From the NCBI RefSeq assembly GCF_013372265.1, contig NZ_CP054051.1, positions 2,070,596 through 2,134,595 of the forward strand: DNA of 64,000 bases, written 5' to 3'. Below are positions 1 through 64,000 of this stretch, piece by piece. The first letter of the stretch is position 1; the number at the start of each line of letters is the position of its first letter. Made by a program: the position numbers and the translations under genes. Under the pieces are notes generated by a model. The model saw only the letters and a list, made by a program, of their open reading frames with translations, had not been told where the DNA came from and searched no databases. This DNA is from Aliarcobacter cibarius (GTDB lineage Bacteria > Campylobacterota > Campylobacteria > Campylobacterales > Arcobacteraceae).

Positions 1-33
1 AAAATTTTAATTTATTTTTCACATTGGATAAAA

Positions 34-2400
34 ATGAGAATAGTTTTTTTTCTTCTCTTACTTCTTCTAAACATTAAAGCAAATCAAGTTGATTTTAAAA
101 TTTCTTATGATCCAAATTATGCGCCATTTTCTTATAAACAAGATAATGTAGAAGCTGGACTTTATATAGATATTTGGAAAGCATGGGCAAAACATAATAA
201 TTATAAAATTGAATTTGTAGATGGTCAACTTTGGGATGATGCTATTCACTTAGTAAAAGAAAATAAAGTTGATTTCTTTATAGGTACTAGTAATTACGAA
301 GATTGGATGATTAACTCAGATAATTTTTATGAAACAAAAAGCGATTTTTTTACTTTATCAAAGAATGAACCTATTACAGAAATAAATAATAATTCAGTAA
401 TAGGCTTAGTAGGTAAAGCTCACATAAATTTTATTTCTACTAGTTTCCCCAAAAATAGTATTAAAGTTTACGAAGATTATAAATATGTAATTGAAGCTTT
501 AGAAAAAAAAGAGATAGATTTAGTTTATGATGACAAAGTAGCTTTTGAATATTACACTGTTCAAAATAATCAATTTCATTTAATAAAATCTTTAAACAAA
601 TTTGTTAAGAAAACAAAAACTGAAGCGATAACTAATAGTAAAAGAAAAGCTGAAATTTTTAATGCTGGATTTTTAAAAATACCAATAAATGAACTTTTAA
701 ATATAGAAAAGAAATGGATTTTAAATGAAAATGAACAGTACTATCAAAATTTTAAGTATCAAATAAATCTAACTTCTGAAGAATTAGAATTTCTTAAAAA
801 TCATAAAATAAAGGTATCTATTTCAAATTCATGGGAACCTTTTACTTTTAAATCAAAAAACAATCAAGCTACTGGTATCTCATCAGAATATTGGGAATTA
901 GTTTCAAAAAAATTAAATTTGGAAACAGAAAATATTTTTTTTGAAACTTTTAATCAACAAATAGAAAGTATAAAAGATAAAAGAACAGACTTAATTTATA
1001 GTACTGGAGAAACTCCTCAAAGAAAAAATTTTTCTATATTTTCAAAAGAATATGCAACTTTTCCTATTTCAATAGTTACAAAAAAAGATGAGAACTTCAT
1101 AGAGAATATAGCATTTATAAAAGATAAAAAAATTGCAATAGGTAATAACTTTACAGCACATAATATATTAAAAAATAATCTTCCAGAAATAGATTTTATT
1201 CCGGTTAATAGTATAAAAGAAGGTTTAGACCTAGTATCAAAAAATGAAGTTTATGCATTTGTTGATATAAAACCTGTATTACTTTATAATATTTCAAAGT
1301 ATGATTTTGATGATTTAAAGGTATCTGGAAATACAGGTTTTAATTTTAGTCTTAAATTTATGATAAGAGATGATTATTTTATTTTAGAATCTATTTTAAA
1401 TAAAGCTATATCTTCTATCTCATATAGTGAATTAAATCAAATTATTACAAAATGGGATAATGTACAATTTCAAAAAACTATTGATTATGAAATCTTTATA
1501 AAAATATTTTTAGTAGTTTTACTAATTCTATTAGCATTTGTATATAGAACATATACTTTAAAGAATTTGAATAAAATTTTAGTAAATAAAGTTGCAGAAA
1601 AAACAAAACAACTAAAACAAATGAATAAAAATCTTGAAAAACTTGTTGAAAAAAAGAGTCAAGAACTCATTCAAAAAGAGAATATTTTAAATCAACAATC
1701 AAAAATGGCAGCTATGGGAGAAATGATTGAGAATATTGCTCATCAATGGAGACAACCTCTATCTGTTATTTCAACAGTTGCAACTGCAGCTAAATTAAAA
1801 AAAGATTTAAATATATTAACTGATAATGAATTTTATGAAACGATGAATACAATAAATAACTCTTCACAACATTTATCAAATACAATAGATGATTTTAGAA
1901 ATTTTTTTAGCAATGAAAAAGAAATTATCGTTTTTAATATAGATGAATCTATAAATAAAGTTCTAAACTTAGTAAACAGCAAATTACAAAATCGAAATAT
2001 TAAAATTATAAAATCAGAAAGTAATATATCTATTCTAGGACTTAAAAATGAGTTTATTCAAGTTATATTAAATATCATAAGTAATGCCATTGATGCGTTT
2101 GAAAATAAAAAAGATGATAAAAAATTTATCTTTATAGATTCGAAAAAAGAAAATAACAATCTAATATTAATCATAAAAGATAGTGCTGGCGGAATAAAAG
2201 ATGATATTATTGACAGAATTTTCGAACCATATTTTACAACAAAACATAAAAGTCAAGGAACAGGTATAGGACTTTATATGTCCTTAGAAATTGTAAAAAA
2301 ACATATGAAAGGTGATATTTTTGTATCTAACAATGAATACATATACAATAATACAAAATTTAAAGGGGCAGAATTTAAAATAGTAATTCCAACAAATTGA
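34..2400 (+). CDS. Sensor histidine kinase with two periplasmic solute-binding domains
   Basis: Membrane sensor kinase of 788 aa. A signal peptide (residues 1–16) is followed by two tandem family-3 extracellular solute-binding domains (about 20–245 and 255–480), a single membrane helix (about 488–507), a coiled-coil linker, and a HisKA-like/HATPase core. The phosphoacceptor is His570 in an HQWRQP box, common in Campylobacterota kinases. ATP-binding boxes are visible as DSAGGI and GTGIGL. It should sense a small ligand, perhaps an amino acid, in the periplasm and phosphorylate a response regulator. No cognate regulator lies downstream; the upstream side is outside the window. The ligand is unknown. 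Confidence 0.9.
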   Translation: MRIVFFLLLLLLNIKANQVDFKISYDPNYAPFSYKQDNVEAGLYIDIWKAWAKHNNYKIEFVDGQLWDDAIHLVKENKVDFFIGTSNYEDWMINSDNFYETKSDFFTLSKNEPITEINNNSVIGLVGKAHINFISTSFPKNSIKVYEDYKYVIEALEKKEIDLVYDDKVAFEYYTVQNNQFHLIKSLNKFVKKTKTEAITNSKRKAEIFNAGFLKIPINELLNIEKKWILNENEQYYQNFKYQINLTSEELEFLKNHKIKVSISNSWEPFTFKSKNNQATGISSEYWELVSKKLNLETENIFFETFNQQIESIKDKRTDLIYSTGETPQRKNFSIFSKEYATFPISIVTKKDENFIENIAFIKDKKIAIGNNFTAHNILKNNLPEIDFIPVNSIKEGLDLVSKNEVYAFVDIKPVLLYNISKYDFDDLKVSGNTGFNFSLKFMIRDDYFILESILNKAISSISYSELNQIITKWDNVQFQKTIDYEIFIKIFLVVLLILLAFVYRTYTLKNLNKILVNKVAEKTKQLKQMNKNLEKLVEKKSQELIQKENILNQQSKMAAMGEMIENIAHQWRQPLSVISTVATAAKLKKDLNILTDNEFYETMNTINNSSQHLSNTIDDFRNFFSNEKEIIVFNIDESINKVLNLVNSKLQNRNIKIIKSESNISILGLKNEFIQVILNIISNAIDAFENKKDDKKFIFIDSKKENNNLILIIKDSAGGIKDDIIDRIFEPYFTTKHKSQGTGIGLYMSLEIVKKHMKGDIFVSNNEYIYNNTKFKGAEFKIVIPTN

Positions 2401-2411
2401 AAATAATTTAT

Positions 2412-5192
2412 TTACACTATTTTTGTAAATTCTTCATATAACTTATCATCTAGTGGTACTTCAAGCTTTAGCTCTAAACTTATTGGTTTATTTCCTTCAT
2501 ATTTTATACTGTTTGCTAATCCTAAATATATAAAATCCTGAGTTTTTTTATCTACTTGTACAAATTTTCTCATAAAAATATGGAGTTTCACTCCAAATTT
2601 CTCATTTTGACAAAGTTTTTCTCCATCTCCTTGATTTTGACTGTGGCTTGGTTTACTTTGATATGTAAATACTTCTTTTGATAAAAAAGTATTATTATAA
2701 TTTGATGATTTTGAAAATTTTTCTTTTTCAATATTTATAAATAAAAAGAAATCATTTTCATATTTTAAAAATCCACTTCCTCTAAATGAACTATGAATTT
2801 TTGGGAAATTACAAAGTTGAGCAATATTTAACATATTGTATTTTCCATAAAGTTTCAAAAATGGTTTTCCATAATCAAAACTTCCAAACTCCTCTTCATA
2901 AAGATAAATTCCATAATTTAAACTATCTTCAAAAATCTCTTTATATTTTTTATTTTCTAAAAGTTTTGAAAACTGCTCCGTTTTTACTACACTTTTTCCA
3001 TCAAAATTTATTAATTTTAAATATCTATTTATTTGAGCAGAATCTAAAAAATCTTGATTTAAAAAATAAAAACTATGAATAATTGTTTCTTTTTGAACTT
3101 TATCTAAATATTTATTTAAAATTTTAAAAGCTATATTCTCATCACAAAAATCATTATCTAAAAGATATTTCAAAATTACAAATTCATAAACCCTTTTTAC
3201 TGGTAACAAATTTTCTATAAATCTAATAGCTTTTACAAAATTTTGATTCAAGACTAACTCTTTTAACTTAACTTCATTTTCTACTTTTGATAAAAATTCA
3301 ATATATGAATAACTCTCATCTATAAATTTTATTGGATTTATTGCATCATTAAACTGTAAAAAATCTACAAGCTTTGGAATATTATTTCCTAATAAACTCT
3401 TAAATTCAAAATATTGTTCTTTTAAATATTTTAAACTATTAAAATTCTCTTTTTCAATTTGCTCTAAAATTCTTTGTTTTGAAATTTCATTCATACAAAT
3501 ATGAGCATTTTTAAAATTTGCAAAATTATTTGATAAAAAAAGTTTTAAACTATCTTTATCTATCGCTTTATTTCCAGCAAGAGCTAAAGTAATTAAATAT
3601 GCCTTTTTATGATTTCCAATAAAATCAAGAACTGTTAAAAATTCTTTATTTTTATATTTTCTAAGACCACGTCCAAGTTGTTGAATAAGAACTATTGGTG
3701 AATTTGTAGGTCGTAAAAAAAGAACTGTGTTAATTGAAGGGATATCAACTCCTTCATTGAAAATATCAACTGTAAAAATGACTTCTAAATTATCATTATC
3801 ATCTTCTAATTTTTGAATATATTTAACTCTAGAGGAAATATTATCTTCACTTGATAAAAAAATTGAAAAGATACCTCTTTTATTAAACTCTTCATTCATA
3901 TAAATTCCATGCTCTTTTGATACACAAAATCCAATAGCTTTTCTCTTGTTTCCAACAAAAGAGTAGAAATTCATCTGTTCTATTATGTAATCCACTCTTT
4001 TATTTACACTTAAAAGTTTTGCTAAGAGATCAATTTTTGTTAAATCTACATTTTCATAATCAATAGATTGTATATCACTTATTCCAAAATAGTGAAAAGG
4101 AACTATCAAATCATGTTCTAAAGCATCATTTAGTCTTATATCACAAGCAATATTTTCATCAAAAATTTCATAAATAGAATTTCCATCCATTCTATTTGAT
4201 GTTGCAGTTAATCCTAATAAAAATTTTGGTTGGAAATACTCTATAACTTTTTTATATGTTGGACTTGTTGCATGATGAGCTTCATCAATTATTATATAAT
4301 CAAACTCTTTTCTTTCAAACTCTTCAAAATATAAACTCATTGTTTGAATAGTTGAAAATAGATAATTTTGCTCTTTCTCTTTTTTGTTTCCAGTAAATAA
4401 TCCAAAAGTTTTATTTGAAATAACATTTTCAAAACTCTGTTTAGCACTCAATAAAATATTTTCTCTATGCACTAAAAAAAGAACTCTTTTTGCTTCAAAA
4501 TTTTTTACATCAAAAGCACTAAGATAAGTTTTACCACTTCCTGTTGCAGCAATGACCAAAGCTTTATTTTGATTTTTTTGTCTTAAACTTTTTAACTTTT
4601 CTAAAGCATTTTTTTGCATAAAATTTATTTTTATATTTTGTTTGTAAAAAAAATTTGGTAAAAAATCTCTTTTTTGATTTTCCATAAAATTAGCATACTT
4701 ATGTAAAAAATCTTCATTTACTTCAAAAGATTCTTTCCATAAATTATTAAATTCATTTAAAATATTTTTTAAATATTCATCATCTTTTTTTACAATTGTT
4801 TTTACATTCCACTCTACATTTGTCTTAAAAGCACTAGCAGTAATATTTGAAGAACCAACTATAACTTCATAAAAATCATTAAATTCAAAAATATAAGATT
4901 TAGGATGGAAGCCAAGATTTGTGATATTACAATCATAAATTTTCAATTCAATATTTTTAAACTGCTTTAATTTCTCCAGAGCTTTTACTTCTGTAAAATT
5001 TAAATACGTAGAAGTTAAAATTTTACCTTTAATATTTTTATTCTCTAACTTTGAAAAAACTTCTAATAAAAGTTGAACTCCACTAAAATTTATAAAAGCT
5101 ACATTAATAATAAAATATTTTGACTCTAACAAAGATTTACAAAAATGATTATAAAAATTATCTGTATTAGAATTTGAAATTAAGCTATTCAA
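2412..5192 (-). CDS. PLD-nuclease / SF2 helicase / DUF3427 fusion protein
   Basis: A 926-aa fusion. Residues 1–160 look like a PLDc_2 phosphodiesterase domain: HPK at 96–98 and GSSN at 113–116 match the HxK...GSxN half-motif. Residues 185–530 are a superfamily 2 DEAH helicase with Walker A ATGSGKT (216–222), DEAH (303–306), TAT (329–331) and motif VI QQLGRGLR (504–511). The C-terminal ~350 residues match the DUF3427-type region by layout. The start has an AAGGA box upstream. PLD plus SF2 helicase proteins act on DNA and several belong to phage-defence or restriction systems; a defence role here is inference. The gene converges with the upstream kinase and stands alone. Helicase call sure; biological role unknown. 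Confidence 0.85.
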   Translation of the reverse strand: MNSLISNSNTDNFYNHFCKSLLESKYFIINVAFINFSGVQLLLEVFSKLENKNIKGKILTSTYLNFTEVKALEKLKQFKNIELKIYDCNITNLGFHPKSYIFEFNDFYEVIVGSSNITASAFKTNVEWNVKTIVKKDDEYLKNILNEFNNLWKESFEVNEDFLHKYANFMENQKRDFLPNFFYKQNIKINFMQKNALEKLKSLRQKNQNKALVIAATGSGKTYLSAFDVKNFEAKRVLFLVHRENILLSAKQSFENVISNKTFGLFTGNKKEKEQNYLFSTIQTMSLYFEEFERKEFDYIIIDEAHHATSPTYKKVIEYFQPKFLLGLTATSNRMDGNSIYEIFDENIACDIRLNDALEHDLIVPFHYFGISDIQSIDYENVDLTKIDLLAKLLSVNKRVDYIIEQMNFYSFVGNKRKAIGFCVSKEHGIYMNEEFNKRGIFSIFLSSEDNISSRVKYIQKLEDDNDNLEVIFTVDIFNEGVDIPSINTVLFLRPTNSPIVLIQQLGRGLRKYKNKEFLTVLDFIGNHKKAYLITLALAGNKAIDKDSLKLFLSNNFANFKNAHICMNEISKQRILEQIEKENFNSLKYLKEQYFEFKSLLGNNIPKLVDFLQFNDAINPIKFIDESYSYIEFLSKVENEVKLKELVLNQNFVKAIRFIENLLPVKRVYEFVILKYLLDNDFCDENIAFKILNKYLDKVQKETIIHSFYFLNQDFLDSAQINRYLKLINFDGKSVVKTEQFSKLLENKKYKEIFEDSLNYGIYLYEEEFGSFDYGKPFLKLYGKYNMLNIAQLCNFPKIHSSFRGSGFLKYENDFFLFINIEKEKFSKSSNYNNTFLSKEVFTYQSKPSHSQNQGDGEKLCQNEKFGVKLHIFMRKFVQVDKKTQDFIYLGLANSIKYEGNKPISLELKLEVPLDDKLYEEFTKIV

Positions 5193-5306
5193 AAAAATTC
5201 CTTTTGGTAAAAAATTATTATATTAAATATATTCTAAATTAACCAATAGTAAGGGTTTAAGTGATTAAATCATATAATAATAATAATTTTTATAAAAGGG
5301 GTTTTA

Positions 5307-7352
5307 GTGTCTGTAAAAGCTAGATTATGGTTACTATCTTCAGTTTTACTTGTTGGTATGTTAATTATTGGTTTTATTGGTTTTAATAGTGCGAAGAAAT
5401 GGTCAAATGATATTGAAGAAGTATCAGAACAAAGAATTCCTATTTTATTATCTTTAGCAGATTTAGATGGTGAAAGAATGGCTATTAGATCAATAATTTA
5501 TGAATTTGTTACTGTTTATTTTAATAATGACAATAAAGAGAATTTACAAAGAGTACAAAAAGCAAAACTTGATACTTGGAATAGAATTCAAAAACATTGG
5601 GATTTTTTCAAAAGCACTCCACGAAAAACAGAAGCTGGTAAAAAAGCTTTTACTGGACTTGAAGAAGCTTTTAATCTTTGGAAAAATGTTCATATTAAAT
5701 TAGATGATTATATTGCAAAAACTATTGAAAATAGTGGAAATAAAACAGAACAAGATAAATATGTTAATGAGTATATAAAAGAAATTGCAACTTTAGTTAA
5801 AGTTTCTGATAATTTCTCAAAACTTCTTGTGGAACAAAGAGAAAGAACATTTAATTTTTCTAAAAAGATGATAGATGAATCTGCACAAAGTGCAAATAAT
5901 TCGATATACACAATTATTGTTGTAATTTTAATAATAGCTATTGCTGGTCTTATTTTTGTATTTATAACTATTAGCTTAATAACTAACTCTTTAAATAAAA
6001 TAAAAGAAGGAACTCTTAGTTTCTTTGATTTCTTAAATCATAAAACAAGCTCTAGTTCATTTATAAATATATCATCAAAAGATGAATTTGGTGAAATAGC
6101 TGCAGTTGTGAATTTAAATATTAAAAATACAAGTGATAGTATAAAAAAAGATAATGAATTTTTAGCAGATGTTGAAAGATTTGTAAAAGAACTTTCAAAA
6201 GGAAATATGCTAGCTAAAATTGAAAAACAAAGTGATACTCCAAATTTAGTTATTTTAAAAAATCTTTTAGATCAATTACAAGATTATCTTGAGCATACAA
6301 TTGCAAGAGATGTAAATATGCTTTTAAATGTTATAGAAAGCTTTAAAAAACATAATTTTACTACAAAATTCCCTAATCCTTATGCAAAAGTTGCTGTTGC
6401 TATGAATGAGTTAGGAGAAGAGATATCTGAACTTTTAAAACAATCTTTAAAAGTAGGACTTGGTTTACAAAATAGTTCTAATGAATTACTTGAAAATGTT
6501 GATACACTAAACAAAAGTTCAAATAATGCCGCAGCTTCACTAGAAGAGACAGCAGCAGCACTTGAAGAGATAACTAGCACAGTAATTAGCAATGCTAACA
6601 ATGTTGCACAAATGTCAATATATTCTGAGCAAGTTACTAATTCTGCAAAAAAAGGTCAAGAGTTAGCAAATCATACTACAACTGCGATGGATGAAATAAA
6701 CACACAAGTAAATAGAATAAATGAAGCTATTTCTGTAATTGATCAAATAGCTTTCCAAACAAATATTCTATCTTTAAATGCTGCTGTTGAAGCTGCAACT
6801 GCTGGTGAAGCTGGAAAAGGATTTGCAGTTGTTGCACAAGAAGTAAGAAATCTTGCAAGCAGAAGTGCAGAAGCTGCAAAAGAGATAAAATCTTTAGTTG
6901 AATATGCTACTTCAAAAGCAAATGAAGGTAAAAATATAAGTTTTGAAATGATTCAAGGATATACAGAACTTCTTGAAAATATAAATAAACAAAGTCAAAC
7001 AATAACTGAAATTGCAAATGCTTCAAAAGAACAACAAGCTGGAATTACACAAATCAATGATGCAGTAACTGGATTAGATCAACAAACTCAACAAAATGCA
7101 GTAATTGCTGCAAATACAAAAGAAATTGCAACAAGAGCAAATGAAATTGCTTATAAAGTTGTTGAAGATGCAGATAAAAATGAGTTCATTGGAAAAGCTG
7201 AACTTCATGAACAGTATAAAAATAGTAATAAATCAACAAAAAAAGCTGATACTTTTATAACTAAAAAGGTTGATGTAAAAATAGAAAAAAATAGTACAAA
7301 ACAAAAAGAGATTAAATCATCTACAAGTGATGATGAATGGGAATCATTCTAA
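5307..7352 (+). CDS. Methyl-accepting chemotaxis protein with 4HB sensor and C-terminal pentapeptide
   Basis: Chemoreceptor of 681 aa starting at GTG behind an AAAAGGGG ribosome site. TM1 is about residues 7–27, a helical periplasmic four-helix-bundle domain spans about 30–190, TM2 about 200–226, then a HAMP region and a long helical adaptor. The signalling hairpin carries the highly conserved [18 protein letters not shown] tip. The protein ends in EWESF after a ~70-residue Lys/Ser-rich linker, which resembles the NWETF tether used by CheR and CheB in enterobacterial receptors. It controls motility via CheA/CheW; the ligand cannot be read from sequence. Confidence 0.93.
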
Positions 7353-7372
7353 AATAGGTTATCCTATTTTAG
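7349..7372. terminator. Stem-loop after the chemoreceptor gene
   Basis: A perfect 10-bp inverted repeat (CTAAAATAGG, loop TTAT, complementary arm) overlaps the stop codon of the chemoreceptor gene. The T-tract after it is weak, so termination may be inefficient and the next gene may be partly co-transcribed. Confidence 0.5.
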
Positions 7373-7383
7373 AATTATAAAAT

Positions 7384-8085
7384 TTGCAACAAGATTTTTT
7401 ATATTTAATTGATAAAAATGATATAAAAGAGAAAAATACTCTTATAAATATCTACTCAAATACAAATGTAAACTATTATCTAAGTGATGATTTTTCAAAA
7501 GAGTTTTATATTCTTTTAGCAAAAACTGGCTTTATATCTACATCTATTTTCATTGATAACCTATTTTACCTTCTGCCTGAAATACAATTTGAATATGCTA
7601 TTTTAGATTTTGATAATCTTCATATAAATAAAAGAGTAAAAAAGCTAATAAATCAAAATAATTTTGAGTTTCTGATAAATAAAGATATAAATAAAATTTT
7701 AGAAAAACTTGATGATTACCACAAAGATAATTGGCTTACAAATAAATATAAAGATTTAATTGTAGATTTGTACAAAAATCCAGATAATAATTTTTCAATA
7801 TTAAGTATAGAGCTATATGATAAAAATTCTAAAGAATTAATAGCTGGTGAAATTGGATATAAAATAAACTCAACATATACTTCTCTTAGTGGTTTTTCAT
7901 CAAAAGATGAAAACTATAAAAACTGGGGAAAACTTCAAATGGTCTTATTAGCTCTTTATTTAGAAAAAAATAACTTCTCTTTTTGGAATTTAGGTCATCC
8001 ATATATGCAATATAAATTTGATTTAGGTGCAAAACTATATTCAAGAGAAGACTTTTTAAAAAGATGGTTAACTCAAATTCAATAA
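7384..8085 (+). CDS. Leucyl/phenylalanyl-tRNA–protein transferase-like (GNAT-fold) protein
   Basis: A 233-aa protein whose start appears to be TTG at 7384, 31 bp after the chemoreceptor stop. The C-terminal half has the pattern of Aat-family transferases: AGEIGY, a long helix, then WNLGHP followed by DLGAKLYSREDFL, which parallels the VLNDHTASLGAREIPRRDYL region of E. coli Aat. The N-terminal part is not recognisable. Aat attaches Leu/Phe to N-terminal Arg/Lys for ClpS/ClpAP degradation. Assignment rests on motif resemblance only; it could be another GNAT acyltransferase. The 3' end overlaps the convergent AraC gene by 7 bp. Confidence 0.45.
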   Translation: MQQDFLYLIDKNDIKEKNTLINIYSNTNVNYYLSDDFSKEFYILLAKTGFISTSIFIDNLFYLLPEIQFEYAILDFDNLHINKRVKKLINQNNFEFLINKDINKILEKLDDYHKDNWLTNKYKDLIVDLYKNPDNNFSILSIELYDKNSKELIAGEIGYKINSTYTSLSGFSSKDENYKNWGKLQMVLLALYLEKNNFSFWNLGHPYMQYKFDLGAKLYSREDFLKRWLTQIQ

Positions 8086-8954
8086 TTTATTGATACATAA
8101 AAGCTAAACTCAAACTCATCATCTCCATCTATAAAATCTAACTTATCATAGATTGCATATGATGGCTTTGTTGTTGTTTCATATTCACTTTTTGGTAGCC
8201 ACTCATGATATACCCATTGAATAAATGGTAACAAATCTTCAGCTTTTGCTTTTAAATCAAACCTTGCGTATACACCCTCAGCAATTTTGAATTTTGGAAT
8301 CCTATCACTTTTTATACTTTTTTCATCATCAACTATAATACAAGCTATATACTGACACTCATCTAATGGCGTAATCGTAGGATTATCGTGAAAAAGTGCT
8401 GCTCTTTTATATGATTTTATATTATTTGTTAAAACCCATGTTTGAAGCTTTTGCCATGTTGCTTCAATATTTTTGTTGTAACCTCTATTTCTTATATAGT
8501 AACTTTCTATTGCCTTTGCTTTAACAATAGTTGGTGTTATATTCTCAAAATTAGCTTTTGATTTCATAGCAAATTTTGATTGTTTAATTATTTCATTTGA
8601 ATATTCTTTATATCCACCATTTTTCCACTCTTTAGGACTCATTCCAAATCTTTCTTTAAATATTTTAATAAAAGAAGATTGTGAAGAGTAACCACATGAA
8701 TTTACAATACTAGATATTGTTGAATATTTGTTTGTAAGTAGTAGATTTGAAGCTTTTTGCAATCTAATAGATTTAATGCTTTCATAAATATTTCGTCCGA
8801 AAATCTCTTTAAAAATTCTATGCATGTGAAATTTACTTATGTTCAAATCTAAGCTAAGTTCTTCTATATCAATATTTGTATCTATATGCGTATAAATATA
8901 GTACATTATGTCATTTGCGATTTTTGTTCTTTTTTCTAAAGTCTCTTTTTTCAT
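8079..8954 (-). CDS. AraC-family regulator with GyrI-like effector domain
   Basis: A 291-aa transcription factor. Residues 5–110 form the double helix-turn-helix of AraC/XylS proteins, including the conserved second HTH pattern GYSSQSSFIKIFKERFGMSP. Residues 130–291 match a GyrI/Rob-type small-molecule-binding domain (phrases such as YYIRNRGY and ACIIVDDE). HTH-first plus GyrI-last is the Rob/SoxS-like architecture, often linked to stress or multidrug response. It is divergent from oadG, so it may act on that intergenic region, but nothing in the sequence proves this. Confidence 0.88.
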   Translation of the reverse strand: MKKETLEKRTKIANDIMYYIYTHIDTNIDIEELSLDLNISKFHMHRIFKEIFGRNIYESIKSIRLQKASNLLLTNKYSTISSIVNSCGYSSQSSFIKIFKERFGMSPKEWKNGGYKEYSNEIIKQSKFAMKSKANFENITPTIVKAKAIESYYIRNRGYNKNIEATWQKLQTWVLTNNIKSYKRAALFHDNPTITPLDECQYIACIIVDDEKSIKSDRIPKFKIAEGVYARFDLKAKAEDLLPFIQWVYHEWLPKSEYETTTKPSYAIYDKLDFIDGDDEFEFSFYVSINY

Positions 8955-9093
8955 AAGATAATTTTATCAAATTTTAGATAAAATTAGCACGAAACAACAA
9001 TTTATAAAGCACCAAAAAAGAAGAAGAAAATATAAAATTTTCCTAAAATACGGTACTTTAAAACAAGTGTTAATAAATACTTAAAGGAGAAAT

Positions 9094-9357
9094 GTGGAAG
9101 CCCTATTACAAGCACTATTTAGCTTTTTCATAATTATGGGAATAGTATCAACTATTCTATTAGTTATTGGATTTTTGCTAAAAGCAAAAGGTGTTACTTT
9201 TGTTGAATTTTTTCCAAAAAAACCAGAGCCTGCAACATCTCAAGTTATCTATAATAATGTTATTTCTCAAGCACCAGCAAATCCTTATGGAATTGATGCT
9301 AGAAAAGTAGCTGCAATTATGGCTGCAATTGAGCATCATACGAAAGCAAAGGCATAG
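9094..9357 (+). CDS. oadG: Oxaloacetate decarboxylase gamma-subunit-like membrane protein
   Basis: A small 87-aa protein with one N-terminal membrane helix (about residues 5–30) followed by a Pro/Ala-rich hydrophilic tail ending in a His-containing helix, the typical OadG layout. OadG anchors and assembles OadA with the sodium pump OadB. The start is GTG at 9094 directly behind AAGGAGA. An out-of-frame ATG at 9092 encodes only 13 codons and is not the gene. It ends 3 bp before oadA, so the two are co-translated. No oadB gene is present in the window. Confidence 0.8.
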   Translation: MEALLQALFSFFIIMGIVSTILLVIGFLLKAKGVTFVEFFPKKPEPATSQVIYNNVISQAPANPYGIDARKVAAIMAAIEHHTKAKA

Positions 9358-9360
9358 TTT

Positions 9361-11202
9361 ATGGCAAAAAAATATATTGATATTATGGATACTACTTTCA
9401 GAGATGGATTTCAATCTGTTTTTGGAGGAAGAGTTTTAATGAATGATTTCTTTCCAGCTGTTGAAGCTGCGAAAGATGCAGGAATTAGACATTTTGAATT
9501 TGGTGGAGGAGCTAGATTTCAATCTTTATTCTTCTATCTTCAAGAAAATGCTTTTGACATGATGGATAAATTTAGAGCAATCGTTGGTCCTGATGCAAAT
9601 CTACAAACATTAGCTCGAGGTATTAATACTGTTATGCTTGATACTGGTAGTCGTGAATTAATTGATTTACACGCAAAACTTTTTGCAAAACATGGAACAA
9701 CTACTATTAGAAATTTTGATGCACTAAATGATATTCAAAATTTAGAGTATTCAGCGCAATGTATTAAAAATCATGGATTAAAACATGAAGCGGTTGTTAC
9801 TTTAATGGATTTACCACCAAATTGTACAGGTGCCCATGATGTACCTTTTTATGAAAAAACTTTAAGAAAAATTCTTGATAGTGGATTACCATTTGATTCT
9901 ATTTGCTTTAAAGATGCAAGTGGAACAAGTAGTCCAAATAAAGTTTTTGAAACAATTAAAATGGCTAGAAAACTTTTAGGTGATTCAACTCACATAAGAT
10001 TGCATACTCACGAAACAGCTGGAGTTTCAGTTGCATGTTACTTAGCAGCACTTGAAGCAGGAGCTGATGGTATAGATTTAGCCGCTAGCCCAGTTAGTGG
10101 AGGAACAAGTCAACCTGATATTCTTACGATGTTACATGCAACTAAGGGTATGAATTACGATCTTGGTGGACTAGAAATTGATAAAATTTTAAAATATGAA
10201 GAAGTTTTAGCTGATTGTTTAAAAGATTATTTTCTTCCACCAGAAGCTACTCAAGTGTCACCACTTATTCCATTCTCACCAATGCCAGGTGGTGCTTTAA
10301 CAGCAAACACTCAAATGATGAGAGATAATGGAACACTTGATAAATTCTCTGAAGTAATTAAAGCTATGCAAGAAGTTGTTGTTAAAGGTGGATTTGGTAC
10401 AAGTGTAACTCCTGTATCACAATTCTATTGGCAACAAGCATATGCAAATGTTATGTTTGGTCCATGGAAACAAATAGCTCCAGGTTATGGAAGAATGGTT
10501 TTAGGATACTTTGGTAAAACTCCAGTTGAACCAGATAAAGAAATTGTAGAATTAGCAGCACAAAAACTAAAACTTGAACCAACAACTTTAAATCCTTTAG
10601 ATATTGCAGATGCAGATCCAAAGAAAAAAATTGATGTTTGGAGACAAAGATTAGAAATTGAAAATATACCTACAACAGAAGAAAATATTTTTATAGCAGC
10701 AGCATGTGATGAAAAAGGTATTGCATTTTTAAAAGGAGAAGGTCCTTTAAATGTAAGAAAAAATAGTTCAAATGAAGATAAGAAAGAAACAAAACAAAAA
10801 GGAGAAAATAAAATGGCAAATGGAAATTATACAGTAGTAGTAGATGGTCAAAGATTTAATGTATCAGTTTTTGAAGGAGATGTTCAAAATATTCAAGTAG
10901 CTGCTCCAGTTCAACAAGTTGTTCAACAAGTAGCACCTCAAGCTCCAGTTCAACAAGCTCCAGTTGCAGCTGCAAAACCTGTTTATAATGGCACAGAAGT
11001 TCCAGCAGCAGTAAATGGTAATGTTTGGAAGATTCTTGTAAAAGAAGGTGATAGAGTTGAGAAAGATCAACAAATTATGATTTTAGAAGCTATGAAAATG
11101 GAGATTGATATTGTTGCACCTGTTTCGGGAACAATTAGTAAAATCTTAACAGAGCCTTCTAAAGCAGTTGAAGAAGGTCAAGTTTTAGCAGTAATCGCTT
11201 AA
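9361..11202 (+). CDS. oadA: Biotin-dependent carboxyltransferase (oxaloacetate decarboxylase alpha / pyruvate carboxylase B)
   Basis: A 613-aa protein. The N-terminal HMGL-like carboxyltransferase TIM barrel (about 1–300) has DTTFRDGFQS, the carboxylated-lysine segment FKDASGT and the metal-binding HTH of RLHTHETAG. A conserved PYC/OADA domain (about 310–470) follows. A Lys/Glu linker and Pro/Gln/Ala hinge lead to a biotinyl domain with EAMKMEI near the C-terminus. It moves CO2 between biotin and pyruvate/oxaloacetate. The adjacent oadG favours the membrane decarboxylase role; related epsilon proteins named PycB act as pyruvate carboxylase with a separate biotin carboxylase. An in-frame ribosome site and ATG at 10813 could produce the carrier domain alone. 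Confidence 0.92.
   Translation: MAKKYIDIMDTTFRDGFQSVFGGRVLMNDFFPAVEAAKDAGIRHFEFGGGARFQSLFFYLQENAFDMMDKFRAIVGPDANLQTLARGINTVMLDTGSRELIDLHAKLFAKHGTTTIRNFDALNDIQNLEYSAQCIKNHGLKHEAVVTLMDLPPNCTGAHDVPFYEKTLRKILDSGLPFDSICFKDASGTSSPNKVFETIKMARKLLGDSTHIRLHTHETAGVSVACYLAALEAGADGIDLAASPVSGGTSQPDILTMLHATKGMNYDLGGLEIDKILKYEEVLADCLKDYFLPPEATQVSPLIPFSPMPGGALTANTQMMRDNGTLDKFSEVIKAMQEVVVKGGFGTSVTPVSQFYWQQAYANVMFGPWKQIAPGYGRMVLGYFGKTPVEPDKEIVELAAQKLKLEPTTLNPLDIADADPKKKIDVWRQRLEIENIPTTEENIFIAAACDEKGIAFLKGEGPLNVRKNSSNEDKKETKQKGENKMANGNYTVVVDGQRFNVSVFEGDVQNIQVAAPVQQVVQQVAPQAPVQQAPVAAAKPVYNGTEVPAAVNGNVWKILVKEGDRVEKDQQIMILEAMKMEIDIVAPVSGTISKILTEPSKAVEEGQVLAVIA
10798..10815 (+). promoter_or_regulatory. Internal ribosome binding site and in-frame ATG inside oadA
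   Basis: Within the linker of oadA the sequence AAAAAGGAGAAAATAAA precedes ATG at 10813, in frame with the gene. Initiation here would make a 129-aa free biotin carrier protein. The AAGGAG match is as good as or better than those of many true genes in this window. Whether it is used is inference. Confidence 0.5.
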
Positions 11203-11212
11203 AAATCTTAAA

Positions 11213-11234
11213 AATAGAGGTTTTTACCTCTATT
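11213..11234 (+). terminator. Stem-loop after oadA
   Basis: Inverted repeat AATAGAGGT/ACCTCTATT around a short T-rich loop, 10 bp after the oadA stop. The downstream T-tract is poor, so this is a probable but weak terminator. Confidence 0.5.
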
Positions 11235-11325
11235 ATCTACACCAGATATCTATCCTCAATTATTATCTAACTATTTATTTATAATATTGTAAAATCTTTA
11301 TCAAAAAATAAAAAGAAGTCTAATT

Positions 11326-11451
11326 ATGAGAAAATTTATCTACTTAATCTTTATTATAATTGTATCTATTGCTATAAGTGGTTGTATTACAACAGGTGCT
11401 AATATTAGCAGCGGTGGTAGTTATGGAATAAGTATTGGTGGTAGTATTTAA
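11326..11451 (+). CDS. Very small lipoprotein, unknown function
   Basis: A 41-codon reading frame starting at ATG 11326. It has an ideal lipoprotein signal: MRK, a hydrophobic stretch, then AISGC with Cys at residue 20. The mature part is only about 22 residues and rich in Gly, Ser and Ile (SSGGSYGISIGGS). The ribosome site is weak (AAGAAG). It would be an envelope-anchored peptide of unknown role; entericidin-like peptides are comparable in size, but no homology is claimed. Confidence 0.6.
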   Translation: MRKFIYLIFIIIVSIAISGCITTGANISSGGSYGISIGGSI

Positions 11452-11457
11452 TAAAAC

Positions 11458-11534
<77 letters not shown>

Positions 11535-11540
11535 ATATAT

Positions 11541-11584
11541 AAAAAAAGCCTTACATAAAAAGAAATCTTCTTATATAAGGCTTT
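11541..11584 (-). terminator. Strong intrinsic terminator after tRNA-Gly
   Basis: On the minus strand a long imperfect stem with outer arms AAAGCCTTA and TAAGGCTTT is followed by seven T residues. It begins immediately after the CCA of tRNA-Gly and should end the Pro-His-Arg-Leu-Gly transcript before the distal tRNA-Arg. Confidence 0.85.
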
Positions 11585-11585
11585 A

Positions 11586-11662
11586 TGGAGCGGGAGACGA
11601 GACTCGAACTCGCGACAGTCTGCTTGGAAGGCAGAAGCTCTAGCCAACTGAGCTACTCCCGC
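11586..11662 (-). tRNA. tRNA-Gly(TCC)
   Basis: A 77-nt cloverleaf with encoded CCA and GCGGGAG acceptor arm; the anticodon stem-loop centred on CTTCCAA gives TCC. It is the last tRNA before the terminator in this minus-strand cluster. Confidence 0.95.
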
Positions 11663-11668
11663 TTAAAG

Positions 11669-11753
11669 TGGTGCGGATGAAGAGACTCGAACTCTTACAC
11701 CGTGAGGCACCAGATCCTAAGTCTGGCGTGTATACCAATTTCACCACATCCGC
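11669..11753 (-). tRNA. tRNA-Leu(TAG)
   Basis: An 85-nt class II tRNA with a long variable arm and encoded CCA. The anticodon arm CCAGA/TCTGG encloses CTTAGGA, giving TAG. Confidence 0.95.
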
Positions 11754-11757
11754 AAAG

Positions 11758-11834
<77 letters not shown>

Positions 11835-11846
11835 ATAGTAAAAAAA

Positions 11847-11924
11847 TGGGGTAGATAATGGGGCTCGAACCCACGACCCTCGGAACCACAACCCGATGCT
11901 CTAACCGACTGAGCTATATCTACC
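11847..11924 (-). tRNA. tRNA-His(GTG)
   Basis: A 78-nt tRNA including the encoded G(-1), which pairs with discriminator C73, the hallmark of tRNA-His. The anticodon arm TCGGG/TCCGA encloses TTGTGGT, giving GTG. CCA is encoded. Confidence 0.95.
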
Positions 11925-11938
11925 ATATAAAAAACAAA

Positions 11939-12016
11939 TGGTCGGGGCGAGAGGATTCGAACCTCCGGCCCCCTGGTCCCAAACCAGGTGCGCTAACCAG
12001 ACTGCGCTACGCCCCG
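11939..12016 (-). tRNA. tRNA-Pro(TGG)
   Basis: A 78-nt tRNA, CGGGGCG acceptor arm, encoded CCA. The anticodon arm CCTGG/CCAGG encloses TTTGGGA, giving TGG. It is the first gene of the minus-strand tRNA operon. Confidence 0.95.
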
Positions 12017-12048
12017 ACAAACACCTTTTATCTCAAAAAGTGGACGGA

Positions 12049-12077
12049 ATTATATTATATATTTTTAGTTTTGTCAA
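12049..12077 (-). promoter_or_regulatory. Consensus sigma-70 promoter of the tRNA operon
   Basis: On the minus strand TTGACA (12077–12072) and TATAAT (12054–12049) are separated by exactly 17 bp, a perfect housekeeping promoter located 33 bp before tRNA-Pro. Confidence 0.85.
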
Positions 12078-12125
12078 GTGTTTTTGAAGATTTTTTGAAA
12101 AAATTCATAAAATCTTCAAAAATAA

Positions 12126-12905
12126 CTAAAATTGTATTAATCCATCTAGTGGAGAAGATGCGCTTGCGAAAGGTTTTTTCTCTATTCTTCCTGCTTTATA
12201 ACCCAATCTTCCTGCAATTACTGCATGCTTCATTGCTATAGCCATGGAAATAGGATCTTTTGCACAAGCAATTGCAGTATTAGTTAATACACCATCAACT
12301 CCTAATTCCATACAAATAGCTGCATCACTTGCACATCCAACTCCAGCATCAACAATAACAGGTACTTTTACACTATCTTTAATAAATGCTATATTATATT
12401 TATTTTGTACTCCTAAACCACTTCCAATAGGAGCAGCAAGTGGCATTATAGCATCAGCTCCTGCATCTTCAAGTCTTTTTGCAACAATTAAATCATCACT
12501 AGTATATGCCATAACTGTAAAACCATCTTTTTTTAGAATTTCACAAGCTTTTATAGTCTCAATAACATCAGGATATAAAGTTTTTGTAAAATCTCCAATA
12601 ATTTCAAGTTTTATTAAATCTATTCCTGTTGCTTCTCTCATTAATCTAAATGTTGTAATAGTTTCTTCTGCATTTTTACACCCTGCACTATTTGGTAAAA
12701 ATTTTATATTTGTATCTTTAAAATAATCCAATAAATTTTCTTCATTTGGATTAGTAATATTTACTCTTCTAATAGCAACTGTAATCAAATCACTCCCACT
12801 TGCTAGTGTTGCTTCTTTTGTTGTAGTAAAATCTTTGTACTTTCCACTTCCAACAATTAACCTACTATTTAATTCGTATTTACCTATTTTTAGTATATCA
12901 CTCAT
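12126..12905 (-). CDS. thiG: Thiazole synthase ThiG
   Basis: A 259-aa TIM-barrel enzyme that forms the thiazole phosphate of thiamine from deoxyxylulose 5-phosphate, dehydroglycine and ThiS-thiocarboxylate. Visible family segments are LIVGSGKY near the N-terminus, VMAYTSDD, and [14 protein letters not shown] followed by [15 protein letters not shown]. Its ATG overlaps the cutA stop by 4 bp, so it is the last gene of the cdsA-to-thiG operon. ThiS, ThiH and ThiF are not in the window, and no TPP riboswitch precedes this operon. Confidence 0.95.
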
Positions 12906-13213
12906 ATTGTATTTTCCTTTATAAATTTTAAATAATCTTCACTAATATTTGAAATATCTATTTCAATAATTTCCGGCACATCATAACTATGAAGCTCTAA
13001 AATTTTACTTTGAACCTTAGAAAAAAGTTCTTTTTTTGTTTTTATAATAAGAAGTGTTTCATTATCACAACAAATTTCATTTTTCCAATAATATATAGAT
13101 TCTATATCTTTTAATTGTACACAAGCTGCTAACTTTTTACTTATTAAAGTATAAGCTATATTTTTCGCTTCTTCTTTACTTCCACAAGTTGTTTGAATAA
13201 CAACCATACTCAT
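12902..13213 (-). CDS. cutA: Divalent-cation tolerance protein CutA
   Basis: A 103-aa CutA1-type trimeric ferredoxin-fold protein. Typical blocks are [36 protein letters not shown] and [10 protein letters not shown]. It is associated with copper/divalent cation tolerance, though its exact biochemical role in bacteria is unsettled. ATGA overlaps join it to nnr upstream and thiG downstream. Confidence 0.95.
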
Positions 13214-14598
13214 AAATTTTTTATTCCTTCTATTAAATCATCTGGTGTTAAAGAGTAATTATTCTTACTATAATTTAATGCACTTAAAGTATGAGCTAAA
13301 CTTGCACTTATACATCCTTCAACTCTTTTGTATCCTTGAGCCAAAAGAGAAGCTATAAGTCCACTTAATACATCACCACTTCCACCTTTGCTTAAAGATG
13401 AATTTCCAAAACTATTTATATAGATATTATCATCTTGTGCAATAATAACATTTGAACCTTTTAGCAATAATACAACATATGGATATTTATTACAAAACTC
13501 TTTAACATACTTAAATCTATTGTTTTGTAATTCTTCTATAGTGATATCTGCAATATTTGCTAATTTTAATAAAGATATAAACTCTTTTGGATGTGGAGTT
13601 AAAACAACATATTCATTCAAATATTCTAATATTAATTTGTTATAAAAAATATCTGCATCTAATACTTTTGGCAATTTCAATTTTAATATATTTTCTAATT
13701 TACTATCATCTATTTTACCAAGCCCCATACCAATAGCTATTGCTGTACAATTTTTACTTATTACTTTATCTTGCATTATAAGATGTGGAATAGATTTTTG
13801 ATTTTCAGAGATAATTGTTACAAGTCCTGCTCCAAAAGAAAAAGCAGCCATAGAAGAAATTATTGAAGCACCCACTTTTTCTCCAGAAATTACATTTAAA
13901 TGCCCGTAAGTACCTTTATGAGAATTTTCTATATTTCTATATGGCAATACTAAATCTGATTTTTCTAATAAATATTTATTAGTCAATGTTGATTGAAAAA
14001 ATTCATCTTCAATACCTAATTTTGTAACTTTTATTTTCCCAACATAATCTTTTGCAACATCACTAAAAAGTGCTGTTTTTAATACTCCCATAGTTATTGT
14101 AACATTTGCTTTAAATGCAATTGTTGTAACTCTTCCTAAAATATCCAATCCACTAGGAATATCACAGGCTATTTTAAAGGATTTAAAATTATTTAATTTT
14201 TCTATTAAATCAATACTATTTTTATCTAACTCTTTATTTAAACCTGTTCCAAATATACAATCAACAATAATATCTGCTTGAAAAATATCTTTTACAAAAT
14301 TTACATTTATTGATTTTGCTCTTTTTAATTGTAATTTCCCAATCTCTGTTTTTGGTTCATTTGTAAGATATAAACTAACATCAAATCTTTTATGAAGTAG
14401 CCTTGCTAAAGCAATACCATCAGCTCCATTATTCCCAGTACCAGAAACAATTAAAATTTTTTCATTCTTCTTAAATTTTTTAGTTATATATTTTTGTATG
14501 CCTATAGAAGCATGTTCCATCAAGATATCTTCACTTAAAAAGTAGTTTTCAATAGCTTTTTTATCTAAACTTCTTACCTCATCAAATATCTTTTTCAT
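13210..14598 (-). CDS. nnr: Bifunctional NAD(P)H-hydrate epimerase/dehydratase
   Basis: A 462-aa fusion that repairs damaged NAD(P)H hydrates. The N-terminal epimerase (YjeF_N, about 1–205) has the GTGNNGADGIALAR nucleotide loop and CDIPSGLD. The C-terminal ADP-dependent dehydratase (about 215–462) has VLTPHPKEF and the ribokinase-like GGSGDVLSGLIASLL near the end. Length is slightly short of E. coli Nnr (515 aa) but both domains look complete. It starts about 20 bp after the SUI1-family gene. Confidence 0.95.
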   Translation of the reverse strand: MKKIFDEVRSLDKKAIENYFLSEDILMEHASIGIQKYITKKFKKNEKILIVSGTGNNGADGIALARLLHKRFDVSLYLTNEPKTEIGKLQLKRAKSINVNFVKDIFQADIIVDCIFGTGLNKELDKNSIDLIEKLNNFKSFKIACDIPSGLDILGRVTTIAFKANVTITMGVLKTALFSDVAKDYVGKIKVTKLGIEDEFFQSTLTNKYLLEKSDLVLPYRNIENSHKGTYGHLNVISGEKVGASIISSMAAFSFGAGLVTIISENQKSIPHLIMQDKVISKNCTAIAIGMGLGKIDDSKLENILKLKLPKVLDADIFYNKLILEYLNEYVVLTPHPKEFISLLKLANIADITIEELQNNRFKYVKEFCNKYPYVVLLLKGSNVIIAQDDNIYINSFGNSSLSKGGSGDVLSGLIASLLAQGYKRVEGCISASLAHTLSALNYSKNNYSLTPDDLIEGIKNL

Positions 14599-14619
14599 GA
14601 AAAGCTCCTATACATATTT

Positions 14620-14967
14620 TTAGTTCTTAAATTTCCATCCATTGTCAACTAAAATTATTCTAATTTTATCTTTCAAGTCACCTTGAATTTCTATATACTC
14701 ATCTTTTATAGCTCCGCCACATGCAAGCTTAGTTTTTAAAAGTTTTAAAATCTCTTTTCTTTTATCATCTTCAATTTGAAATTTCCCAATAATTGTAACT
14801 GGTTTACCATTTCTTTTTTCAAGAGCAAATACTAACTGATGTTGATTTTTTGGTAATATCGTTTTTGTATCTTTTTTAGGATTTTTATTATCTTCTTTTT
14901 GTGTATCGAAACTATTTCCATCTAGCTTCGCTGTAAGCCCTAAAGTTAATTTTTCTACAATTCCCAT
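14620..14967 (-). CDS. SUI1/YciH-family translation initiation factor-like protein
   Basis: A 115-aa protein whose C-terminal ~75 residues match the SUI1/eIF1 fold: LEKRNGKPVTIIGKF, then a helix, LKTKLACGGAIKDEYIEIQGD and a closing strand ending ILVDNGW. The N-terminal ~40 residues are a polar linker. Bacterial YciH proteins bind the ribosome and are proposed to tune start-site fidelity; function here is by family only. It begins 1 bp after tsaD ends. Confidence 0.88.
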   Translation of the reverse strand: MGIVEKLTLGLTAKLDGNSFDTQKEDNKNPKKDTKTILPKNQHQLVFALEKRNGKPVTIIGKFQIEDDKRKEILKLLKTKLACGGAIKDEYIEIQGDLKDKIRIILVDNGWKFKN

Positions 14968-14968
14968 T

Positions 14969-15964
14969 TTAATAATCCTTTAATCTTGTTTTTATATCTA
15001 AATCTTCTATATTAATAAAATCTTTATTTTTGTATTGTTCTATTGCTACTCTACCTATCATAGCTGCATTGTCTGAACAATATTTTAAATCACTTAAATG
15101 CAAATTAGTACCATATGAAGAACAAAGTTTTTCTAACTCTCTTCTTAAATATAAATTTGCACTTGCCCCACCAACTATTGCAAAATCTTTTATAGTTTTT
15201 TGTTTAAATAGTTTCTTTAATTTTTGCAAGATATGGTCAACTGCAGTTTTTTGAAAACTAGCACAAACATCACTTATATCTTGACTCTTTAAAGAGGTGC
15301 CTTCTAATTCATCTATCTTTAATCTTACTGCATTTTTAAGCCCTGAATAGCTAAATTCTATTTTTGGACTTTGAGAAAGAGGAATAGGAAAAGCAAATCT
15401 GTTACAATCACCATTTTGTGAATATTTTTCTATTATAGGACCACCAGGATAGCCAAGATTTAACATTTTTGAAACTTTATCAAAACTCTCTCCAAAACTA
15501 TCATCCATAGTCTTTGCCAAAATCTGCATATCATCTAAACTATTTGCTTCTATTACTTGTGTATGTCCTCCTGAAACCAAAAGAACTGTAATAGGAAATT
15601 TTTCCTCTTTTTCAATAAAAAGTGAATATATGTGTCCTTTTAAATGGTTTACAGCAATTATTGGAATATTTAACGCTATGCTAACAGCTTTTGCCATAGC
15701 AACACCTTCAGTTAAAGTAACACTCAATCCTGGAGCATTTGTAACAGCAACTGCTTTTATTTGCGGTAAATACTCTTCACACTCTTCAAGAATTTTTGGT
15801 AAAGCTTCTATATGTAATCTTGCTGCTAATTCAGGAACAACTCCACCATAAAAGCTATGTTCAAGTTCTTGAGAAATCTTTTTATGAAATATTAATTCTA
15901 ATGTATCTATTTTTGTAATAGAAATTGAGCTATCATCACAAGATGATTCTATAGCTAGAATCAT
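14969..15964 (-). CDS. tsaD: tRNA N6-adenosine threonylcarbamoyltransferase TsaD
   Basis: A 331-aa ASKHA-fold enzyme that transfers threonylcarbamoyl to A37 of ANN-decoding tRNAs. Evidence: IESSCDD at the start, metal-binding [37 protein letters not shown], and the late [10 protein letters not shown] block. The start ATG overlaps the hydrolase stop by 4 bp. Partners TsaB, TsaC and TsaE lie elsewhere. Confidence 0.97.
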
Positions 15965-16512
15965 CTATTTTCCTCACACTCTTCAACTCTTTTTATCCAA
16001 TCTAATGCACAATCAAGTTTACCAAAACCAGCGCTTGTATTTATATGTCCAGCATTTTCCATAATTTTCATACCAATATTTAATTTTGATTGTAAATTTA
16101 TAGCTTCATCAAGACTAAGATATGGATCGTTTGTTGAAGCTGCCATAATAACCTCTTTTGATTTTAAATTACTTGGTATTGGATACGGGAAAAAAGTTTT
16201 TGCTTCATTTAACTCTTCATTCCTTACAGGAGCAACTAACATTAGTTTTTCTAAAGATATATCTATTTCATCACAAATATGAAACCATAAGATATTTGCT
16301 AATGAGTGACAAACGACAATTTGTGGTTTAAAATGTTCTATCTCTTTTTTTACAAAAGATTTCCATTCTTCTAAATTTGGATTATTTTTATTTGGTAATT
16401 CTGGAAAAGATACAATATAATCATCTTTTATTAAATCTATTGCCAAATGTGCTTGCCAATGTGGATAACTACTTCCACTTAATCCATGAAGTATTAAAAC
16501 TCTTTTACTCAT
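15961..16512 (-). CDS. RBBP9/YdeN-family serine hydrolase
   Basis: A 183-aa alpha/beta hydrolase. It opens with [11 protein letters not shown] and PHWQAHL, has the nucleophile elbow VCHSLA, an acidic residue in STNDPY and a late ENAGHIN histidine, making a plausible Ser-Asp-His triad. The substrate is unknown. Overlaps of 4–8 bp with both neighbours place it in the cdsA–thiG operon. Confidence 0.85.
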
Positions 16513-16795
16513 CTTCTTTTCCTATAAATTTTGTATCAAATTTTGTTCTTTTCAATCTATCTTCTACACTCTTATCAAAAAGTTCAACAGTCAATTTATA
16601 ATCTTCTTTAAATACTAATCCTACAAGCTCTTTATGTACAACTGTTTCAGTTGAAATAGGAGTATGCTTTTTCCAATCTTCGAATTTTTCTTCATATAAC
16701 TTAACTATACTTTTTTCAAATTTTGTTCTACTATAAATTAAATAAACTACTAGAATCAATAAAATTCCAAAAGGAATTAATAAATCAAGAGGCAC
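16505..16795 (-). CDS. Small single-pass membrane protein, unknown
   Basis: A 96-aa protein with one N-terminal membrane helix (about residues 4–22) and a charged cytoplasmic domain with no motif I recognise. It overlaps dxr by 11 bp and the hydrolase by 8 bp, so it is translationally coupled within the operon. Function unknown. Confidence 0.8.
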   Translation of the reverse strand: MPLDLLIPFGILLILVVYLIYSRTKFEKSIVKLYEEKFEDWKKHTPISTETVVHKELVGLVFKEDYKLTVELFDKSVEDRLKRTKFDTKFIGKEDE

Positions 16796-17852
16796 AATAA
16801 CTCCTTACCTCTTTGTCAACTGCAAAAATATCATCTAAACTATTTATTTTTATACTATTAAATTTATTTATTGCATTTAAAGATATTTTTGAAATATCTA
16901 AAAATCCTATTTTTCTATTTAAAAACTTTGAAACTGCAACTTCATTTGCAGCATTTAATACAACACCTAAATCAAGATTATTTAGGATTTCATTTTTTAT
17001 ATCCCAAATTGGATATCTAGAACTTTCAATCTTTTTAAACTCTAATTTTGATATTTCTAATAAATCAACTGGTTCTAATATATTTTTATCAATTTTATTC
17101 ATAAGAGCGTACGATATTGGAAGTTGCATTGAAGTATTTGCGATATGAGCTGTTGTACTTCCATCTTTAAAATTTATAAGAGCATGAATTAATGATTTTG
17201 GTTCAATGATTGCATCAAGCTTTCTTGTATTAAATAACCATGCGGCTTCAATTATTTCAAATATTTTATTTGTCATTGTAGCGCTATCTATAGTTATCTT
17301 ATTTCCCATTTTCCAATTAGGATGATTTAATGCTTCTTTTATTGATACATTTTTTAAATCTTCAAGTGGATAATTTCTAAAAGAACCTCCACTTGCTGTA
17401 ATAACCATTGAATCTACAACTTTATCTTGAAGTAAATACCAAAGTCCAAAATGTTCGCTATCAATAGCTCTTAAATTTGTTTGGTCAATAAACTTTCCAG
17501 CTACAACTAAAGACTCTTTATTTGCTAATGCTAATTTTTTACCACATTTTATAGCTTTTAAAGTTGGTTTTAATCCAAGAAAACCTACTAGAGCATTTAC
17601 TACTGTATCTGAGCTACTATTTTCAATAGCTTCCAAAATAGCATCTTCTCCACATGAAACGTTTTTATGATCTACTAGTTCTAAATCTTCTTTTGAAGAT
17701 ATTACAACTTTCTTTGGATTAAACTCTTTTATTTGCTTGTTTAGAAGTTCAATATTCTTCCCTGCAACTAAAACTTCAACATTTAAGTCGAACTTTTTTG
17801 CAACTTCTAAAGTATTTACTCCTATAGAACCTGTGCTTCCAAGAATTATCAA
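16785..17852 (-). CDS. dxr: 1-deoxy-D-xylulose 5-phosphate reductoisomerase
   Basis: A 355-aa enzyme of the MEP isoprenoid pathway converting DXP to MEP with NADPH. Evidence: ILGSTGSIGVNTL nucleotide loop, LANKESLVVAG, the metal/substrate region AIDSEHF, ASGGSFRN, and HPNWKMGNKITIDSATM. The start is TTG at 17852, overlapping the cdsA stop as TTGA. Length is a little short of the ~400 aa of E. coli but usual for Campylobacterota. Confidence 0.96.
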   Translation of the reverse strand: MIILGSTGSIGVNTLEVAKKFDLNVEVLVAGKNIELLNKQIKEFNPKKVVISSKEDLELVDHKNVSCGEDAILEAIENSSSDTVVNALVGFLGLKPTLKAIKCGKKLALANKESLVVAGKFIDQTNLRAIDSEHFGLWYLLQDKVVDSMVITASGGSFRNYPLEDLKNVSIKEALNHPNWKMGNKITIDSATMTNKIFEIIEAAWLFNTRKLDAIIEPKSLIHALINFKDGSTTAHIANTSMQLPISYALMNKIDKNILEPVDLLEISKLEFKKIESSRYPIWDIKNEILNNLDLGVVLNAANEVAVSKFLNRKIGFLDISKISLNAINKFNSIKINSLDDIFAVDKEVRSYCAS

Positions 17853-18607
17853 ATAATAACCCTTAATAGAACTAACATAACTATCGCCCCAAAAAGATAT
17901 CCATCAACTCTATCTAAGACTCCACCATGACCTGGTAATATATTTCCACTATCTTTTGCACCAGCTTCTCTTTTTAAATAGCTTTCATATAAATCTCCAA
18001 AAACTGAAGATAATGAAACTATTGCTGAAACTATAATAGCTCCTAAAACACCTATTTCATTTATTGATGTTAACGTACCTAATATAATAGCTAGAGTCAT
18101 ACCACCAACCACACCCTCTAGGGTTTTGTTAGGACTAGTTTCACTAAAAGGTGTTTTTCCAAATGCCTTACCAGTAAAATATGCCCCCGTATCAGTAGCA
18201 GCAACTATAACTAATAGCCAAAGTAAAACCATTACACCAAATTCACTATAAAGCGTCATCAAAAATACAAAAGATGCAGTTGGATAAAGAAGTGGTAAAA
18301 TCATTTTTTTATCAAGTTTTCTTTTATAAGCTAGTTGAGAAGCATAACCAATAGCCACAATAAATATTAAATCAACTGGCATAGGATAAAAATATACAGC
18401 TACCCAAAGTAACAAAATATAAATATATATACTTCTATCTTCTAGTTTATATAAATCTTTTGCTTCTTTTACAGCAATCATAAGCATAGTTCCAAATAAT
18501 AACCAGAATAGGAAATATGAATCAATATAACCAACAATCAGCATTGCAACTATTAAAACAATGCCTGTTTTTACTCTAGTAGATAAGCCACCTAAAATTT
18601 CTAACAT
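17849..18607 (-). CDS. cdsA: Phosphatidate cytidylyltransferase
   Basis: A 252-aa integral membrane enzyme making CDP-diacylglycerol from phosphatidate and CTP. Multiple hydrophobic helices fill the protein and the C-terminal signature is intact: YLKREAGAKDSGNILPGHGG followed by VLDRVDG. First gene of the nine-gene minus-strand operon ending in thiG. Confidence 0.96.
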   Translation of the reverse strand: MLEILGGLSTRVKTGIVLIVAMLIVGYIDSYFLFWLLFGTMLMIAVKEAKDLYKLEDRSIYIYILLLWVAVYFYPMPVDLIFIVAIGYASQLAYKRKLDKKMILPLLYPTASFVFLMTLYSEFGVMVLLWLLVIVAATDTGAYFTGKAFGKTPFSETSPNKTLEGVVGGMTLAIILGTLTSINEIGVLGAIIVSAIVSLSSVFGDLYESYLKREAGAKDSGNILPGHGGVLDRVDGYLFGAIVMLVLLRVII

Positions 18608-18694
18608 CTTTCTTGACCTTAAATTGAAAATTTTACTATTCTACTAAAATTTGGCTTTTAAATGGATTTTTTGTTTTGAATATAAAAAAGTATA

Positions 18695-18722
18695 AAAATG
18701 CACTAAAAAATTTAGTGCATTT
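18695..18722 (-). terminator. Intrinsic terminator after the TraT-like gene
   Basis: A 12-bp stem AAATGCACTAAA/TTTAGTGCATTT, followed on the minus strand by a T-rich tract, 8 bp beyond the stop of the TraT-like gene. It also separates that gene from the cdsA operon. Confidence 0.75.
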
Positions 18723-18730
18723 AAAAGTTT

Positions 18731-19507
18731 TTAGAATAATCCAGCAATTTGATTAGAAATTTGTCTTTCTAAAATTGGTGTAGCTTCTTGTAAAGTAAGT
18801 CTCATTTTTGTAGCTTCAGCTAACATCATTGTTTTATGCTCAATAAAATCTGATTCATAACTTTGAGTATTAGCACTTGCCATATTAGAGTTTAAATGTC
18901 CTGTTGCATTTGTATCTTTTACTGATCCTCCAAAGCTGTTAATAAATCCTGATTTTTTACCATCATTTACACTAGCTTGTCCAGATGCAGTTGAATTTGT
19001 AGAGTAAACAGGACCTTTTGCTTTTTCTCTAATAACAATATCAACTTGCATTTGATAGATAGTATCTTCTGTTGCTTTAGCCAATAATCCACCTACTAGT
19101 GCTGCACCTAAACCAGCTGCTGCCATACCACCAGCTCCTCCATTATTATATCCAGCAACTCCAGCTCCAACAGCTCCAGCTGCAAGAGCACCTCCAGCTG
19201 CATTATTTTCTTGTTTTTTATCACAATAAAGAACATTTACCATTAAAACATAAGTTGCTATTTCTGGATCATCTACAATTCTATAACCTTTTGCCTGTAA
19301 TTCCGAGATAATAGTATTCTCAAGATTAATCTTTTGCCCACTTGTATTCTTACTAGAAATAAATACAGTTCTTAACTCTTTTTTAACTGGATTAATAAAA
19401 ATACTTTGTGTCATTTTTGCATTTGTCTGTAACTCAGTTGTAGCACAACCTGAAAATAAGATTGTTGCAGTAACAATTCCTAGCCCTAAACTTTTTAATC
19501 TATTCAT
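18731..19507 (-). CDS. TraT-family outer-membrane lipoprotein
   Basis: A 258-aa lipoprotein with lipobox LFSGC (Cys about 21), QTNAKMTQSIF, a Gly/Ala-rich hydrophobic hairpin (about 103–140) and the C-terminal layout of TraT complement-resistance/surface-exclusion proteins. TraT is best known from F-like plasmids, where it blocks mating-pair formation and gives serum resistance. Here it is a single gene with its own terminator and no conjugation genes nearby, as in other Campylobacterota chromosomes. Function by family only. Confidence 0.85.
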   Translation of the reverse strand: MNRLKSLGLGIVTATILFSGCATTELQTNAKMTQSIFINPVKKELRTVFISSKNTSGQKINLENTIISELQAKGYRIVDDPEIATYVLMVNVLYCDKKQENNAAGGALAAGAVGAGVAGYNNGGAGGMAAAGLGAALVGGLLAKATEDTIYQMQVDIVIREKAKGPVYSTNSTASGQASVNDGKKSGFINSFGGSVKDTNATGHLNSNMASANTQSYESDFIEHKTMMLAEATKMRLTLQEATPILERQISNQIAGLF

Positions 19508-19609
19508 AATAAATAGTCTCCTTGATAAAAATTTCGCCTAGATTTTACAATTTAAAAATTAATTTTCACTTAACAAATAGACAATAAAATAATAATCTTA
19601 TTTATATAT

Positions 19610-20938
19610 TTAATTTTTTATAACTATTGTATTGTAGGGGTTATAAAGTACATTTGCACCATGTTGTATTTTCACATTTCTTCTTTGTGTATAATCAACT
19701 TCGAAAACTCCCCCACCTTCTATACTAAAATTTACACACAAAGTTGCTGCTTTTTGAACTACACTTGGAGGTAACTCTTTTTTACTATTTTGAACAATTA
19801 CGTGACAAGAGGGTCTATCTTTTAAGTGAAACCAAAAATCACTAGCTTTTGAATTTTCAAGAAGATATATATTTTCTCTTTCATTACTTCCAAGCATGAT
19901 TTTATAACCTTCATAAAAAAAGCTTTCATAATTTTTTTCTTTTTTTGTTTTAGTTTGATTTCTTTCTTTTTTAGGATATAAAAATTCACATTCATCTATT
20001 GAATTTGAATTCTCAATGTTGATTCTTAATCTTTTTGCAAACTCTAATTTATCTTTTAAATTATCTTCTTCAATACAAATATTATGAGCTTTTTGTTTTA
20101 ATCTTTTAGCTTTTTTAAAAAGTTCATTTGTATATTTACTAGGATTTTGCATATTTTCTAACTCAATTTCTATATGATTTCCATCATAATTTTCAATTTG
20201 GATTATTTTTTGATACGGTTTTATATTATGAAGATTTGCTATAAGAATATTTGCTTTTGTATATGTATCATTTGATTCTATTTCTAATTCCTCTTTTTTT
20301 GGTAAGGATTTTAGAATATTTTCTAACTTTTTTATGTTTCTATCTACCTTTAAAATTTTTTGTTTTTTTACACTTTCTAAATTTTCTTTTTCAATATCTT
20401 CGTAAATTTTATATAAATAGTTCTCAATATCATCAATTTTTTCTATTTTTGGTACAAAATCTTTTTTAGGTATCTCTTCAAGTTTTACACCAACTTTTAC
20501 AACTCTAAAAGATGAATATTCATCTATATGTCTTAATGCTTCTAAAATAACTCTATTTTCATCTAAAATAATAATATTTGTATATTTTCCAGTAAACTCT
20601 AACTGAAGAATTGCAACTTCTTTTTTATAAGAAGAACTAGAACTAACTTTTATATTTATTATTTTATCATCATTGTACAACTCAATATTTTCTATTTTTG
20701 AATTTGTAAATTTTTTCTGGAGAACAACATCAAATGGCGCATTAAAATCTTTTTTTGATGTAATTTGTTGTTTAGTTTTAAAAATTTTTGCATTTGATTT
20801 ACTTAAATCAAAATAGATGATATTTTTATTATTAAATTCAATTATAATTATATTGTTATCTATTCTTTTAATAAACTTTATAATACAGGCATTTTCTTTT
20901 AAATATTCACATACTGCTTTTAATAAAAAATATTTCAT
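19610..20938 (-). CDS. rqcH: RqcH/NEMF-family ribosome quality-control protein (NFACT)
   Basis: A 442-aa protein. The N-terminal NFACT-N domain (about 1–180) includes LEFTGKYTNIIILDENRVI; a long coiled coil spans about 185–310; the C-terminal NFACT-R domain (about 335–442) contains ASDFWFHLKDRPSCHVIV. Bacterial RqcH binds split 50S-peptidyl-tRNA complexes and recruits tRNA-Ala to add Ala tails. It is shorter than B. subtilis RqcH (about 570 aa), with reduced linkers. By eye the conserved Asp-Arg pair of NFACT-N reads Asp91-Lys92 here. Confidence 0.87.
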   Translation of the reverse strand: MKYFLLKAVCEYLKENACIIKFIKRIDNNIIIIEFNNKNIIYFDLSKSNAKIFKTKQQITSKKDFNAPFDVVLQKKFTNSKIENIELYNDDKIINIKVSSSSSYKKEVAILQLEFTGKYTNIIILDENRVILEALRHIDEYSSFRVVKVGVKLEEIPKKDFVPKIEKIDDIENYLYKIYEDIEKENLESVKKQKILKVDRNIKKLENILKSLPKKEELEIESNDTYTKANILIANLHNIKPYQKIIQIENYDGNHIEIELENMQNPSKYTNELFKKAKRLKQKAHNICIEEDNLKDKLEFAKRLRINIENSNSIDECEFLYPKKERNQTKTKKEKNYESFFYEGYKIMLGSNERENIYLLENSKASDFWFHLKDRPSCHVIVQNSKKELPPSVVQKAATLCVNFSIEGGGVFEVDYTQRRNVKIQHGANVLYNPYNTIVIKN

Positions 20939-21026
20939 AATTCATTCACTTTATTTTATAATTATTCAGAAGATTTTTATATCTTAAGGATATAATTATA
21001 TCTAAATTTATTTACAGGAGAAACGT

Positions 21027-21347
21027 ATGAAATTAGTTAAGATTTTAGCAGCTTCTACTTTATTATTAAGTATTGGTACAACTTCTTTGGTAGCAGATGT
21101 AGTAAAAGGTCAAAAAGCATTTATCAAGTTTTTAAAAGAACCTTGCGGTATGGATGGAGCTAAATTTGCTTTAAAACATACTCAAGAAGAGTGGAAAAAA
21201 ATTAAAGCTGATGGTAAAGCAGAAGAGGAAATTATGAAAATATGCCCAAATGTTAAAGCTGGAGATGTTAAAGAAAACTTGCTAGAACATATTATGGATT
21301 TCTCTATTGAATTTGCAAGTGATTCAGGAAACGTTCCTTCTTGCTAA
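21027..21347 (+). CDS. Small exported protein, possible cytochrome c relative without heme motif
   Basis: A 106-aa protein with a clear signal peptide (residues 1–24, ending LVADV) after an AGGAG ribosome site. The mature part starts with GQKAFIKFLKEPCGMDGAKFA, which has the spacing of a small c-type cytochrome N-terminus but no CXXCH. Three Cys remain, one at the C-terminus. It is presumably periplasmic; function unknown. The cytochrome relation is only a visual impression. Confidence 0.65.
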   Translation: MKLVKILAASTLLLSIGTTSLVADVVKGQKAFIKFLKEPCGMDGAKFALKHTQEEWKKIKADGKAEEEIMKICPNVKAGDVKENLLEHIMDFSIEFASDSGNVPSC

Positions 21348-21352
21348 CTATT

Positions 21353-21381
21353 TTATAAAGATGGTAAATCCATCTTTATAA
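21353..21381. terminator. Bidirectional stem-loop between convergent genes
   Basis: A perfect 12-bp stem TTATAAAGATGG/CCATCTTTATAA with a 5-nt loop lies between the convergent genes ending at 21347 and 21376 and overlaps the latter's stop. T-tracts are minimal on both sides. Confidence 0.55.
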
Positions 21382-21888
21382 TACAACCTTGTCATATTTA
21401 TAAATAACTTTTTCAGCTAATTCAATCATTTTAATACTCATATTTTTATACTCAACATTTTTAATTCCAATTAACAATTTATCATAAACTGTTCCATATG
21501 GATATAATAAAAAATATATAAATTCTTTTGAATTAGACTCTTTATTTAATTCTTTAAACCATAATGTAAGCATAGAAAAATATAACATTGAAGGATTAAA
21601 TTCTTCATTCTTTTTAAGATTTTTTGAAATCTCCTTATTGATAAAATCATAACAATTTAAAATTGCTTTTACTCTAAAATTTCTACTATTTTTTAAATAA
21701 TAGTCATGAGAAAAAGTTATTTTATTGATTTCATTTAATATTGTTAAGCCCAAATTATTGAATTCAATTAAAACTTCTTTATCTAATCCATAGCCCTTTA
21801 ATTCATTGTTGTCTTTATATGAAAGAATCAAATCTCTACAAAATAATAATAAAGCTTCTGTTTTTATTTTTGAAATATTTATAACCAT
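21376..21888 (-). CDS. Hypothetical mostly helical protein
   Basis: A 170-aa protein rich in Lys, Asn, Ile and Leu without signal peptide or membrane helix. I recognise no domain or motif. Its codon use resembles its neighbours and the frame is long and clean, so it is probably real. Its start is 111 bp from thrS, transcribed divergently. Confidence 0.65.
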   Translation of the reverse strand: MVINISKIKTEALLLFCRDLILSYKDNNELKGYGLDKEVLIEFNNLGLTILNEINKITFSHDYYLKNSRNFRVKAILNCYDFINKEISKNLKKNEEFNPSMLYFSMLTLWFKELNKESNSKEFIYFLLYPYGTVYDKLLIGIKNVEYKNMSIKMIELAEKVIYKYDKVVL

Positions 21889-21999
21889 TTCAAATTGTAA
21901 CCAAATTTTATTGATTTTGTAATATTTTTTATTACGTTTAAGTTGTAATAAGATAGAATAAATGCAATTTTATTAAATTTTTAAAAAAAAAGGAAATTA

Positions 22000-23808
22000 T
22001 TGGAACCTATTGGAGTAATAAAAGATGGTCAAATCTATGACCTTCAAACTGCAGAGGCTTTAAATATTAGTGGAAATACAATTAAAGCCGACGATTCAAG
22101 CGAATCTTTAGAGATTTTAAGACACTCAACTGCTCACCTTATGGCTCAAGCAATTAAAGAACTATATCCTGAAGCAAAATTCTTTGTTGGTCCTGTTGTA
22201 AATGAGGGATTTTATTATGATTTTAAAGTAGATAGTAAAATTTCTGATGAAGATTTACCAAAAATAGAAAAGAAAATGAAGGAACTAGCTGATAGAAAGC
22301 TTCCAATTACAAGACATGAAACCTCAAAAGAAGAGTTTTATGAAAAATTCAAAAATGATGAATTAAAACAAGCCGTTCTAAAAAATATCAAAGATGAAGT
22401 TTTAACTATCTATAAACAAGGTGATTTTGAAGACTTATGTAGAGGTCCTCATTTACCAAATACTAGAATGATTAGAAATTTCAAACTAACAAGAGTTGCC
22501 GGTGCATATCTTGGCGGTGATGAAAAAAATGAGATGATTACTAGAATTTATGGAATATCTTTCTTTGATAAAAAAGCTTTAAATGATTATATTACTATGA
22601 TTGAAGAAGCTAAAAAAAGAGATCATAGAAAGCTAGGAACAGAACTAGAACTATTTACTTTCAATGACGATATTGGAGCAGGACTTCCATTATGGTTACC
22701 AAATGGTGCAAGATTAAGAAGTAAATTAGAACACCTTTTATACAAAGCACATAGAGTAAGAGGTTATGAACCAGTTCGTGGACCTGAAATTCTAAAATCT
22801 GAAATGTGGAAAATCTCTGGACATTATGCTAACTATAAAGAAAATATGTATTTTACAACTATTGATGAACAAGAGTATGGGATAAAACCTATGAACTGCG
22901 TTGGTCATATACAAATTTTCAAAAACGATTTAGTTTCATACAAAGATTTGCCACTTAAATTTTTTGAATATGGTGTTGTACATAGACATGAGATGAGTGG
23001 GGCTATGCATGGACTTTTTAGAGTAAGAGAATTTACTCAAGATGATGCACACATTTTCTGTACACAAAACCAAGTTAAAGATGTTATTTTTGAAGTTTTA
23101 GAATTTGTTGATTCTCTTTTAAAATTATTTGATTTTAAATATGAAATTGAAGTTTCTACAAAACCAGAAAAAGCTATTGGTGATGATATTTTCTGGGAAA
23201 AAACGACAAAAGCAATTATGGATGCACTTGATGAAAAAAGTATATCTTATGGAATTGATGAAGGTGGAGGAGCATTTTATGGTCCGAAAATCGATATAAA
23301 AATTCTTGATGCAATTGGAAGAAAATGGCAATGTGGTACAGTACAAATTGATATGAATTTACCTTCAAGATTTAAAACTGAGTTTATAAATGACAAAGGG
23401 GAAAAAGAACAACCAGTAATGATTCATAGAGCTATTTTAGGATCTTTTGAAAGATTTATTGGAATTTTAACTGAACATTGCGCTGGAGAGTTCCCATTTG
23501 TAATCGCTCCAACACAAGTTATATTCGTACCAATCGCAGAACCTCATGTTGCTTATGCAAAAGAGTTGAAAAAAGAGCTTTTAGAAAACAATATAGATTC
23601 TGCTATTTATGATATGAACGAAAGTTTAAACAAAAGAATTAGAATGGCTGAAAAGCAAAGAGTTCCAATGATAGTTGTACTTGGAGACGAAGAAGTAGCA
23701 AATTCTAAAATTGCTTTAAGAGATAGAAGAAAAAGAGAACAATCAAATTTAAGTAAAGAAGAATTTTTCGATTTACTAAACAAAATTAACAAGGAGAGTA
23801 GAATTTGA
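22000..23808 (+). CDS. thrS: Threonyl-tRNA synthetase
   Basis: A 602-aa class II synthetase. The start is TTG at 22000 behind AAAAAGGA. The N-terminal TGS region is very short or missing (E. coli ThrRS is 642 aa); the editing domain follows with [10 protein letters not shown] and the zinc HxxxH/C pattern, then the catalytic core with [27 protein letters not shown] and the anticodon-binding domain from about residue 500. It overlaps infC as TTGA, so the two are coupled. Confidence 0.97.
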
Positions 23809-24332
23809 GTAGAGACAATAAAAAATCTGATGTAATAATGAATGAGGATATTACAGCAAAAGAACTAAGATGTACTAGTGATGATGGAACAAATCACGGA
23901 ATTATTCCAACTTCACAAGCTTTAGCTATTGCTGATGAAGCTGGTTTAGATTTAGTTTTGATAGCTCCAGATGCAACTCCACCAGTTGCTAAAATAATGG
24001 ACTATAGTAAATTTAAATACCAACAAGAAAAAAAGAAAAAAGAAGCAAAGAAAAATCAAAAAGTAATAGTAGTTAAAGAGATAAAGCTTTCTGTTAAAAT
24101 TGCAGAAAATGATATTAACTATAAAGTAAAACATGCGATAGAATTCTTAGAAGAAGGAAATCATGTTAAATTTAGAGTTTTCCTAAAAGGAAGAGAGATG
24201 TCAAATCCTGAAGCTGGAGTTGAAGTTTTAAATAGAGTTTGGCACATGATAGAAGACATTGCTATTATGGATAAAGAACCAAAACTAGAAGGAAGATATG
24301 TAAATCTTCTAGTTACACCTAAAAAAGATTAA
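23805..24332 (+). CDS. infC: Translation initiation factor IF-3
   Basis: A 175-aa IF-3 with N-domain ([24 protein letters not shown]), helical linker rich in Lys, and C-domain ([19 protein letters not shown]). The start codon is TTG at 23805, overlapping the thrS stop; an AAGGAG box lies 8 nt before. IF-3 rejects non-AUG starts, so UUG may allow autoregulation as the AUU start does in E. coli; that link is inference. Confidence 0.96.
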
Positions 24333-24347
24333 ATCTACTCAAAATAG

Positions 24348-24369
24348 AAGAGGAACTATTCCTCTTTTA
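24348..24369 (+). terminator. Intrinsic terminator after infC
   Basis: Stem AAGAGGAA/TTCCTCTT with a 3-nt loop and following T-rich run, 15 bp after infC. It separates thrS-infC from rpmI-rplT, unlike E. coli where L35 and L20 are co-transcribed with infC. Confidence 0.8.
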
Positions 24370-24412
24370 TACTACAAAATAAATTTTAAACATTTATTAA
24401 TATTTTTTTAAG

Positions 24413-24418
24413 TATAAT
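24413..24418 (+). promoter_or_regulatory. Putative -10 element for rpmI-rplT
   Basis: AAGTATAATCC contains a perfect TATAAT about 50 bp before rpmI and after the infC terminator. No good -35 is visible; A/T-rich periodic tracts upstream are typical of Campylobacterota promoters. Confidence 0.5.
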
Positions 24419-24468
24419 CCAAAACTTTTTCACTATGAAAATGCAAATTTATATGAAAGGATTTCTTT

Positions 24469-24666
24469 ATGCCAAAAATGAAAAGCGTTAAAGGTGCTGT
24501 TAAAAGATTTAAAGTAAAGAAAAATGGAACTATCAAAAGAGGTTCTGCTTTTAGAAGCCACATTTTAACTAAAAAAACTCAAAAAAGAAAAAGAAATTTA
24601 AGAGGACCACAAACTGTACATAGTACAAATGTTGCTGGTGTTCTTTCAACGTTGTGTAAAGCGTAA
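24469..24666 (+). CDS. rpmI: 50S ribosomal protein L35
   Basis: A 65-aa basic protein with the L35 pattern [20 protein letters not shown] and [17 protein letters not shown]. The ribosome site GAAAGGA precedes it. It is 103 bp upstream of rplT. Confidence 0.97.
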
Positions 24667-24733
24667 TTACTTAAAATATACTTAAGTAATTTTGTCCCTC
24701 CATTTTATGGAAAAGTTCAGCCTATGTTGCTGA
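24664..24733 (+). promoter_or_regulatory. Two stem-loops between rpmI and rplT
   Basis: A perfect 10-bp stem AATTACTTAA/TTAAGTAATT starts at the rpmI stop and is followed by TTTT, like a weak terminator or attenuator. A second hairpin, TCAGC (24717–24721) with GCTGA (24729–24733), sits before the rplT ribosome site. L20 autoregulates through rRNA-mimicking leader RNA in other bacteria; a similar role here is inference. Confidence 0.4.
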
Positions 24734-24769
24734 CACCTTATTAAAAATAATGGTAAAGAAAGGAATAAT

Positions 24770-25126
24770 ATGCCAAGAGTAAAAACTGGTGTTGTAAGAA
24801 GAAGAAGACACAAAAAAGTATTAAAACTAGCTAGAGGATTCTTCGGTGGAAGAAGAAAACACTTTAGAAAAGCTAAAGAACAATTAGAAAGAAGTCTTGT
24901 ATACGCATTTAGAGATAGAAGACAGAAAAAAAGAGATATTAGAAAACTATGGATTATCAGAATCAATGCAGCTTGTAGATTAAATGATATCAACTATTCA
25001 AGATTCATAAATGGATTAAAATTAGCAGGTATTGAACTTGATAGAAAAATCTTAGCAAATCTTGCTATGAATGATTCAGCTGCATTTGCATCTTTAGTAG
25101 CATCTGCTAAAGCAGCACTTAAATAA
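24770..25126 (+). CDS. rplT: 50S ribosomal protein L20
   Basis: A 118-aa L20 of normal length. It begins [19 protein letters not shown] and has [36 protein letters not shown] and [17 protein letters not shown]. An AAAGGAA box precedes it. Confidence 0.98.
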
Positions 25127-25141
25127 TAAATTTGCATAAAT

Positions 25142-25176
25142 AAAAAAGGGAAGAGCTAAAACTCTTCCCTTTTTTT
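25142..25176 (+). terminator. Strong intrinsic terminator after rplT
   Basis: Stem AAAAGGGAAGAG/CTCTTCCCTTTT with a 6-nt loop and long T-run, 15 bp after rplT. It is symmetric enough to serve the opposite strand too (rhodanese gene ending at 25225). Confidence 0.92.
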
Positions 25177-25224
25177 ATTTCTAAAATCAGGGTACAAAAT
25201 CTGCACCCTAATAATTTTTATGAA

Positions 25225-26418
25225 TTAACCTAATGGTTCATTTACATCAATTTTACAATTATCTTCTTTACAATTAACATTTGCATCAAAATAGAAAATC
25301 TCAGAAACATCTATATTATCTTTTTTCAATTTCATCCATGCTTCTAAAGATCTTGAACCTGCTGCACAGTGGAAAACTATAGTTTTATTTTTTGGTAGTT
25401 TTTCATATAATTCTTTAGCATTTAATTTTTCTGCTTCAATATTAATTGATCCTTTTATATGCCCTTTATCAAACTCTTTTTTGTTTAGTACATTTACTAT
25501 TTGAATATTTTCTGGAACTTTATTATCTATTATAAGTGCTTTTAACCACTCACCATCAACTGTTCCTTCATCTGCTCCTAGTTTAACTCCATTTTTACTA
25601 AACTCTAATTTCTTTTCTTTTGGTTTTTCTTCAACTTTTTTAGCACCTGCTGTTGTAGCTAAACCAGCTTTTTTCCACTCAGGAAGCCCACCAGCATAAA
25701 CTGATACATTTTTATAACCTAAATTATAAAGTTTTTCAGCAACTATATTAGATTTCTCACAATCAAATCCTGCACAAAAAGTTACAATTTTCTCATCTTT
25801 ATTTATTGGAAATCTTCCGACAAGTTTATCAAATTCTGTATCTGGGATACTTATACTTCCTAAAATTGTCTCTTGCATAAATTTTGCATTTGGTCTTGCA
25901 TCAACAAGTAAAGCACTATTATTTTCTAAATATGATTTTATAACAACTGTTCCAACCTCAAGATATGATTTATTTCCCCACTCAGGTTCACCAGCACTAT
26001 AAACTTTTACATTTTTATGACCTTTTTTCTTTAAAAGGTCTGCAACAATTGGACTTTTTTCACAACCAAAACCACCACAATATACAATTATTTCTTTATT
26101 TTTATCTTTTGATAAGAAATCATATTTTGAATAAAATTCTTCAAAATTTGTATCTGGAATATTTATACTTGAAGGTATTGTTCCTTTTTGATACTTTAAT
26201 TCAGGTCTAGCATCAACTAAAATAGCTTCAACAGCTCCTCTACTTCCATTTCCAATTATTTTTTTCACATAATCAAAATTAACTTGTTCTAACTTATGTT
26301 TTTTAATTAATTCTAAAACAGCTGGTGTTGGTTCTTTTAACTCTCCTGTTTGAGCAAATAAATTTACACTAAATCCTAAAAGTGATGCCACTAATAAACT
26401 AGAAACTACTTTTTTCAT
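25225..26418 (-). CDS. Exported triple-rhodanese-domain protein
   Basis: A 397-aa protein with a signal peptide (about 1–22) and three rhodanese domains. Domains 1 and 2 carry unusual active-site loops, YCGGFGCEKS and FCAGFDCEKS, with a second Cys five residues after the first. Domain 3, after a Lys/Glu linker, has HCAAGSRS. They probably move sulfane sulfur in the periplasm. The gene lies downstream of an SQR-like flavoprotein with only a small membrane gene between and overlaps it by 4 bp, so it likely accepts persulfide sulfur from that enzyme. Confidence 0.88.
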   Translation of the reverse strand: MKKVVSSLLVASLLGFSVNLFAQTGELKEPTPAVLELIKKHKLEQVNFDYVKKIIGNGSRGAVEAILVDARPELKYQKGTIPSSINIPDTNFEEFYSKYDFLSKDKNKEIIVYCGGFGCEKSPIVADLLKKKGHKNVKVYSAGEPEWGNKSYLEVGTVVIKSYLENNSALLVDARPNAKFMQETILGSISIPDTEFDKLVGRFPINKDEKIVTFCAGFDCEKSNIVAEKLYNLGYKNVSVYAGGLPEWKKAGLATTAGAKKVEEKPKEKKLEFSKNGVKLGADEGTVDGEWLKALIIDNKVPENIQIVNVLNKKEFDKGHIKGSINIEAEKLNAKELYEKLPKNKTIVFHCAAGSRSLEAWMKLKKDNIDVSEIFYFDANVNCKEDNCKIDVNEPLG

Positions 26419-26639
26419 ACTATTCTCCTTGTTATAATTTTAAATAATACTCTTGGTATTCCAATTATTATATAAATAACTGCACTAAATATAAATGGAT
26501 GAAATCCACCAAAACCATAAGCTCCAGAATCCATAAGTCCTAATACATGTTCTACTGGATGAGTTAAAAACTCTTTATAGTGTATTATTATACTAAGAAT
26601 AATCAAGATAAAGATATATATTTTTAACTCTTTTTTCAA
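26415..26639 (-). CDS. Small membrane protein in the sqr–rhodanese operon
   Basis: A 74-aa protein with two hydrophobic segments (about 5–24 and 45–68) and a short polar loop containing GLMDSGAYGFGG. It sits 3 bp after the SQR-like gene and overlaps the rhodanese gene start. Possible roles are membrane anchor or quinone-site partner, but no family is recognised. Confidence 0.7.
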   Translation of the reverse strand: MKKELKIYIFILIILSIIIHYKEFLTHPVEHVLGLMDSGAYGFGGFHPFIFSAVIYIIIGIPRVLFKIITRRIV

Positions 26640-26642
26640 ATA

Positions 26643-28112
26643 TTATGCCTTTCCGCTTAACATTCCATACATAGTCATTGGTTTTAATAAATAAACTTTC
26701 AATAACCACCAAATCCATCTTTCTTGTGTTGGATCTAAAGGGAATGAAGGAGTTGGTTTTGCCGTCCAATCAAATTCTGCTAACATAACAGTTCCAATAT
26801 CTGTAATTAGTGGACATACTGTATAACCACCAAATTTTTCAGTTGGCTCTTTTCCTTCCATTACAGATATTAAATTATCAACTAGAATTTTATATTGCTT
26901 TCTTACAGTTCCACCTGTTTTCCCCATAGGAACAGCTGCAATATCACCTAAAGAGAAAATATTTTTATATTTAACATGTTGTAAAGTCTCTTTATTTACA
27001 GGAACCCAACCTTTTGCTGAACCAATCGCTGATTTTCCTATTTCATCTGGTGCTTTTTGAGGTGGGGTTACATGTAAAAAATCAAAAGGTACTTCAACAG
27101 TTAGTTGTTTTTTAATAATTTCATGTTCTCCTAAATCTGCATCAAAAGCACCTTTTTCTTCCCAATGTTTATTAAATGTTGCAATTTTTTTAGAAATGTC
27201 TACGCTAGTTAGATTATGATTTAAATTCCACTTCATATCTCTAGCAATAAATTGTTTTTCAATAGCATCTGCATATTCTTTTACACCAAATAATCTTCCA
27301 CTGTCATCATAATATGTTAATGTTGCATTAGCTCTTACTTTTGCTTCATTTAATCTAGAGTTTAGCAAATACATAACTTTTTTAGGTGCACCACCACATT
27401 TCACAGCTGTATTTGGAGCTGTGAAAATAGCATTTACTTTATCTTTTTTTGCTCTTTCAATAAATTTTTGAGACTGTTCCCACATATGAGCTGAACTATC
27501 AATATTATAAACTGATGTTACTCCACTATCTCCAAAAACTTTTAATATTTTACTAGCATCACCTACACTATAAGCATCACCGATCTCTTCTAAACCTTTA
27601 ATTGCTCCATAATCAAGTGTAATTCCAGCTGCAACTATTAAATAATCGTAATCAACAACTTCTTTATTTGATAATGTAAGTTTATTTTCATCAGGATTAA
27701 ATTCAACAGCTTTTTCTTGAATCCATTTAACACCTTTTGGCATATAATCTTTTGTATCAAACAACAACTCATCTTTTGATTTATAAACTCCACTTGCAAC
27801 TAGTGTTGTTCCTGGTTGATATGAAACTGATTTTGTATTAGGTTCAATAATTGTAATATCAGCATCATCAAGTGCACTCATAAGTCTTGCAGCAGTTGAA
27901 ACTCCAGCTAATCCTCCACCAACAATTACTATTTTACCTTTTGCTTGACTACTAGCTTTTAAAGTTGTAGATGCTTTTGCATCAATACCACCAGCTAAAA
28001 AAGTAGCTCCTCCCAATCCAGCAAGTTTAAATGCTTCTCTTCTTGAAATTCCAGCTTTTTTTATCTCAGCATCAACGATTTCAAGAGCTTTTTTTAACTC
28101 ATCTTTATTCAT
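26643..28112 (-). CDS. Sulfide:quinone oxidoreductase-like flavoprotein with Tat signal
   Basis: A 489-aa FAD enzyme. SRREAFKLAG (RR at 24–25) plus a hydrophobic stretch is a Tat-type export signal. The FAD loop IVGGGLAG is at 63–70. Only two Cys occur, Cys239 in KCGGAPKK and Cys433 in YTVCP; their spacing (194) fits the two redox-active Cys of SQR, and the third Cys of some types is absent. The late SLGDIAAVPMGKTGG segment is typical of this family. Predicted to oxidise sulfide to persulfide or polysulfide, passing electrons to quinone. The downstream rhodanese supports this. Confidence 0.85.
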   Translation of the reverse strand: MNKDELKKALEIVDAEIKKAGISRREAFKLAGLGGATFLAGGIDAKASTTLKASSQAKGKIVIVGGGLAGVSTAARLMSALDDADITIIEPNTKSVSYQPGTTLVASGVYKSKDELLFDTKDYMPKGVKWIQEKAVEFNPDENKLTLSNKEVVDYDYLIVAAGITLDYGAIKGLEEIGDAYSVGDASKILKVFGDSGVTSVYNIDSSAHMWEQSQKFIERAKKDKVNAIFTAPNTAVKCGGAPKKVMYLLNSRLNEAKVRANATLTYYDDSGRLFGVKEYADAIEKQFIARDMKWNLNHNLTSVDISKKIATFNKHWEEKGAFDADLGEHEIIKKQLTVEVPFDFLHVTPPQKAPDEIGKSAIGSAKGWVPVNKETLQHVKYKNIFSLGDIAAVPMGKTGGTVRKQYKILVDNLISVMEGKEPTEKFGGYTVCPLITDIGTVMLAEFDWTAKPTPSFPLDPTQERWIWWLLKVYLLKPMTMYGMLSGKA

Positions 28113-28207
28113 AGAAATCCCCTTTTTATAAATACACTTGATAATAACAAAAAAGTTATAATATACTACTTATTAATATAAGATATTATTTTATAAATAT
28201 TATTAGT

Positions 28208-28789
28208 TTATTTTATATAATTAAGAGCTTTTTGGTACTCGTTTTTATCATTTAAATTTAAAAATTCATCTTCATTTTCAAAATTTATGATTTGAGTTTT
28301 TGAATTTTTGATTAAATAGTTTATTTTATGAATATCTTGATTGATCATATTTTCTATAAAAGGTAATATATTTTTTGTAAAAATTCCACAAAGGTTATGT
28401 GTTTTAAAAGGAGTTTGTGCAATAGTTATATCAAAACTATTTGAATCAATAATCAGTTTTTCTATAGTTTTAAACTCAACAAATGGTGTATCAACTGGTA
28501 TTATAAAAACTTTATCAAATTTTTCTAATATAGTTTGTAAAGCTAGAATCGGTGAAGAAACATCATGATTTTTATCTAATATTAGTTTGGATTTATCTTT
28601 TAGGAAATCAAATTTATCACTTTTTGAAGATATATAAATATGATTAAAATATTGCTCCAATTTTTTATATTGAAACTCTATTAAAGTTTTTGAAGAAAAA
28701 AATGGGAGAAGAGATTTATCTTCTCCCATTCTTGAGCTCTTACCTCCACTTAAAATTACACAAGGTATTTTAAATGGTGTTTTAGTCAT
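28208..28789 (-). CDS. mobA: Molybdenum cofactor guanylyltransferase MobA
   Basis: A 193-aa nucleotidyltransferase with the GTP loop VILSGGKSSRMGEDKSLLPF and the metal-binding FIIPVDTPFV. It attaches GMP to molybdopterin for bis-MGD enzymes. The start codon shares one base with the leuC stop (TAATG). Confidence 0.92.
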   Translation of the reverse strand: MTKTPFKIPCVILSGGKSSRMGEDKSLLPFFSSKTLIEFQYKKLEQYFNHIYISSKSDKFDFLKDKSKLILDKNHDVSSPILALQTILEKFDKVFIIPVDTPFVEFKTIEKLIIDSNSFDITIAQTPFKTHNLCGIFTKNILPFIENMINQDIHKINYLIKNSKTQIINFENEDEFLNLNDKNEYQKALNYIK

Positions 28790-30069
28790 TATAAACTTCT
28801 AGGATCTGTAATATATCCAGATATTGCAGAAGCTGCAGCAACAGCACTATTTGCTAGATATATTTTTGAGCTTCTAGAACCCATTCTTCCAACAAAGTTT
28901 CTATTAGTTGTAGAGATACAAACTTCTCCATCTCCTAAGATCCCCATATATCCACCTAAACATGCTCCACATGTTGGATTTGACACTACTGCTCCTGCAT
29001 CAACTAAAGTATCAATATACCCCAATTTTGTTGCATCTCTTAGAATTTTTTGAGTTCCTGGAGTTAAAATAAGTCTTACATGTCTTGCTACTTTTTTACC
29101 TTTTAAAATCTCAGCAGCAACTTTAAAGTCACTTAATCTTCCATTTGTACAGCTTCCAATAAATACTTGATCAACTCTTATATTATCACTTACAGCTTGA
29201 GAAACTGAATGACCATTTGATGGTAAGAATGGATATGCAATTACAGGCTCTAGTTTTTCAACATCAATCTCTATTACTTGACAATATGTAGCATCCTCAT
29301 CTGAATAATGAATTTTTGGCTCGGCTCTTAATCCATTATTGTTTTTAGCAACTGTATCTAAAAACTCTTTTGTAATTTCATCATAAGCTACTATTCCATT
29401 TTTTGCTCCTGCTTCAATAGCCATATTACATAAAGAGAATCTATCATCCATTGATAAATACTTAATTGTATCACCTGTGAATTCTAAAGCTTTGTATAAT
29501 GCTCCATCAACTCCAAGTATTCTGATAATTTCTAAAATCAAATCTTTTCCAGTTACAAATGGAGCTGGTTTACCTTTAAATACAACTTTAATTGACTCAG
29601 GAACTTTGAACCAATTACCACCAGTAATCATTCCAAAAGAAATATCTGTACTTCCCATTCCTGTACTAAATGCTCCTAAAGCACCATGTGTACATGTATG
29701 AGAATCTGCTCCAATAATAACATCACCTGGAACTACTAATCCTTTTTCTGGTAAAAGTGCGTGTTCTATACCCATATCTTTTTCATCAAAAAAGTTTTTA
29801 AGATTATGTTTCATAGCGAAATCTCTTGAAATTTTCGCTTGGTTTGCACTTGCAATATCTTTTGCAGGAATAAAATGGTCTAGTACTATTGCAAAACCAT
29901 CTGGATTAGCAAGTTTTTCAAAACCACCATCTTCAAAAGCTTTTATCGAAATTGGTGTTGTAATATCGTTACCAATTACCATATCAATTGGACTTCTTAC
30001 AATTTCTCCAGCATATACTTTTTTTCCTACATGCTCACTAAATATCTTTTCTGTAATTGTTTGACCCAT
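28789..30069 (-). CDS. leuC: 3-isopropylmalate dehydratase large subunit
   Basis: A 426-aa aconitase-superfamily protein of the shorter LeuC/HACN type. Iron-sulfur ligands are visible in DSHTCTHG, IGSCTNGR and PTCGACLGG. It isomerises isopropylmalate in leucine synthesis with the small subunit LeuD, which is not in this window. It starts about 66 bp from lspA's end and is coupled to mobA, an unusual partner. Confidence 0.93.
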   Translation of the reverse strand: MGQTITEKIFSEHVGKKVYAGEIVRSPIDMVIGNDITTPISIKAFEDGGFEKLANPDGFAIVLDHFIPAKDIASANQAKISRDFAMKHNLKNFFDEKDMGIEHALLPEKGLVVPGDVIIGADSHTCTHGALGAFSTGMGSTDISFGMITGGNWFKVPESIKVVFKGKPAPFVTGKDLILEIIRILGVDGALYKALEFTGDTIKYLSMDDRFSLCNMAIEAGAKNGIVAYDEITKEFLDTVAKNNNGLRAEPKIHYSDEDATYCQVIEIDVEKLEPVIAYPFLPSNGHSVSQAVSDNIRVDQVFIGSCTNGRLSDFKVAAEILKGKKVARHVRLILTPGTQKILRDATKLGYIDTLVDAGAVVSNPTCGACLGGYMGILGDGEVCISTTNRNFVGRMGSRSSKIYLANSAVAAASAISGYITDPRSL

Positions 30070-30135
30070 TTTTCATCCTAACTAATTTTTAATTTTTTAA
30101 AATTTTGATTTGATTATAGCCAAAACTATTTTAAG

Positions 30136-30606
30136 CTACAAATCAGTTTTTTCTCTCTTTTCTCTTCGTGAATCTATTATTTGTATAATTATAATTATAG
30201 CAACAGCACAATTTATAATTACATCTGCAAAATTAAAAATTGCAAATTCAAATATATAATGCCAATAGAAATAATCAACTACTGCACCATAAGTAAATCT
30301 ATCTAAAATATTTGATAAACCTCCAGCATATAAAAATGCTATTGGTATATAATATTTGTAGAAAAGCTCTTTATTTTTAAAAAGATATATAGTTCCAACT
30401 ATCACAATAACAAGTTGTATATACTTTAAATTTTCAGCCAAAAATGAAAACATAGAAAAAGCTACTCCATAGTTATAAGCAAGTTTTAGTGACATTATTG
30501 GACCATCTAAATCCCATCCTAAATTTGCAAAACCGTATTTAACAACTTGATCTACAACAAATATTATGAAAAAAATAATTATTGATATTTTTAACTTTTT
30601 ATTCAT
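30136..30606 (-). CDS. lspA: Lipoprotein signal peptidase
   Basis: A 156-aa aspartyl membrane protease with four hydrophobic helices. Conserved segments are FVVDQVVK, YNYGVAFS, GGLSNILDRFTYGAVVDYF (catalytic Asp pair) and FAIFNFADVIINCAV. It cleaves prolipoproteins after lipid attachment. It starts 3 bp after glmM ends, hence co-transcribed. Confidence 0.97.
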   Translation of the reverse strand: MNKKLKISIIIFFIIFVVDQVVKYGFANLGWDLDGPIMSLKLAYNYGVAFSMFSFLAENLKYIQLVIVIVGTIYLFKNKELFYKYYIPIAFLYAGGLSNILDRFTYGAVVDYFYWHYIFEFAIFNFADVIINCAVAIIIIIQIIDSRREKREKTDL

Positions 30607-30609
30607 TTC

Positions 30610-31944
30610 TTACAAAGCTTTTTTAAAAAAATCAATAAGAGTTGACATTGCATTTTCAACATCTTTTCTATTTTTACCTTCAAGTAAAAGTCTAATTTTA
30701 TTTTCAGTACCAGAATATCTAATTAAATCTCTAATACCTTTTTCTCTAATTGGTTTTAAAATTTCATCTAAACCTTTTATATCTTTTAATGGTATTTTTT
30801 CATTTACTTTCATATTATGTAAAATTTGAGGGTATAAACTAAACGGATTTAAAGCTTCACTAGCTCTTTTTTTACTTTTTAGAAGCATTGCCAGTACTTG
30901 TAGCGCAGAAGCTAAACCATCTCCAGTTTTAGCGGCATCAGAGAAAATTATATGTCCACTTTGCTCTCCACCAAAATTTAAATTATTATCCTTCATAACT
31001 TCAAGAACATATTTATCTCCAACATCACTTCTTAAAAGTTTTATTTGATTTTTTTCCAAATAATCTTCTAAAGCTTTATTAGACATAACTGTTGCAACGC
31101 AAGCATCACCTTTTAAAAGTTTCTCATTTTTCAAATATACACTTAGAGCACCTATTAACTTATCACCGTCAACTATTTCACCTTTTTCATCAACAACAAC
31201 CAATCTATCTGCATCTCCATCGAGTGCAAGACCTATATCTGCTCTATATTCTTTTACTAATTTAGCAACATTCTCAGGATGCATTGCTCCACAGTTGTCA
31301 TTTATATTAAAACCATTTGGTTTATTGTTTATTGTAATAACATCTGCACCTAGCTCTTCTAAAATTGTTGGAGCAACTTTATATGCAGCACCATTCGCAC
31401 AATCAAGAATAATTCTTAATCCTTTTAGCGTTAAATCTTTTGGGAAAGATGATTTAATTACAACAATATATCTTCCAATAACATCATCTATTCTTTTTGA
31501 AGCACCAATTTGTGTTCCTGTAGCCTGAGAAGATGTCAATAAATCTATATCTTTAAATATATTCTCAATAGCTTTTTCATCTTGAACACTTAATTTATTT
31601 CCATGATTATCGAAGAATTTTATACCATTATCTTCAAATGGATTATGCGAAGCACTAATCATAATACCAGCATCACATCTCATACTTTCAGTTAAATATG
31701 CAATTGCTGGAGTTGGCATTGGTCCTATTTGAATAACATCATAACCAACCGATGTAAGACCACTAACAAGTGCATTTTCAATCATGTATCCACTTCTTCT
31801 TGTATCTTTACCAACTAATATTTTATTTGTTGTTGAATGTTTTCTAAAATGTATCCCTGCTGCTTGTGCAAGTTTTACAACAGTAATTACATCTAAAAAT
31901 TCACCAGCCTTACCCCTAACACCGTCTGTTCCAAATAGTTTCAT
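30610..31944 (-). CDS. glmM: Phosphoglucosamine mutase
   Basis: A 444-aa alpha-D-phosphohexomutase with the active serine loop [16 protein letters not shown], metal site DGDADRLV, sugar loop GGEQSGH and C-terminal [15 protein letters not shown]. It converts glucosamine 6-phosphate to glucosamine 1-phosphate for peptidoglycan and LPS. Divergent from rpsT. Confidence 0.97.
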
Positions 31945-31982
31945 TAAATCTTCCTAAAATTAAACTCTATTTAAGTTATTTT

Positions 31983-31998
31983 GGATAGTATTCTATCC
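31983..31998 (+). promoter_or_regulatory. Small hairpin in the rpsT leader
   Basis: GGATAG-TATT-CTATCC forms a 6-bp stem about 30 bp before the rpsT start. It may be an RNA leader element or simply part of the promoter region; S20 is autoregulated in some bacteria. Confidence 0.3.
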
Positions 31999-32026
31999 TT
32001 TAAAATTTTACAAAGAGGTTAAAAAA

Positions 32027-32287
32027 ATGGCAAATCATAAATCTTCTGAGAAGAGAGCTAGACAAACATTAGTAAAGACTGAAAGAAACAGATTTTACAA
32101 AACAAGAATTAAAAATATCACTAAAGATGTTTTAAGTGCAGTTGAAAGTGCAGATAAAGAGAAAGCAACTGTTGCTATGAAAGTTGCAAACAAATACTTC
32201 CACCACTGTGTTTCTAAAGGTATTTTAACTAAGGGAACTGCTGCTAGAAAAGTAAGTAGATTACAAGTTAAAGTTAACGCTATATAA
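32027..32287 (+). CDS. rpsT: 30S ribosomal protein S20
   Basis: An 86-aa S20 of usual size, starting [16 protein letters not shown], with helices rich in Lys/Ala and the C-terminal [25 protein letters not shown] box precedes the start. prfA follows after 14 bp. Confidence 0.98.
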
Positions 32288-32301
32288 TTATTAAACATTA
32301 G

Positions 32302-33369
32302 ATGTTAAAAGATAAACTTCAACCATTCATTGCTAGATTTGAGGAAATCACAAATCTTTTAATGTCTCCTGATATTACTAGTGATATCAAAAGAATGACT
32401 TCTTTATCAAAAGAGCAGTCAAGCATTGAACCAATAGTTAACAAAGCAAAAGAGTATATAAAAGTTCTTGAAGATATTGAAGAGAACAAACTTATGCTTG
32501 ATGATAGTGAACTTGGTGAATTAGCTAAGGAAGAGTTAAAAGAACTGGAAATTAAAAAACCAATTTTAGAAGATGAGATTAAATTTCTTATGATTCCAAA
32601 AGATCCAAATGATGATAGAAATATCTATTTGGAACTAAGAGCTGGAACAGGTGGGGATGAGGCTGCACTTTTTGTTGGTGATTTATTCCGAGGATATCTC
32701 AGATACGCTGAAAACAATGATTGGAAAGTTGAGATAATGAGTTCAAGTGATAGTGAAGCAGGTGGTTACAAAGAAATAGTAATTCTGGTAAAAGGTGACC
32801 ATGTGTATTCTAAGCTAAAATTTGAAGGTGGTACTCACAGAGTTCAAAGAGTTCCAGCAACAGAATCTCAAGGAAGAGTTCATACATCAGCAATTACAGT
32901 TGCAGTTATGCCTGAGGTTGATGATGTTGAAATTGAAATAGATCCAGGTGATCTAAAAATTGATGTTATGAGAGCTAGTGGAAATGGTGGTCAATCTGTA
33001 AATACTACAGACTCGGCTGTAAGAATCACTCATATTCCTTCTGGTATCGTTGTAACAAATCAAGACCAAAAGTCTCAACACAAAAATAAAGATAGAGCTA
33101 TGAAAGTTTTAAAAGCTAAGCTTTATGAGATTGAGATGGAAAAAAAGATGGAAGCCGAAGGTGCTAATAGAAAAGAGCAAGTAGGAACTGGTGATAGAAG
33201 TGGAAGAATTAGAACTTATAACTTCCCACAAAATAGAATCAGTGACCACAGAATAAACTTAACTTTATATAGACTGGAAAACATCTTAAATGATGGTCTA
33301 TTTGATGAAGTAATTGATCCTCTTATTGCTGATCATCAATCTAGACTAATCGAGGCAAATGGATTATAA
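32302..33369 (+). CDS. prfA: Peptide chain release factor 1
   Basis: A 355-aa RF1. It has the stop-codon-reading PAT motif in [14 protein letters not shown], which distinguishes RF1 from RF2, and the catalytic GGQ loop in [12 protein letters not shown]. No prmC gene follows, unlike many bacteria. Confidence 0.98.
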
Positions 33370-33427
33370 CTCCATTTGTTTTTTACTTCAATTCTATAAA
33401 ATATAAATCCTAAACAAAATTTATCTA

Positions 33428-33456
33428 GTAATCAAAATGTAACCAACTGATATTAA
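33428..33456 (+). promoter_or_regulatory. Candidate Pho box and -10 upstream of pstS
   Basis: GTAATC at 33428 and GTAACC at 33439 are direct repeats spaced by 11 bp, followed after 6 bp by TATTAA. The same arrangement occurs before pstC. The 11-bp period is what PhoB/OmpR-type regulators bind; the site assignment is inference. Confidence 0.5.
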
Positions 33457-33490
33457 ACTTTCGTCATAAATAAATTTATACGGAGATAAT

Positions 33491-34546
33491 ATGAGTTTCA
33501 AAAAAACATCTATGGCTTTAATAGCAAGTGCTTTATTAGTAACAACATTAAGTGCAAGAGATCAAATTAAAATAGTTGGTTCATCAACAGTTTATCCTTT
33601 TTCATCATCAGTTGCTGAAGAGTTCGGAGCAACTTCAAAATTCCCAACTCCAGTAGTTGAATCAACTGGAACAGGTGGAGGAATTAAGTTATTCTGTGCT
33701 GGTGCAGATATTAATACACCTGATATTGCAAATGCTTCTAGAAAAATGAAAGCAAATGAATTAAAAATGTGTGAAGAAAATGGTGTAAATGATATTACTG
33801 AAGCATTAATTGGTTTTGATGGTATTGCAATTGCTCAATCATCTCAAGTAAAAAGTTTCAATGTATCAAAAACACAATTAGCATTAGCAGTTGCAAAAGA
33901 AGTACCAAGTGCTGATGGTAAATCTTTAGTTTCAAATCCATATAAAAAATGGTCTGATATAGATGCTTCTTTACCAAATAGAGAAATCACTGTTTATGGA
34001 CCTCCAAAATCTTCAGGAACAAGAGACTCATTTGAAGAACTAGTTTTACAATCAACTTTCGAAAAAATGCCTGTTTATACAGATTTATTCAAAAAAGATG
34101 AAACAGCTAATAAAAAATATAAAGCTTATTCTGAAATCAGAACAGATGGTGCTTATGTAGAATCTGGTGAAAATGATAATTTAATTGTTCAAAAATTAAC
34201 AAAAAATGAAGCAGCGATTGGAATTTTCGGTTACTCTTTCTTAGCTGAAAACAAAGATAAAGTTATTGGTTTAAGTATTGATAATGTTTTACCAACTGTT
34301 GAAACTATTGCAAGTGCAAAATATCCAGTTGCTAGATCTATGTATTTTTATATTAAAAATCAACACTCTAAAGATGTTCCATCTTTAAAAGAGTTTACAA
34401 ACCTTTTCATGTCTGAAAAAATGATAGGGAATGATGGAATATTAAGTGAATTAGGTTTAATTCCATTAACTGATGATGTGAGAACACAAGCTAGAAATAA
34501 AGTTTTAAATAGCCAAAAATTAACTGCTGAAGATTTAAAACACTAA
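33491..34546 (+). CDS. pstS: Phosphate-binding protein PstS
   Basis: A 351-aa periplasmic binding protein: signal peptide (about 1–22), then IVGSSTVYPFSSSVAEEF, ESTGTGGGIKLFCAG, NASRKMK and PPKSSGTRDSFEEL, which hold the phosphate ligands. First gene of the pst locus, preceded by a candidate Pho box and GGAG ribosome site, and followed by a stem-loop that may make PstS more abundant than the downstream proteins. Confidence 0.96.
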   Translation: MSFKKTSMALIASALLVTTLSARDQIKIVGSSTVYPFSSSVAEEFGATSKFPTPVVESTGTGGGIKLFCAGADINTPDIANASRKMKANELKMCEENGVNDITEALIGFDGIAIAQSSQVKSFNVSKTQLALAVAKEVPSADGKSLVSNPYKKWSDIDASLPNREITVYGPPKSSGTRDSFEELVLQSTFEKMPVYTDLFKKDETANKKYKAYSEIRTDGAYVESGENDNLIVQKLTKNEAAIGIFGYSFLAENKDKVIGLSIDNVLPTVETIASAKYPVARSMYFYIKNQHSKDVPSLKEFTNLFMSEKMIGNDGILSELGLIPLTDDVRTQARNKVLNSQKLTAEDLKH

Positions 34547-34555
34547 TAAACTTAT

Positions 34556-34581
34556 AAAAAGAAGATACCTCTTCTTTTTAT
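34556..34581 (+). terminator. Stem-loop after pstS
   Basis: AAAAAGAAGA/TCTTCTTTTT with a short loop, followed by ATAATC. It probably terminates or attenuates transcripts leaving pstS, raising PstS relative to the rest. Confidence 0.7.
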
Positions 34582-34612
34582 AATCTTTTTAAAATATCTA
34601 TTTAGGAAATTT

Positions 34613-36343
34613 ATGACAAATTGGTCAAAAATAATTGATAAGCTTGATTATGCTTTTCAACCTATAATCTATTCTCATACTGGCAAAATATATGCTGTTG
34701 AAGCTCTTTTACGAAATGTTCAAGATATACCAGGACTTACAAATATTGATGATCTTTTTGATTTAGCATTCAATGATGACTACTTATATGAATTAGATTT
34801 ACAACTAAGAGAAAAAGCTATAAGTAAATTCTCAAAAATAAAAATTAATAATTTAAAACTATTTTACAATCTAGATAATAGAATAATTTACAACAAGAAC
34901 TACTCACAGGGAAATACTGCAAAAATATTAAATAAATATAATCTAAATAAAGATTCTATATATTTTGAACTAAGTGAAAAGGGAACAGCAATTGAACAAA
35001 ATGCTCTTTCATCTATGCTACAAAGATATAAAGAGAGTGGTTACAAAATTGCAATAGATGATTTTGGAATTGGTGTTTCTGGATTAAAGCTTTTATACTT
35101 TAGTGAAGCAAATATTATAAAACTTGATAGATTTTTTATTTCAAATATAGATCAAGATTCTAAGAAAAAACTTTTCTGCTCATCAATAGTTGAAATGGCT
35201 CATATCATGGGAATGCAAGTAATTGCAGAAGGTGTAGAAACAGTAAAAGAGTTTTATACTTGTAAAGATATAGGGGCTGATTTTATACAAGGATATCTAG
35301 TCCAAAAACCAACAAAAAGTATAGAAGATATCACAAATATATATCAAGATATTTCTAATTTAATTTTAAATGATAAAAGATCTAATCAGACTAATTTTAT
35401 TGATGATAAATACATAGAAGAGATATATCCTTTGGATGTAAATACATCTTTATACGATTTATTTTTACACTTTAAAAAAAATACAGAGCATAACTTTGTA
35501 CCAATTATTGATGAATTTGGTTATTTCTTAGGAATTATTTATGAAAGTGATATAAAGAAAATTTCTTATTCACAATATGGTCTTTCTTTAGCACAAAATA
35601 AAACATTTTCATCAACATTACTAAAATATATCAAACCTGCTTTAAGTGTAGAAATATCTTGGGGTATAGATGAAATTCTTGAAATGTACAATCTTAAATT
35701 CAATGATTCACTAGGAATATTTATAACACAATCAGAAAAATATAAAGGTTTTATAAATCTAAATTCTCTTTTAACACTTTCTTATAAAAGAAATATAGAA
35801 ATAGCTACGAATCAAAATCCATTGACAAAACTTCCTGGAAATAATCAAATAGAAAAGTTTATAAACAATTCATTTGAAAATGCTCATATAAATACAACTC
35901 ACATAATATATTTTGATTTTAATGATTTTAAACCATTTAATGACAATTATGGATTTAGACAAGGGGATAGAGCAATATTAATTTTTTCAGAATTATTACA
36001 AAAAAGATATCCAAAAAATTCATTTATAGCTCATATTGGTGGTGATGATTTCTTTGTAGGATTAAAAGATTATAAATATGATGATATATTTGAATTAACT
36101 TACAACATACAAGAAGAATTTAAAAGTAGTGTGGTGAACCTCTATTCAAATGATGATAAAAACAGAGGTTTCATAATATCAAAAGATAGATTTAATACAA
36201 CTAGAGAATTTAATTTATTGAGTGTATCTTCTGCAATAATAGAAATTAATCCATCATCAAATATATCAGATTTTGACAATACACTAAATCTTATCAAAAG
36301 AGATTCAAAGAACTCAAAAGAGCCTATATTTAGAATAGTATAA
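34613..36343 (+). CDS. EAL–CBS–GGDEF cyclic-di-GMP protein in the pst locus
   Basis: A 576-aa cytoplasmic protein. The EAL domain (1–240) keeps all the usual metal and catalytic residues: EALLR (from Glu30), FYNLDN, ELSE, IDDFGIG, KLDRFF, AEGVET and FIQGY. A CBS pair follows (about 255–385), then a GGDEF domain (400–560) whose loop is GGDDF (476–480), changing the catalytic Glu to Asp. It is probably a c-di-GMP phosphodiesterase with a regulatory or weak cyclase domain. It lies between pstS and pstC in the same direction, suggesting phosphate-linked c-di-GMP control. Confidence 0.92.
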   Translation: MTNWSKIIDKLDYAFQPIIYSHTGKIYAVEALLRNVQDIPGLTNIDDLFDLAFNDDYLYELDLQLREKAISKFSKIKINNLKLFYNLDNRIIYNKNYSQGNTAKILNKYNLNKDSIYFELSEKGTAIEQNALSSMLQRYKESGYKIAIDDFGIGVSGLKLLYFSEANIIKLDRFFISNIDQDSKKKLFCSSIVEMAHIMGMQVIAEGVETVKEFYTCKDIGADFIQGYLVQKPTKSIEDITNIYQDISNLILNDKRSNQTNFIDDKYIEEIYPLDVNTSLYDLFLHFKKNTEHNFVPIIDEFGYFLGIIYESDIKKISYSQYGLSLAQNKTFSSTLLKYIKPALSVEISWGIDEILEMYNLKFNDSLGIFITQSEKYKGFINLNSLLTLSYKRNIEIATNQNPLTKLPGNNQIEKFINNSFENAHINTTHIIYFDFNDFKPFNDNYGFRQGDRAILIFSELLQKRYPKNSFIAHIGGDDFFVGLKDYKYDDIFELTYNIQEEFKSSVVNLYSNDDKNRGFIISKDRFNTTREFNLLSVSSAIIEINPSSNISDFDNTLNLIKRDSKNSKEPIFRIV

Positions 36344-36349
36344 TACTAT

Positions 36350-36379
36350 GTAATCATATTGTAATCGAATAAATATAAA
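36350..36379 (+). promoter_or_regulatory. Candidate Pho box and -10 upstream of pstC
   Basis: GTAATC repeats at 36350 and 36361 (11-bp period) followed after 7 bp by TATAAA. It matches the pattern upstream of pstS and suggests an independent PhoB-controlled promoter for pstCAB-phoU. Confidence 0.55.
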
Positions 36380-36409
36380 ATTTGCAAAAATTTAATACAA
36401 AGGAAAGTA

Positions 36410-37339
36410 TTGAGTACCTTTGAATCACAAAAAAGACGAAGAGAATTAAACGAGAAACTTATAAAGTTTACTCTTATCATCGCTGCTGCAATATCTATTT
36501 TAACAACTTTCGGTATTCTATTTTCAATTTTATTTGAAGCAATAGAATTTTTTAAATTAAGAAGTTTTTGGTATTTTTTAACTGGAACAGTTTGGAGTCC
36601 AGGTGTTACAAATAGCCAATTTGGTGCATTGCCTATATTTGCTGGTACATTTGTAATAACAATTATTGCATTACTTGTAGCTATTCCTATTGGACTTGGA
36701 AGTGCAATTTATATGAGTGAATATTCTAGTCCTAAAGTAAGAGATTATTTAAAACCACTTCTTGAAATTCTTGCAGGAATTCCTACAGTTGTTTATGGTT
36801 TCTTCGCTGCTGTTACAGTTGCTCCTTTTGTTGTAAAGGCTGCAAACTTTTTTGGTCTTGAAGCAACTTTTAATAGTGCTTTAGCTTCAGGAATTGTAAT
36901 GGGAATTATGATTATTCCTTTAGTATCTTCACTATCAGATGATGTTATCAGAGCTGTTCCAGATTCTCAAAGAAAAGCTGCTTTTGGTCTTGGAATGACT
37001 CATGGAGAAACAATTAAAAATATTGTTTTACCTTCAGCAATGCCAGGAATTATTTCAGCTTCACTTCTTGCTCTTTCAAGAGCATTAGGAGAAACTATGA
37101 TTGTTGTTATGGCAGCTGGATTAAGACCAAATTTATCTTGGAATCCACTAGAAGACATGACAACTGTTACAGTTACAATTGTAAATTCATTAGTTGGAGA
37201 CTTTGAATTTAATTCGCCAGAGACTCTTTCTGCATTTGCATTAGGTCTAATGTTATTTATTGTGACTCTAATCTTAAATATGATTTCATTATCTTTAATT
37301 AGAAAATTCAAAGAAAAATATAAAGTGAATACATTATGA
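36410..37339 (+). CDS. pstC: Phosphate ABC transporter permease PstC
   Basis: A 309-aa permease starting at TTG 36410 behind AAAGGAAA. Six or so membrane helices, the family segments GTFVITIIALLVAIPIGLGS and the cytoplasmic EAA-type loop AAFGLGMTHGETIKNIVLPSA. It overlaps pstA by 4 bp. Confidence 0.96.
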   Translation: MSTFESQKRRRELNEKLIKFTLIIAAAISILTTFGILFSILFEAIEFFKLRSFWYFLTGTVWSPGVTNSQFGALPIFAGTFVITIIALLVAIPIGLGSAIYMSEYSSPKVRDYLKPLLEILAGIPTVVYGFFAAVTVAPFVVKAANFFGLEATFNSALASGIVMGIMIIPLVSSLSDDVIRAVPDSQRKAAFGLGMTHGETIKNIVLPSAMPGIISASLLALSRALGETMIVVMAAGLRPNLSWNPLEDMTTVTVTIVNSLVGDFEFNSPETLSAFALGLMLFIVTLILNMISLSLIRKFKEKYKVNTL

Positions 37340-38523
37340 TAAAAAGAAAAAAGAAAAATAAACAACACAATCCATTTTATGACCCTACTTTAAAAAGTAG
37401 ACATACAAGTGCAAAAAGATTTAAAAGATTTACATTAACATCTTTAATCTTCTCTATTGCATTTTTAGCGTTCTTCCTTTTTGATATGATAGTTAAAGGT
37501 TTACCTGCATTTAATGTAGCTTACATAAAAGTAAATGTAACTTTTAATGAAAAATCTTTAGATGATACAAGATTTGCTGTTCCAAAAGAGTATAGAGATA
37601 TTGTTTCTAGAGCTTGGTTAAGAGACATAAATAAATTAGTTGAACAAAATCCATCTTATATGAATACAACACAAAATATGTGGGTTTTAGCAGATGACCA
37701 AGTTGACCAATATTTAAAAGGTCATAACTATAAACTAAAAGAGAATGAGCAAGCATTTGTTGATGAATTAAACTCAAATGGTTTAATTGAGAAAAAATTC
37801 AATACTGTATTTTTTACAAATGGGGATTCTAAAATTCCAGAGTACGCAGGTATTTTTTCAAGTGTGATTGGTTCAATTTTGACTTTAATTATAACTATGG
37901 CTGTTGCATTCCCAATTGGTGTTATGACAGCTATTTATCTTGAAGAGTTTGCAGGAGATAATAAATTTACAAGATTTATTGAAATTAACATAAATAATCT
38001 TGCAGCTATACCTTCAATTTTATTTGGACTTTTAGGTCTTGCAATATTTATAAATCTATTTGGAATGCCAAGAAGTTCACCACTTGTTGGGGGATTAACT
38101 TTAGCACTTATGACTTTACCAATTATTATTGTAAGTTCAAGAGCAGCTTTAAGAGCTGTTCCAGATAATATAAGACAAGCTGGATATGGTTTAGGATTAA
38201 ATAAAATTCAAGTAACACGTGACCACGTTTTACCTTTAGCATTTCCAGGAATTTTAACTGGTTCAATTATTGGTTTAGCACAAGCTATGGGAGAAACTGC
38301 TCCATTAATTATCATAGGAATGATTGCATTTATTCCAGATGCTCCAACTATGGTTACAGGTGCAGCAACAGTAATGCCAGCACAGCTTTTTACATGGGCT
38401 GGAATGCCTGAGGGTATGTATATAGAAAAAACAGCTGCAGGAATTTTAGTTTTATTAACAATTCTAATTTCATTAAATGCAATAGCTATATATCTTAGAA
38501 AAAAACTTGAAGTAAAATGGTAA
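37336..38523 (+). CDS. pstA: Phosphate ABC transporter permease PstA
   Basis: A 395-aa permease with a larger periplasmic insert (about 60–165) between the first and second helices than in E. coli PstA (296 aa). The core has [29 protein letters not shown] and the EAA loop [20 protein letters not shown]. It pairs with PstC to form the phosphate channel. Confidence 0.96.
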
Positions 38524-38539
38524 AAGGAAAAATATAAAA

Positions 38540-39310
38540 ATGAATACAAATAATAAAGTTAAAATAGACGTAAAAAATCTTAATCTATTTTATGGTTCAA
38601 ATCAAGCTTTATTTGACATAAATGTAGATTTATATCAAAATAAAATTACAGCTTTAATCGGACCTTCTGGTTGTGGAAAATCTACATTTTTAAGATGTAT
38701 AAATAGAATGAATGACTTAATTCCTATTGTTAAAATTGACGGAAAAATCATTATTGATAAAAAAAATATTTATGACAAAGATGTTGATGAAGTAAGCGTT
38801 AGAAAAAGAGTAGGAATGGTATTTCAACAACCAAATCCTTTTCCAAAATCTATTTATGATAATGTTGCTTATGCACCACTAAAACATGGAATTGTTAGAA
38901 AAGGTAAAGAGTGTGATGAATTAGTTGAATCTTCTTTAATCAAATCTGGTCTTTGGAATGAAGTAAAAAATAAATTAAATCAACCTGGAACTTCTCTTTC
39001 AGGTGGACAACAACAAAGATTATGTATTGCAAGAACAATTGCAATTAAACCAGAAATTATTTTAATGGATGAACCAACATCTGCACTTGACCCAATTAGT
39101 ACAGAAAAAATTGAAGCATTAATGCTTGAATTAAAACAAGATTATACAATTATCACTGTAACTCATAATATGCAACAAGCTGCAAGAGTTGCTGATTATA
39201 CAGCATTCTTCCATTTAGGAAAACTAATTGAATATGATGAAACAGAAACTATTTTTGTTAATCCACACAATAAAAAAACAGAAGACTATATTACAGGGAG
39301 ATTTGGATAA
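38540..39310 (+). CDS. pstB: Phosphate ABC transporter ATPase PstB
   Basis: A 256-aa ATPase: Walker [10 protein letters not shown] at 41–49, Q-loop [15 protein letters not shown], signature LSGGQ at 154–158, Walker B ILMDEP at 175–180, then the switch His in TVTHNMQQA. It energises phosphate uptake and, with PhoU, reports phosphate status to PhoR. It ends at the first base of phoU. Confidence 0.98.
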
Positions 39311-39978
39311 TGTTAAAACCATATGAAACAAAATTAAATAATGTAAAAACGGAAATTCAACAAATTGGAATTTCAGTTATTGAAGCTTTAGAAGTTTGTT
39401 TAAAAGCACTAAATGATAGAAAAATTGAAGATTTAAGTAATGTTGAAATTAGTGAAAAAAAGATTCTTGTTAGATCTAATGAAATTGACAATATCATAGT
39501 TTCAACATTGGCTTTATATTCACCAGAAGCAAAAGATTTAAGAAGATTAGTATCTTTTCTTAAAATTACAAATGAGATGGTAAGAACAGCTGCAAATACA
39601 AAAGATTTTGCAAAAATGTTTAAAAAATCTTATTCAAATGATTTAAATACAGCAATAATTTTAGAATATGCTATTCCTCTTCTAAAATCTGCTTTATTAT
39701 CATTACAAACAGCTACTTCAATTATTGATGAGCATGATGAAAAACATATTGAAGAAAAATATCATAGAGTTGTTGTTGAAGAGAGTAAAACTGATGATTT
39801 ATATTTAATGATTGAAAAGAATATATTAAAATTAATTACTCAAAAACTAGATTTATCTAAAGAGTATTTTGATATTTTAAGTAGCTTAAGAAGATTAGAA
39901 AAAATAGCAGATAGGGCTGTATCTATTGCAAAACTTTTACAATTTGCACAAATTGGGGGAGACATAGTACAATCATAA
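39310..39978 (+). CDS. phoU: Phosphate signalling protein PhoU
   Basis: A 222-aa all-helical protein of two PhoU repeats (about 15–105 and 115–210), with NEIDNIIVSTLALYSPEAKDLRRLV in repeat 1 and LRRLEKIADRAVSIAK in repeat 2. It represses the Pho response when phosphate is plentiful. Confidence 0.95.
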   Translation: MLKPYETKLNNVKTEIQQIGISVIEALEVCLKALNDRKIEDLSNVEISEKKILVRSNEIDNIIVSTLALYSPEAKDLRRLVSFLKITNEMVRTAANTKDFAKMFKKSYSNDLNTAIILEYAIPLLKSALLSLQTATSIIDEHDEKHIEEKYHRVVVEESKTDDLYLMIEKNILKLITQKLDLSKEYFDILSSLRRLEKIADRAVSIAKLLQFAQIGGDIVQS

Positions 39979-40002
39979 ATCTCTTTATGATATACTTTTT
40001 GT

Positions 40003-40401
40003 ATGAAAAAAGCAATAAGAAAAATATCGGATTATTTTAGTTCAAACTACGAAGTTTTAATAGCTACAACTATATTCTTTGTTATATTAATTGCCGGCCA
40101 TGATTTCTATCGAGCAATTATTTTAATGTTAGAGTTTATTGTAGTTATGGAAGTTGTAAAGATGATTTCTGATTTCATAAAGAGAGAAACTTTACGACTT
40201 AGATTTGTTATTGATATTTTTATAATATTCTTAATTAGAGAAGTAATTATTTTATCTGCTAATAAGAATAGAGATTACGTAGATATTGTATTTTTACTAT
40301 TTGTAATTTTTGTATTCTTCTTATTTAGAATACTAGCTATTAAATATTCTCCAGGTGGAGATAAAAAAACTATTGAACCAATAAAAGAAAATGATGAATA
40401 A
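40003..40401 (+). CDS. psiE: PsiE-family phosphate-starvation-inducible membrane protein
   Basis: A 132-aa protein with four hydrophobic helices (about 18–35, 40–56, 68–82, 92–112) and the PsiE-like RETLRLRFVIDIFIIFLIREVI stretch. E. coli psiE is a PhoB-regulated gene of unknown function; its position between phoU and phoB agrees. It overlaps phoB by 11 bp. Confidence 0.82.
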   Translation: MKKAIRKISDYFSSNYEVLIATTIFFVILIAGHDFYRAIILMLEFIVVMEVVKMISDFIKRETLRLRFVIDIFIIFLIREVIILSANKNRDYVDIVFLLFVIFVFFLFRILAIKYSPGGDKKTIEPIKENDE

Positions 40402-41065
40402 TACTGTTTTAATAATTGAAGATGAAGAGGATTTACTAGAATTATTAGAGTTTACTCTCCAAAAAGAGGGTTATGAAACTATAGGTTTTTTATCGATTAC
40501 TCCTCAGGTGAAAAAAATATTAGATGAAGAGAAAATTGATTTAATTCTTATTGATAGAAACCTTCCAAATATTGAAGGTACTACTTTTGTAAAAGAAATT
40601 AGAAATAGTGGCTATCAAAATCCTGTTATTTATCTTACAGCAAAAGATAAACCAACAGATATTCTAGATGGATTTGAAGCTTATGCAGATGATTATATTA
40701 CAAAACCTTTTAATATAAATGAACTGCTTGCAAGAATAAAAGCTGTTATAAAACGTTCAAATAAAGAGTGTGATACTCTAAAAGTTAAAGATATCTTATA
40801 TAATTTTGCAAATAAAAGCTTCTCTATAGATGATAAACTTTTAGACTTAACACATCTTGAACACAATCTACTTTTAGAGTTCTTAAAAAATCAAAATATC
40901 TTACTAAGTAGAGAGCATTTGCTAGAAAATATATGGAAAGATTCTATAGATAAACAAGAAAAAACTGTGAATGTTGCTATAAAGAGATTAAAAGACAAAA
41001 TAGATCCTGATGGAAGTAAAAACTATATAAAAGCTGTTCGTGGTGAAGGTTATATATTTTGTTAA
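40391..41065 (+). CDS. phoB: PhoB-like response regulator
   Basis: A 224-aa OmpR/PhoB-class regulator. The receiver domain has the acidic pocket EDEED, phosphoacceptor Asp55 (ILIDRN), Thr in YLTAKD and Lys in YITKPF. The winged-helix domain ends with VNVAIKRLKDKIDPDGSKNY then AVRGEGYIF. Start is the first or second codon of ATGATG at 40391. It overlaps the kinase gene by 7 bp and likely binds the 11-bp repeats before pstS and pstC. Confidence 0.9.
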   Translation: MMNNTVLIIEDEEDLLELLEFTLQKEGYETIGFLSITPQVKKILDEEKIDLILIDRNLPNIEGTTFVKEIRNSGYQNPVIYLTAKDKPTDILDGFEAYADDYITKPFNINELLARIKAVIKRSNKECDTLKVKDILYNFANKSFSIDDKLLDLTHLEHNLLLEFLKNQNILLSREHLLENIWKDSIDKQEKTVNVAIKRLKDKIDPDGSKNYIKAVRGEGYIFC

Positions 41066-42438
41066 AAATTCATAAACTTTTTTTTAGAAGTTTTTTAGCC
41101 ATTTTTTTAGTAACTATATTTACAATAACTTTTGTAGTATATTTTTGGGCAAAAAATTTATATTTAGAAGATACAAAATTAAATCTTAGTCAAAATATGG
41201 ATAGTCTTTTAATTCTTCTAAAACAAAGTGATTTGGACCATATTCAAGAAATTATTAAAGATTTAGGTGCTAAATTAAATTTAAGAGTATCAGTAATTGA
41301 CCAAAATGGGAATGTAATTGCAGAAAGTGAAAATCTAGAGTTAACTGAAAATCATCTTTATAGAGAAGAGATAATAAATGCAAATAAATATGGACAAGCT
41401 AGTAGTGTTAGATTTTCAAAAAGCTTACAAAAAGAGCTTTTATATGTAGCAAAAAAATTTGAAATAGATAATAAAATCTATTTTATTAGAATGTCTGCAT
41501 TTACTGATAAAATTTTTGATAATTTCAAAAAATTAATTTTTGAAATATTTATATACATTTTATTTTTCCTTCTAATATCTTTTTTTATAAGTTATTTGTT
41601 AAGTCTTAAAATAAAAAAAGAGATGGATTTAATTTTAAATTTTCTAATAAATCTTACAAAAAATAGAGTACAACTAAATTTAAAATCTAGTTTTACTTTT
41701 GAGTTTTTTAAGATTGCTAAACTTCTAAATAAAGTTGCACATAAACTATCAAAACAAGATCAAATAAAAGCAAAACATACAGCAAAACTAAAACTTGCAA
41801 ATAGACAAAAAGATGAGATTATTTCTAGCCTTTCTCATGAATTTAAAAATCCAATTGCAATAATCTCAGGATATAGTCAAACTTTGATTGAGAATGAGAA
41901 CTTAACACAAGACATAAAACTAAAGTTTTTAAATAAAATTCATTCTAATTCAATAAAACTGTCGCAAATAATTGATAAATTAAGACTTAGTCTTAGACTT
42001 CAAGAAAAAAAACAAGACCTTATTAAAACAAAAATCAATCTATATAATTTAGTTGAAAATTGTGCTAGTGATTTAAAAATAAAATATAAAAATAGAGAGA
42101 TAAATATTACAAAAAATGAAGTTTTTATTGATGCAGATGAAACACTTTTTTCAATTGTAATTTCAAATATAATAGAAAATGCATTGAAATATTCAAGTAA
42201 TAATATTGATATTAAAATTGAAAAAAATTATTTAAGTATTACCGATTATGGAATTGGAATTAGTAAAGAAGATTTAGAACAAATTGATAAAAAGTTTTAT
42301 AGAGCTTCTAGCAATGATTGGAATAATTCTTTAGGTCTTGGACTTTTTATTGTAAAATCTATCTTAAGACTACATAATTTTGAACTTGAAATTATCTCAA
42401 CAGTAAATAAAGGTTCAACTTTCAGAATTCATTATTAA
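41059..42438 (+). CDS. phoR: PhoR-like sensor histidine kinase
   Basis: A 459-aa kinase starting at TTG 41059. Two membrane helices (about 8–28 and 165–185) enclose a periplasmic domain of about 135 residues, more than in E. coli PhoR. The H-box is SLSHEFKNP with His260; ATP boxes are NIIENALKYS, DYGIGI and GLGLFIV. Its pairing with phoB and pst genes supports a phosphate-sensing role, but the periplasmic domain could sense something else. Confidence 0.87.
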   Translation: MLKIHKLFFRSFLAIFLVTIFTITFVVYFWAKNLYLEDTKLNLSQNMDSLLILLKQSDLDHIQEIIKDLGAKLNLRVSVIDQNGNVIAESENLELTENHLYREEIINANKYGQASSVRFSKSLQKELLYVAKKFEIDNKIYFIRMSAFTDKIFDNFKKLIFEIFIYILFFLLISFFISYLLSLKIKKEMDLILNFLINLTKNRVQLNLKSSFTFEFFKIAKLLNKVAHKLSKQDQIKAKHTAKLKLANRQKDEIISSLSHEFKNPIAIISGYSQTLIENENLTQDIKLKFLNKIHSNSIKLSQIIDKLRLSLRLQEKKQDLIKTKINLYNLVENCASDLKIKYKNREINITKNEVFIDADETLFSIVISNIIENALKYSSNNIDIKIEKNYLSITDYGIGISKEDLEQIDKKFYRASSNDWNNSLGLGLFIVKSILRLHNFELEIISTVNKGSTFRIHY

Positions 42439-42448
42439 TTTACCCTTA

Positions 42449-42478
42449 ATTTAAGTTATATATAAGTACAACTTAAAT
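42449..42478 (+). promoter_or_regulatory. Inverted repeat in the rplM leader
   Basis: ATTTAAGTT and AACTTAAAT enclose a 12-nt A/T loop just after phoR and 36 bp before rplM. It may be a weak terminator for phoR or an L13 leader structure. Confidence 0.35.
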
Positions 42479-42513
42479 ATTATTCCAACTCATCAAAGAA
42501 AGGGAGTTAATAA

Positions 42514-42933
42514 ATGAAATTTACTCAAATGGCAAAAGCCAACGAAATCGAAAGATCTTGGGTTGTAGTAGATGCTGAAGGTAAAGTATTCGGAAGAATA
42601 ATTACTGAAGTTGCTACAATATTAAGAGGAAAAAATAAACCTTGTTTTACACCAAATGTTGATTGTGGTGACTACGTAGTTATAATCAATGCAAGTAAAG
42701 CTAAATTTACTGGTGCTAAATTAGAAGTTAAAAATTACTATACTCACTCAGGTTATTTTGGTAGTACAAAAACTCACAAAATGTCAGATATGATTGAAAA
42801 AAACCCTGAAAAACTGTTTAAATTAGCAACTAGAGGTATGCTTCCAAAAACTACTCTTGGTAAAGCTATGTTAAAAAAATTAAAAGTATATGCAGGAAGT
42901 GAACACCCTCATACTGCTCAAATTAAAGGATAA
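42514..42933 (+). CDS. rplM: 50S ribosomal protein L13
   Basis: A 139-aa L13. Family blocks: [35 protein letters not shown]? shortened here to [25 protein letters not shown], and [25 protein letters not shown] ribosome site. rpsI follows after 5 bp. Confidence 0.98.
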
Positions 42934-42938
42934 TAGTA

Positions 42939-43328
42939 ATGGCAAAAGTATATGCAACTGGAAGAAGAAAAACAGCAATAGCTAAAGTTTGGTTAGAAAA
43001 TGGAAATGGACAACTAACTATAAATGGACAATCTTTAGATCAATGGCTTGGTGGTCATGATTCAATTAAGAAAAGAGTAATGCAACCATTACACGTTGCA
43101 AAACAAGAGACAAGTGTTAATATCGTTGTTAAAACTTTAGGTGGAGGATACTCTGCTCAAGCTGACGCTGCAAGACACGGAATCTCTAGAGCACTAGTTG
43201 CTTATGATGAGCAATTCAGAACAATCTTAAAACCTCATGGTTTATTAACAAGAGATGCAAGATCTGTTGAGAGAAAAAAATACGGAAAGAAAAAAGCAAG
43301 AAAATCTTCTCAATTCTCAAAAAGATAA
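42939..43328 (+). CDS. rpsI: 30S ribosomal protein S9
   Basis: A 129-aa S9 with [14 protein letters not shown] at the start, [19 protein letters not shown], and the conserved C-terminal [16 protein letters not shown] tail that reaches the P site. Confidence 0.98.
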
Positions 43329-43363
43329 TTGGAAGTTTCAAAAGTTTTACTTTTGTATATTTC

Positions 43364-43392
43364 AAAGGAGGCAAATTTGCCTCCTTTTTTTA
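43364..43392 (+). terminator. Intrinsic terminator after rpsI
   Basis: A perfect palindrome AAAGGAGGCAAA/TTTGCCTCCTTT followed by TTTTA. It is bidirectional and also ends tenA from the other side. It contains an AAAGGAGG, which is a stem arm and not a ribosome site. Confidence 0.9.
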
Positions 43393-43402
43393 TTGCCAAA
43401 TA

Positions 43403-44077
43403 TTATTTTTTATAAGACATATCTCTGTTATATGCCATTTCCCAAAACATATATTCAAATTCAACACTTGAAATAAAAATTTCTTCAATTTTTCTTTTTT
43501 CTTTATCTGTTTTATTTTCAACTAATTCATCAATCGCATCATAAAACCATTCAAATGATTCTTCAAATTCATATCCGGCATAAGTTTCTATCCAAGATTT
43601 ATAGAAATTATCTTCCAAATTTTTCTTATACTGTTCTTTTAATCTTTTCCCATAATCACAATATGTCCAGGCACAAGGAAAAACAGTAGCTAAAGTTTCA
43701 GCCAAATCTCCTTTTTGTGCAGTTGCAAGCATATTTGCTGTATATGTTCTATTAAATAAAGAAGCTTTAACATTTACAACTTCATCTTCTGTAATTCCAA
43801 ACTCTTTCATATATGTTCTATGAACTTCCATTTCATCAACAAAAATACTTTTTGTTATACTACTTAAATTACTTAACATTTTCTCATCATCAGCTTTTAC
43901 CATAGCCATTGCAAAAACTTTCGCATACTCCAGTAAATATAAGTAATCTTGTAATAAATAGAATTTGAATTTTTCTTTATCTAAAGTACCTGCTCCTAGT
44001 TCTTGAACAAATGGATGGTTATATCCATCTTCCCATACTTTTATTGCTTTTTCTTTTAAATTTCTTGAAAACGACAT
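43403..44077 (-). CDS. tenA: Aminopyrimidine aminohydrolase TenA
   Basis: A 224-aa helical protein of the TenA/Thi-4 family. Asp44 (LLQDYLYL), catalytic Cys135 (FPCAWTYCDYGKRL) and the late Glu in VEFEYMFWEMAY are in place. It hydrolyses aminomethyl-pyrimidine breakdown products of thiamine to salvage HMP. Last gene of the TPP-riboswitch operon. Confidence 0.95.
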   Translation of the reverse strand: MSFSRNLKEKAIKVWEDGYNHPFVQELGAGTLDKEKFKFYLLQDYLYLLEYAKVFAMAMVKADDEKMLSNLSSITKSIFVDEMEVHRTYMKEFGITEDEVVNVKASLFNRTYTANMLATAQKGDLAETLATVFPCAWTYCDYGKRLKEQYKKNLEDNFYKSWIETYAGYEFEESFEWFYDAIDELVENKTDKEKRKIEEIFISSVEFEYMFWEMAYNRDMSYKK

Positions 44078-44089
44078 ATATATTCCTTT

Positions 44090-44911
44090 TTACATTATTT
44101 CTTTAAAATTTGCTTTTTGTTTTAAAATTTCTTCATTAAAATTACCTATAGAGTTAAATAACTCTTTATGAAAAGTTCCTAAACCACTATTTTTACTTTT
44201 TTCATAAGCTATTTCACCAGCAATTCCCATAGTAATCACGCCAAGAATTGTCGCTTCAAATATTTTATCTTTTGATGTTCCACAATAGCTAGAAACCAAA
44301 GAACTACACATACATCCTGTTCCTGTAATTTGTGGCAAAAGATGGTTACCATTTTTAATAGCAACAACTCTTTTACCATCAGATATAACATCAACTTCAC
44401 CAGTAATAGCAACAACTAAACCTAACTTATTTGCTAACTCTTTTGCTATATTTACTGTATTATCAATTGATTCCAAATCTTCTTTAGAAGCATCTGCACC
44501 TTTTGTATTTGAACTTAGATTTAATATAGACTTTATTTCAGATATATTTCCTCTAATAGAAGATATATTAGTTTGTTTTAAAAGCTCTTCTACAAAATCT
44601 TTTCTAAATTTTGAAGCACCAACACCAACTGGATCTAAGACAACTGGAACCTCTAATTCATTTGCTTTTTTTACAGCTTTTACTATAGAATTTTTTACAT
44701 TTTTATTTAATGTTCCTATATTTATTAATAAAGATGAAGCAATATTAACAAACTCTTCTACCTCCGCTTCATCATCTGCCATTGCAGGACTTGCTCCAAC
44801 TGCTAAAGTTATATTTGCACAATCATTTACTGTAACATAATTTGTTATTTGATGAATAAGAGGATTTTTTACTCTTATTTGATTTAAAATTTCAACTAAA
44901 TCATTTATCAT
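44090..44911 (-). CDS. thiM: Hydroxyethylthiazole kinase
   Basis: A 273-aa ribokinase-fold enzyme: NPLIHQITNYVTVNDCAN, VVLDPVGVGAS, RGNISEI, and the ATP/anion-hole loop ITGTGCMCSS. It phosphorylates salvaged thiazole for thiamine phosphate. It is 15 bp after thiD. Confidence 0.96.
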   Translation of the reverse strand: MINDLVEILNQIRVKNPLIHQITNYVTVNDCANITLAVGASPAMADDEAEVEEFVNIASSLLINIGTLNKNVKNSIVKAVKKANELEVPVVLDPVGVGASKFRKDFVEELLKQTNISSIRGNISEIKSILNLSSNTKGADASKEDLESIDNTVNIAKELANKLGLVVAITGEVDVISDGKRVVAIKNGNHLLPQITGTGCMCSSLVSSYCGTSKDKIFEATILGVITMGIAGEIAYEKSKNSGLGTFHKELFNSIGNFNEEILKQKANFKEIM

Positions 44912-44926
44912 AAAATATCCTTTTAA

Positions 44927-45709
44927 TTAAAATTTATAGAAATGATTTAATGGACCATTTCCATGACCAATATTTGGTGAATTTTTTATAGCACCAAAAA
45001 TATAATCTTTTGCATTTCTTATAGAGTTTTCTAAAGAATTATCTAAAGCTAAACTAGCTGCAATTGCAGAAGAGAATGTACATCCTGTTCCATGAGTATT
45101 TTTTGTATCCACTTTTGGTGTTTCAAATAGATGAAAATCTTTACCATCATATAAAATATCAATTGATTCATCATCAAAATTATTTCCACTTTTTATTAAA
45201 ACACTTTTACAACCCATTTCGTATATTTTCTTTGCTGCTATCTTCATATCATCTTTAGATAATATTTTCATATCTGTTAAATGTTGAGCTTCAGCTATAT
45301 TTGGAGTTAAAACATCTGCTAATGGAACAATAATTTCTATTAGACTACTCATATTATTTATATCCATTAATGCATCACCATTTTTTGCATACATTACTGG
45401 ATCAATTACAATATTTTTAACTTTTTGTTTCTTTAAAAAATTTGCAACTACTTTCATAGCTTCTATATTTGCCAACATACCAATTTTTATAGCATCTGGA
45501 ACAACATCTTCAAAAACAGCTTGTAACTGTTTTTCTATAATAATTGGACTTACATCTTGAATATCAATAACTCTACAAGTATTTTCTGCAACAACAGCAG
45601 TAACGACACTCATCCCATAAGTTCCAAACGCACTAAAAGTTTTTATATCAGCTTGAATTCCAGCTCCACCAATACAGTCAGATCCTGCAATAGTTAAAAC
45701 TTTTTTCAT
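44927..45709 (-). CDS. thiD: Bifunctional HMP/HMP-phosphate kinase
   Basis: A 260-aa kinase: TIAGSDCIGGAGIQADIKTF, GTYGMSVVTAVVAENT, VIDPVM and NTHGTGCTFSSAIAA. It makes HMP diphosphate for thiamine. First gene after the riboswitch, with a GAAGGAAG ribosome site. Confidence 0.97.
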   Translation of the reverse strand: MKKVLTIAGSDCIGGAGIQADIKTFSAFGTYGMSVVTAVVAENTCRVIDIQDVSPIIIEKQLQAVFEDVVPDAIKIGMLANIEAMKVVANFLKKQKVKNIVIDPVMYAKNGDALMDINNMSSLIEIIVPLADVLTPNIAEAQHLTDMKILSKDDMKIAAKKIYEMGCKSVLIKSGNNFDDESIDILYDGKDFHLFETPKVDTKNTHGTGCTFSSAIAASLALDNSLENSIRNAKDYIFGAIKNSPNIGHGNGPLNHFYKF

Positions 45710-45750
45710 AATTCTTCCTTCTTAATATTTTACTTTATAATTTTTATCAC

Positions 45751-45785
45751 AAAAAAAGGGTACTTTCTAATTAGAAAGCACCCTT
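45751..45785 (-). terminator. Riboswitch-controlled terminator before thiD
   Basis: On the minus strand a 13-bp stem AAGGGTGCTTTCT/AGAAAGTACCCTT (one G·U) is followed by a seven-T run, between the TPP aptamer and thiD. It is probably the expression platform: ligand binding favours termination. Confidence 0.85.
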
Positions 45786-45807
45786 GATATTAAATTTAAT
45801 TTTAACA

Positions 45808-45892
45808 AACTCGCTTCCTACGCTGGTGTAAACCAACAGGTTCAAAGGGTCAGGTTTTACCTTCTCAACGCTAAAATACGTCCCCCTGCAAT
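45808..45892 (-). ncRNA. TPP riboswitch (THI element)
   Basis: Minus-strand sequence shows the conserved aptamer parts in order: GGGGGACG, the GCGTTGAGAAGG near-match to GCTGAGA, CTGACCCTTTGAACCTG, then GGTTTACACCAGCGTAGGAAGC. It precedes the thiD-thiM-tenA operon and is followed by a terminator hairpin. Confidence 0.95.
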
Positions 45893-45969
45893 AAAAGATG
45901 AATTGTATCACAAATAAAAGTTAAAAGCTAATTTATGCTATTTTTTGTAAAAAAACTATACAATATCCC

Positions 45970-47472
45970 ATGAAATTTTTTATTTTTATTTTAATATTTT
46001 TAACATCAATTAGCGCAAGTACATTAAATTTAAGTATGAGCTCAAGTCCTAGTAGACTAAATCCAATCCTAGCAAATGATAGTGCAAGTGGTGAGATATC
46101 TGATTGGCTTTTTAATGGACTTTTTAAATATGACAAAGATGGAAATATAACACCTGAATTAGCTAGTTCTTATGAATTTATAACCCCTACTAAGTTAATT
46201 GTAAAATTAAAAGATAATGTCTTGTGGCATGATAAAGTTAAACTTACTTCAAAAGATGTTATTTTTACTTATGAACAAATAATAAATCCTAGTGTATTTA
46301 ATTCAATAAAATCAAATTTCAATGAAGTACAAAGCGTAAAAGCCTTAGATGATTTAACAGTTGAAATAATCTATAAAAAACCATATTTTAAAGCTCTAGA
46401 GATTTGGATGGTAGGACTTTTACCTTATCATATTTTAAAAGATGAAAAAAATCTAATGACTAGTAGTTTTAATAAAAATCCAATAGGTACAGGTTCATAT
46501 AAAATTAAAGAATTTAAAACAGCTCAAGATATAGAACTTATTGCAAACCCTGATTACTTTGGTGGAAAACCAAAAATTGATAAGATTTTATATAAATTTT
46601 TACCAGATCCAAATACATCATTTTTATATCTAAAACAAAAAAAACTTGATATTGGAGGATTAACTCCAATGCAAACTTCAAGACAAATTGATGATAATTT
46701 TAAAAATAACTTCGAAATGCTATCTAGACCTAGTTTTGGATTTAGTTACTTAGGATTTAATTTGGAAAACCCAAAATTTAAAGATATAAAAGTAAGACAA
46801 GCTCTATCTATAGCTATAAATAGACAAGAACTAGTTGATATCTTATTTTTTGGTTATGCAGAAGTTTGTAATGGACCTTTTATGCCTGGAAGTTTTGCTT
46901 ACAATGATAATGTAAAAGAGACTAAACAAGATTTAGAAAAAGCAAAACAACTTTTAAAAGAAGCTGGATATGATGAGAAAAATCCACTTAGTTTTGAGTT
47001 AATTACAAATACAGGTAATGATATTAGAGTAAATACAGCTCAGATTTTACAATATCAACTAGCAAAAGTGGGAGTTGAATTAAAAATAAGAGTCATGGAA
47101 TGGCAAGCTTTTTTAAATACAGTTGTTCATCCAAGAAAATTTGAAACAGTATTACTTGGATGGTCATTAGCACTAATGCCTGATGCTTATCCTCTTTGGC
47201 ATAGTTCTAGCTCTAAACTTGGTGGATTTAATCTAGTAGGTTATAAAAATGAAAAGGTAGATAAACTAATAGAAAAAGGTAGTGTAACTATAAATAAAGA
47301 TGAACTAAGTGATATTTATAAGGATATTTTTAAAATAGTAGCTGAAGATTTACCGTACTTATTTTTATATATTCCTGATTCAATTACAGCAATTAATAAA
47401 AAAATAGAAAATATTGAACCTGCATTTATAGGAATAATGCATAACCAAAAAGATTGGCAAATAGAAGAATAA
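45970..47472 (+). CDS. Oligopeptide/dipeptide-type ABC substrate-binding protein
   Basis: A 500-aa SBP_bac_5 protein with a signal peptide (about 1–17) and DppA/OppA-like segments: NPILANDSASGEISDWLFNGL, PELASSYEF, NPIGTGSYKIKEF, GFNLENPKFKDIKVRQAL and a late YAYPLWHS-type loop. No permease or ATPase genes follow; the next gene is a HAD phosphatase 9 bp downstream. Substrate may be peptides or, as in some relatives, nickel or heme; not decided by sequence. Confidence 0.88.
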   Translation: MKFFIFILIFLTSISASTLNLSMSSSPSRLNPILANDSASGEISDWLFNGLFKYDKDGNITPELASSYEFITPTKLIVKLKDNVLWHDKVKLTSKDVIFTYEQIINPSVFNSIKSNFNEVQSVKALDDLTVEIIYKKPYFKALEIWMVGLLPYHILKDEKNLMTSSFNKNPIGTGSYKIKEFKTAQDIELIANPDYFGGKPKIDKILYKFLPDPNTSFLYLKQKKLDIGGLTPMQTSRQIDDNFKNNFEMLSRPSFGFSYLGFNLENPKFKDIKVRQALSIAINRQELVDILFFGYAEVCNGPFMPGSFAYNDNVKETKQDLEKAKQLLKEAGYDEKNPLSFELITNTGNDIRVNTAQILQYQLAKVGVELKIRVMEWQAFLNTVVHPRKFETVLLGWSLALMPDAYPLWHSSSSKLGGFNLVGYKNEKVDKLIEKGSVTINKDELSDIYKDIFKIVAEDLPYLFLYIPDSITAINKKIENIEPAFIGIMHNQKDWQIEE

Positions 47473-47481
47473 GGAAAAAAT

Positions 47482-48138
47482 TTGAAAAAAGATATGATAA
47501 TTTTATTTGATTTAGATGGTACTTTAATCGATTCAACAGATGCAATTACAAGTACATTCTTACACGCTTTTGATAAACATAAATTCAATTTTAATGGAAC
47601 AATTAATGATATTATAAAAGAGATTGGGTACCCACTTGATATTATGTTTGGAAATTTAGGAGTTCCAAAAAAATATGTTTGGGATTTTGTAGATAGCTAC
47701 AAAAATAGATATAAAGAGATTTCAGTTGCACAAACTACCCTTCTTGAAAATGCTTATGAAGCAGTTAATTTAGCTTCAAATTTTGCGAGACTTGGAGTGG
47801 TTACTACAAAAACGAGAATCTACTCAACTCCAATTTTAGATAATTTTGATATTACAAAACATTTTGAGATTATTATTGGAAGAGAAGATGTAGAAAATCC
47901 AAAACCTCATCAAGAACCTATTTTAAAAGCTCTAGAAGGTATGAATTATGATAGGAATAGACATAATGCCTTTATGATAGGTGATACAAAACTAGATTTA
48001 CTTTCAGCAGCTAGTGCAAATATTAACTCCATTGGTCTTTTATGTGGTTACTCAAATGAAGAAGAACTTATAAAATATACAAATATTGTAAAAAAAGATT
48101 CACTTGAAGCTGTAAAATATCTTCAAAATTTAATATAA
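47482..48138 (+). CDS. HAD-superfamily phosphatase (Gph-like)
   Basis: A 218-aa phosphatase starting at TTG 47482. HAD motifs: FDLDGTLIDST (nucleophile Asp), VVTTKTR (Thr), the Lys in ENPKPHQEPI and FMIGDTKLDLLSA (acidic pair). Cap domain of the phosphoglycolate phosphatase type. Substrate uncertain. Confidence 0.9.
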   Translation: MKKDMIILFDLDGTLIDSTDAITSTFLHAFDKHKFNFNGTINDIIKEIGYPLDIMFGNLGVPKKYVWDFVDSYKNRYKEISVAQTTLLENAYEAVNLASNFARLGVVTTKTRIYSTPILDNFDITKHFEIIIGREDVENPKPHQEPILKALEGMNYDRNRHNAFMIGDTKLDLLSAASANINSIGLLCGYSNEEELIKYTNIVKKDSLEAVKYLQNLI

Positions 48139-48141
48139 TTT

Positions 48142-49179
48142 ATGTCCATATCATTTTTTAAAATGCTTTTAGCCCTTTTTATAGGGCTATTTGGTTCTTT
48201 AATTTTCATATTTTTACATCTACCTCTTCCTTGGTTAATGGGTAGTATATTTGCTACAAGTATAGCTATACGATTTGAAAAAATTCCTATTTCTAGTCCA
48301 AAACTTTTTTCAAGCCCAGCAAGAATATTAATAGGACTTGCAATTGGAAGTGCCTTTACTCCAGAAATTTTAAAATATATTCCACAATATACACTTAGTC
48401 TACTGTTAGTAGTTCCTTTTACTATATTAGTGATATTCTTTGGAACTTATTATTACTATAAAATTTTAAAATATGATTTGAAAACTTCTTACTTAGGTAG
48501 TATGCCTGGAGGTGTTATTGAAATGGTAATAATTGGACAAGAACTAAAAGCCAATACTTCTAAAATAACTTTAATGCAAAGCTCAAGATTGTTTTTTGTA
48601 GTTGTATCTTTACCTTTTATTATACAATACATTTTTCAAATAGATATCAGAGGAAATCAATTACTTACAACTCCTCTTGTAAATATAGATTTTAAACAAT
48701 TTCTTATTTTATACATTTTTGGAATAATAGGAGCTATAGTTGCAAAAAAAGTTAAACTTACAGCAGCTTTTTTAATGGGTCCTATGATTGTTAGCATAAT
48801 TTTATACTCAACTGGTACTTTTAATGTAGCAATTCCTGATGAATTTTTAAAATTCATTCAAGTTGTTTTTGGTGTAATTATAGGTTTTACATTTAAAGGT
48901 GTTCCAATTAAAACAATCTATAAAACACTTATTGCTACTCTTGGACACTTTTTAATTTTAGCCATATTATGTATTATATTTATTGCAATTATTCATTTTT
49001 ATTTAGATTTCAAGACTTTAGATATTCTTCTTGCTTTTGGTCCTGGTGGACAAACTGAAATAAATCTAATAGCTCTTTTAGTTGGTGCAAATCTACCTTA
49101 TATAACTTTACATCATATTGTAAGACTTTTAATTGTTATGAATATAGCTCCTATTTTAGCTAAGAGATTAAAAAGTTAG
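48142..49179 (+). CDS. AbrB-family membrane transporter
   Basis: A 345-aa membrane protein with about ten helices in two similar halves. SYLGSMPGGVIEMVIIGQE in the first half is mirrored by LLAFGPGGQTEINLIALL in the second, the hallmark of the AbrB duplication family (sometimes annotated as ammonia monooxygenase). Substrate unknown. Starts 3 bp after the HAD gene. Confidence 0.88.
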   Translation: MSISFFKMLLALFIGLFGSLIFIFLHLPLPWLMGSIFATSIAIRFEKIPISSPKLFSSPARILIGLAIGSAFTPEILKYIPQYTLSLLLVVPFTILVIFFGTYYYYKILKYDLKTSYLGSMPGGVIEMVIIGQELKANTSKITLMQSSRLFFVVVSLPFIIQYIFQIDIRGNQLLTTPLVNIDFKQFLILYIFGIIGAIVAKKVKLTAAFLMGPMIVSIILYSTGTFNVAIPDEFLKFIQVVFGVIIGFTFKGVPIKTIYKTLIATLGHFLILAILCIIFIAIIHFYLDFKTLDILLAFGPGGQTEINLIALLVGANLPYITLHHIVRLLIVMNIAPILAKRLKS

Positions 49180-49191
49180 TAAATCTCTTAG
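49160..49191. terminator. Bidirectional stem-loop at overlapping convergent gene ends
   Basis: CTAAGAGATT/AATCTCTTAG, 10 bp, formed inside the last codons of both the AbrB gene and the convergent lipoprotein gene, which overlap by 12 bp. Confidence 0.5.
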
Positions 49192-49746
49192 TAAAATATT
49201 TATACTTTCTTCTACTCCTTCATTTGTAGCTACTACAAAACCATAAGCATCATTTGTTTTACATAAAATCTTTTTATCATAATTGAATGATTTTATAATC
49301 ATATTATCTTTTACTAAATCAAAATTTATTTTTAAAATAGCATATGATTTACCCTCTTCAAAAACTTGATAAAATTTAATTACTTCCGTTTTTAATAAAT
49401 AGTCAGTTTTTATTCTTTTATCTTTTGTAACCACTGTATTAAAAATATTGCTTGAATTAAAAGAGTCTATTACTTGAGTATAAATCATATTTGAAGGAGT
49501 ATTTATCCATCTATTTTTTGCATACTCTTCTAACTTATAATCTTTTGTGCTATAAAAAATAGATTTTAAATTGAAAGCATTATTTACGTTTGGTTCTTCA
49601 ATAAAAATCGAATTAAACTTTGATTTTTCTAACATACTTTTTGTTTGAAAATCAATTGAATAATAATTGATAGATAAGTTTTCTTGCTTTAATCCACATC
49701 CACTAAATATAAATAATATTACAAAAATTAAAATACTATTTTTCAT
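49168..49746 (-). CDS. ABC-type auxiliary lipoprotein of the Mla-like operon
   Basis: About 192 aa from ATG 49746, chosen because CCAGGAGAG precedes it and the protein then starts directly with a lipoprotein signal (MKNSILIFVILFIFSGCG, Cys about 17); the frame is open 6 codons further upstream. The rest resembles PqiC/DUF330 auxiliary lipoproteins (YYSIDFQ, TPSNMIYTQVIDSF). It overlaps the MlaD-like gene by 11 bp. It probably links the transporter to the outer membrane, in place of MlaC. Confidence 0.8.
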   Translation of the reverse strand: MKNSILIFVILFIFSGCGLKQENLSINYYSIDFQTKSMLEKSKFNSIFIEEPNVNNAFNLKSIFYSTKDYKLEEYAKNRWINTPSNMIYTQVIDSFNSSNIFNTVVTKDKRIKTDYLLKTEVIKFYQVFEEGKSYAILKINFDLVKDNMIIKSFNYDKKILCKTNDAYGFVVATNEGVEESINILLRDLLTF

Positions 49747-50650
49747 CTTTCTCTCCTGGTCCATATTTTATTGTTTTTTGTTTAAGTAATAAATCACTTG
49801 GACTTTCATTTATATTTTGTATTAAATTCTCTGTTTGATTCAAATTACTCTCTAAGCTTTTTAATACATTATTCAAGTTATCTAAACTATCTTGAGTTAT
49901 CTCTTTTATATCAAATGTTCCATTATCAAGCTCTTTTTGTAATTTTGTAGTCAATTCTTTAAAATTATCAGCTGAGGCTTTAACACTAGCAAAAGAAGAA
50001 TTTCCTGTATTTGCAAAACTTTTCATACTTATTAAAAGATCATCTATTTTTTTCTGATTTTTTACTAAATATTCTGAAAAATTTTCAATATTACTCATAC
50101 TTTTTTGACTATTTTTTAATAAAATTGCAAAATTCGATAAATTCTCTTGGCTTAATATTTTTCTAAATTCAATCAACAATAAAGTTATCTCTTTTGTAAT
50201 ATCCTCTGTTGAATCAACAAATGAACTTAAAGCTGATCTTCTCGAGTTTATTACTTTTATTCCATCTTCATTAGCTTTTAAAAGTTCAGAGCTATTACTT
50301 CCTCCCTTTAACTCTATATATTTAAGTCCAGTGATTCCTAAATTTCCTAAAATTGCGTAATTATCTTCTTTTATTGGTGTATCTTTTTGTATTTGAATAT
50401 CAATTTGTATTTGTTCTGAGTTTTCAGGATTTATTCTTATATTTTTTACAGTTCCTACATCAAATCCCATGTATTTAATAGATGAACCAACATTTAATCC
50501 AGAAATAGATTCTGAAAAATAAATTGAATATTCATCATATTTTTTATTCTCAATACCATATTTACCTAGCCAAAATATCCCTATGACTAAAGCTGTAAAT
50601 ATAATACTTACAAACAAACCTATTTTAAAAAAATTTATCTTTGTATCCAT
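49736..50650 (-). CDS. MlaD-like MCE-domain substrate-binding protein
   Basis: A 304-aa protein: N-terminal membrane anchor (about 8–28), one MCE domain (about 38–120, with YFSESISGLNVGSSIKYMGFD and GNLGITGLKYIEL), then a long helical/coiled-coil tail. MCE proteins form hexameric tunnels for lipids. It starts 1 bp after the ATPase gene ends. Confidence 0.92.
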   Translation of the reverse strand: MDTKINFFKIGLFVSIIFTALVIGIFWLGKYGIENKKYDEYSIYFSESISGLNVGSSIKYMGFDVGTVKNIRINPENSEQIQIDIQIQKDTPIKEDNYAILGNLGITGLKYIELKGGSNSSELLKANEDGIKVINSRRSALSSFVDSTEDITKEITLLLIEFRKILSQENLSNFAILLKNSQKSMSNIENFSEYLVKNQKKIDDLLISMKSFANTGNSSFASVKASADNFKELTTKLQKELDNGTFDIKEITQDSLDNLNNVLKSLESNLNQTENLIQNINESPSDLLLKQKTIKYGPGEKDEK

Positions 50651-50651
50651 A

Positions 50652-51389
50652 TTAAGTATCCTTTGTGTTTGTTAAAAACTCTTGAACAAATTTATTAGAA
50701 GAATTCATAGCAGCATTTATGTCTCCATCAAAAATTATCTCTTTTTTTATAATTATAAATCTATCAAGAACAGTTTTTATTGTTTCTAAATCGTGAGTTA
50801 TTATAACAGTTGTAATGTTTAGACTATTTTTCAAATATAAAAGAAGCTCATTTATTTGCTTTGTACTACCTGGATCAAGTCCACTTGTTGGTTCATCTAA
50901 AAATAAAATCTTAGGTTGCATTGCAAGACTACGTGCAAGAGCTACTCTTTTTTTCATACCACCACTTAATTCAGATGGGTAAAGTTTTGCAACTCTTTTT
51001 GGAAGTCCTACAATATCTAAATAGGTATATGAAATTTTTTCTATTAAATCTTTTGGTAAATTTGTATACTCTTTTAACATAACTCCAATATTTTCTATAA
51101 CATTTAAAAAAGAGTACAAAGCTCCAAATTGAAAAAGATATGAAAATTGTAATTTTATATCTTCTATTTCTTTTAAAGATAAGTTTGAAATATCTTTATC
51201 AAAAATTTTTATGGTTCCTTTTTGTATCTCATTTAGCATAACTATTTGTTTTACTAAAACAGTTTTACCAGAACCACTTCCACCTAGAACTCCAAATATT
51301 TCTCCTTCTTTTACATTAAAAGAGAGATTCTCATGAACTATATTATCTCCAAAGGCAGTATAAAGATTTTCAACTTTTATTATCCCCAT
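50652..51389 (-). CDS. MlaF-like ABC ATPase
   Basis: A 245-aa ATPase with Walker A GGSGSGKT (36–43), signature LSGGMKKRVALAR (from 141) and Walker B ILFLDEPTSGLDPGS (161–). The LSGGMKKR form is characteristic of lipid (Mla/Ttg2) transporters. It is sandwiched between permease and MCE genes. Confidence 0.94.
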   Translation of the reverse strand: MGIIKVENLYTAFGDNIVHENLSFNVKEGEIFGVLGGSGSGKTVLVKQIVMLNEIQKGTIKIFDKDISNLSLKEIEDIKLQFSYLFQFGALYSFLNVIENIGVMLKEYTNLPKDLIEKISYTYLDIVGLPKRVAKLYPSELSGGMKKRVALARSLAMQPKILFLDEPTSGLDPGSTKQINELLLYLKNSLNITTVIITHDLETIKTVLDRFIIIKKEIIFDGDINAAMNSSNKFVQEFLTNTKDT

Positions 51390-51390
51390 T

Positions 51391-52503
51391 TTATATTCCC
51401 ATTTGTGTAAAAATCACAGAAAAAATTGCATCTATTACGATAACAACAAATATAGCATTTACAACACTAATTGTTGTATATTTTCCTATACTAGTAGTAT
51501 TGTTTTGTACTTGAAAACCTCTATAAGAACCTATAATTGCTATTATAAATCCAAAGAAAATTGCTTTAAAAATACCTATTAATAGATGTTTAACTGCAAC
51601 TTCATTATGAAGTCTTGTAACAAACTCTACAAATGAAACATCTAAACTAGTATATGCAATTATCATTCCTCCAATAATTCCAATAACATCTGCAAAAAAT
51701 ACTAGAAGAGGTAATGAAATACTAAGTGCAAAAATTCTTGGAAGTGTTAAAAAAAGTATTGGCTCAAATCCCATGGTTTTCATAGCATCAACCTCTTCAG
51801 TAATCTTCATAGCTCCAATTTCTGCTGTGTAACTACTTGCACTTCTTCCTGCTATTACAATAGCCGTTACTAAAGGAGCAATTTCTCTAAGCATTGTAAT
51901 TGCAATCATTTCAACAATAAATATATTTGCCCCAAACTTCTCTAACTGAACTGCACCTTGATATGCGATTACAATTCCTACTAAAAAAGAGGTAACTGCA
52001 ACAATTAATAAAGCATTTACAGCTGATGTTTCGATATATTTTAGTGTTGCATTAAATCTAATTTTTTTTGGGTTAAAAAGGGAGTAGACAAAAAAATAGA
52101 AAACTTTGCCTACAAAATCAAGAAAATATTTAGACTCTTTAAAAACATTATATGTTTTCATTCCTAGATTAATGAAAAATTGATTTTTATTTGTTGTTTC
52201 TATTACTTCACTTTGATAATGTTTTTTATAAAAATTAAATTTCTTTTCTATAAAATCAAAATTTTCAAATATTAAATTTTCTTCTTTAAAATTCTCAAAA
52301 AAAGATATTAAGTATATTATTGCACTGCTATCACACTCTTTTAAATTTTTAAAATCGATAACTAAAGAAATATCTTTTGGTAAATTAGAAGCATCTATCT
52401 TTTTTATAATATCTGAAAGATTATCTTTATCCCAAATGTTTAACAAGATTAACTTATAGTTATTTTCACCCTGCTCTAATAAAAAATATTCATTACCGCT
52501 CAT
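51391..52503 (-). CDS. MlaE-like permease with N-terminal STAS domain
   Basis: A 370-aa protein. Residues 1–100 form a STAS-like domain (LVIDFKNLKECDSSAIIYLISFF), equivalent to MlaB fused to the permease. The remaining part is the MlaE permease with AYQGAVQLEKFGANIFIVEM, REIAPLVTAIVIAGRSASSY and GAMKITEEVDAMKTMG. First gene of the four-gene lipid transport operon. Confidence 0.93.
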   Translation of the reverse strand: MSGNEYFLLEQGENNYKLILLNIWDKDNLSDIIKKIDASNLPKDISLVIDFKNLKECDSSAIIYLISFFENFKEENLIFENFDFIEKKFNFYKKHYQSEVIETTNKNQFFINLGMKTYNVFKESKYFLDFVGKVFYFFVYSLFNPKKIRFNATLKYIETSAVNALLIVAVTSFLVGIVIAYQGAVQLEKFGANIFIVEMIAITMLREIAPLVTAIVIAGRSASSYTAEIGAMKITEEVDAMKTMGFEPILFLTLPRIFALSISLPLLVFFADVIGIIGGMIIAYTSLDVSFVEFVTRLHNEVAVKHLLIGIFKAIFFGFIIAIIGSYRGFQVQNNTTSIGKYTTISVVNAIFVVIVIDAIFSVIFTQMGI

Positions 52504-52575
52504 TAATTTTCTTTCTTTAAAATAATTATATATATGTTATCTAAAATTATATTTTATATTCTTAATCGCTTTTAG

Positions 52576-52581
52576 ATATAA
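52576..52581 (+). promoter_or_regulatory. Putative -10 element for luxS
   Basis: A TATAAT hexamer lies about 45 bp before luxS in an A/T-rich region, within the divergent interval to the Mla-like operon. No convincing -35 is seen. Confidence 0.45.
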
Positions 52582-52622
52582 TCTTTGTTATTTTATTAAT
52601 TAAAAATTTAAAAGGATTTTTT

Positions 52623-53138
52623 ATGCCATTATTAGATAGTTTTAGAGTTGATCACACAATTATGCCAGCACCTGCAGTTAGAGTTGCAAAAACTATGCAA
52701 ACTCCAAAAGGTGACAATATTACAGTTTTTGATTTAAGATTTTGTGTACCAAATGAAAAGATGATGAGTGAAAAAGGTACTCATACTTTAGAACATCTTT
52801 TTGCTGGATTTATAAGAAATCATTTAAACTCAGACAAAGTTGAAATAATTGATGTTTCACCAATGGGTTGTAGAACTGGATTTTATATGAGTTTAATTGG
52901 AGTTCCTAGTGAAGAAGAAGTAGCATCTGCTTGGAAAAAAGCGATGGAAGATGTTATAAAAGTTGAAAAACAATCTGATATTCCAGAATTAAATATTTTT
53001 CAATGCGGAACTTGTGCTATGCATTCATTAGATGAAGCAAAAGATATTGCAAAAGATATTTTATCTTCAAATATTGGTGTTATGTCAAATGAAAAACTAT
53101 TTTTAAGTGAAGAAAAATTAGCAAGCTTAGGAAACTAA
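52623..53138 (+). CDS. luxS: S-ribosylhomocysteine lyase LuxS
   Basis: A 171-aa metalloenzyme with zinc ligands His54 and His58 (HTLEH) and Cys128 (FQCGTC), catalytic Glu57, and Cys83 (MGCRTGFY). It cleaves S-ribosylhomocysteine to homocysteine and the AI-2 precursor. No pfs/mtn gene is adjacent in the window. Confidence 0.98.
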
Positions 53139-53139
53139 T

Positions 53140-53883
53140 TTGCTAAGTGACAAACTGGTTACTACATCAGATGGTAGCCATACACTTTTCTCTACAAAAT
53201 ACAATCAACACTTTCATAACACTGAAGATGGAAGTTTAAGTGAAGCATTAAACAAACATGTAATTCCAGCTTTAAGCTATCACTCAAACAAAGAAGAACT
53301 TAATATTTTAGATATTTGCTATGGTATTGGATACAATTCTCTTGCAACTATATACTATGTTCACAAAAATAATTTAAATTTAAAACTCAATATTTATTCA
53401 CCTGAGTTAGATTTTGATTTGATTAGATCACTAAAAGAGTTTAATTATCCTATAGAATTTGAGCCTTTTAAAAATATTATAAATGAACTCTCTTTAAATC
53501 AAAAATATAATGATGATAAACTTAATATTGAGATTTTTGTTGGTGATGCTAGAAATTATTTAAAGAAATTTCCAAACAATTTTTTTGATGTAATCTATCA
53601 AGATGCTTTTTCTAGTGATGTTAACTTTGAACTTTGGACAAAAGAATATTTTGATGATATTTTCAGAATTTCTAACTTTGATTCTATTTTGACAAGTTAT
53701 GCAATTTCAACAAATATAAGATTATCTATGTATGAAGCGGGTTTTTTTATCTATGAATCAAGACCAACTAAAAGAAAAATCACTCTAGCTTTTAAACAAA
53801 AACAAAATCTTATTGGTAAATATATTGACATGGAATTAAAAAAACAAAGAAACATAAATGCCAAAGCTTTATATGATAATTAA
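53140..53883 (+). CDS. MnmD/MnmC1-like tRNA methyltransferase
   Basis: A 247-aa SAM-dependent methyltransferase starting at TTG 53140, one base after luxS. It opens with LVTTSDGSHTLFSTKYNQHFHN, has the SAM loop LDICYGIGYNSL and YQDAFSSDVN, typical of the DUF752/MnmC N-domain. It lacks the FAD oxidase domain of enterobacterial MnmC, so it would only methylate nm5U to mnm5U at tRNA wobble position 34. Confidence 0.85.
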   Translation: MLSDKLVTTSDGSHTLFSTKYNQHFHNTEDGSLSEALNKHVIPALSYHSNKEELNILDICYGIGYNSLATIYYVHKNNLNLKLNIYSPELDFDLIRSLKEFNYPIEFEPFKNIINELSLNQKYNDDKLNIEIFVGDARNYLKKFPNNFFDVIYQDAFSSDVNFELWTKEYFDDIFRISNFDSILTSYAISTNIRLSMYEAGFFIYESRPTKRKITLAFKQKQNLIGKYIDMELKKQRNINAKALYDN

Positions 53884-53930
53884 ATATTTTTTATTATATA
53901 ATTAATGTATATTCCAAATTAAGGTAATTT

Positions 53931-54743
53931 ATGAAATTATTAAAATCAGCTATATCATTACTAATTATTCCTGTTTTTGCGTTTTCATACAATGATAAAC
54001 AAGTTTTTCAAAAAATTGAAAAAGACTTAGATTCTATTATTGTAAAAGACTTAACAAAAAAACAATTAATCTTTCAAAAAGATGCAAATCAACAAATAAG
54101 ACCTGCTAGTTTAACTAAAATTATGACTGCTATTTTAGCAATTGAAAGCGGTAAGATGGATAGTGTTGTTACAATAACTGCGGAAATGAAAAAGGTTGAA
54201 CCAACTATTTTAAATTTTAAAGTTGGTGAAAAATTTTATTTAAGAGATTTAGTAAATGCTGCAATGATTAAATCAGCAAATGACGCAGCAAATGCAATTG
54301 CAATATATATTGGAAAAGGTAACAAAGAAGCCTTTGTAAATTTGATGAATAAAAAAGCAAAACAACTTGGAATGAATGGAACAAATTTCCAAAATCCTTG
54401 TGGATTTGATGCTCCAAATCACAAAACAACTGCAAATGATTTATTAAAACTTACAGAATATGCAATTAAAAATAAAACATTTAATGATATTGTAAAAAAA
54501 GAGAACTATTCATTTAAAGCAATTAATACAAAAAGAACTTATACAGCTCATACTAGCAATAAACTTCTTCCAAAAGAGAAATATATGATAGGTGTAAAAA
54601 CTGGTTACACTAGTAAAGCTGGTCCTTGTTTAATTGCTAGAGCAAAAGAGGGGAAAAAAGATATTCTTCTAGTTATGCTTAATTCTCAAAATAGATGGGA
54701 AAATACTAAATTAGCTCTGGATACAGTTCTAAATAAAAAATAA
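53931..54743 (+). CDS. D-alanyl-D-alanine carboxypeptidase (PBP5/6 type)
   Basis: A 270-aa penicillin-binding protein with signal peptide (about 1–19) and the three motifs SLTK (60–63), SAN (115–117) and KTG (223–225). It trims pentapeptides in peptidoglycan. It lacks the C-terminal beta domain and amphipathic helix of E. coli PBP5 (403 aa), so it is probably a soluble periplasmic enzyme. Confidence 0.94.
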   Translation: MKLLKSAISLLIIPVFAFSYNDKQVFQKIEKDLDSIIVKDLTKKQLIFQKDANQQIRPASLTKIMTAILAIESGKMDSVVTITAEMKKVEPTILNFKVGEKFYLRDLVNAAMIKSANDAANAIAIYIGKGNKEAFVNLMNKKAKQLGMNGTNFQNPCGFDAPNHKTTANDLLKLTEYAIKNKTFNDIVKKENYSFKAINTKRTYTAHTSNKLLPKEKYMIGVKTGYTSKAGPCLIARAKEGKKDILLVMLNSQNRWENTKLALDTVLNKK

Positions 54744-54744
54744 A

Positions 54745-54766
54745 ATTAGCCTATAACTGGGCTAAT
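54745..54766 (-). terminator. Terminator of the gene at 54751–55245
   Basis: Stem ATTAGCC/GGCTAAT, followed on the minus strand by TTTATTTTTTATT. It overlaps the stop region of the minus-strand gene and lies just after the convergent carboxypeptidase gene. Confidence 0.7.
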
Positions 54767-55245
54767 CTATCTAAAATATACTTTTGTAAATCTCTTTTTG
54801 ATACTTCTTCTCTCATAGCATTTTCAAAAAATTTATTTACGTTTTGATTATACTCTTCATACGAAAAATATGGAAAATGTAAACTCCAAGCTTTTTTAAT
54901 TGTTGATTTTGTCATACTATTTTTTAATAAATCCATAAAATAGTTAAATCCCATAAATATCAGTGCTGTAATTATCATGGCACCAATAATTGAAATATGT
55001 GGATCAATTTTGGCTAATGGCTTATGTGTTAAAAGAGAAATAGGTACAAGAATTGCTAAAACTAAAGCTATATAAACAATATATGCTCTTGTAAGATTCA
55101 ATCTAAATCCTAATCTTGAACTATCAACTTCCATACCATTACTAAACTGTACAGATGCTATTAACATATCTTTCAACAAAATTGGCTGTTTTGATGTATT
55201 ATAAACATAGTTTAAAACTTTATCTAAAATGTTTTTTTGCTTCAT
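54751..55245 (-). CDS. Hypothetical two-helix membrane protein
   Basis: A 164-aa protein with two adjacent membrane helices (about 54–72 and 84–102) and soluble ends, the C-terminal end rich in charged helices. No signal peptide or known motif. It is monocistronic, with its own terminator. Function unknown. Confidence 0.75.
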   Translation of the reverse strand: MKQKNILDKVLNYVYNTSKQPILLKDMLIASVQFSNGMEVDSSRLGFRLNLTRAYIVYIALVLAILVPISLLTHKPLAKIDPHISIIGAMIITALIFMGFNYFMDLLKNSMTKSTIKKAWSLHFPYFSYEEYNQNVNKFFENAMREEVSKRDLQKYILDRLAQL

Positions 55246-55332
55246 ATTTTTCCCTGATATATTTTTGATTTATATTTTATCTTACTTTTTTATAATTATC
55301 GTTAAAACTATATTTTAGAGGATTTCTAAGAG

Positions 55333-55356
55333 AAAACCACCTAAAGGTGGTTTTTT
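55333..55356. terminator. Bidirectional terminator after carA
   Basis: AAAACCACC/GGTGGTTTT with a TAAA-type loop, just beyond the carA stop. The T-run is stronger on the plus strand, yet no plus-strand gene precedes it in the 87-bp gap to 55245; on the minus strand it should end carA. Confidence 0.75.
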
Positions 55357-55358
55357 AT

Positions 55359-56453
55359 TTATTTTACTAAAGAAGCAAAATCTTTATATATTGGAGAGTT
55401 TGATATAGGTGTAAACTCAGTACTTAAAATATCTTTATTTTTATATTTTAGTGCTACTGCTTTATTTTCAAAAACTTTTGTATATGTAACTTCTGCGAAT
55501 TTCTCAAAATCTTTTACATCATATTCTGTATTTATAGAATAAATTTCAACAGTTTTTTCACCTTTTATTGGATGACTTCCTGATTTAATAGATTTTATTT
55601 TTTCTATTTTAGCACCACTTGCAAGTGCTAATAAATAGTGTCCTAATCCAACTGCAAGAATTGGAATATTTGCATCTATTAATTTTTTAATATTTTCTAT
55701 TTCATTTTTATAAATATTTGGATTTCCAGCTCCACTACTTAATACAACTCCACCAATTTGTTTATCATTGAATCTTTTTATTATTTCATCTGAAGTAGTT
55801 TTATTTGATGTTACTTCAACTTCAAGACCTGATTCAACAAGCTCATTTAATAAAGATTTTTTAACTCCAAAGTCATAAACTACAACTTTTTTATCACTCA
55901 TTTTTGCTTTATTAAATTCTTGTGCATCATTATTCCATGCACCAGATTTATGTATATAATTCTCTTTTGTAGAAACTGTATCTACAAAATTTGTTTCATC
56001 ATATTTTTTGGCATCTTTTAGAAGTTTTGCTAATTCATCTTTAGAAGTTATTTCAGTAGATGCAACCATCATCTGACTACCTTCTTCTCTAACTATTTTT
56101 GTTAAGTATCTAGTATCAATATCACAAATTCCAATTACATCTTCTGATTTCAAGAAATCTCCTAAACTCATTTCTGCTCTAAAATTTGAGTAAGCATCAT
56201 GATAATTTCTTACGATCATTCCAATAGCATGTGCTTTTGAACTTTCAACATCAACTTTATTAGCTCCCGTATTTCCTATTTCAACAGCTGTAAAATTTAT
56301 AAAAAGACCTGCATTACTTGGATCTGTAATTATCTCTTGATAACCAAATGTTGCGTTATTATAAACTAATTTTCCTATTGCAGTTTTACTTGCACCAAAA
56401 GAGTGTCCTTGTAAATAAGTCCCGTTTTCTAAATAAATATATACTTTTTGCAT
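55359..56453 (-). CDS. carA: Carbamoyl-phosphate synthase small subunit lacking the glutaminase triad
   Basis: A 364-aa CarA from ATG 56453, overlapping the DUF507 stop as TGATG. The N-terminal CarA domain is conserved (GYQEIITDPSNAG, EIGNTGANKVDVES, IDTRYLTKIVREEG). The C-terminal GATase domain is of full length but degenerate. The nucleophile elbow, normally GxCLGHQ, reads AVGLGHY with Gly269 in place of Cys; the HPEAS block reads TPISN (Thr348 and Ile350 in place of His and Glu); SNGPGDP reads SSGAGNP. It cannot hydrolyse glutamine by the known mechanism. Position beside DUF507 and purA matches the true carA of Campylobacter. Confidence 0.93.
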   Translation of the reverse strand: MQKVYIYLENGTYLQGHSFGASKTAIGKLVYNNATFGYQEIITDPSNAGLFINFTAVEIGNTGANKVDVESSKAHAIGMIVRNYHDAYSNFRAEMSLGDFLKSEDVIGICDIDTRYLTKIVREEGSQMMVASTEITSKDELAKLLKDAKKYDETNFVDTVSTKENYIHKSGAWNNDAQEFNKAKMSDKKVVVYDFGVKKSLLNELVESGLEVEVTSNKTTSDEIIKRFNDKQIGGVVLSSGAGNPNIYKNEIENIKKLIDANIPILAVGLGHYLLALASGAKIEKIKSIKSGSHPIKGEKTVEIYSINTEYDVKDFEKFAEVTYTKVFENKAVALKYKNKDILSTEFTPISNSPIYKDFASLVK

Positions 56454-57004
56454 CAAATTAATCCTCTTTTTATTAACTCTTCTTCATAAAGCCTATGATA
56501 CACCAAATCATAGTCCTCCGTACCTGGAATTAGTTTTCTCTTATAGTTTCTAAGTTTAGCTAAAACCTCACTATCTGCCTTTTCAAACCCTTTAATAAAA
56601 TCATCCAAAGAACCAAATATAACATTCTTTATTTGGTTATCTGAACAAGTGAAATGTATATAATCCTCCTCCCATAGATAATCTAATATTTTGTGAGCAA
56701 TATCAGAAAATCTATCTTCATTGTTTAAGATAACGCCAAAATCATTTGCAAGTCTTTTTTTTGTCATCCAAAAAAGTTGTCTTCTATCCGCATTTAGATA
56801 CTCTATCTCTTCAGTTTGAGCATCTAAAATTTCGTGAACTTTCTCATCTAAAGCAAGCTCTTTTTCAATATCTTGATCCAAAATTCTCTCTACTTGCTCT
56901 TCAATGCTAGCTTTTTCTTTTCTCACCTCTATGAATTCACAAGATATTAAATCTCTTGTTATTCTTCTAGAAACGTATGGTGTATGGTGTAATTTTAATC
57001 TCAT
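56453..57004 (-). CDS. DUF507 family protein
   Basis: A 183-aa charged helical protein made of two DUF507-like halves, starting MRLKLHHTPYVSRRITRDLI with a later LAKLRNYKRKLIPGTEDYDLVYHRLYEEELIKRG. The family is conserved in Campylobacterota and some other phyla beside carA; its function is not known. It is placed between purA (2 bp away) and carA. Confidence 0.88.
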   Translation of the reverse strand: MRLKLHHTPYVSRRITRDLISCEFIEVRKEKASIEEQVERILDQDIEKELALDEKVHEILDAQTEEIEYLNADRRQLFWMTKKRLANDFGVILNNEDRFSDIAHKILDYLWEEDYIHFTCSDNQIKNVIFGSLDDFIKGFEKADSEVLAKLRNYKRKLIPGTEDYDLVYHRLYEEELIKRGLI

Positions 57005-57006
57005 GC

Positions 57007-59104
<2,098 letters not shown>

Positions 59105-59108
59105 TAAA

Positions 59109-60215
59109 CTATTTTCCTTTATAGAAAGTTTCTGCAAATACTTTATTTGCTGTACCATCAAAAGTTCTAATTCCTAACTCATCTAGTACAAGTTCTGTTG
59201 CATTAACAGCCCATGAAGCTTCAAAATCTTCAACTAATCCCATGTGATTTATTCTAAAAATTTTTCCTGCTAAATGATCTTGTCCACCAGCTATATCAAC
59301 GTTATATTTATTTTTTAATATTTTTCTAATTTCATTTGATTGCTCTGTATAAACAGTAGTCATAGCATTTGCAGGTTTTTTTGGATAAATCTCAAATCCT
59401 ATTGCTTTTAATGCTTCTTGAGTAGCTTTTGCTCTTAATGCTGTTTGCTTGTATAGATTTTCAAAACCTATCTCTTTAAATTTCTCTAAAATAGCTCCTA
59501 GTCCCATGATTAAAGTAGTAGCAGCCGTCCAAGCAGTTGTATTTTTTCTTTGATTTTTTAATTCAATTGCTAAATTAAAATAGTAACCAGCTGGTTTTTC
59601 TTCAATTTTTTCTACAGCTTTTGCAGATAAACCAATCATCGCAAGACCTGGAGGTAGCATAAATGCTTTTTGACTTCCAGTAATAAGTGCATCAATATTT
59701 GTAGTATCAATTTTTTCTACACCTAATGCAGTTATTCCATCTGCAACAATCATAATTTCTGAATTAATTTTTTTAATTTCCTTTGCTATCTCTTCAACAG
59801 GGTGTCTTAATCCACCTGCACTTTCGCAAACTTGAATAAAAATAGCATCAATATTTGAATCATTTTTTACAGTATTTACAACATCTTCAACACTAACTGG
59901 AGTATTCCATTCTTGTTTTAATTCAACATGATCAATATTGAAAGCTTTACAGATTTTTCCAAATCTTTCTCCAAATTTTCCAGAATTAACAGTAAGTGCT
60001 TTTTTTCTAGTAAGATTTGTAACACAAGCTTCCATAGCTCCTGTTCCACTAGAAGCTAGCATTAAAACTTCTGGCATATTGTAAATTTCAAGTAAAAGAT
60101 TTCTAGTTTTTTCAAAAATTCCTTCAAACTCTTTTGTTCTATGGTGTATTGTAATATCGCTCATTGCTTTTCTTGCAAACTCTGGTACAGGAGTTGGGCC
60201 TGGTGTTAATAACAT
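59109..60215 (-). CDS. Class V aminotransferase (alanine–glyoxylate / serine–pyruvate type)
   Basis: A 368-aa PLP enzyme: LLTPGPTPVPEFARKAM at the start, SSGTGAMEACV, VADGITALGV and the PLP-lysine block TGSQKAFMLPPG. The family covers serine–glyoxylate, alanine–glyoxylate and 2-aminoethylphosphonate-type transaminases; some Campylobacterota members are annotated as phosphoserine aminotransferase-like. The exact substrate is open. First gene of the operon running to carA. Confidence 0.9.
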   Translation of the reverse strand: MLLTPGPTPVPEFARKAMSDITIHHRTKEFEGIFEKTRNLLLEIYNMPEVLMLASSGTGAMEACVTNLTRKKALTVNSGKFGERFGKICKAFNIDHVELKQEWNTPVSVEDVVNTVKNDSNIDAIFIQVCESAGGLRHPVEEIAKEIKKINSEIMIVADGITALGVEKIDTTNIDALITGSQKAFMLPPGLAMIGLSAKAVEKIEEKPAGYYFNLAIELKNQRKNTTAWTAATTLIMGLGAILEKFKEIGFENLYKQTALRAKATQEALKAIGFEIYPKKPANAMTTVYTEQSNEIRKILKNKYNVDIAGGQDHLAGKIFRINHMGLVEDFEASWAVNATELVLDELGIRTFDGTANKVFAETFYKGK

Positions 60216-60345
60216 ATTATTTATCCTTATTAAATTTTATTTAAATTTCAGTAAAACAGAGCATTCTAGCCAAAAAAAGATTATTAAATGGTTAAAAATA
60301 TGTTTAATTAGTTATAATTATGCGACAATTTTTAAAAGGGACAAA

Positions 60346-60936
60346 ATGAATTTAATAAAACTATCTTTTTCAACACTAGCTCTTTCGACACTTTTGTTTG
60401 CTAGTAATTACAAAATAGACTCTACTACTTCAAAAGCAGAATTTTCAATAAAGTACTTAAAAAATGAAGAAATAAAAGGTAATTTCAAAACTGTAAAAGG
60501 AGATTTTAATTTTGATGAAAAGAAATATATTCTAAATTCTTTAAATGGTGAAGTTGAAGTTGATTCTCTTACTACATCAAAAAATGATTTGGCTACTTAT
60601 ATTCTTTCTGAAAAAATATTTAATGAAAAAAAATACCCAAAAATCAAATTTGTTGCAACAAAAATTGAACAAGATAGAATTTTTGGAGATTTAACAATAA
60701 GAAATGTTACAAAAAATGTTGAACTTGATTTAGAAAATAGTGGTGAATTTTTCGGAAAGATTTATTTAAAAATAAGTGGAAAAATAAAAAGAAGTTACTT
60801 TGATTTAACTTGGGATGAACTTTTAGAAACAGGAAGTAGCTCTGTTGATAATGATATTTTCATTGAAATTGATATTGAAGCAAAAAAAGAAGAAAAACTT
60901 AATTTTACAAAAGTTATCGAAAAATCTAAAAAATAG
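60346..60936 (+). CDS. YceI-family periplasmic lipocalin-like protein (divergent)
   Basis: A 196-aa exported protein with signal peptide (about 1–19) and YceI pattern: YKIDSTTSKAEFSIKYL, GNFKTVKGDFNFDEKK, KYPKIKFVATKIE, GDLTIRNVTKNVELDL. It carries a Lys/Glu-rich C-terminal extension. YceI proteins bind isoprenoids such as polyprenyl quinones. It is paralogous to 61559–62110. A TATAAT lies at 60313. Confidence 0.9.
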   Translation: MNLIKLSFSTLALSTLLFASNYKIDSTTSKAEFSIKYLKNEEIKGNFKTVKGDFNFDEKKYILNSLNGEVEVDSLTTSKNDLATYILSEKIFNEKKYPKIKFVATKIEQDRIFGDLTIRNVTKNVELDLENSGEFFGKIYLKISGKIKRSYFDLTWDELLETGSSSVDNDIFIEIDIEAKKEEKLNFTKVIEKSKK

Positions 60937-60938
60937 TC

Positions 60939-60967
60939 TTGACAATACTACTAATTAGTAATATAAT
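60939..60967 (+). promoter_or_regulatory. Consensus promoter with embedded palindromic operator before marR
   Basis: TTGACA (60939–60944) and TATAAT (60962–60967) with a 17-bp spacer. The spacer holds the palindrome TACTAATTAGTA (60949–60960), a plausible MarR-type operator that would block RNA polymerase. Autoregulation is inference. Confidence 0.7.
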
Positions 60968-61076
60968 TCCCCTAGAATAATTAGAGTATTCAAAATACTT
61001 TAATTACTCTTCTTAAGAATTCAATTTAAAACTTAAGATTTTAAATTGATTGATTTACAAAAAAGAGGGATTACGA

Positions 61077-61562
61077 ATGAATACAAACAATAAATCTAAA
61101 TCACCAAAAATAAAATCTTATGGTCCCAAAATAGATAAATCAATGAAAACAGTTGTTAGAATTGATAGGGTTTTTCATTTAGTAAACAATCTAACTGAAA
61201 ACTATTTATCAAAAAACAACCTGACATTTAATCAATTTAAAGTATTAGAAGTTTTATATCATCTTGGTGATTTAACAACTGGTTCAATTACAAAATTAAC
61301 TTCAAGTACTCCAGGTAACACAACTGTTGTTATAAAAAACCTAAAAAGAGATAATCTAATAACATCTATAAAAGATCCAAAGGATAGTAGAGCTTCTATT
61401 TTATCTATTACAGAAAATGGTAAAAATATAATAGAAAAAGTATTTCCTGATCATGCAAAAAATCTTTATGATTTTATGGATGTTCTGAATGATGAAGAAA
61501 TGAATACTTTATATGATTTATTAAACAAAATTTACAACAAAAACAAAAAGGAAAAACAATGA
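61077..61562 (+). CDS. MarR-family transcriptional regulator
   Basis: About 161 aa from ATG 61077, chosen over an in-frame TTG at 61050 because AGAGGG precedes it. Winged-helix core: NLTFNQFKVLEVLYHLGD, STPGNTTVVIKNLKRDNLI and the wing KDPKDSRASILSITENGK. It overlaps the second yceI gene by 4 bp, so it probably senses a lipophilic compound and controls that gene. Confidence 0.92.
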   Translation: MNTNNKSKSPKIKSYGPKIDKSMKTVVRIDRVFHLVNNLTENYLSKNNLTFNQFKVLEVLYHLGDLTTGSITKLTSSTPGNTTVVIKNLKRDNLITSIKDPKDSRASILSITENGKNIIEKVFPDHAKNLYDFMDVLNDEEMNTLYDLLNKIYNKNKKEKQ

Positions 61563-62110
61563 AAAAAGTTAGTTTAGGAATATTAAGTTTATTTGCAAGT
61601 TCAACACTATTTGCTGGAACATACACAGTTGATACAGCTCACTCAAATGCAGGATTTACTGTTAAACATATGATGGTTACAAATGTTACTGGAAAAATTA
61701 AAGATATTAGTGGAACATTTGAATATGATGAGAAGAAAAATACATTAGTAAAAGTTGAAGGTGAATTAGTTGTAGCTTCTATTGATACAGCAAATGAAAA
61801 AAGAGATGAGCACTTAAAATCAGAAGAAATTTTTGCAGCTGAGAAATTTCCAAAAATTACATTTAAATCAACAAAAGTTGAAAAAGATAATGTATATGGA
61901 GATTTAACAATAAAAGGTGTAACAAAAAATGTTAAATTAGAACTTGAAAATGGTGGAGTATCTGGAGAGAAAACTGGATTTGCATTAAGTGGGAAAATTA
62001 AAAGAAGTGACTTTGGAATTACATGGAATAAAGTACTTGAAACTGGCGGAGTTGCAGTAAGTGATGAAGTAAAATTAAATATAGATATTCAAGGAAATTT
62101 AGCTAAGTAA
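61559..62110 (+). CDS. YceI-family periplasmic protein
   Basis: A 183-aa canonical YceI: signal peptide to FAGTYTVD, AHSNAGFTVKHMMVTNVTG, EIFAAEKFPKITFKS, GDLTIKGVTKNVKLEL, and KRSDFGITWNKVLETGG. It is close in pattern to the upstream paralogue but more typical. Coupled to marR. Confidence 0.95.
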   Translation: MKKVSLGILSLFASSTLFAGTYTVDTAHSNAGFTVKHMMVTNVTGKIKDISGTFEYDEKKNTLVKVEGELVVASIDTANEKRDEHLKSEEIFAAEKFPKITFKSTKVEKDNVYGDLTIKGVTKNVKLELENGGVSGEKTGFALSGKIKRSDFGITWNKVLETGGVAVSDEVKLNIDIQGNLAK

Positions 62111-62137
62111 TTAGCTAAACTCTAAAAAGGAAAAATT

Positions 62138-62341
62138 ATGGCAATAAAATTAGAAGCAGGTAAAAAATATTACTACTGTACATGTGGTAAAAGTAGTGAT
62201 GAAGTTTTTTGTAATGGTGCGCACAAAGGTACTTCATTTACTCCAAAAGAGTTCACTGTAAGTGAAACAAAAGAGTATAGTTTATGTGATTGTAAAAAAA
62301 CATCAAATATACCATTTTGTGATGGTTCACACTCAAAATAA
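62138..62341 (+). CDS. Tandem CDGSH iron-sulfur protein
   Basis: A 67-aa protein with two CDGSH-type [2Fe-2S] sites: Cys14, Cys16, Cys25, His29 and Cys50, Cys52, Cys61, His65 (CDGSH intact in the second, CNGAH in the first). MitoNEET-type clusters carry redox-sensitive labile iron-sulfur centres. It follows yceI by 27 bp in what is likely one operon. Confidence 0.92.
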   Translation: MAIKLEAGKKYYYCTCGKSSDEVFCNGAHKGTSFTPKEFTVSETKEYSLCDCKKTSNIPFCDGSHSK

Positions 62342-62346
62342 TTAAA

Positions 62347-63126
62347 ATGAATCCAACACTATTTATATCTCATGGTGCTCCAAATTTAGTTTTAAGTAAT
62401 TTAAAATCAAAAAAAAGTTTAGAGAACATTGGCAGAAATTTAAAAATTCCAAAATATATAATAATTTTTTCTGCTCATTATTTAACAAGAGATTTAAAAA
62501 TTATTAATCCAAAAGCAAATGAATTGATGTATGATTTTTATGGCTTTGAAGATGCACTGTATAGATTTAAATATGATATTAAAAGCAATGATGAACTAAC
62601 TACTAATTTAATCAATAATTTAAAAAATGAAAATATAAATATTTCTATTGATGAAAATAGAGTTAGCTTTGACCATGGAGTATGGAGTGTCTTATCAATT
62701 ATGTTTCCAAAACTAGAAATTCCAGTTTTGCAACTTAGTATTCCTATTTCATACTCGCCTTCAGAATTAATTAATTTAGGTGAAAAATTAAAAACTTTTA
62801 AAGATGAAGCATTAATTATTTGTAGTGGAAGTTTAACTCATAATTTAGGTGATGCATCTTATGGTTCAAAAGTAAAATATTATGCAAAAGAGTTTAATGA
62901 TAAATTAGTAGAAATTATAAATAATGGAAATAATGAAGAGTTGATAAACATAAGTAAAAATATAAATTTTTATAAAAACCATCCATCAACTGAACATTTT
63001 TTACCTTTATATATAGCTTTTGGAAATGCATTAAATAAATCTGGAAAATCTTTTAATAGTGAAATGTTATTTTCAAATATTTCAATGGAAAGCTTTATAT
63101 TTGATGAAGATGAAAACATTAATTAA
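62347..63126 (+). CDS. DODA-type extradiol aromatic ring-opening dioxygenase family protein
   Basis: A 259-aa class III extradiol dioxygenase (LigB/YgiD-type): FISHGAPNLVL at the start, IIFSAHYLTRD, DHGVWSVLSIMFP, SGSLTHNLGD and a late HPSTEHFLPLYIAFG, which give the His ligands for iron or zinc. YgiD opens DOPA in vitro; the physiological substrate is unknown. Confidence 0.9.
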   Translation: MNPTLFISHGAPNLVLSNLKSKKSLENIGRNLKIPKYIIIFSAHYLTRDLKIINPKANELMYDFYGFEDALYRFKYDIKSNDELTTNLINNLKNENINISIDENRVSFDHGVWSVLSIMFPKLEIPVLQLSIPISYSPSELINLGEKLKTFKDEALIICSGSLTHNLGDASYGSKVKYYAKEFNDKLVEIINNGNNEELINISKNINFYKNHPSTEHFLPLYIAFGNALNKSGKSFNSEMLFSNISMESFIFDEDENIN

Positions 63127-63228
63127 TTTTTATTTTTAATTATAAAAATCTAATTAATGTTTGATAATCAAGATATTAAATAAAATTCAACTATACTTAC
63201 ATCTAGAAAAATTTATATAGGTTAATTA

Positions 63229-64000
63229 ATGAGTACAAAAGTTCTTCTAAATGGAGCAGGTAGAATTGGGAAAGCTGTTTTAAAACAGCTTCTAGATACC
63301 GATAATGTTGAAGTTGTTACAATAAATGAAATAAATCCATCAATAGAAAATATAGTTTACTCTATAAACTATGATTCAACTTATGGGAAATTAGATGATA
63401 AATTTAAAGTTTTTGAAAATAATTTTATCAAAAATCAAAAATCAAAAATCAAAATTACAAACATTAAAGATATTAGTGAATTAGACCTAAATGGTATTGA
63501 TATTTTAATTGATTCAAGCGGTCAAAAAGTAAATATAGAAAAATTAAAATCATTAAATGTTAAAAAAATAATTTTAACACATCCACAAAAAGATGCTGAT
63601 ATAAATATTATTTTAGGAGTTAATGAAGATAAATTAGATTTATCTAAGCACAAAATAATATCTACAAGTTCTTGCAATGCAACTGCTTTACTTCCAGCTT
63701 TAAAATTAATTGATGAAAAGAAAAATATAGTTTGTGGTGATATTGTTACAATTCATCCTTTATTAAATCATCAAAGAGTTCTTGATGGAAGTTTTGTTCA
63801 AAGTGCAACAAGAGATGTTGATTTAAACTTTGAATTTGGTCGTTCTTCTACACAAAATATAATTCCAAGTAAAACTACTACAATTAAAGCTTGTTCTTAT
63901 GTACTTAATAAATTTAATAGTGATTTAATATCTTCAAATTCTTTAAGAGTTCCAACAGATACAGTTGGAGCTATAAATGTGACACTTTTTACTAAAGATA
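63229..64000 (+). CDS. Glyceraldehyde-3-phosphate dehydrogenase-family protein (5' part, runs off the window)
   Basis: The first 257 codons are visible. NAD-binding GAGRIGKAV is at residues 6–14, the family catalytic segment SCTTNC reads SSCNATA with Cys149 in the usual position, the His-containing HAxTxDQ segment reads IHPLLNHQRVLDG, and the phosphate loop region RSSTQNIIPSKTTT matches RAAAxNIIPT. It is a divergent GAPDH or erythrose-4-phosphate dehydrogenase-like enzyme. A heptanucleotide repeat lies inside it. Confidence 0.85.
   Translation, partial: MSTKVLLNGAGRIGKAVLKQLLDTDNVEVVTINEINPSIENIVYSINYDSTYGKLDDKFKVFENNFIKNQKSKIKITNIKDISELDLNGIDILIDSSGQKVNIEKLKSLNVKKIILTHPQKDADINIILGVNEDKLDLSKHKIISTSSCNATALLPALKLIDEKKNIVCGDIVTIHPLLNHQRVLDGSFVQSATRDVDLNFEFGRSSTQNIIPSKTTTIKACSYVLNKFNSDLISSNSLRVPTDTVGAINVTLFTKD
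63427..63454 (+). repeat. Four tandem copies of a 7-bp unit within the GAPDH-like gene
   Basis: ATCAAAA is repeated four times head to tail in the coding sequence of the GAPDH-family gene. Because 7 is not a multiple of 3, loss or gain of a unit would shift the frame. Confidence 0.9.

Follow-up and report, generated by a model that had tools for sequence, protein, structure and literature searches.

In one clade of Aliarcobacter, the small subunit of carbamoyl phosphate synthetase (CPSase), CarA, has lost its entire glutaminase catalytic triad. The altered gene is single-copy and confined to that clade, it evolves under purifying selection, and accompanying change in the large subunit, CarB, is limited to one half of the protein. 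These points are shown by sequence. The likely reading is an ammonia-fed CarAB in which CarA is kept as a pseudo-glutaminase partner; here ammonia use, complex formation, and the route of ammonia entry are inferred, and no activity was measured. The standard textbook example of ammonia channelled from glutamine is bacterial CPSase.

The window, the whole 64,000-nucleotide stretch of Aliarcobacter cibarius DNA that was analysed, contains the following features of the carA locus:

57007..58257, minus strand: purA, adenylosuccinate synthetase, first in the conserved purA-DUF507-carA order
56453..57004, minus strand: DUF507 gene (ORF), adjoining carA in degenerate and intact genomes alike
55359..56453, minus strand: carA, CPSase small subunit, 364 aa, with an apparently dead glutaminase domain (ORF and domain profiles)
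56064..56453, minus strand: N-terminal CarA domain, approximately aa 1-130, comparatively well conserved (profile match, alignment)
55719..55739, minus strand: SSGAGNP, aa 239-245, a remodelled form of the NGPGDP oxyanion block that does not vary among the 12 core clade members
55647..55649, minus strand: codon 269, GGA, encoding Gly for the nucleophile Cys269; Gly in 13 of 13 clade members
55578..55583, minus strand: Ser291-Gly292, at which the tunnel glycine pair of E. coli (G292/G293) is short of one residue (alignment)
55404..55412, minus strand: codons 348-350, Thr-Pro-Ile for the catalytic His353-Pro354-Glu355 of E. coli numbering (alignment)
55398..55403, minus strand: Ser351/Asn352 junction, where the tunnel-lining loop (E. 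coli P358-D362; SPGPHE in sisters) is deleted, as in 13 of 13 clade members (alignment)

The carA reading frame is open for 364 aa from its ATG (56453..55359, minus strand), which overlaps the DUF507 stop codon as TGATG; start and ribosome-binding site are in order (AAGAGGATTAATTTGATG). The purA-DUF507-carA order is common to the degenerate clade and to intact sister species, and the operon and ribosome-binding site of carA are kept. Two other open reading frames in the window were named by eye from their translations: an MnmC-like methyltransferase (53140-53883, plus strand; TTG start), immediately following luxS, and a HisZ-like protein (58259-59161, minus strand), which adjoins purA on its upstream side.

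The nucleophile elbow of the window CarA reads AVGLGHY, with Gly at 269 and Tyr at the equivalent of E. coli Gln273. The HPEAS block reads TPISN, E. coli His353 being replaced by Thr348 and Glu355 by Ile350, and the oxyanion-side block NGPGDP has become SGAGNP. The sister sequence HPEASPGPHES aligns to TPIS------N; the gap covers E. coli P358-G359-P360-H361-D362. A Cys nucleophile shifted to another position was considered and rejected: the glutamine amidotransferase (GATase) domain is without any Cys, and the sole Cys of the protein, C110, lies in the N domain and is present also in the intact sisters. Because the oxyanion block and Gln273 have gone along with the nucleophile, the general base, and Glu, this CarA almost certainly cannot hydrolyse glutamine, a conclusion that rests on sequence alone. 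An active class-I GATase has a nucleophile-elbow Cys and a His-Glu pair; the window CarA has neither.

The protein matches PF00988 at 136 bits and PF00117 at 75 bits, both above the gathering score. Its TIGR01368 (glutamine-hydrolysing CarA) score, 275.8 bits, falls below the cut-off of 307.35 that all 14 control genomes pass; its NF009475 score, 262.5 bits, is above the cut-off of 221. Orthology is supported by the purA-DUF507-carA synteny and by the same degenerate/intact split in the CarA and CarB trees. The other two TIGR01368 matches in the source genome, one complete contig of 2,336,659 bases, are TrpG/PabA and GuaA. CarB is present as a single normal copy, approximately 0.7 Mb from carA and unlinked to it.

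When an AlphaFold (AF2) model of the window CarA (pLDDT 92.6) is superposed on known structures, 360 residues align with E. coli CarA at 1.8 A (Z 48) and 335 residues with human CPS1 at 2.0 A (Z 42). The alignment behind the model contained intact orthologues; agreement in fold is thus expected, and partly built in, rather than independent evidence.

How widely is the loss distributed? A family search found 11 other same-genus genomes whose CarA is 66-79% identical to that of the window, the remaining matches being 43-59% identical; the triad is missing in all 12 of these core members, the window genome included. A thirteenth, earlier-branching member is a MAG, G103 (L124:1489-2583), whose CarA reads GLGHQ, retaining Gln273 despite Gly269, and carries FNPPSN where HHPEAS is expected; its tunnel loop is already deleted. 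This CarA is a partial intermediate of the loss. The triad thus is lost in 13 of 13 species-level genomes of one clade, with small variations at His and Glu, and the motifs are intact in all 61 other family CarAs aligned. Named members of the clade include Arcobacter vandammei, Aliarcobacter vitoriensis, and Arcobacter cryaerophilus. In both the CarA and the CarB trees, a branch with full support (SH-aLRT 100) separates the 13 members from the rest, and a single origin on the clade stem therefore is the simplest history. Synteny and trees argue against horizontal replacement of carA.

Across the phylum, 188 of 200 sampled Campylobacterota genomes pass the CarA cut-off, and seven more have a match below it, six of which belong to this clade; in this sample, the clade alone has a full-length CarA below cut-off. 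These counts are based on per-genome best E-values and a tally. The seventh match comes from another family of the order (G179:C1:245853-246296, L133); it spans model positions 1-148 only and contains an internal stop, and is likely truncated or broken. Five near-complete Campylobacterota genomes of the sample (G162, G205, G248, G271, and G279) are without a full-length CarA.

The first-pass annotation was right in what it observed, and the loss proved more extensive than it had described. It had described loss of the whole triad (Gly269, codon GGA, in AVGLGHY; HPEAS changed to TPISN), which the alignment bears out, and a position beside DUF507 and purA, an order indeed common to sister species. 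It had called the surrounding GATase blocks eroded and the N-terminal domain well kept: the 12 core members all lack 37 of the 89 GATase positions that are invariant in the family, and the N domain, with 6 of 55 lost, is best described as better kept. It had taken the open, full-length frame as a sign that this is no simple pseudogene; carA frames are open and full-length in 13 of 13 clade genomes, and dN/dS of the GATase domain is approximately 0.10-0.18 for close pairs inside the clade (Nei-Gojobori), values that together reject a pseudogene. Sequencing error at several sites, which it had allowed for, is excluded, as is a frameshift, by the 12 further independent species-level genomes that share the loss. 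A second carA, which would have refuted its reading, was not found by TIGR01368 profile search of the complete 2,336,659-base genome. Its statement that the triad is intact in Campylobacter is supported only in part: intact triads were read by sequence in Arcobacteraceae and by family score alone in other Campylobacterota, not in Campylobacter by name.

Selection on the degenerate domain has been purifying but weaker than in sisters. The ratio of GATase dN to CarB dN is 4.1 in the clade versus 1.05 in the sisters, indicating relaxed constraint on the clade domain. This relaxation is uneven: 62% of columns in the remodelled active-site motifs are invariant in the clade, versus 26% for the rest of the GATase domain. 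The best-conserved motifs of the domain are SSGAGNP, GLGH[YF], GSHP, and EF[TS]P. Since the remodelled motifs are more conserved than their surroundings, the old pocket must be under some kind of constraint.

Clade members share 92-96% identity in CarB, compared with 84-86% to same-genus sisters, and the clade dN/dS is approximately 0.05-0.12. When changes are polarised by the sisters and the family's other genera, 19 derived substitutions are fixed in the 12 core members; all 19 lie in residues 1-553, and none in residues 554-1080 (Fisher p = 5.7e-6, with 442 and 388 conserved columns available, respectively). In control lineages of the family the bias is absent or reversed (6 v 16, 1 v 9, 0 v 4, and 5 v 3 for the same two halves). 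Thirteen of the 19 changes also are found in G103. In E. coli CPSase, the half comprising residues 1-553 holds the carboxyphosphate domain, which is both the site of the ammonia reaction and the end point of the tunnel from CarA; the gate has been located in domain L1 (PMC4655335). The gate residues C232, A251, A314, and R265 are unchanged in the clade. Of the substitutions, Q262A is three residues from R265, and I230V is two residues from the gate residue Cys232. This bias is an unusual signature of joint CarB-CarA change; contact with CarA and formation of the heterodimer are inferred, the sites not having been placed on coordinates.

Demand for carbamoyl phosphate is retained. Genes for two carbamoyltransferases (PF02729), assigned to PyrB and ArgF at family level, occur in 30 of 31 genus genomes, the exception (G101) being 54% complete. 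Carbamate kinase, an alternative source of carbamoyl phosphate, was not found: the best matches reach approximately 34 bits, nowhere near the 358-bit cut-off. With PyrB and ArgF present and carbamate kinase absent, there is a need for carbamoyl phosphate and no visible source other than CarAB. Insertions in carA strongly impair the growth of Campylobacter jejuni (PMC5438104). Only CarA is affected by the loss: five other class-I GATases of the same genome (TrpG/PabA, GuaA, PyrG, HisH, and PurQ) retain Cys and His-Glu, which rules out a general loss of amidotransferase chemistry.

In the proposed mechanism, CarA is a pseudo-glutaminase that has the CarA fold and most likely still docks on CarB. 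CarB, its active sites and ammonia gate intact, would make carbamate from bicarbonate, ATP, and free NH3, the last probably entering through or beside the CarA-CarB interface. Without the loop that corresponds to E. coli P358-D362, the old tunnel should lie open to solvent. This same loop carries residues altered in the engineered E. coli tunnel variants described below, and entry through or beside the opened interface is therefore the most likely route. The switch from a glutamine-dependent (CPS II type) to an ammonia-dependent enzyme would have taken place a single time, at the base of this Aliarcobacter clade. CarA may be retained for assembly, for tunnel shaping, or for allostery or regulation; the reason for keeping it remains open. 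The ammonia-fed reading draws support from the loss of the tunnel-wall loop, from CarB changes confined to the CarA-facing half, from the intact gate, and from the retention of PyrB and ArgF in the absence of carbamate kinase. The first-pass annotation had proposed such an enzyme, with CarA as a structural or allosteric partner; the structural version is supported, with enzyme activity inferred, and the allosteric one is plausible only and untested. A bolder version holds that the clade's single essential CarAB has been naturally converted to free ammonia by a disarmed CarA, an opened tunnel, and matching CarB change, the old pocket having become an ammonia inlet or a regulator site; this version is compatible with the evidence but less likely than not.

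Ammonia supply deserves comment. Given the poor Km of E. coli CPSase for ammonia, the clade enzyme would need either better ammonia affinity or high internal ammonia. Amt ammonium transporters number 0-1 in the degenerate clade versus 1-4 in intact sisters, which represents one evolutionary contrast rather than many independent ones; a p value would overstate it. The low count is consistent with life in ammonium-rich places, although it provides no active uptake.

Other explanations were weighed. Glutamine could still be the donor, with another amidotransferase or glutaminase feeding ammonia in trans by docking on or channelling to CarB, and the five intact GATases are candidates for the role. 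Each, however, fits its own usual pathway, and no extra GATase of the class was found in the genome; moreover, a conserved protein with the CarA fold should occupy the CarB docking site. We regard this arrangement as very unlikely. Another view, that CarAB no longer makes carbamoyl phosphate and that pyrimidines and arginine are imported, has nothing in its favour beyond the dead CarA site, and is all but excluded by the high identity and low dN/dS of CarB and by retention of PyrB and ArgF.

Two further alternatives keep ammonia as the substrate and differ in the fate of CarA. The old glutaminase pocket might now bind a regulator, regulation being the main reason for retaining CarA while ammonia feeds CarB. 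That the remodelled motifs are the best-conserved part of the domain speaks for this idea, but their conservation may reflect only fold or interface constraints, and no ligand is known; it seems unlikely. Alternatively, CarA could be a decaying relic on its way out, with CarB alone working with ammonia. In support, the clade GATase domain evolves approximately four times faster than CarB (the two rates being about equal in sisters), and in vivo synthesis of carbamoyl phosphate from NH3 has reportedly been shown for the E. coli large subunit alone (Rubino 1987, cited in PMC6245113). Against it stand full-length open frames in 13 genomes, dN/dS well below 1, and a conserved operon and ribosome-binding site, and decay is very unlikely.

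No prior report of CarA active-site loss was found in the open-licence literature searched. In the A. butzleri genome paper carA goes unmentioned (PMC2147049), and the A. thereius genome paper gives CarA as an ordinary small chain (PMC5495459), an example of how current annotation hides the loss. What is new is a bacterial CPS II lineage turned pseudo-glutaminase. If the ammonia-fed reading is true, this clade has independently repeated the change from CPS II to CPS I, with the amidotransferase subunit kept without its chemistry or tunnel wall, and would separate the scaffold or regulator role of CarA from its glutaminase role. The partial intermediate in G103 and the intact sister enzymes are available for comparison. 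Aliarcobacter metabolic models with glutamine as the CPSase substrate probably are wrong.

The closest relatives for comparison are the sister Arcobacteraceae CarAs (for example L022, L030, and L123), which share the purA-DUF507-carA locus and approximately 52% identity with the window protein but have ICLGHQ, NGPGDP, and QHHPEASPGPHES all intact. E. coli CarAB likewise consists of orthologous small and large subunits with the same fold and the same CarB gate residues; its CarA has C269, H353, E355, and the P358-D362 loop, whereas clade CarA has none of these. Engineered E. coli variants mimic parts of the clade condition. Those whose tunnel is blocked or perforated can no longer use glutamine, yet work normally with external ammonia (PMC4655335), and Kim and Raushel (2004) are reported to have changed CarA P360 and H361, together with CarB R265, in their perforation study. 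Structure matches to the window CarA include the E. coli CarA variants C269S (1c30), in which the nucleophile is lost, and G359F (1m6v), in which a tunnel residue is changed. Each is a single engineered change; the clade combination is natural and conserved.

Human CPS1, the liver enzyme and a vertebrate carbamoyl-phosphate synthetase I, offers the nearest functional parallel. Like clade CarA, it keeps an inactive glutaminase-like domain in which the nucleophile Cys is replaced (by Ser294) and the old tunnel altered, and it takes ammonia from solution: Gln318, replacing E. coli Gly293, blocks the tunnel, and ammonia enters by another path along the moiety interface (PMC4655335). Unlike the clade enzyme, CPS1 is a single fused chain, needs N-acetylglutamate, and has lost only the Cys of the triad; the clade, by contrast, has two separate bacterial subunits of independent origin, has lost the whole triad and the tunnel loop, and serves pyrimidine and arginine supply. 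The window CarA thus meets one mark of a CPS I-type enzyme, a glutaminase domain inactive through Cys loss, and fails another, the single fused polypeptide. With ammonia use inferred, clade CarAB would work like CPS1, yet, encoded by two unlinked bacterial genes, it is no member of the CPS I family.
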